Position numbers and translations under genes: made by a program
Shown: positions 1 to 21,222 of the stretch, piece after piece
Layout: every line of letters begins with the position of its first letter
How positions within the stretch are numbered: the first letter of the stretch is position 1
Notes under the pieces: generated by a model
The model's input: only the letters and a program-made list of their open reading frames with translations
The model's database searches: none
Told to the model about the DNA's origin: nothing
IMG/VR virus record: IMGVR_UViG_3300048672_000470
Location: 1-21,222 of that record
Direction: 5' to 3' (one strand)
DNA from: a virus
DNA: 21,222 nucleotides

Positions 1-79
1 ATTTATTATAAGTGCTATATTTCTTATTGGGATGAATCTTTGTTTTCGTAGTTACTTTAAAAGAACACATAACAAATGA
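1..79 (+). CDS. 3' end of an upstream gene, C-terminal membrane-like tail (partial)
   Basis: The frame that starts at base 2 is open from the left edge to a TGA at 77-79. It encodes about 25 residues beginning FIISAIFLIGMNL, a hydrophobic stretch, and ending in a basic tail (RSYFKRTHNK). The stop overlaps the ATG of the next gene as ATGA (76-79), the same coupling seen through the rest of the window, which is the main reason to treat it as real. A C-terminal transmembrane helix with a basic cytoplasmic end is the natural reading. The rest of the gene lies outside the window, so no function can be given. Confidence 0.5.
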   Translation, partial: FIISAIFLIGMNLCFRSYFKRTHNK

Positions 80-333
80 CAATCCAGGATTTAAGAGATA
101 AGCAAAACCTATTCGGAAAACTTGTGGCTAAATCAAAGGCTAACCAACCTATAATAACTTACGGATTCATCCGGTACATCAATGACAACCATATCATCTT
201 TGAGGATTCAGAAGACAGAGAATTAACATATAAGGTTCACTCGGTTGAGAGCTTTGGAATATTATCTTTTAAAAGGAAATCGAAAATATATTTTTTTAAA
301 CGAAAAAAGTTTTATAAATTTGGTAGCGGTTAG
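76..333 (+). CDS. Small basic hypothetical protein
   Basis: This encodes 85 residues from an ATG that overlaps the preceding stop (ATGA). I do not recognise the family. The first 65 residues look like a small alpha/beta or beta-rich domain (for example ITYGFIRYINDNHIIFED). The last 20 residues are strongly basic and aromatic (KRKSK, FFKRKKFYKF), which could bind nucleic acid or membrane. There is no signal peptide or clear transmembrane helix. The gene is followed within 20 bases by a rho-independent terminator, so it looks like the last gene of an upstream operon. A candidate promoter for the next operon lies inside its 3' end (315-322). The frame and coupling are convincing; the function is unknown. 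Confidence 0.6.
   Translation: MTIQDLRDKQNLFGKLVAKSKANQPIITYGFIRYINDNHIIFEDSEDRELTYKVHSVESFGILSFKRKSKIYFFKRKKFYKFGSG
315..322 (+). promoter_or_regulatory. Candidate Bacteroidota-type promoter ahead of the glycan cassette
   Basis: TAAATTTG matches the Bacteroidota -7 element TAnnTTTG. About 19 bases upstream is a T-run (291-297) in place of the -33 TTTG, so that half is weak. The 11-mer TTATAAATTTG here recurs ahead of the small terminase gene. Transcription would start near 330 and include the hairpin at 351-386 in the leader. This is inferred from motif match only. Confidence 0.35.
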
Positions 334-350
334 TTTTTTTCATAGGAGGA

Positions 351-391
351 GGAGTGACCGGCTGCGGAGAAATTTACCGGCACTCCTTTTT
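351..391 (+). terminator. Rho-independent terminator or leader hairpin between 76-333 and the glycan cassette
   Basis: GGAGTG (351-356) pairs with CACTCC (381-386) and CCGG (358-361) pairs with CCGG (377-380), with one bulged A at 357 and a 15-base loop. The stem is followed directly by five T (387-391). It lies 17 bases before the first cassette start codon. If the promoter at 315-322 is real, the hairpin sits in its 5' leader and could act as an attenuator. Confidence 0.8.
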
Positions 392-407
392 GTAAAACCC
401 AAAAATA

Positions 408-1409
408 ATGAAAATACCTGAATTATCAATTATAATACCTGTTCATAATGAAGGGGCAGAGTTTGTTAAGAAAACAATAGACTCCATAAAATCTACTATT
501 GATGTTAGTTATGAGATAATAGTTATTGATGACTGCTCCGATAAACATCTTCTGGGTGTTGATATAGGAAACCATGTATATTGTAAAGTTCAGAATGAGG
601 GTGTTGGTTCTGCCTTTGATACAGGCATGAAATATGCTAAGTCTGAAAACATCTTCCTGATGGGTTGCGATATACGGTTCATTAAGAACGGCTGGGCCTC
701 AAAGATGGTTAATGAGATTGAGAAACATCCTAAGTCTTTAATATGTACTTCGGTTGTTCATCTATCGGCTGGTACTCCGGCACTAACATTTGATGTTAGT
801 CGTCAGAACTTTGTTTATAATGGTGCCACTATACTGATGGCTTACGGTAAAGAAGATTGGAACATCCTGAAAGCTGAATGGCTGCCCCGTGAGAGCCGTA
901 TGGTTAAACGTGGTCCCGAGCTGGCAATGAAGATGCTAAAGCCTTACGGAGTAAATTATTCCGATACAGAATGTTATGAGGTGCCCTGTATTCTTGGTGC
1001 TGCCTACGGGGTTAAGAAATCCTGGTATAACTATATTGATGGCTTTTGGGGACATAAGAAATGGGGAAGCCTTGAACCTTACATATCTTTAAAGTCGTGG
1101 ATGTTTGGAGGCAACTGCTTAACTGCTCCTCATATCGAAACGGCTCATATCTTCAATGAAACACAGGGAAGGCACGGCACGGGCTTTGAGAACCTTGCTT
1201 ATAACTCTATGCTTATAGCATGGCTCCTGTTTGATAAAGAGGATAGGATTTGGCTCATACGACACTTGCAGGAGCATGAATGGGTTGTTAAGGCAAAGGA
1301 GATGATTGCCTGTAAACTTCCTCAGATACTTGGCAAACATAAAGAATACAAGTTAAAAACAGAGATGACAGTTCAGGAGTTTGTTAAACGATTTAATATA
1401 CCTTTCTAA
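408..1409 (+). CDS. GT-A glycosyltransferase resembling polypeptide GalNAc-transferases (GT2/GT27-like)
   Basis: This 333-residue enzyme has an N-terminal GT-A nucleotide-sugar domain: IIIPVHNEG at 8-16, the acidic pair in VIDDCSD at 39-45, and the metal-binding DxD-like GCDIRF at 86-91. Residues 191-248 hold a second block. It includes a conserved glycine/aromatic loop, FWGHKKWGSLEPYISLKSW (213-231), then GG and a late histidine (ETAHIF, 244-249). It resembles the acceptor half of polypeptide GalNAc-transferases and related chondroitin-type enzymes (WGxENxELSxRxWxxGG). There is no C-terminal lectin domain and no membrane anchor. It should transfer a sugar from a nucleotide donor in the cytoplasm. 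Donor and acceptor cannot be read from sequence. It is the first gene of the cassette, and its stop shares a base with the next ATG (TAATG). Family is secure; the GalNAc-transferase likeness is from motif shape only. Confidence 0.85.
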   Translation: MKIPELSIIIPVHNEGAEFVKKTIDSIKSTIDVSYEIIVIDDCSDKHLLGVDIGNHVYCKVQNEGVGSAFDTGMKYAKSENIFLMGCDIRFIKNGWASKMVNEIEKHPKSLICTSVVHLSAGTPALTFDVSRQNFVYNGATILMAYGKEDWNILKAEWLPRESRMVKRGPELAMKMLKPYGVNYSDTECYEVPCILGAAYGVKKSWYNYIDGFWGHKKWGSLEPYISLKSWMFGGNCLTAPHIETAHIFNETQGRHGTGFENLAYNSMLIAWLLFDKEDRIWLIRHLQEHEWVVKAKEMIACKLPQILGKHKEYKLKTEMTVQEFVKRFNIPF

Positions 1410-1636
1410 TGGCAAAACCAATTTTAACAATAGGAATACCTAACCATATAAAGATGAATGTGGATAAGGTTATGAATCTCAGAAAAACACTAAAGAGAGA
1501 AATTAAGGATTATTATATATTGATTTATACAGACGATATTGAAAAAATAGAGATAAAAATACTTTCATTAGAATTAATTGATGAGAAAGAAGCCAAAAAA
1601 CTTGAGGATAAAATAATAAAATATTATGAGAATTAA
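1409..1636 (+). CDS. Small charged hypothetical protein within the glycan cassette
   Basis: This encodes 75 residues from an ATG that shares one base with the preceding stop. I do not recognise the family. The start, PILTIGIPNH, resembles the first beta strand of a GT-A enzyme, but the nucleotide-sugar motifs do not follow. The rest is lysine, glutamate and isoleucine rich, with an amphipathic helical end (EKEAKKLEDKIIKYYEN). No membrane segment or cysteines are seen. The coding sequence looks more A-rich than its neighbours. It overlaps the next gene by 11 bases, so translation is probably coupled. It could be a small phage protein unrelated to glycans or a shortened remnant of a larger enzyme; nothing in the sequence decides between them. 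Confidence 0.55.
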   Translation: MAKPILTIGIPNHIKMNVDKVMNLRKTLKREIKDYYILIYTDDIEKIEIKILSLELIDEKEAKKLEDKIIKYYEN

Positions 1637-2399
1637 ACAATTCTACTGCACTTTCGGCAGGCACTTTGCTGAGGCAATGGCAAGGAAATACGACTTAATA
1701 CTCAACAATGTAAGCGTTAAGATGGATGAACCATTATTTATGTTTGGATGCTACACTCAGAAAGACATCTGGCACGCAATACATCATCAATCAGGAGGGC
1801 AACTAACAGTTATATGCTGGGCTGGTAGTGATGCAATAAACCTAAAACATATGTCAGGAGTATTTAATCATTTCCCTAAGATTAAACATATTGCACAAAG
1901 CAAATGGATAGCTTCTGATTTAGGTATGCAGGCACTTCCATGTTATAGGATCCCGGTAACTGCTTACGATCACTCTTATATTAAACCAGAGCCGTTGGGT
2001 GATTCAATATATATGTATAAGCCTGATTCTAAAGTTTATAATGGAGGTATCTATCATAAAATAAAAGAAGCACTACCGGGGTATAATTTCATTGAGGTTA
2101 ATTTTGGCGACCATACCCGTGAGGAGATGATTGAGATTTACAAAAAATGTTTTATCGGGTTAAGATTTACAGAGCATGACGGACTTTCTGAGACTGTTTG
2201 TGAAATGGGAATGATGGGACGTAGGGTTATTCATAATGGAGATACCCCAAGCTGTATTACTTATACTGATATTAATAGTGTTATTAATGCCATTGGGAAT
2301 GAATGGAAATACCCTTTAGATGCTTTTGAGATTGCAGAGGCAACAAAAGATTATTTAAACATTGGTACCGACTTCTTAAATACAAAATATTATGAGTAA
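1626..2399 (+). CDS. GT-B glycosyltransferase, GT4-like
   Basis: This 257-residue protein is shorter than typical GT4 enzymes (about 350-400 residues). The C-terminal half carries the GT4 donor-binding signature HDGLSETVCEMGMMGRRVI (184-202), with the paired glutamates E189 and E193. This is the equivalent of EGLPxxxLEAMACGxPVI in larger family members. The N-terminal acceptor half is compact and includes WAGSD (65-69), like the W-GTD loop of GT4 proteins. There is no signal peptide or transmembrane helix, so it should act in the cytoplasm on a nucleotide-sugar donor. It starts inside the 3' end of the 75-aa gene and its own 3' end overlaps the microprotein at 2392. The fold assignment is good; the sugar is unknown. 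Confidence 0.75.
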   Translation: MRIKQFYCTFGRHFAEAMARKYDLILNNVSVKMDEPLFMFGCYTQKDIWHAIHHQSGGQLTVICWAGSDAINLKHMSGVFNHFPKIKHIAQSKWIASDLGMQALPCYRIPVTAYDHSYIKPEPLGDSIYMYKPDSKVYNGGIYHKIKEALPGYNFIEVNFGDHTREEMIEIYKKCFIGLRFTEHDGLSETVCEMGMMGRRVIHNGDTPSCITYTDINSVINAIGNEWKYPLDAFEIAEATKDYLNIGTDFLNTKYYE

Positions 2400-2472
2400 A
2401 GGAGGACTGATTAGGTTTTTAGCAGTTTTATTTTGTTTGGTTTGTTGGTACCTAATAATTAAAATATGGTAA
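2392..2472 (+). CDS. 26-aa single-span membrane microprotein in the glycan cassette
   Basis: A short frame fills the only gap in the cassette. The ATG at 2392 overlaps the stop of the GT4-like gene, and its TAA at 2470-2472 overlaps the start of the next glycosyltransferase by 7 bases. After a short polar start (MSKGG) and one arginine, residues 9-23 are almost entirely hydrophobic (FLAVLFCLVCWYLII), with a lysine near the end. One membrane span is the obvious prediction. If translated, it could anchor a glycosyltransferase complex at the inner membrane or simply keep ribosomes running between genes. No homology is recognised, and a 26-codon frame can occur by chance; the double overlap and the hydrophobicity are the support. 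Confidence 0.45.
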   Translation: MSKGGLIRFLAVLFCLVCWYLIIKIW

Positions 2473-3188
2473 GCGTAGCACTCCCGGTATGGAAAAGTAA
2501 AGAAATTGCATGGCTTTGTATGGAGAGCCTATGCAGGATGATTAAGCCTGAAAGCGATTGGGAGTTGATTGTATTTGAGGAAGAACATAATGAGCAACTT
2601 GGATATGATTTCTTTAACTCTTATTTAGGTAGACTTAAAAAGGCTGGATGTATATATATTGAATATTTAACAACATTTGATAAATATCCTTTATCTCAAA
2701 AGTGGATAGATATAGCACTTGCATCCTCCCTTGACAGTGAGGCTTTTTGTTTATGTGCTACGGATAATTATTACAGTCCTTATTTGCTTGTTGATGCTGA
2801 AAGGGATATTAAGAAGGCCGACTGGATAATTACTACCAAAGGTTATTTCTATGACTTTAACTATGATAAGGTTCTGAGGTTTGACTGGTATTCTTCAGTA
2901 GGGCTCCAGATGATTGCCAATACAAAACTGGTAAGGAAATTCCCTATGGAGGTTGTCAATAAAGGAGTTGATATGTGGTTTGCTCGTAATATAGGAAATA
3001 ATAGTTTAATTAATAACGATCACTGGAACGAGGTGCTCTGCACTAACGGCATGAATAATATATCAACAGAGAGAGCGGAGTTTTTTAAGGAGCCATTGCC
3101 TCCATATTACGAAACGAATAAGACATTGGAAGATATTGTACCTTTGGATATTGTTAAAAAGTTAAAGCTATGCCAAAAATTACTGTAA
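2466..3188 (+). CDS. GT2-type (GT-A) glycosyltransferase, divergent
   Basis: This 240-residue protein begins MVSVALPVWKSKEIAWLCM, the first beta strand and helix of a GT-A fold (usually VSVxxPxYN). The usual IDDGS loop is replaced by VFEEEHNE (36-43). The expected DxD position reads CATDNYYSP (97-105), so the metal motif is reduced to a single aspartate. Later aromatic and charged motifs (FDWYSSVGLQMI near 139-150) fit the acceptor side. It has no membrane segment. It is the third glycosyltransferase of the cassette, and its 3' end overlaps the next gene by 19 bases. The motif changes leave open whether it is active or a diverged or accessory subunit. The alternative is a GT-A-like pseudoenzyme. 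Confidence 0.65.
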   Translation: MVSVALPVWKSKEIAWLCMESLCRMIKPESDWELIVFEEEHNEQLGYDFFNSYLGRLKKAGCIYIEYLTTFDKYPLSQKWIDIALASSLDSEAFCLCATDNYYSPYLLVDAERDIKKADWIITTKGYFYDFNYDKVLRFDWYSSVGLQMIANTKLVRKFPMEVVNKGVDMWFARNIGNNSLINNDHWNEVLCTNGMNNISTERAEFFKEPLPPYYETNKTLEDIVPLDIVKKLKLCQKLL

Positions 3189-3868
3189 TTATTTCAGCAT
3201 GGAAAGATAAGGGTTGGTTAGATGAGGCTATCCTTTCCGCAAAGAACCAGACATTTGATGACTATGAGATAATACTTTCATCAGACGGCAATCCTCATTT
3301 GGTCAGTTTTGCCGTAAAGTATAATATCGGTTTTGTATGTGCCAATAAAAACTGTCACTCATCAGCTTTAAATAATGCTGTCAGTCATGCCAGGGGCGAA
3401 TGGATAAAAGAATGTCACGATGATGACTTACTGACTCCAAACTGTCTGGCTGATTTATGGAATAACAGGGAGGGAGCAGATTTACTTTATGCTAATGCTT
3501 ATAGTTTCAGGGAAAATAATAAGGATGAATTTTATATCTATAAGCCTCCCCGTGAGATTACATTAAGTGACTTGCTGCCTATCATCAAATGTCCTGTTCA
3601 TGCAGCTACCATCTTTTATAAGAGAGAGGTATTTCTAAAGGTAGGTGGTTTTGATCCCAACTTGAAACACGCTGAGGAATATGAGTTTTATCTTAATCTT
3701 CTTACACATGGTTATAAGTTTAAATACGTGGATAGTAATGTTGCATGGTATCGTTATAATAGCCAGCAAGACACTCATATACTTAATACTTGCCGTGATG
3801 AGATAAGGGAATATATACAGGGTAAGTTTGATAAATATGTATTGGAGTTAAAAGAAATAAAATGGTAA
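3170..3868 (+). CDS. GT2 family glycosyltransferase
   Basis: This 232-residue protein has canonical family 2 motifs: ITVIISAWKDKGWLDEAI (4-21) for the first strand and helix, ILSSDG (35-40) for the uracil/ribose loop, and HDDD (83-86) for the metal-binding DxD. GGFDPNLKHAEEYEFYLNL (159-177) corresponds to the ED/EY-rich catalytic-base region found in small bacterial GT2 enzymes such as WcaA/WbbL-like proteins. There is no membrane helix. The protein is short and single-domain, as expected for an enzyme that adds one sugar to an oligosaccharide in the cytoplasm. Its ATG lies 19 bases inside the upstream gene and its 3' end overlaps the fucosyltransferase by 7 bases. Confidence 0.88.
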   Translation: MPKITVIISAWKDKGWLDEAILSAKNQTFDDYEIILSSDGNPHLVSFAVKYNIGFVCANKNCHSSALNNAVSHARGEWIKECHDDDLLTPNCLADLWNNREGADLLYANAYSFRENNKDEFYIYKPPREITLSDLLPIIKCPVHAATIFYKREVFLKVGGFDPNLKHAEEYEFYLNLLTHGYKFKYVDSNVAWYRYNSQQDTHILNTCRDEIREYIQGKFDKYVLELKEIKW

Positions 3869-4674
3869 GTGTGAATCTTAAAGGCGGGCTTGGAAATATG
3901 CTCTTTCAGATTGCCTTCATTGAAGATATGGCACGCAGGGGAGGTTTTGAAGTACGCTATCCTGATATTGATTATGTGTTTCAGACATTATTGAAGTCCG
4001 GCCATTCGCAAAACTGTTATGATTATCTTAAAATATTTAAGAATTTCGACTGGCTAAAGAACCAGGATAAGCCAATGCCAAACAGGATATGCCATATTCC
4101 TTATAAGTATGTTAATCTTACCCCTACTGACAATGTTATTTATGATGGTTACTTTCAGAGTGAGAGGTATTTTGACAGGAAGGAGACACTGAAACTCTTT
4201 GAGCCTGCTGATTTTATTAAAGAGAAGTTGCCTTTTAGGACCATGCCGGGTGTTACTTCGGTTCATGTGCGGAGGGGTGACTTTCTTAATCCGCAAGAGA
4301 TAAATATTAATCTCGGAATGGATTACTACTGGAAGGCTTATGATATGATTATGGATGCGATGAGGGACAATACAGATTCTTATTTATTTTTTAAGAGGGT
4401 ATTTACATTTAAGGTTTTCAGTGATGATTATGTCTGGTGCAAAGAAAGGTTTGATGGTTTTAGTTTTTATGACAAAGAACCGATAGATTATATAGAACTA
4501 TTTTGGATGTCAATGTGTGAAAATAATATAATAGCAAACTCCTCATTCAGTTGGTGGGGTGCCTACCTTAATCAGAATCCTGATAAGAAAGTCATTGCTC
4601 CGGCAGCGTGGTACAAACCCGGATCGGGGTTAAGTGCGGAAGATGTTTATTGTAAAAATATGATAATAATTTAA
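3862..4674 (+). CDS. Alpha-1,2-fucosyltransferase, GT11 family
   Basis: This 270-residue protein carries all the GT11 landmarks in order. GGLGNMLFQ (8-16) is at the N-terminus. HVRRGDF (135-141) is the GDP-fucose-binding motif HxRRxD shared with alpha-1,6-fucosyltransferases and protein O-fucosyltransferases. FSDD is at 186-189, and NSSFSWWGAYL (226-236) is near the C-terminus. Length is close to bacterial homologues (about 280-300). The enzyme should move L-fucose from GDP-fucose onto a terminal sugar, typically galactose, in alpha-1,2 linkage. No GDP-fucose synthesis gene is in the window, so the phage would rely on the host's pool. Many gut Bacteroidota make or salvage GDP-fucose. It overlaps the upstream gene by 7 bases and is followed one base later by a methyltransferase. 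This is the best-supported enzyme of the cassette. Confidence 0.93.
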   Translation: MVSVNLKGGLGNMLFQIAFIEDMARRGGFEVRYPDIDYVFQTLLKSGHSQNCYDYLKIFKNFDWLKNQDKPMPNRICHIPYKYVNLTPTDNVIYDGYFQSERYFDRKETLKLFEPADFIKEKLPFRTMPGVTSVHVRRGDFLNPQEININLGMDYYWKAYDMIMDAMRDNTDSYLFFKRVFTFKVFSDDYVWCKERFDGFSFYDKEPIDYIELFWMSMCENNIIANSSFSWWGAYLNQNPDKKVIAPAAWYKPGSGLSAEDVYCKNMIII

Positions 4675-4675
4675 T

Positions 4676-5398
4676 ATGTTTGACTTCGGACACTACCAGA
4701 ACCTTTGTCTTGCTTTTGCTTCAGATGATAAGCTATTTGCTAATTTCCGCAATGAGAAAATATTCAGGGATATGTATGAGCACGTTACCTATGAACAGGG
4801 ATTAGTTTATATTGACGAGGCAAAGAAATCCTTCAGGGAAGTATTTGAGCACATAGAGCTACTGGCTAATGACAGAGTGGGTAATCCTATAAAGGAATAC
4901 TATGAGGAGCTTGGCTTTGAGGTAGCTCCTACTACACTGAGGTATTTAAAAGTATTGGCTGATCTTATTAAATTATTTGGTTCGTTGGACGGCATGGATA
5001 TTGTTGAGATAGGGGCAGGTTACGGAGGTCAGTGTAGGATGATTCACCAGATGTTCACTCCAAAGAGTTACACTATCATTGACATACCTGAAGCCGCAAA
5101 ACTTATTGAGAGATACCTTCGTGAGTTTGCTGTCTATCCAAAGGCTCAGTTTAAGCATTATGATTTATTTATTTCAAATTATGCTTTTACTGAGGTATCA
5201 CGGGTATACCAGGATATGTATAAAGAGAAGTTTATAGATAAATCAGACAGGGGCTATATAACTTGTAACTTCTACACTCCTCCGAGTGATATGCTTACGT
5301 TTAATGATATTTTGAAACTTAAAGATAACTACCAGGTGTTTGATGAGATACCAAAGACGGCACCGGATAACTTTATTTATGTATGGCATCACAAGTAG
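4676..5398 (+). CDS. Putative sugar O-methyltransferase
   Basis: This 240-residue protein has a helical N-terminal region of about 105 residues, followed by a Rossmann-type S-adenosylmethionine site: DIVEIGAGYGGQC (108-120, motif I, GxGxG-like) and YTIIDIPEA (131-139, the acidic end of strand 2). The helical cap plus this E-IGAGYGGQ site matches the 'putative sugar O-methyltransferase' family often found in capsule and O-antigen clusters. It probably methylates a hydroxyl of one of the sugars added by the neighbouring transferases. It starts one base after the fucosyltransferase stop and overlaps the next methyltransferase by 16 bases. The fold is convincing; a sugar as substrate is inferred from family and neighbours. 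Confidence 0.75.
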   Translation: MFDFGHYQNLCLAFASDDKLFANFRNEKIFRDMYEHVTYEQGLVYIDEAKKSFREVFEHIELLANDRVGNPIKEYYEELGFEVAPTTLRYLKVLADLIKLFGSLDGMDIVEIGAGYGGQCRMIHQMFTPKSYTIIDIPEAAKLIERYLREFAVYPKAQFKHYDLFISNYAFTEVSRVYQDMYKEKFIDKSDRGYITCNFYTPPSDMLTFNDILKLKDNYQVFDEIPKTAPDNFIYVWHHK

Positions 5399-5889
5399 GT
5401 CAGGATTTATGGGTGCTTTCTTTAATCAAGAAAGGTATCTTTTTAGACATCGGTTGCAGGGGGCCGGAAGAATTAAATAACACTTTTCTCTTGGAGCAGA
5501 ACGGATGGGACGGGGTATCTATTGATATAGTAGATTACTCAAAGGAGTGGAAGGAAAGGAAAACTACGTTTATATGTGCCGATGCTCTTACTTTTGATTA
5601 CCGGATGAATCTTACTAAGTTTCCGTTTCTTATTGACTATCTTAGTTTGGATATTGAAGGTGATGGCGACAGGTTTAAAGCATTATTAAAAGTTATTTCG
5701 GATGGCTATGAGTTTAAGGTGATAACTATTGAACATGATTCATACAGGGTTAATGAGGAGCTGGAGAAGATTCCGCAAAGGGCTTTATTGAAGTCGCTTG
5801 GTTATGTGCTGGCTTTCCCTGATGTCAAAGACGATGGTAATGAGTACGAAGATTGGTGGATCAATCCAAAGTATATATGCCTCACATAA
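5383..5889 (+). CDS. FkbM-type SAM-dependent methyltransferase
   Basis: This 168-residue protein is a compact methyltransferase. It opens with SQVGQD (3-8), as FkbM proteins do, followed by FLDIGCRGPEELNNT (20-34, motif I), GWDGVSIDI (41-49, end of strand 2) and LSLDIEGDGD (87-96, the post-strand 4 'DIEG' motif). FkbM-family enzymes O-methylate small molecules and sugars, and are common in surface-glycan loci. Two different methyltransferases at the end of a glycosyltransferase series suggest capping of the finished glycan. The ATG is 16 bases inside the preceding gene, and the HNH endonuclease start lies 13 bases before its end, so the glycan cassette and packaging module are translationally linked here. 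Confidence 0.8.
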   Translation: MASQVGQDLWVLSLIKKGIFLDIGCRGPEELNNTFLLEQNGWDGVSIDIVDYSKEWKERKTTFICADALTFDYRMNLTKFPFLIDYLSLDIEGDGDRFKALLKVISDGYEFKVITIEHDSYRVNEELEKIPQRALLKSLGYVLAFPDVKDDGNEYEDWWINPKYICLT

Positions 5890-6188
5890 AACTTTTGAAG
5901 CGCAAACGTGATACAGTACCTACTCAGAGAAAGGGCAAGTATCAGGAAGTTTATCAGGATAAGCGATGGTTGAAACTTCGCAATCATAAAAGGCGTGCTA
6001 ACCCTCTTTGTGAGAGGTGCGAGAAAAAAGGCAAGGTAACTCCGGCAAAAGAAGTGCATCATAAAATACCATTTGATACAGGAAAAACTCCTGAAGAAGT
6101 TGAGGTATTGGCTTTTGGCTGGGATAACCTGATGAGTGTTTGCGAACCATGCCATGAGGAATTACACAAAGAATTAAAAAATGTTTAA
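5877..6188 (+). CDS. HNH endonuclease of the packaging module
   Basis: This encodes 103 residues from ATG 5877. An in-frame TTG at 5853 would add eight residues, but the ATG with its 13-base overlap is preferred. The N-terminus is very basic (KLLKRKRD, KRWLKLRNHKRR). The HNH core follows: CERC (45-48), EVHHKIP (59-65), WDNL (82-85) and CEPCHEELH (89-97). Together these give two zinc-binding CxxC pairs and the His/Asn catalytic residues. Phage HNH proteins beside the terminase genes cut DNA together with the terminase during genome packaging in HK97-like phages. Position immediately before the small terminase fits that role. It is not a homing endonuclease inserted in a gene, as it disrupts nothing. 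Confidence 0.9.
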   Translation: MPHIKLLKRKRDTVPTQRKGKYQEVYQDKRWLKLRNHKRRANPLCERCEKKGKVTPAKEVHHKIPFDTGKTPEEVEVLAFGWDNLMSVCEPCHEELHKELKNV

Positions 6189-6259
6189 AAAAATATATGC
6201 AAATATGTATATATGTCAATTATTAGTTATAAATTTGTATTTGTTAAAATTCTTATATC
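6189..6259 (+). other. AT-rich intergenic region before the small terminase, possible cos or promoter region
   Basis: This 71-base region is nearly all A and T, with an imperfect dyad of alternating ATAT around 6193-6216 and a -7-like promoter element at 6230-6237. It is the only sizeable non-coding gap in the packaging module and lies between the HNH and small terminase genes, where many cos-type phages carry terminase-binding or cos sequences. No cos core can be identified from sequence alone. Confidence 0.3.
6230..6237 (+). promoter_or_regulatory. Candidate Bacteroidota-type promoter for the packaging/structural operon
   Basis: TAAATTTG matches the -7 consensus TAnnTTTG, sits 23 bases before the small terminase ATG, and lies inside the identical 11-mer TTATAAATTTG also found at 312-322. 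No good TTTG -33 element is seen at the expected spacing. The placement in the one AT-rich gap upstream of terS is the strongest support. Confidence 0.4.
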
Positions 6260-6667
6260 ATGGTAAGGAAAAATGATAGTTCTTCTTTCCTTTGTCCTGA
6301 AACGCAGGTGTTCAAAGATAACCTTATTGCGCTATTGAAATCAGAAAGCATCCTCACAAATCTTGACCAAGACACTTTAAATCTGGCTGTTAACGCTTAC
6401 GATGTTTACACAGAAGCCACAAGGATATTAAGAAAAGATGGGTTGGTAGTTGTGAGCAAGACAGGAAACAAGTCAACGCATCCGGCATATAAGATGCAGA
6501 TTGAAAACGGCAAACTACTTGCTAACTTGCTCGATCAGTTTGGGATGAATCCCCATGCACGCAAGGAACTGGCCAAACCGAAAGAGAAATCGAAAGAAGA
6601 AAGCGACATAGCTAAGTTTTTAAAGGACTCGAAAAAAAAAGTAAATGCTGAAGTACAAAATAATTAG
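6260..6667 (+). CDS. terS: Terminase small subunit, P27 family
   Basis: This encodes 135 residues. The region from 68 to 104 holds the P27-type small terminase signature: GNKSTHPAYKM (69-79), then a helix with LLANLLDQFGMNPHARKEL (86-104). It is preceded by a helical segment with DVYTEATRIL (48-57). The basic tail (KSKEESDIAKFLKDSKKK) is typical. The protein recognises phage DNA and recruits the large subunit to start packaging. It follows the AT-rich gap with a candidate promoter and overlaps the next small gene by 23 bases. A run of nine A (6632-6640) near the 3' end encodes lysines; the gene downstream is closed off by a stop right before its own ATG, so no frameshift fusion is implied. 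Confidence 0.88.
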   Translation: MVRKNDSSSFLCPETQVFKDNLIALLKSESILTNLDQDTLNLAVNAYDVYTEATRILRKDGLVVVSKTGNKSTHPAYKMQIENGKLLANLLDQFGMNPHARKELAKPKEKSKEESDIAKFLKDSKKKVNAEVQNN

Positions 6668-6917
6668 CAAATCATCAGGTGATACACTGATGCAGATTAC
6701 TTGTGACGACTTCGAAGCGAGTAAGAAGCGACAGTTGTTTCTTTTGGCACACCGTATGCACCCTGAGCCATTGATGCAGACACATTTATTTAAGCATGGC
6801 ATCAGTGATTTTGATTTCATACCTGAGACAATAATTGAAAAAGCAATAATAGAACCACAAAAAGAAACCCGCAAAGAAACGTTTAAAAGTAGCCAGTTGA
6901 GGAATCGTAAGAGTTAA
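6645..6917 (+). CDS. Hypothetical protein between terminase subunits
   Basis: This encodes 90 residues from an ATG immediately after an in-frame TAA (TAAATG). It overlaps the small terminase gene by 23 bases, and its stop (6915-6917) directly abuts the TTG of the large terminase. I do not recognise the family. The N-terminal half could form a small alpha/beta domain (YKIISKSSGDTLMQITCDD, residues 4-22). The C-terminal third is charged and likely disordered (EPQKETRKETFKSSQLRNRKS). No zinc, membrane or catalytic motifs stand out. Given its position it may be a packaging accessory, but this is only an inference from context. Confidence 0.6.
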   Translation: MLKYKIISKSSGDTLMQITCDDFEASKKRQLFLLAHRMHPEPLMQTHLFKHGISDFDFIPETIIEKAIIEPQKETRKETFKSSQLRNRKS

Positions 6918-8540
6918 TTGGACAGTCTAAAGAAGTACATATCAGACATCGAATCGGGAGCCATCCCTAGTTGTTCTCATGTCAAAAATGCTGTTAAAAG
7001 ATTTAAGAAAGATTTAAAGGATTCACGTTTTGATTTCCGTGAGGATAGGGTTGAAACGGTGCTTAAGTTTTTTTCTTCACTAAAACATTTTGAAGGTCGT
7101 CACTCGGGAAAACATTTTGATTTACTACCCTGGCAGGTATTCATAGTAAGCAACTTGTATGGTTTTTACTGGGCTGATACTAACCTTCGCAGGTTCCAGA
7201 CAGCATACCTTGAACTTGGCCGTAAAAATGGGAAGACGGCTTTTGCTTCAGGACTTGGATTGTATCACCTGATGGCAGACGGTGAGGATGCTGCACAGGT
7301 TCTTATAGCTGCCAACTCAAAAGAACAGGCTCATATCTGTTATAACATGACTTCTAAGTTCTGCAAGGGCTTTGATCCTTCGGGGGAGTATCTTCGCAGG
7401 TTCCGTTCAGACATCTTATTCGATGATACAAATTCTATGCTTAAAGTTCTGGCTTCTGACTCTGATAAGTTGGACGGCTTTAACTGTTCATTTGGTATTG
7501 TGGATGAGTACCACTCTGCACCCGACTCGAGGGTAAGGGATGTAATACGTTCATCAATGGCTATGCGGGAGAACCCTTTACTGATGACTATTACAACAGC
7601 AGGATTCAATAAGGCACTTCCATGTTATGCACTAAGGACGGTTTGTTCGGAGGTTATTGCAGGGGTGAAAGAGGATGATTCTCTTTTCTCTGTTATCTAT
7701 ACACTGGATGAGGAAGACGACTGGCAGGATCCAAAGAATTGGGTTAAGTCTAATCCTAATCTTGGTGTCACTGTGAACTCATCGTTTATTGAAAAACAAG
7801 TCATACAGGCACGTAACAATCCTTCGGATGAGGTAGGTATAAAAACCAAGAACTTAAATATCTGGTGTGACTCATCAGAGACATGGATTCCGGATGAATA
7901 TATCCTGAAGGCTACGGGCAAAGTGGAGTTTTCTGCTTTCCAAAGTGAGGAGTGTTTCATCGGTGTTGACCTGGGAAGCACTCAGGATATGACAGCCGTC
8001 AGTTATGAGTTTTTCAAAGAGGGTAAGAAATATTTTATCCTCAAATATTATCTTCCTTTCGAAAGCCTGAAGACAGCAGCAAACAGGGAGATTTATAAGC
8101 AATGGCATCGCATGGGATGGCTGACTATCACTCCAGGGAATGTCACGGACTATGATTATATAACTAAAGATATAATTGAAGCATCTAAGATTTGTTCTAT
8201 ATTTAAAATATACTACGATAAATGGAATTCCCAACAGTGGGCCATAAATTGCACGGAGATAGGGCTTCCATTGGAACCATTCAGCCAGTCAATAGGAAAC
8301 TTTAATGCTCCGACAAAGGAACTTGAGAGGTCAATACTTTGCGGCGATGCTATAATTGACGACAATCCTATAACGAGGTTTTGTTTTCGTAACGTGGTTA
8401 TGCGTTCTGACTATAACGGCAATATGAAGCCTGATAAATCTAAAGCAACTCAAAAGATTGATGGAGTCATTGCCATGATACAATCCGATGCTGCGTGTGT
8501 GATAAGAAATGAAAATGTTTACAATGGTAATATATACTGA
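6918..8540 (+). CDS. terL: Terminase large subunit, HK97-like (Terminase_1 type)
   Basis: This 540-residue packaging motor has both expected domains. The ATPase contains Walker A ELGRKNGKT (99-107) and Walker B with catalytic Glu, FGIVDEYH (192-199), followed by a coupling motif TITTAG (224-229). The C-terminal RNase H-like nuclease has FIGVDLGSTQDMTA (347-360) and a late acidic residue in KIDGVIAM (D515). The start is TTG at 6918, directly after the preceding TAA. No ATG occurs before codon 119, which lies beyond Walker A, so a non-ATG start is forced. The stop overlaps the portal start as TGATG. The enzyme cuts concatemers and pumps DNA into the prohead through the portal. Confidence 0.95.
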   Translation: MDSLKKYISDIESGAIPSCSHVKNAVKRFKKDLKDSRFDFREDRVETVLKFFSSLKHFEGRHSGKHFDLLPWQVFIVSNLYGFYWADTNLRRFQTAYLELGRKNGKTAFASGLGLYHLMADGEDAAQVLIAANSKEQAHICYNMTSKFCKGFDPSGEYLRRFRSDILFDDTNSMLKVLASDSDKLDGFNCSFGIVDEYHSAPDSRVRDVIRSSMAMRENPLLMTITTAGFNKALPCYALRTVCSEVIAGVKEDDSLFSVIYTLDEEDDWQDPKNWVKSNPNLGVTVNSSFIEKQVIQARNNPSDEVGIKTKNLNIWCDSSETWIPDEYILKATGKVEFSAFQSEECFIGVDLGSTQDMTAVSYEFFKEGKKYFILKYYLPFESLKTAANREIYKQWHRMGWLTITPGNVTDYDYITKDIIEASKICSIFKIYYDKWNSQQWAINCTEIGLPLEPFSQSIGNFNAPTKELERSILCGDAIIDDNPITRFCFRNVVMRSDYNGNMKPDKSKATQKIDGVIAMIQSDAACVIRNENVYNGNIY

Positions 8541-9811
8541 TGAAAATATTAGGATATGAAGTAGGCTTCTCAAAGCTGAACAAAAAAGAACCCGAAAAAC
8601 GTAGCATGATGATTGGCCCTACGGATGCACTGGGGCTTCCCTGGGGAGGTACGACTACTTCATTAACCGCTATGCAGTCCATGAGGTTGAGTGCCGTTTA
8701 CAGGTGTGTTGATGTCAAGAGCAGCGATATAGGAGCAATGCCCTGGGATGTATTTGTTTACAGGGGTAACATGGAATGGGTTAAGGATGACAGTCATTTC
8801 TCATATTCAATACTTAATTCGCAGCCTAACCCTTCATGTTCTGCTTTCACATTCTGGAAAACATTTGTTGCAAAGGTTGAACTTGAGGGCAATGGCTATG
8901 CTCATATCTTCAGGGACGAGTTCGGTAATCCTATCGGTTTGGAGCTTTGTACCGGAGTAGTGGTTATGTATATCCGTGATGATTTGAGTACATATTATAT
9001 TCATACTCATCCTTATACAAGCAGGGAGCAGGTTATTGACGGTGAGGATATGATTCATGTTCTTAACTTCTCTTACGATGGGTTGATGGGTGTTTCTACG
9101 CTTAACCATGCTATGAACATCACAGGACTGGCCGCTTCATCTGACGGACAGGCAAAGGGGTTCTTCTCATCAGGTGCGAATCTTTCAGGGATAATCTCAG
9201 TACCGGGTAAGATAGACCCGACTAAAGCTACTGCACTTAAAACAGCTTGGGGAGAGGCATTTGCACTATCATCAACTACGGGAGTGGCCGGAGGTGTTGC
9301 AGTTATGGAGGGTGGCGCAGAGTTTAAGCCTGTTCAAGTAAATCCAAAAGATGCACAGATGCTCGAGACGAGGGCTTTTAACGTAATAGATATTTGCAGG
9401 TTCTTTGGTGTTCATCCATCGAAGGCATTCGATATGTCATCGGCTGCCTACGCTTCGGCAGAGAGTTACCAGTTAGCTTATATAACAGACACCATGACAC
9501 CCCTTGCAAGGAAGATAGATAATGAGGTTAACAGGAAACTTTACAGGCCGTCACAGAGAAAAAAGACTAAAGCACTTTTAAGGGTAAGGGCTATGCAGTC
9601 GGCTGATATTGATTCACTTGGTAACTATTATTCCCGAATGTTTCAACTTGGAGTTTACAGTCCGAATGATATTTGCAGGGAGATGAATCTTCCACTTGAT
9701 GCTAAAGGAGATAAGAAGTATGTGCAGGTTAATTTGGCAGAATTAGGTAAAGAACCAACACCAACACAAAATAAAAATACAAATGTAGTAAGCGATGGAA
9801 AAGGAAATTAG
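8540..9811 (+). CDS. Portal protein, HK97 family
   Basis: This 423-residue protein matches the HK97/lambda-like portal family in length and pattern. Near the N-terminus is SAVYRCVDVKSSDIGAMPW (51-69), the usual 'Y-Cv-i-a-ia-lP' helix. A lipid-free wing domain with GNGYAHI and G-FG-P segments follows, then the region with the conserved RAFNVIDICRFFGVHP (280-295) before the crown. It forms the dodecameric ring at the capsid vertex through which DNA enters, and to which the terminase and connectors dock. It starts one base into the terminase stop and overlaps the protease by 17 bases. The C-terminal tail is short and polar. Confidence 0.93.
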   Translation: MKILGYEVGFSKLNKKEPEKRSMMIGPTDALGLPWGGTTTSLTAMQSMRLSAVYRCVDVKSSDIGAMPWDVFVYRGNMEWVKDDSHFSYSILNSQPNPSCSAFTFWKTFVAKVELEGNGYAHIFRDEFGNPIGLELCTGVVVMYIRDDLSTYYIHTHPYTSREQVIDGEDMIHVLNFSYDGLMGVSTLNHAMNITGLAASSDGQAKGFFSSGANLSGIISVPGKIDPTKATALKTAWGEAFALSSTTGVAGGVAVMEGGAEFKPVQVNPKDAQMLETRAFNVIDICRFFGVHPSKAFDMSSAAYASAESYQLAYITDTMTPLARKIDNEVNRKLYRPSQRKKTKALLRVRAMQSADIDSLGNYYSRMFQLGVYSPNDICREMNLPLDAKGDKKYVQVNLAELGKEPTPTQNKNTNVVSDGKGN

Positions 9812-10481
9812 AACATTTGAAATAGTTGATTGCGATTTAAGAGCAACAAGACGAGGGAGAACTATCGAAGGACTTGGAATTGTCTATAATAAGCTATCTC
9901 AAGACTTGGGTGGTTTTCGTGAGATTATTAAACCAGAGGCAATAAACGGAGTATTGGAAAATTCCGATATTCTTGTCCTTATGAATCACGATGAATCCAG
10001 AGGGGTACTTGCAAGGTCAACTAATGGACAGGGATCGATGGAGGCACAAAATACTAATACGGGTGTTAAGTATGTCTTTGAGGCTCCCGACACATCATTG
10101 GGTGAAGAAGCGTTGAGTGGTGTTCGCAGGGGCGACATCAGGGCTTCGTCCTTTGCTTTTACTATTGCCGAAGATGGCGATAAATGGGAGAAGCAACAAG
10201 ATGAAACATATTTAAGAACGATAACTAAATTTGATAAGATTTTTGACTTCTCGCTTGTCTATCGTCCTGCTTATCAGGACACCAGTGTAGCGGTGAGGAG
10301 TCTTGTTGATGTACGAACAAGTGAAGCTGAAAAAGCAACAGCCGAAGCAAAGAAAAAAATAGCAGACCTTGAAGAAGAGCTTAGTCGTAAGACTCCCTCT
10401 GAAACAACCGATGTTGAAGCGGACCCTGTTGACTTAACAGAGTATTTTAAAGAAATTGAAGAGAAAATTAAAAAGATGTAA
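9795..10481 (+). CDS. Prohead protease, HK97 family (peptidase U35)
   Basis: In this 228-residue protein the protease domain covers about 1-165: GLGIVYN (26-32), LMNHDESRGVLAR (62-74) with the catalytic His65, and DIRASSFAF (114-122) with the likely catalytic serine at 119. FSLVYRPAY follows (about 154-162). The C-terminal 60 residues form a charged coiled coil (EAEKATAEAKKKIADLEEEL) and an acidic tail ending in KEIEEKIKKM. This may act as a scaffold-like or targeting segment inside the prohead. The enzyme cleaves the N-terminal delta domain of the capsid protein during maturation. It overlaps the portal gene and stops three bases before the capsid gene. Confidence 0.9.
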   Translation: MEKEIRTFEIVDCDLRATRRGRTIEGLGIVYNKLSQDLGGFREIIKPEAINGVLENSDILVLMNHDESRGVLARSTNGQGSMEAQNTNTGVKYVFEAPDTSLGEEALSGVRRGDIRASSFAFTIAEDGDKWEKQQDETYLRTITKFDKIFDFSLVYRPAYQDTSVAVRSLVDVRTSEAEKATAEAKKKIADLEEELSRKTPSETTDVEADPVDLTEYFKEIEEKIKKM

Positions 10482-10484
10482 AAA

Positions 10485-11735
10485 ATGAAAGAATTGACAT
10501 TACTCGAATTGAGAGATAAAAGAGGAGGCTTCGTTGAAGATAACGAGAGAATCCTTGCAACGATCAAAAAGGAAAACAGGGAGATGAAACCTGAAGAAAA
10601 AACCTATTTTGATGAGAACGTGAAAAATGCTGCTGAGCTTGAGCTTCAGATTCTTGAGAAAGAAGAGCAGCGCAAGATGCCGGCTAAGATGGTTGTTGGT
10701 GAAAACCGTGAGGAAGGAAAGCCATTCAGCCTGTTTACTGCTATCAACAATGAGATTGATAACAAACCCTTGGATGCTCCTTCGGCTGCAATGTCAGAAC
10801 AGGGACGGAAAGAGTTTCAGAGGTCAGGGCTTACCACAAAAGGTAAGTTAGTCCTCCCGATGGAATCGGAGATTGTAAAACGTACTGCAATAGTAGCAGG
10901 AGGGACAACTACCGGGGGTTACATTGTAGCAACGGATAAAAAAGCTGTATTGCCTCCGCTTACCAATTATATGGTACTGACTCAGGCAGGTGCAACTTAC
11001 CTGACAGGACTTGTAGGAAGCGTATCTGTACCGACCTATTCAGGGACAACCGTAGCATGGAAAGAGGAAACTGTTAGTGCTGCTGATGGAGCCGGGACAT
11101 GGGGCAAAGTTGATTTGGCTCCAAAACGTCTTACTGCTTACCTTGATGTATCTAAGCAATTTTTAGCTCAGGACTCCGTAGGTGCAGAACAGATGCTTTA
11201 TGAGAATCTTGCAAAAGCAATAGCAACCAAACTTGAAGCTACCATACTTGGTACAGGTGAAGGAAGTGCAGTATCTACACCTGCCGGTTTGTTCTGGAGT
11301 CAATATACAGCAGCCGCAACGACTCTTTCATGGAGTTCTATCGTAGCACTTGAGACAACTATTGATTCTGCAAACAACTTACAGCAGAACCTTGCATATA
11401 TCACAAGTGCCGCAGGACGTGGAGCAGCTAAGACAACACTTCGTACAGCTACTTATGGCGAACAGATGATAATGGAAGGAAACACCATTAATGGTTATCC
11501 TGTTTATGTTACTAACGGATGTGCTAAGACTACTGACTTCTCAACAACTACCGGATTTGGATTCATCTTCGGTAACTGGGCTGACCTTCTGATAGGACAG
11601 TGGGCTGGTTATGATCTTACCATTGACCCGTATTCACAGGCTGTATATGCTAATGTAAGACTTGTCGTGAACTGCTATTTTGATGCAGCCGCAGCAAGGA
11701 CTACATCTTCATTTGCACCTAAACACATGGCATAA
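10485..11735 (+). CDS. Major capsid protein, HK97 fold
   Basis: This 416-residue protein has an N-terminal helical, highly charged delta domain of about 60-110 residues (for example EEKTYFDENVKNAAELELQI, 33-52) that serves as built-in scaffold and is probably cut off by the upstream protease. The shell domain follows, with a start block around 131-160 containing RTAIVAGGTTTGGYIVAT and PPLTNYMVLTQ. A late WADLLIGQWAGYDLTIDP segment (residues 364-381) is typical of the P domain and A domain of HK97-type capsids. It is preceded only by TAAAAA and has no Shine-Dalgarno motif, as expected for a highly expressed Bacteroidota gene. Its stop shares a base with the next ATG (TAATG). Confidence 0.93.
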   Translation: MKELTLLELRDKRGGFVEDNERILATIKKENREMKPEEKTYFDENVKNAAELELQILEKEEQRKMPAKMVVGENREEGKPFSLFTAINNEIDNKPLDAPSAAMSEQGRKEFQRSGLTTKGKLVLPMESEIVKRTAIVAGGTTTGGYIVATDKKAVLPPLTNYMVLTQAGATYLTGLVGSVSVPTYSGTTVAWKEETVSAADGAGTWGKVDLAPKRLTAYLDVSKQFLAQDSVGAEQMLYENLAKAIATKLEATILGTGEGSAVSTPAGLFWSQYTAAATTLSWSSIVALETTIDSANNLQQNLAYITSAAGRGAAKTTLRTATYGEQMIMEGNTINGYPVYVTNGCAKTTDFSTTTGFGFIFGNWADLLIGQWAGYDLTIDPYSQAVYANVRLVVNCYFDAAAARTTSSFAPKHMA

Positions 11736-12037
11736 TGTCTTACGTCTCACTTGAACAGGCAAAGGATCATCTGAGGGTTGACTTCGATGATGATGATAAT
11801 TACATTGAGGACTTGATTAATGTGGCGGAGGCTTCTGTTGCGAATGAGATAGGTTCTACCTTAGCCTCTAATGAAGTTGATGACGTACTTCCAAAGCCGT
11901 TATACCAGGGTATCCTTTTACTCGTGGGGCATCTTTACAACTCCCGTGAACCTGTAATAATAGGAACGGGGGTTGTTAAAGTACCTTTCAGTTTAGAGTA
12001 TTTACTTGCACCTTATAAAACCTGGACTTGTCAATGA
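11735..12037 (+). CDS. Head-tail connector protein, gp6-like
   Basis: This encodes 100 residues. It begins SYVSLEQAKDHLRVDFDDDD (2-21) and continues with a helix containing YIEDLINVAEASVANEIG, then a long hydrophobic helix (YQGILLLVGHLYNSREP). That is the classic 'L-eaK-hLRid-d-dD--i--li-aA---ve' pattern of HK97 gp6-like DNA-packaging/connector proteins. These form a ring beneath the portal that bridges to the head-closure protein. The gene shares a base with the capsid stop and its own stop overlaps the next ATG as ATGA. Confidence 0.88.
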   Translation: MSYVSLEQAKDHLRVDFDDDDNYIEDLINVAEASVANEIGSTLASNEVDDVLPKPLYQGILLLVGHLYNSREPVIIGTGVVKVPFSLEYLLAPYKTWTCQ

Positions 12038-12357
12038 GAGCGGGACGAATGGATAGAAAAGCATCGTTTTATGCTAAGGTCAAATCAACTAATTCTGACT
12101 TTGGAGGGACAACCGACACATGGCCTTCGGTAACGTTTACTACATGGGGTGAGGTGCAATATGCCGGTGGCGATGCTATACTGTCTAATGAGGAGAAGTT
12201 TTACAGTGGTACAATATCCTTTAAGGTGCGTTATCGCAGCCAGATTGTTGAAACAATGCGGGTAAAGATCGCTGACACTCTGTATCGCATAACGTATATT
12301 GAGGAGTTGGGGAGAAAAGAGGGATTAAGACTTTCGTTAACCAAGATCAATGAGTAA
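12034..12357 (+). CDS. Head-closure (head-tail joining) protein, SPP1 gp16/HK97 gp7-like
   Basis: This encodes 107 residues from ATG 12034, chosen because it forms an ATGA overlap with the connector stop; an in-frame TTG two codons earlier is possible. The pattern is that of head-tail joining proteins: RAGRMDRKASFY near the start ('G-ld-ritiq'), then TTWGEVQYAGG ('WAxvep'), FKVRYRSQI ('fRyrs-i') and DTLYRITYIEELGRKEGL ('Y-I--i-d-grr--l'). It is a small beta-barrel that seals the DNA channel below the connector ring. Its stop overlaps the next ATG (TAATG). Confidence 0.85.
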   Translation: MRAGRMDRKASFYAKVKSTNSDFGGTTDTWPSVTFTTWGEVQYAGGDAILSNEEKFYSGTISFKVRYRSQIVETMRVKIADTLYRITYIEELGRKEGLRLSLTKINE

Positions 12358-12746
12358 TGATAGGAAAAACAATAAAAGCAGCCCTTGTAGCTAATGCGCC
12401 TTTAATGGCGCTAGTACCTGCTACTAAGATATTTCCTTATGTGGCAAATGAAGATACATCAATGCCAATGATTGTTTACACAATAGATTCAATCACTCCT
12501 GTCTATAATAAAAGAGAATGGGCATTTGATGATATTGTTTTTAGTGTTTATTCTTCTGCCATAGATTATACTTCTTTACAGACGATTGTATCAGCTATCA
12601 GAACTGCATTAGAGGGTTATAAAACAGGCGCAGGGACACAGGATATTAACCGTATGTATCTTGTATCATTTTACGAAAATGTAATACCAGATTTTACGGG
12701 ATTTTATAATAAGTTAACATTTAAAGTAACAATTAATACTTACTAA
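12357..12746 (+). CDS. Tail completion/terminator-like protein, DUF3168 type
   Basis: This 129-residue protein has the hallmarks of DUF3168: an N-terminal helix with LVANAPLMALVPATKIFPY (10-28), then MPMIVYTIDS (46-55), a central DDIVFSVYSSAIDYTSLQTI (68-87), and a C-terminal beta strand YNKLTFKVTINTY. Members sit between head-closure and tail tube genes and are thought to form the terminator ring that ends tail-tube growth and joins tail to head. Here the gene occupies exactly that place. It has one-base overlap upstream and one base of space to the tail tube gene. Confidence 0.78.
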   Translation: MIGKTIKAALVANAPLMALVPATKIFPYVANEDTSMPMIVYTIDSITPVYNKREWAFDDIVFSVYSSAIDYTSLQTIVSAIRTALEGYKTGAGTQDINRMYLVSFYENVIPDFTGFYNKLTFKVTINTY

Positions 12747-12747
12747 T

Positions 12748-13221
12748 ATGGCAAATGATGTAATTAATGGTGATCTTGTGATGGTGTTTGCATCGGCTTC
12801 AACAGGGACTACAACATGGAAATCGGTAGCACACGCAACAAGTCACTCGCTTTCAATAAAGCACTCAAGTCGGGAAACCTCAAATAAAGGGTCAGGAATA
12901 TATACTACCCGAAAGGCAGGAAGGCTTGATGTAACGGGGTCTCTATCAGGGATGTATATTGATAACGATAAGTATAACCTGGAGGACTTCCAGCTTGCTA
13001 TCGTTGCACGTACTCCACTGCTTATGATCTTTGGTAAAGAGACAGTCCAGCTTAATGGTGTTCCTGATACAACAACATCAGGATTAACACACTTTTATTC
13101 TTCAGGGCAGTTTTATATCACAAGTGTTGATGCTGAATTTCCAGATGAGGCTAATTCAACTTATTCTGTGGCATTTGAACATTGTACTGGATTCCAGATT
13201 AATAAATTGATAACCTCATAA
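12748..13221 (+). CDS. Major tail (tube) protein
   Basis: This 157-residue protein resembles TP901-1/HK97-type tail tube proteins. It is beta-rich, beginning with a segment like LVMVFASASTGTTTWKSVAH ('pv-y-g-----w--ia-at'). SHSLSIKHSSRETSNKGSG (residues 32-50) matches the 's-eis-et-d-ts-d-g' strand, and KAGRLDVTGSLSGMY (55-69) matches the 'g--sw-is-eGl' strand. It ends in a strand from the SVAFEHCTGF segment. Hundreds of copies stack in rings to form the tube. The gene is followed directly by a strong terminator, which would give an abundant transcript ending here. Confidence 0.85.
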   Translation: MANDVINGDLVMVFASASTGTTTWKSVAHATSHSLSIKHSSRETSNKGSGIYTTRKAGRLDVTGSLSGMYIDNDKYNLEDFQLAIVARTPLLMIFGKETVQLNGVPDTTTSGLTHFYSSGQFYITSVDAEFPDEANSTYSVAFEHCTGFQINKLITS

Positions 13222-13223
13222 TT

Positions 13224-13259
13224 AGGGAAGCATCTCTAATTAAGGGATGCTCCCTTTTT
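13224..13259 (+). terminator. Rho-independent terminator after the tail tube gene
   Basis: AGGGAAGCATC (13224-13234) pairs with GATGCTCCCT (13246-13255), with one bulged A in the left arm, an 11-base loop and T at 13255-13259. It begins three bases after the tail tube stop. Its placement mid-operon suggests partial termination, so that the head and tube genes are transcribed more than the chaperone, tape measure and fibre genes. Confidence 0.85.
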
Positions 13260-13303
13260 GATTCCAAATTTACGGGAAATTTAAAAACCTAAACTTTTGA
13301 TTT

Positions 13304-13588
13304 ATGAAATTATTACAAGTAAAAAATATAAAAATAGTAGATACTGATTACCCTATTAAAATGTCAATAAGGGCGATGATTGAATTTGAGCAGATTTCAG
13401 GTCATTCCATATCAATAATTGAAACACTTGAGGATATTACTATAATATTCTATTGTACTATTAAGGCAGGTGGTTCAACATTGACATATAATGAATTTAT
13501 GGATTTGATTGATGATAAGCCTGAAGCATTGGTATCATTTTCTGATTTGATAATTGAGAAAAGCGAAAAAAAGCCGAAAGCCCGATAG
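13304..13588 (+). CDS. Tail assembly chaperone G (unshifted product)
   Basis: This 94-residue protein is the short form of the tail assembly chaperone (lambda gpG equivalent). The sequence (ITDYPIKMSIRAMIEFEQ-like N-terminus, then a helical domain with TYNEFMDLIDDKPEALVSFSDLI) matches the small acidic/helical chaperones found between tube and tape measure genes. It ends with a lysine-rich stretch that contains the slippery heptamer A AAA AAG, and stops at TAG 13586-13588. It binds the tape measure protein together with the frameshifted GT form and loads tube subunits on it. There are 82 bases between the tube stop and this ATG, holding the terminator and no clear promoter. Confidence 0.85.
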   Translation: MKLLQVKNIKIVDTDYPIKMSIRAMIEFEQISGHSISIIETLEDITIIFYCTIKAGGSTLTYNEFMDLIDDKPEALVSFSDLIIEKSEKKPKAR

Positions 13589-13893
13589 ATTTAGGGGAAC
13601 TATACGGGCAGGTAGTTAGCTTAGGAATTTCCCCTGAGTATTTTTTAGATGAGATGAGTTTTGAGGAGATCTCAGTTCTTTTAAAAGCTGTCAATGAGAA
13701 AGAAAAGAGGCAATGGGAAAGAGATCGGTTACAATGGTTTTATTCACTCATTGCACCCGGGTTAAGCAAAGCAAAAGAACCTTCAGATTTAGTGAAATTT
13801 GATTGGGAGATTAAAAAGTCACAAGGCAGGAAGATAAGTAAAGACAAGGCAAGGGATATTGAAAGTAAATTAGAAAAGATTATCAATGGCTGA
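13304..13893 (+). CDS. Tail assembly chaperone GT, made by programmed -1 ribosomal frameshift
   Basis: After reading 90 codons of G to base 13573, the ribosome slips back one base at A AAA AAG (13567-13573) and continues from 13573 in the overlapping frame (AESPIDLGELYGQV...) to TGA at 13891-13893. This gives a 196-residue fusion with a 106-residue T domain. The T frame is open from 13558 and has no ATG until 13654, which lies inside a recognisable T-domain motif (LGELYGQV-SLGISPEYFLDEM), so it should not be a separate gene. Lambda-like, HK97 and many other siphoviruses use the same device; the T domain recruits tail tube subunits. The 3' end overlaps the next gene by 8 bases. The joined product is inferred from sequence. 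Confidence 0.85.
13567..13609 (+). promoter_or_regulatory. Programmed -1 frameshift signal: slippery heptamer plus stimulatory hairpin
   Basis: The heptamer A AAA AAG (13567-13573) is in the X XXY YYZ register of the G frame (GAA AAA AAG). Six bases downstream, GCCCGATA (13580-13587) pairs with TAT (13601-13603) and CGGGC (13605-13609), with one bulged A (13604) and a 13-base loop. The G frame closes at 13586-13588, inside the hairpin, and the -1 frame is open. Heptamer type, register, spacing and stem all fit known bacterial -1 sites such as dnaX. Confidence 0.85.
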
Positions 13894-14413
13894 TTCTATC
13901 ACTTTAGATACTAAAAATGTAGAGATACTCGAGGAGTTCTTTGAGGATTTATCTCATGTTAATAAACGTGGCATATTTCTATCAGCTTTTAAAAAGGCCT
14001 CCGTTCCTTTTGTTGCAATGATAAAGAATAATGTTTCATTAGATGCTACGGATAGGGGTAATCTATGGAGGAGTATAGGAACAAAAGCGGTACCGGGCCA
14101 GATAGCTCTTTGGGTAGGATCAATCTTAAAAACAAAATATATAACTAAAAGCGGGAAAGTATCAAATGTATGGTATGGCAGGCTGACAGAGGGAGGTGCT
14201 CACAATGTAGGGCGCAGGCCTAAAGGGATGAATAGAAAGTCAATGAAAAGCAGTGGCAAAGGAGGTACTATATCAGCCCGTCACTGGTTTAGTGGTGCTT
14301 GGGATTGGAGTCAATATCAGGTTTATGAAGCTATTGACAAAGAATGGTATGATGCCATTAACCGAATGATAGTGAGAATGAATAAAAAACAAATAAGATA
14401 TAATGGAAGGTAA
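13886..14413 (+). CDS. HK97 gp10-like tail/neck morphogenesis protein
   Basis: This 175-residue protein resembles the HK97-gp10 family. It has a helix with FLSAFKKASVPFVAMIKNNV (residues 32-51), then a segment like GNLWRSIGTKAV ('G-Lr-Si') and a surface region with KYITKSGKVSNVWYGRLTEGGA ('yg-~vEfGt'). It carries a GRRPKGMNRK basic loop and then ARHWFSGAWDWSQ ('aRPFl-pA'). The family normally lies between head-closure and tail-terminator genes. Here it lies between the chaperone and tape measure genes, overlapping the former by 8 bases and the latter by 11. It probably contributes to the neck or tail completion; the exact role is not settled for the family. Moderately sure of the family from the pattern. 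Confidence 0.65.
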   Translation: MADSITLDTKNVEILEEFFEDLSHVNKRGIFLSAFKKASVPFVAMIKNNVSLDATDRGNLWRSIGTKAVPGQIALWVGSILKTKYITKSGKVSNVWYGRLTEGGAHNVGRRPKGMNRKSMKSSGKGGTISARHWFSGAWDWSQYQVYEAIDKEWYDAINRMIVRMNKKQIRYNGR

Positions 14414-16079
14414 TAAGACATCCATAAAACTTGATGGTGATTCCTCTGGACTGGAAGCGGCAGCAAAGAGAGCCAGAACAGCTATCAATGAAATTACTAA
14501 AACATCAAAACAGAGCAAAAAGGAAATTAAAGAATTTTCTAATGCGATGGGAGAACTTAGTAGTTCTTTTGATGGGATAGGAGGAGAAATTGCAAGTATG
14601 GTATCTTCACTTGCAACGGCAGCAACAGGGATAGGAGCCATTGTTATTGTTGTTGGTGCGTTGGCAAAGGCATGGGAGACATCAAAAGAGAATATTGATC
14701 TGTATTTAAAGAGTGCTGATAAGCTAAAAGCTGGTTCCGGAGGATTTCTTTCCGATGCTCAAAGTGCTTTGGAGGATACTAAAAAACGAGCTAAAGGACT
14801 TATTTCTTTAGGCTATGAACGGCAAATGGAATATGGGGCTAAGATTTTAGGGCCTCAGAGATTTCTTTACACTGAGGCAGAGAAAGAGCATTTTAAGATC
14901 CTTATGGCCGAGGGTGTGCAGATGCAGAAAAACGGCAGGATATTACTTGATTCTGTACGTGGAATACATGATAAGGAAGCATGGCAGGAGAAATATACTA
15001 AACTACTCGAGGAGGAAGAAACTCTGAACGATGCCGGACTGGCAAATGCAACTAAATGGGAAGCTATTGAAGCTGACTTTGCAAAACAAAAAGAGATAAT
15101 CGCAAACCATAGTAGTACAGAGAAAGAGAAAGCCGATGCAGTTGTTAAGGCTACCAAGGATGCTAACCAGTTAGGGAAAGAGAAAAGTAAGTTTATTGAT
15201 GAGCAACTGGTAAATATCAATGCTATTGCCGAGATGACTCAAACACAAGAAGTGGTCGAGAATAAGGTTGCTGATTTACAAAAACAGAAAAATACTCTTT
15301 TAAAAGAATATAGTCTTGATATGTTAAAAGTTGACAGGCTTGAGACTAAATCATTAAAGACAGCAAAAGAGAAATTACAAATTCTGAAAGAAATAAACAC
15401 AACAGATAGTGGAGGATATAACGTAAAACAATCAAAAAAAGAAAAAGAACATTTACTGAATATTCAACATAAAGGTATAGGACAAGTCAGTTTAACATCA
15501 GGATCACCGGGGATTCAGCCGTATGGAGGAAATACCCCAGATGAAATTAAGGCAATGATTGAAAATATGAAAGAGATACCTAATGTAACAGGAATTATTG
15601 ATACATTATCTCTTTCTTTTAATTCTTTAGGTTCAGCAATAAATGGAGCAGCAGCATCTTGGGTATCATATATCGGGGGGGTATTATCTACTATACCACA
15701 GGCGATAATTGCAATAACTGCTTTGATTGTAGCAAAGAGGGCGCAAGCAGCAGCAGAGAAAGATGCTGCGGTTAGTGGGGCAGCAGCCGCAGTGGCAGGA
15801 ATACCCATAATCGGCCCTATTTTAGCAGTAGCCGCTATTGCCTCTGTTCTTGCAGCGATATTATCTATTCCAAAATTTGCTTCAGGTACAAACTATGCTC
15901 CCGGTGGGCTTTCGCTGGTTGGAGAACATGGCCCGGAGCTGGTAAATCTTCCAAGAGGCTCACAGGTTATACCTAACAACAAACTTGGTGGAGGCGATAT
16001 GCTTGTTGCTAAGTTACGTGGACGGGATGTTGATATAATATTAAAAAGGCATTATGCAGAAATATCAAGTAATACATAA
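14403..16079 (+). CDS. Tape measure protein
   Basis: This 558-residue protein is mainly helical. There is a polar start (NKTSIKLDGDSSGLEAAAK), a hydrophobic segment at 63-91, a long charged coiled-coil middle (about 110-375), a second hydrophobic/alanine-rich block at about 420-495 and a conserved C-terminal motif GPELVNLPRGSQVIPNN (510-526) shared by many siphophage tape measures. It sets tail length, with tube subunits assembling around it, and helps eject DNA, the hydrophobic parts probably crossing the host inner membrane. At about 0.15 nm per residue it would specify a tail of roughly 80-85 nm, short for a siphovirus. A run of seven G (15675-15681) codes for glycines. The gene is flanked by overlapping starts and stops. 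Confidence 0.88.
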   Translation: MEGNKTSIKLDGDSSGLEAAAKRARTAINEITKTSKQSKKEIKEFSNAMGELSSSFDGIGGEIASMVSSLATAATGIGAIVIVVGALAKAWETSKENIDLYLKSADKLKAGSGGFLSDAQSALEDTKKRAKGLISLGYERQMEYGAKILGPQRFLYTEAEKEHFKILMAEGVQMQKNGRILLDSVRGIHDKEAWQEKYTKLLEEEETLNDAGLANATKWEAIEADFAKQKEIIANHSSTEKEKADAVVKATKDANQLGKEKSKFIDEQLVNINAIAEMTQTQEVVENKVADLQKQKNTLLKEYSLDMLKVDRLETKSLKTAKEKLQILKEINTTDSGGYNVKQSKKEKEHLLNIQHKGIGQVSLTSGSPGIQPYGGNTPDEIKAMIENMKEIPNVTGIIDTLSLSFNSLGSAINGAAASWVSYIGGVLSTIPQAIIAITALIVAKRAQAAAEKDAAVSGAAAAVAGIPIIGPILAVAAIASVLAAILSIPKFASGTNYAPGGLSLVGEHGPELVNLPRGSQVIPNNKLGGGDMLVAKLRGRDVDIILKRHYAEISSNT

Positions 16080-17941
16080 TGGCATACGGGGATAAATATT
16101 TAGCGGAGTTTACAGACGATCTTGGGATTGACTGGGAGGTTCATATTCAGGCCGATCCTGATCCCGGTTCTGTTATTGCGCTTCAGTGTTCGGGCGATCC
16201 CCTGACTATTGAGTGGTACGGTGAGGACGATATTCAGGAACAGAACATAATGGGATCCAAGATATCACTTAACGTGGAGTGCGATACTGATTTTACATAT
16301 TCCGACTTATTCACTTCAGATAACCTTGAATATAAAGTCATCATATACCAGGACTCTAATCCTTTTTGGTATGGTTATATTCTGGCTAATAGTTATCAGG
16401 AGCCTTACGATGGAGTGCCATATTCGACAACGATAACAGCAACTGACGGGCTGGGGCTTTTGAGTAACTATAAATTTAAAGACTTAGGTTATAGTGAAAG
16501 ACAGACCATCTCACAGGTTATTTATGATATTCTTTCGCTTGTAGGCATAACTACTTTCACGGAGTATGTTAATCTGTATGAGAGTACAATGAATTCCGAT
16601 GTTGATGATTCTCCTTTTGACCAATGTGGGGTTGATTATCTGCTCTTCAAAGAGATGGATTGCTATGAGGCACTCTTTGAGATATTAAAGAGTTTTAATG
16701 CAGGGATTCGTCAGGATAATGGCGTAGTGGAGATATTCAGGTATTTGGAGCTTGCAGATGCTACAATGTATGGGAGGATATTTACAAGCGGGACAGCAAA
16801 AAGTGCAACGACAAAAACACCTGAACAGGCTATCAACAGAACTGGAGATGCTTCCGATTTAGCTGATGTTGAGGGTGGAACGGTGATGATTATACCACAA
16901 CTAAAGATTATCAATATAAACCATGACTACGGGAATAAAAATTCTATATGGAGAAACTATAATTTCCCGCTTGAGGAGTTTACACTTAATGTAGTTGATT
17001 CGGATTATGACTGTGCCGACTGGACTCAAAGTTCAGGCACTAAGACGTTTTTTGAGTCATACCAGAAACATGGTTCAGGTAAAGAAGGTATAATAGTTTA
17101 CAATCATGACCCTGTTCCCCCGACTCATTATATTTATCAAACCCGTAATGTAGTTGCTACCTCAGAGACATTTGTCATGGAATTTGATTGTTGCGGGATT
17201 ACATTTGATTTTACTGAATCAGCAGGTCGTATCTGTTCATGGGTTATAAATAGTGACGGGGGTTCAAATACAAAATATTTTAACGGGCTGATATGGACAA
17301 CCACAACGGGAGGCGTGGAATATCTTGAGAGTCCTTTTATAGTGGCTGATACTTACGGTCCTGATATTCGCACTTCTGTTGTTTCGTTTAGCATTAATTC
17401 TGTTCCTTATACGGGGACTATCACCGTAAGGCTTTATGCAGCCGGTTCTGGCACTGAAAACGTCTATGGGGTGTTTAGTTCTGTCAGGCATAATTTTGTC
17501 AATATTGAGGGTTACACTCCAGAGGGTGTTGCATATACCGTAACTAATGCAGTATATGGCAAGACGATAGACAGGGAGTATATAATTGGTGACGGTTACG
17601 GATTTGACAACGACCCTATCCAGTATAATGGCGCAATAAACGTATGGTCTGGAGCTGTTGTTACGGCTACTTCACTGGTTTGGCATACAAGGGGAGCAAC
17701 GGAGAACATCCCTATTATTAAATTGATTGGTCAGGAGTTCGGGGCGCAATACACCCGACAGAAGCACCTTGTTGACATACCTATTCAGGAGAGGGCTGCA
17801 GGAACGTTTCTTAAACTTAACGCAAATATTCACGACATATTAAACCAGCATAGTGCAGTAACAAGGGTTTTTGGTATTTCAAGGGCTGTTTATAACGTAA
17901 GATTAAGGGAATACAGTTTAACACTTACAGAGATTCTATGA
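16079..17941 (+). CDS. Distal tail/tail-tip structural protein with carbohydrate-binding-like insert
   Basis: This 620-residue protein immediately follows the tape measure gene, where Dit and tail-hub proteins lie. Residues 1-300 are beta-rich and contain GDPLTIEWYGEDDIQ (39-53) and NPFWYGYILANSYQEPYDG (94-112), a pattern I associate with tail-tip proteins of Bacteroidota phages. Residues 308-475 look like an inserted beta-sandwich: CADWTQSSG, then FESYQKHGSG, FVMEFDCCG and a TITVRLYAAGSG strand. This resembles carbohydrate-binding modules. Residues 480-620 return to the core (YTVTNAVYGKTIDREYIIGDG, GQEFGAQYTRQKHLVDI), with similarity in kind to baseplate-hub domains. It likely caps the tube and may touch host glycans. 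The stop overlaps the fibre start as ATGA. Role from position; insert from pattern. Confidence 0.65.
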   Translation: MAYGDKYLAEFTDDLGIDWEVHIQADPDPGSVIALQCSGDPLTIEWYGEDDIQEQNIMGSKISLNVECDTDFTYSDLFTSDNLEYKVIIYQDSNPFWYGYILANSYQEPYDGVPYSTTITATDGLGLLSNYKFKDLGYSERQTISQVIYDILSLVGITTFTEYVNLYESTMNSDVDDSPFDQCGVDYLLFKEMDCYEALFEILKSFNAGIRQDNGVVEIFRYLELADATMYGRIFTSGTAKSATTKTPEQAINRTGDASDLADVEGGTVMIIPQLKIININHDYGNKNSIWRNYNFPLEEFTLNVVDSDYDCADWTQSSGTKTFFESYQKHGSGKEGIIVYNHDPVPPTHYIYQTRNVVATSETFVMEFDCCGITFDFTESAGRICSWVINSDGGSNTKYFNGLIWTTTTGGVEYLESPFIVADTYGPDIRTSVVSFSINSVPYTGTITVRLYAAGSGTENVYGVFSSVRHNFVNIEGYTPEGVAYTVTNAVYGKTIDREYIIGDGYGFDNDPIQYNGAINVWSGAVVTATSLVWHTRGATENIPIIKLIGQEFGAQYTRQKHLVDIPIQERAAGTFLKLNANIHDILNQHSAVTRVFGISRAVYNVRLREYSLTLTEIL

Positions 17942-19983
17942 CAGTAGTTACATCCATATACCTGACAAAAGTACCCCGCAAGGTAGAGCAGGGCAAACGT
18001 GGCTTCCCTGGTGGTCCTGGACCCGGTTCTGGTCAAGCCTATCCTTCTGCCGGTATTGCTTTGTCGGATGGTTCGGGATGGCTCACTTCGCTGGCTTCAA
18101 CAGGTACAGGAACAGTAGTAAGGTCAGAGGCTCCTACTCTTACAGGTGCAGTAGTCCTTCCTGCAACTACTACAATAGGAACGGTGACAGATACAGAGAT
18201 AAGCTACCTGAGTGGTGTTTCAAGTGCTATACAGGCTCAGATAAATGCAAAAGCATCATCACTAAGTCCTACACTTACAGGGACAGTAACAATAACAGGC
18301 GATTTGGGTGTAGGTAACGTTACCGATGGCACTACCTTAGAATTGATAGGCAAAGGTGGATCTTCTTATACGTATAATTTCAGCACAAAAACAGGAGGTG
18401 TTCTGAGGATAGTATCTAATAAGGCCGGGGCTTTGCCTTTCGATTTAGATGCTGACGGTGGAATAGTTTGTGGTAAAATTGATTTAACAGGTGCATTTGC
18501 CGGTACAGGTAAAGCATTGATATTAAGAAATACCACAGCAGCAGCAAACGGCAATGAGATAACACAAAACTTTTATTTTAAATCTTCGGCATGGACTAAT
18601 AACCTTCAGGCTCAGATTGCACTGGTGACTAATGGATATAGTTCTTCTAAATTGGTTTACAGGAGTCATGACTTGGCTGAATCAAGTGCAGATGCTTTAA
18701 TAGAGAGATTTGAAGTAACAACAACAGGCAGCCTGAAGATTGATTCAACTGAAAGTTTGGCAACTGCTTATTCTACTGGTTTTTTTGGTGACGGTTATAA
18801 AATTATTGAAACAGGAGGGGAGACAACAGCCGAATTTGATAATCTTATTGTCCGTAAGATGATGAGGGTTTTTCTGCTTGAGGTTGATAAGATAGATGTC
18901 ATTGGAGGTTCCCTGATTATTTCTCCTGCAAGTGGAACGGTTTATAATGTAGTAGGAACTAACCTTTATTTTGATACCAATAATAATACTAATCCTATCC
19001 AGTTTAAAATAGGTGATTATATTGCAGCTCAACAATGGGTTAATTATGACCATACTACACTGGCTTCTTACAGGGGTCATGTGACAGCCGTTCATCAATC
19101 AGCAACACTTGGTGATGCTTATATTGAAACAACAACCGTATCAGGTACAGCATGGGTAGGTATGAGACTTGCACAACTTGGCAGTTCTGCTGATGTGGCA
19201 CGACAGAACCTTTTATATCTTACTTCGTCAGATACCAATAACCCATTTATTGAGGCTCATACAGGCGTGTCGGCAGGTGTATTTACAGATACTACACGAA
19301 AATTCAGGTTAGGGAATCTTACAGGAGTGACAGATCCTACATATGGGGCATTATCAGGGTTTGGATTATACTCACAAAATGTATATCTTACAGGATGGAT
19401 AAAAGCTACTTCGGGATCGATTGGTGGATGGACAATTGACAGTGATAGTATCTATACAGGTACTAAGCAGACAGGTAACGGATTTACCGCTTCAGGAATA
19501 ACAATTCATAGTAATTCAAGTATTCATGCTATGAACTTTTATCTAAATACTGACGGTACGGCAATGATAACAAGTCTTATTGATATGGCTCACCTGACAA
19601 AAAAGAAAGCCAGTGATACAGATGAAAATACCCATACTGCCGAGGTGCATAATGACTCGGTTGTTTATTCAAAAAAGAAAACAATAACAATTACATACGG
19701 ACTATTAGGAATACAGAGATTTAAATTTGAATTAAAGTCTAATGCAGGTACTTATACTGTTTATGCAAAGATAATGCGTAATGGTGTTTTAATAGGTTCT
19801 GAACAATCAACAGTAAGCTCAAGTTATTCATATAAGACTCAGGATATAACTCAGGACTGGGCGCATGGCGATACTTGTGAATTATGGTTAAAAGCTGATG
19901 TTGATTCCAGTTGTTATGCAAGGAATTTTAAGATATGTTATGATACAGATACACAAACAGCAGTAGCAAGCGCAAACTCATGA
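17938..19983 (+). CDS. Tail fibre / receptor-binding protein
   Basis: This 681-residue protein has a short glycine/proline stretch (GKRGFPGGPGPGSG, residues 19-32). It is followed by repetitive beta-rich segments of the kind seen in trimeric fibres (PTLTGAVVLPATTTIGTV and PTLTGTVTITGDLGVG, about 62-125, with SSAIQAQINAKAS between them). A long middle region follows, then a siphophage-type tip motif, GWIKATSGSIGGWTIDSDS (about 485-503). The last 110 residues form a further beta-sandwich (KTITITYG, SNAGTYTVYAKIMRNG, WAHGDTCELWLKADVDSS). This domain is the most likely receptor-contact head. It is joined to the upstream gene by ATGA and to the next by ATGA. No enzymatic (depolymerase) motif is recognised. 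Confidence 0.78.
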   Translation: MTVVTSIYLTKVPRKVEQGKRGFPGGPGPGSGQAYPSAGIALSDGSGWLTSLASTGTGTVVRSEAPTLTGAVVLPATTTIGTVTDTEISYLSGVSSAIQAQINAKASSLSPTLTGTVTITGDLGVGNVTDGTTLELIGKGGSSYTYNFSTKTGGVLRIVSNKAGALPFDLDADGGIVCGKIDLTGAFAGTGKALILRNTTAAANGNEITQNFYFKSSAWTNNLQAQIALVTNGYSSSKLVYRSHDLAESSADALIERFEVTTTGSLKIDSTESLATAYSTGFFGDGYKIIETGGETTAEFDNLIVRKMMRVFLLEVDKIDVIGGSLIISPASGTVYNVVGTNLYFDTNNNTNPIQFKIGDYIAAQQWVNYDHTTLASYRGHVTAVHQSATLGDAYIETTTVSGTAWVGMRLAQLGSSADVARQNLLYLTSSDTNNPFIEAHTGVSAGVFTDTTRKFRLGNLTGVTDPTYGALSGFGLYSQNVYLTGWIKATSGSIGGWTIDSDSIYTGTKQTGNGFTASGITIHSNSSIHAMNFYLNTDGTAMITSLIDMAHLTKKKASDTDENTHTAEVHNDSVVYSKKKTITITYGLLGIQRFKFELKSNAGTYTVYAKIMRNGVLIGSEQSTVSSSYSYKTQDITQDWAHGDTCELWLKADVDSSCYARNFKICYDTDTQTAVASANS

Positions 19984-20195
19984 AAAAACTGGTATTTATA
20001 TTATTTGTTCTGGGAGGATGCGAAAAACCGCAAGAGTGTAAGATTTGCACAACTACCATAAAAACTATGGAAGGCAAATATTATGATGAGATGCAATATG
20101 AGTTATGTGGCGATGCACTAATAGAATCAGACGGCAAGTCAGGAGAAGTAATAATTTATGGAGTTAAATATACAACTAAAACCCGATGTAAATGA
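19980..20195 (+). CDS. Small phage-encoded lipoprotein
   Basis: This encodes 71 residues. It begins with a lipoprotein signal: MKK, a short hydrophobic core (LVFILFV) and lipobox LGGC with the lipidated cysteine at 14. The mature part is about 57 residues with four more cysteines (20, 23, 43, 70), including a CKIC pair, so disulphides are likely in the periplasm or at the cell surface. Small phage lipoproteins after fibre genes are often receptor-blocking proteins (as T5 Llp) or outer-membrane spanins; the length and position suit the former slightly better. It is coupled to the fibre gene by ATGA (19980-19983) and to the next small gene by ATGA. Confidence 0.7.
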   Translation: MKKLVFILFVLGGCEKPQECKICTTTIKTMEGKYYDEMQYELCGDALIESDGKSGEVIIYGVKYTTKTRCK

Positions 20196-20353
20196 AAAGA
20201 GTAGCAGTATTAACACCCGAACAGATGCAAAAGATAATTGATTATGTAAACATCATTGATTGTCCTTTCCAGTTTGTAGAGAAAGCAACAGAGGTAAAAC
20301 AGATTATCTCACAGGTACAGATAATGGACGCAGAGGAAAAACCAAATGAATAA
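20192..20353 (+). CDS. 53-aa hypothetical protein
   Basis: This is an in-frame ORF from ATG 20192, overlapping the lipoprotein stop (ATGA), to TAA 20351-20353. It encodes 53 residues, beginning MKRVAVLTPEQMQKIIDYVN and ending in an acidic tail (DAEEKPNE). It looks helical and soluble, with no signal or membrane segment and no motif I recognise. The start and stop couplings on both sides (its end overlaps the next ATG at 20346) match the rest of the operon and support real coding. Function is unknown. Confidence 0.6.
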   Translation: MKRVAVLTPEQMQKIIDYVNIIDCPFQFVEKATEVKQIISQVQIMDAEEKPNE

Positions 20354-20492
20354 TGCAGTAATACCATATTATGAATTTACAGTAGCGATTCCTTCGTTTC
20401 AGTTTACTTATGTATTACCCGAACCAGGAGCATTGACCTGTGATAATACTTATATGACAGTAGATAACTTAATAACAGTAGATAATGGCTAA
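20346..20492 (+). CDS. 48-aa hypothetical protein with a short TVDN repeat
   Basis: The ORF runs from ATG 20346 (8 bases inside the preceding gene) to TAA 20490-20492, 8 bases into the next gene. It encodes 48 residues: an aromatic, beta-prone first half (VAIPSFQFTYVLPEPGAL) and an end with a duplicated TVDN unit (MTVDNLITVDNG). This is reflected in the DNA as ACAGTAGATAA at 20457-20467 and again at 20475-20485. No known family. It could be a small fibre accessory or tail chaperone-like protein; that is only a guess from position. Overlaps on both sides support it as a gene. Confidence 0.55.
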   Translation: MNNAVIPYYEFTVAIPSFQFTYVLPEPGALTCDNTYMTVDNLITVDNG

Positions 20493-20889
20493 ACAGACGA
20501 TAAACATAGGGACGGTAGCAAATGATGGCACAGGCGACCCGTTACGTGATGCAATGGATAAGGTTAATGATAACTTCACAGAGTTATATACTGTGTCAGT
20601 AGATGAACAGGCAACAGATGACTATACACTGGTACTTGCTGATAACCTGAAGCTGGTATCAATGGACTATGCCACAGCCTGTACACTGACAGTACCACCG
20701 GACATACTACCAGTAGGTGCATTGATACTCGTAGTACAGATAGGAGCAGGACAGGTTACAATGGTTGAGGGTGCAAGTGTAACTATCAACAGCATGGATA
20801 GTGCATTGAGCCTATCAGGACAGTATGCAACAGCAACACTTATACAGACAGATACTAATATATGGTTACTAACAGGGTCAATAGAATGA
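20485..20889 (+). CDS. Small tail fibre/baseplate-associated protein with ND-rich N-terminal motif
   Basis: This encodes 134 residues. The N-terminus INIGTVANDGTGDPLRDAMD (6-25) followed by KVNDNFTELYT (26-36) is a motif shared by many phage fibre, neck and baseplate proteins ('I-iG--andGtGd-lR-a--kiN-Nf-ElY'). It is thought to mediate attachment or trimerisation. The rest is a beta-rich domain (ADNLKLVSMDYATACTLTVP; LILVVQIGAGQVTMVEG; LIQTDTNIWLLTG), of the kind found at the ends of such proteins. It is short, a mini-fibre or fibre tip. It overlaps the previous gene by 8 bases, and its stop overlaps the next ATG (ATGA). Confidence 0.7.
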   Translation: MAKQTINIGTVANDGTGDPLRDAMDKVNDNFTELYTVSVDEQATDDYTLVLADNLKLVSMDYATACTLTVPPDILPVGALILVVQIGAGQVTMVEGASVTINSMDSALSLSGQYATATLIQTDTNIWLLTGSIE

Positions 20890-21203
20890 GCAAAGTAGTG
20901 ATATATGAAGGCAACAGCGCAGTGATAACATACACTGTAACTAACCCTGACGGCACAGCCGCTACGTTATCAGGGTTTACAGCAACTCTATATGTTAAGG
21001 CAACTAAAGACAGCACTGAGGTATTGATAGAGAAGACAGGTGTTATAGTAGATAACGAGGTTACATTTACTGTCCTTGCAAGCGATAACGAGATGAGTAA
21101 AGATACTTACTACTATGAAGTGGTACTTACATCAGCATCACAGACATTGACGATAGCTCAGGATAGATACATTATACGTGAATCAATAGTATTTGTAACA
21201 TGA
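20886..21203 (+). CDS. Small Ig-like/BppU-like baseplate or fibre protein
   Basis: This encodes 105 residues from ATG 20886, which forms the usual ATGA overlap with the previous stop; an in-frame ATG at 20862 would overlap the preceding gene by 28 bases and is less likely. The sequence is a single beta-sandwich: GNSAVITYTVTNPDGTAATL, then GFTATLYVKATKDS, EVTFTVLASDNEMSKDTYYY and QDRYIIRESIVF. The pattern of 'v-yegd---i-ytv---dG-~-~l-G--a-l-vk' followed by a glutamate-rich strand resembles the N-terminal domain of baseplate upper proteins (BppU/DUF2479-like) and Ig-like phage surface domains. Assignment rests on fold-like pattern only. Confidence 0.6.
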   Translation: MSKVVIYEGNSAVITYTVTNPDGTAATLSGFTATLYVKATKDSTEVLIEKTGVIVDNEVTFTVLASDNEMSKDTYYYEVVLTSASQTLTIAQDRYIIRESIVFVT

Positions 21204-21222
21204 TAAGGGGATGGGGTAATCG
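21200..21222 (+). CDS. Start of a further gene, cut by the window edge
   Basis: ATG 21200 forms the ATGA junction with the stop of the preceding gene (TGA 21201-21203), and the frame stays open to the end of the window (MIRGWGN). Consistent coupling in this operon is the only evidence; too short to say more. Confidence 0.5.

Follow-up and report, generated by a model that had tools for sequence, protein, structure and literature searches.

Documented virion glycosylation is limited to few phages, and the enzyme that primes the protein is hard to predict. In the cluster F1 mycobacteriophages (Che8 and its relatives), capsid and tail-tube subunits carry glycans (Freeman et al. 2023, as cited in PMC12619734 and PMC11256854). 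The locus described here resembles these systems, as those articles present them, in that phage-encoded glycosyltransferases are, putatively in our case, tied to virion glycans. The glycosyltransferases of the cluster F1 relative Maravista are placed close to the 3′ end of its genome (PMC11256854), whereas the present cassette lies beside the terminase small subunit gene (terS) and, unlike the cluster F1 systems as outlined there, includes a GT11 enzyme and methyltransferases. The capsid N-glycan of PBCV-1 is built by virus-encoded, mostly soluble glycosyltransferases, with two methyltransferase activities capping it in order (PMC9614988). By description, this pathway (A064R, A061L and A111/114R) resembles the cassette in combining soluble virus-encoded glycosyltransferases with methyl capping; it differs in belonging to a eukaryotic virus, in the N-linkage of its glycan and in its multidomain enzymes. 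Cyanophages S-SSM7 and ACG-2014f and the megaphage LR756502 also encode a GT11 enzyme among other glycosyltransferases. A sugar O-methyltransferase is likewise encoded by S-SSM7 and LR756502, and LR756502 shares a short DegT-like aminotransferase with three relatives of our phage (L002, L004 and L146). However, tblastn revealed no relatives of GT2a, GTB or GTx in these clusters, the genomes are much larger, and the cyanophage clusters, unlike the cassette, encode their own nucleotide-sugar enzymes.

The cassette is carried by a Bacteroidota phage and was analysed in the window, that is, the whole 21,222-base IMG/VR fragment. The features considered here are as follows.

313..322, +, promoter-like site TATAAATTTG, fitting the Bacteroidota -7 consensus TAnnTTTG
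346..391, +, hairpin followed by a T-run, ending 16 bases 5′ of the GT2a start codon
408..1409, +, GT2a, GT2-fold glycosyltransferase (PF00535, 67.6 bits, above cut-off), GT27-like, proposed initiating enzyme
1409..1636, +, ORF of 75 aa, with no counterpart at this point of the cassette in L002 or L146
1626..2399, +, GTB, putative glycosyltransferase of GT-B type, orphan family, with the segment EHDGLSETVCEMGMMG
2392..2472, +, hydrophobic mini-ORF of 26 aa, at the place where the relatives have the DegT-like aminotransferase
2466..3188, +, GTx, glycosyltransferase of GT2 type (PF00535 via an L082 protein)
3170..3868, +, GT2b, GT2 glycosyltransferase (PF00535, 57.3 bits)
3862..4674, +, GT11 fucosyltransferase, putatively alpha-1,2- (PF01531, 54.3 bits against a cut-off of 23.9)
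4676..5398, +, MT1, NanM-like sugar O-methyltransferase (TIGR04371, 73.9 bits against a cut-off of 44)
5383..5889, +, MT2, short, divergent FkbM-like methyltransferase (via its L002 counterpart)
5877..6188, +, packaging-module HNH endonuclease, start codon placed by reference to L002
6260..6667, +, terminase small subunit (terS)
6918..8540, +, terminase large subunit (terL)

All seven enzyme genes lie on the + strand at 408-5889, where the preliminary description had placed them. Its statement that adjacent genes overlap by 1-19 bases or are separated by a one-base gap holds only when two small ORFs that it overlooked (1409-1636 and 2392-2472) are counted; otherwise, gaps of 216 bases (GT2a-GTB) and 66 bases (GTB-GTx) appear. 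The end of the cassette is coupled to the HNH gene, as claimed, with a 13-base overlap between MT2 and an HNH start that is most likely the ATG at 5877. PHROG matches confirmed the HNH, terS, terL, portal, protease, capsid, connector and tail genes downstream.

The family assignments differed in firmness. Among the four reported glycosyltransferases, GT2a and GT2b matched PF00535 directly. GTx had no direct match itself; it aligned with an L082 protein from residue 447 onwards (33% identity, 239 columns, E 5e-34), and because PF00535 matches residues 449-562 of that protein (1e-11), GTx was assigned to the GT2 type. An hhalign comparison of GTx with GT2b gave nothing. GTB had no match in Pfam, PHROG, NCBIfam or PDB, and its comparison with another phage glycosyltransferase by hhalign was likewise negative; the single segment EHDGLSETVCEMGMMG, reminiscent of the GT4 EX7E motif, weakly suggests the GT-B type. 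The GT11 call proved sound, with the motifs HVRRGD (HxRRxD) and NSSFSWWG present. As to the two methyltransferases of different families, MT1 was verified, whereas MT2 lacked a direct family match and is probably FkbM-like, given that the L002 protein in the same position aligns with it and matches PF05050 at 9.9e-14.

The gene set was also sought in other phages, and L002, L004 and L145/L146 contained it in the same order, giving four phages including the window. Searches of viral contigs with GT11 alone found nothing, and scans with MT1 or GTB returned only the cassette phages found already. GTB is 66-70% conserved in L002 and L145/L146, and GT2b diverges fast (46-49% in relatives). For GT2a, GTB, GTx and GT11, the four genes covered by this calculation, dN/dS was approximately 0.08-0.15 with synonymous sites close to saturation (values for GT2b and MT1 were not computable), and these four genes are under purifying selection. 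The gene order repeated in three other phages, together with a dN/dS of about 0.1, indicates that the cassette is more than a chance association.

We consider it probable that the cassette encodes a soluble pathway at work in the cytoplasm of the host, where one or more virion proteins would be glycosylated, a reading in which we infer the activities, the acceptor, the sugars and the order of steps. GT2a would most likely start the chain by attaching a sugar (a HexNAc, by analogy) directly to Ser or Thr in a structural protein. The chain would then be lengthened by GTB, GTx and GT2b from host nucleotide sugars. With GDP-fucose as donor, GT11 would add fucose, and the two methyltransferases would O-methylate sugars that probably lie towards the outer end. 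The benefit may be shielding of the particle, or altered binding of the particle to glycans, mucus or receptors.

Characterised members of GT27, the CAZy family of polypeptide GalNAc-transferases, glycosylate Ser/Thr of polypeptides directly. In a comparison of the GT2a profile with solved structures, GT27 ranked first (GalNAc-T10, E 8e-10) and was matched in two separate halves; the best seven chains were all GalNAc-transferases, and the top non-GT27 chain reached only 1e-3. An 11-member GT2a family profile matched GT27 structures at 1.8e-38 to 3e-26, ahead of everything else, and the profile of the neighbouring GT2b, used as a control, matched no GT27 structure at E 0.01. Both halves of the catalytic domain of GT2a align with GT27. 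The family alignment points to H247 as the putative distal metal-ligand histidine and to W219-G235 as the putative W-G..E...W..GG segment of GT27. In contrast to GT27, GT2a has GCD at residues 86-88 in place of the metal-binding DXH motif, shows, in its 333 aa, no C-terminal ricin-type lectin domain of the kind present in most animal members (Pfam gives only GT2-type and NTP-transferase matches) and is a soluble phage protein. Owing to this GCD, GT2a is best labelled GT27-like rather than GT27. The motif is present (DAH, DSH or DGH) in the GT2a relatives L096, L114, L118, L120, L122 and L132, which include several phages, some with Thr-rich neighbours. L096, a protein from Bacteroidota whose motif is a genuine DXH (DAH), is clearly GT27-like (5.7e-14 to GalNAc-T2) and homologous to GT2a (hhalign 99.2%).

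Among 50,697 phage records, GT2a, GTB and GTx had no tblastn match at 1e-5, and a literature search, thin on subscription journals, found no report on GT27-like phage enzymes. Matches to the GT2a profile in 297 Bacteroidota genomes (E 1e-8) covered the N-terminal half only and were set aside as generic GT2. The AlphaFold models of GT2a and GTx (pLDDT 41 and 47) were too poor for use.

The structural ranking also bears on the idea that modified bases in the phage DNA are what carries the sugar chain. Known phage glycosyltransferases place a variety of glycans on DNA (Pyle et al. 2024, as cited in PMC12619734), and a glycosyltransferase in the distant relative L032 weakly matches TET-associated-GT (0.0012). 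However, the closest structures to GT2a are polypeptide transferases, no thymidylate-synthase-type enzyme was found in 18 fragmentary records that include the window, and ORF reading with a partial Pfam scan showed no such gene in L146, a record outside those 18. A search for TET/JBP was negative as well, and carries little weight since its controls were also silent. Taken together, DNA hypermodification appears most improbable.

Virion decoration, the reading we prefer, is consistent with the genomic company of the GT2a family. Genes of this family lie between capsid and neck genes in L114, between neck and tape measure genes in L116, and between tape measure and tail assembly genes in L120; portal and capsid genes precede the family member in L113, and a baseplate gene precedes it in L122 (all PHROG-confirmed). 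Across phages that are unrelated, GT2a relatives thus recur within modules for head, neck and tail, and a GTx relative in L082 sits between capsid and head-tail adaptor genes. For comparison, about three of seven generic phage GT2 genes, in ORF lists read by eye, were likewise found among structural genes. This recurrence among virion genes, in several cases with Thr-rich neighbours, speaks against a target outside the virion, such as a small peptide product or a protein of the host, whose modification might, for instance, block a defence. A peptide target is suggested by the GT27-like bacterial relative L096, which is fused to a LanC-like domain, pointing to a peptide natural product. On balance, we regard a non-virion target of this kind as very improbable.

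A Thr-rich ORF was found near five of the eight GT27-like phage lineages and near one of 126 control loci, a comparison that covers only eight lineages and partly redundant controls and that defines a tract as 9 or more Thr within 15 residues in any ORF of the fetched stretch, a threshold picked after the tracts had been seen. In L113, T10 forms the C-terminal end of the adjacent upstream gene product; in L132, the adjacent upstream gene encodes a mucin-like (TTTQ[AV]P)n repeat; in L122, a long run of Thr is encoded two genes upstream; L114 has two C-terminal poly-Thr tracts directly after the capsid gene; and the tract of L115 lies five genes downstream. The poly-Thr tracts of L114 and L122 are encoded by mixed Thr codons. 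The Thr-rich proteins had no PHROG match and are therefore unproven as virion proteins. A tblastn search of GenBank phages with the DXH-type relatives gave no full-length match, and hence no independent set of tracts. In the window, L002 and L146, no Thr-rich tract was found (maximum 6 Thr in 15), and the capsid protein showed no Ser/Thr extension specific to cassette phages. It is conceivable, and we offer it tentatively, that tailed phages possess a mucin-type O-glycosylation of their own, with GT27-like initiators, encoded amid the virion genes, acting on Thr-rich virion proteins in the cytoplasm of the bacterium, of which the window would represent an elaborated, fucosylated and O-methylated form.

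The lack of an identified acceptor protein in the window could also be read in favour of host-surface remodelling, in which lipid-linked capsule or O-antigen precursors would be edited in the cytoplasm, excluding other phages or easing the release of progeny. Every enzyme type in the cassette occurs in bacterial surface-glycan loci, Bacteroidota surface glycans include fucosylated ones, and GT2a weakly matches the GtrB-like PHROG 841 (1.5e-5) over residues 5-89, its generic GT2 part. On the other hand, polyprenyl-phosphate transferase, flippase, polymerase and GtrA-like membrane protein were seen neither in the window, as reported earlier, nor in the 34.7-kb L146 record, which held no multi-pass candidate for glycan export beyond small phage proteins. 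The cassette enzymes also lack transmembrane-like segments, in agreement with the preliminary description (highest 19-residue Kyte-Doolittle mean, 1.25), and the membrane-bound GtrA/GtrB/Gtr(type) trio of serotype conversion was not encountered. Furthermore, the solved structures nearest to GT2a belong to enzymes that glycosylate proteins, and none of 14 records, L146 included, contained a tyrosine integrase, which counts against lysogenic conversion, not against modification in the lytic phase. Host-surface remodelling is therefore considered unlikely. The earlier lean towards virion decoration is strengthened by the GT27-likeness of GT2a, by the virion-gene neighbours and frequent nearby Thr-rich proteins of its phage relatives, by the position of the GTx relative in L082, and by the lack of a tyrosine integrase and of multi-pass export candidates in L146, and it is still something that we infer.

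The argument from a late-gene position requires more care. The cassette does lie beside packaging genes, but a promoter-like site and a hairpin precede it, and in L146 it stands at the boundary between replication-region genes and the packaging module; a late timing can accordingly be proposed only tentatively. The promoter-like site is kept in L002 and has a second exact copy at 6228-6237, ahead of terS, although with one mismatch permitted the motif occurred no more often than by chance (4 found, 5.1 expected), and a promoter belonging to the cassette itself is suggestive only. A similar hairpin occurs in L002, with fold z-scores of only -1.6 and -1.1, and the element is a putative terminator or leader. 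No Rfam element was found.

If shown, an animal-like, mucin-type initiating enzyme would be new for bacterial viruses. Each GT27-like enzyme with a Thr-rich neighbour offers a directly testable enzyme-acceptor pair, and the GT27-like family could serve as a marker for glycosylated phages in metagenomes. If true, this would bring to the viruses of bacteria a family of protein-glycosylating enzymes known chiefly from animals.

The seven enzyme genes claimed by the preliminary description at 408-5889 are present as stated, with a head-tail module downstream of them. The gene list was nevertheless incomplete, as two ORFs had been omitted:

1409-1636: 75-aa ORF between GT2a and GTB, found in the window only
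2392-2472: 26-aa hydrophobic mini-ORF, overlapping the genes on both sides

The 75-aa ORF begins ILTIGIPNH, reminiscent of a GT2 N-terminus. The strength of family support differed among the seven enzymes: GT2a, GT2b, GT11 and MT1 gave direct family matches above curated cut-offs; GTx is a predicted GT2-type enzyme, assignable only via the viral locus L082; MT2 is a predicted FkbM-like protein, assignable only via its positional counterpart in the related phage L002; and GTB is an orphan whose putative GT-B label comes from a motif spotted by eye. An exact TATAAATTTG occurs twice in the window, before the cassette (313-322) and before terS (6228-6237), and the first copy is kept in L002 with a hairpin downstream.

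Among 79 viral loci recovered with the window TerL as the query, the cassette also lies upstream of HNH-terS-terL in L002 (TerL identity 91%), L004 (74%) and L145/L146 (69%; two records from closely similar phages). The L004 and L145 records begin within the cassette, and their GT2a therefore falls outside the sequence. PF00535 was not matched in L006, L008, L010 or L012, records with sequence upstream of HNH and a TerL identity of 57-60%. The dN/dS values were 0.08-0.15 for GT2a, GTB, GTx and GT11 and 0.04-0.07 for TerL and portal, with dS near saturation. The cassette is a maintained unit. MT1 is missing from L146, and all these relatives carry a further methyltransferase and a short DegT-like aminotransferase that are absent from the window, as is another methyltransferase-like gene of L002 and L004. 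The aminotransferase (ca. 200 aa, about half the usual length) occupies the mini-ORF position in L002 and L146, and its relatives share the fetched stretch with GT11 in many other viral loci.

Short DegT-like aminotransferase genes
L002: 3849-4499
L004: 1-552
L146: 6030-6632
L102: 6747-7337

Identity across relatives was higher for GT2a (67%-81%) than for GT2b (46%-49%), and a different FkbM form replaces the window-type MT2 in L002 and L004, as would be expected if the first step were fixed and the outer chain variable. In L224, from the same phage as L146, 4309-5193 encodes a protein of near-perfect hexapeptide repeats (left-handed beta-helix). The window is a fragment, for which TerL relatives (50%-60% identity) from genomes of Parabacteroides, Proteiniphilum, Prevotella and Phocaeicola suggest a Bacteroidota host. 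Editing of the host surface by the cassette is less likely, because the L146 record (34.7 kb), which has the cassette alongside genes for replication, the head and the tail and putative lysis genes, contained no tyrosine integrase and no multi-pass glycan-export candidate. DNA modification is also less likely, because neither thymidylate synthase nor TET/JBP was found in 18 records other than L146, although the TET control was silent.

The top profile matches of GT2a were polypeptide GalNAc-transferases (GT27), covering both domain halves. Its family profile matched GT27 structures at 1.8e-38 to 3e-26, followed by bacterial chondroitin synthase (5e-23), and the profile of the neighbouring GT2b matched no GT27 structure at E 0.01. 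Since GT2a has GCD in place of the metal-binding DXH, a defining feature of GT27, it is filed as GT27-like. With a three-sequence alignment as the query, GT2a relatives turned up in unrelated phages, and several phage relatives contain DAH, DSH or DGH. A GT2-LanC-like fusion with a true DXH motif bridges GT2a and GT27:

L096, 985-2634: GT27-like domain joined to a LanC-like domain; Prevotella MAG

This fusion may possibly serve peptide-natural-product glycosylation. The adjoining ORF is reminiscent of C39 peptidases by sequence.

In the proposed reading, GT2a adds the first sugar to a virion protein.

Neighbours of GT27-like genes in phage loci
L113: downstream of portal and capsid
L114: capsid on one side, neck on the other
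L116: flanked by neck and tape measure
L118: downstream of a protein weakly matching structural families
L120: flanked by tape measure and tail-assembly genes
L122: downstream of baseplate genes

Among the neighbours tested, no confirmed structural neighbour was found in L115 and L132. The GTx relative in L082 has capsid on one side and a head-tail adaptor on the other:

L082, 8708-10951: 747-aa fusion of rhamnosyltransferase-like and GT2-type domains; end overlaps the head-tail adaptor gene

More distantly, a GT2-like protein is flanked by terL and portal in L032, with a match in the corresponding interval of L033. Because generic GT2 genes also lay among structural genes in about three of seven loci in the same scan (judged by reading), position supports the virion reading, short of proof.

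Threonine-rich proteins, possible acceptors, adjoin or lie near several GT27-like genes, as in the following case:

L132, 6721-7485: protein of TTTQVPTTTQAPTTT repeats, (TTTQ[AV]P)n, then (TP)n; mucin PTS domain-like

This gene lies upstream of a DGH-type GT27-like gene with a 4-base overlap. Threonine tracts were also found at the C-terminal end of the adjacent upstream protein (T10) in L113, the closest GT27-like relative outside the window lineage; in the gene two upstream (long poly-Thr) in L122; in two small proteins with C-terminal poly-Thr directly after the capsid gene in L114; and in the gene five downstream in L115. The adjacent upstream protein in L120 has a milder, sub-threshold Thr-rich C-terminus. 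ORFs with at least 9 Thr per 15 residues occurred in five of eight GT27-like lineages versus one among 126 control loci drawn from TerL relatives and from generic GT2 and GT11 loci (Fisher p = 1e-6, and 7e-5 to 5e-3 at other thresholds), p-values that serve only as a guide because the measure was picked after the tracts had been seen and some controls were near-duplicates. All four Thr codons occur in the L114 and L122 tracts, evidence against their being a simple DNA repeat. A PHROG search of the Thr-rich neighbour proteins gave no match. Because no such tract was found in the window lineage, the tracts support the proposed function of the GT27-like family more than they point to the acceptor in the window. 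Separately, head-tail adaptors of L004 (11372-11881), L005 (5460-5966) and L002 (15012-15319) contain an inserted Thr-rich stretch (e.g., GTVTTAGTTTLTGDGTTFT), apparently absent from the shorter window adaptor.

Virion glycosylation has been reported in mycobacteriophages, according to papers citing that work (PMC12619734, PMC11256854), and the PBCV-1 capsid glycan can be built by soluble virus-encoded glycosyltransferases with two ordered methylations (PMC9614988). Phage GT11 is not new, since cyanophages and megaphage LR756502 possess GT11 clusters. What appears to be novel is the GT27-like family, the fact that its genes recur among those for virion proteins, and the Thr-rich proteins nearby.
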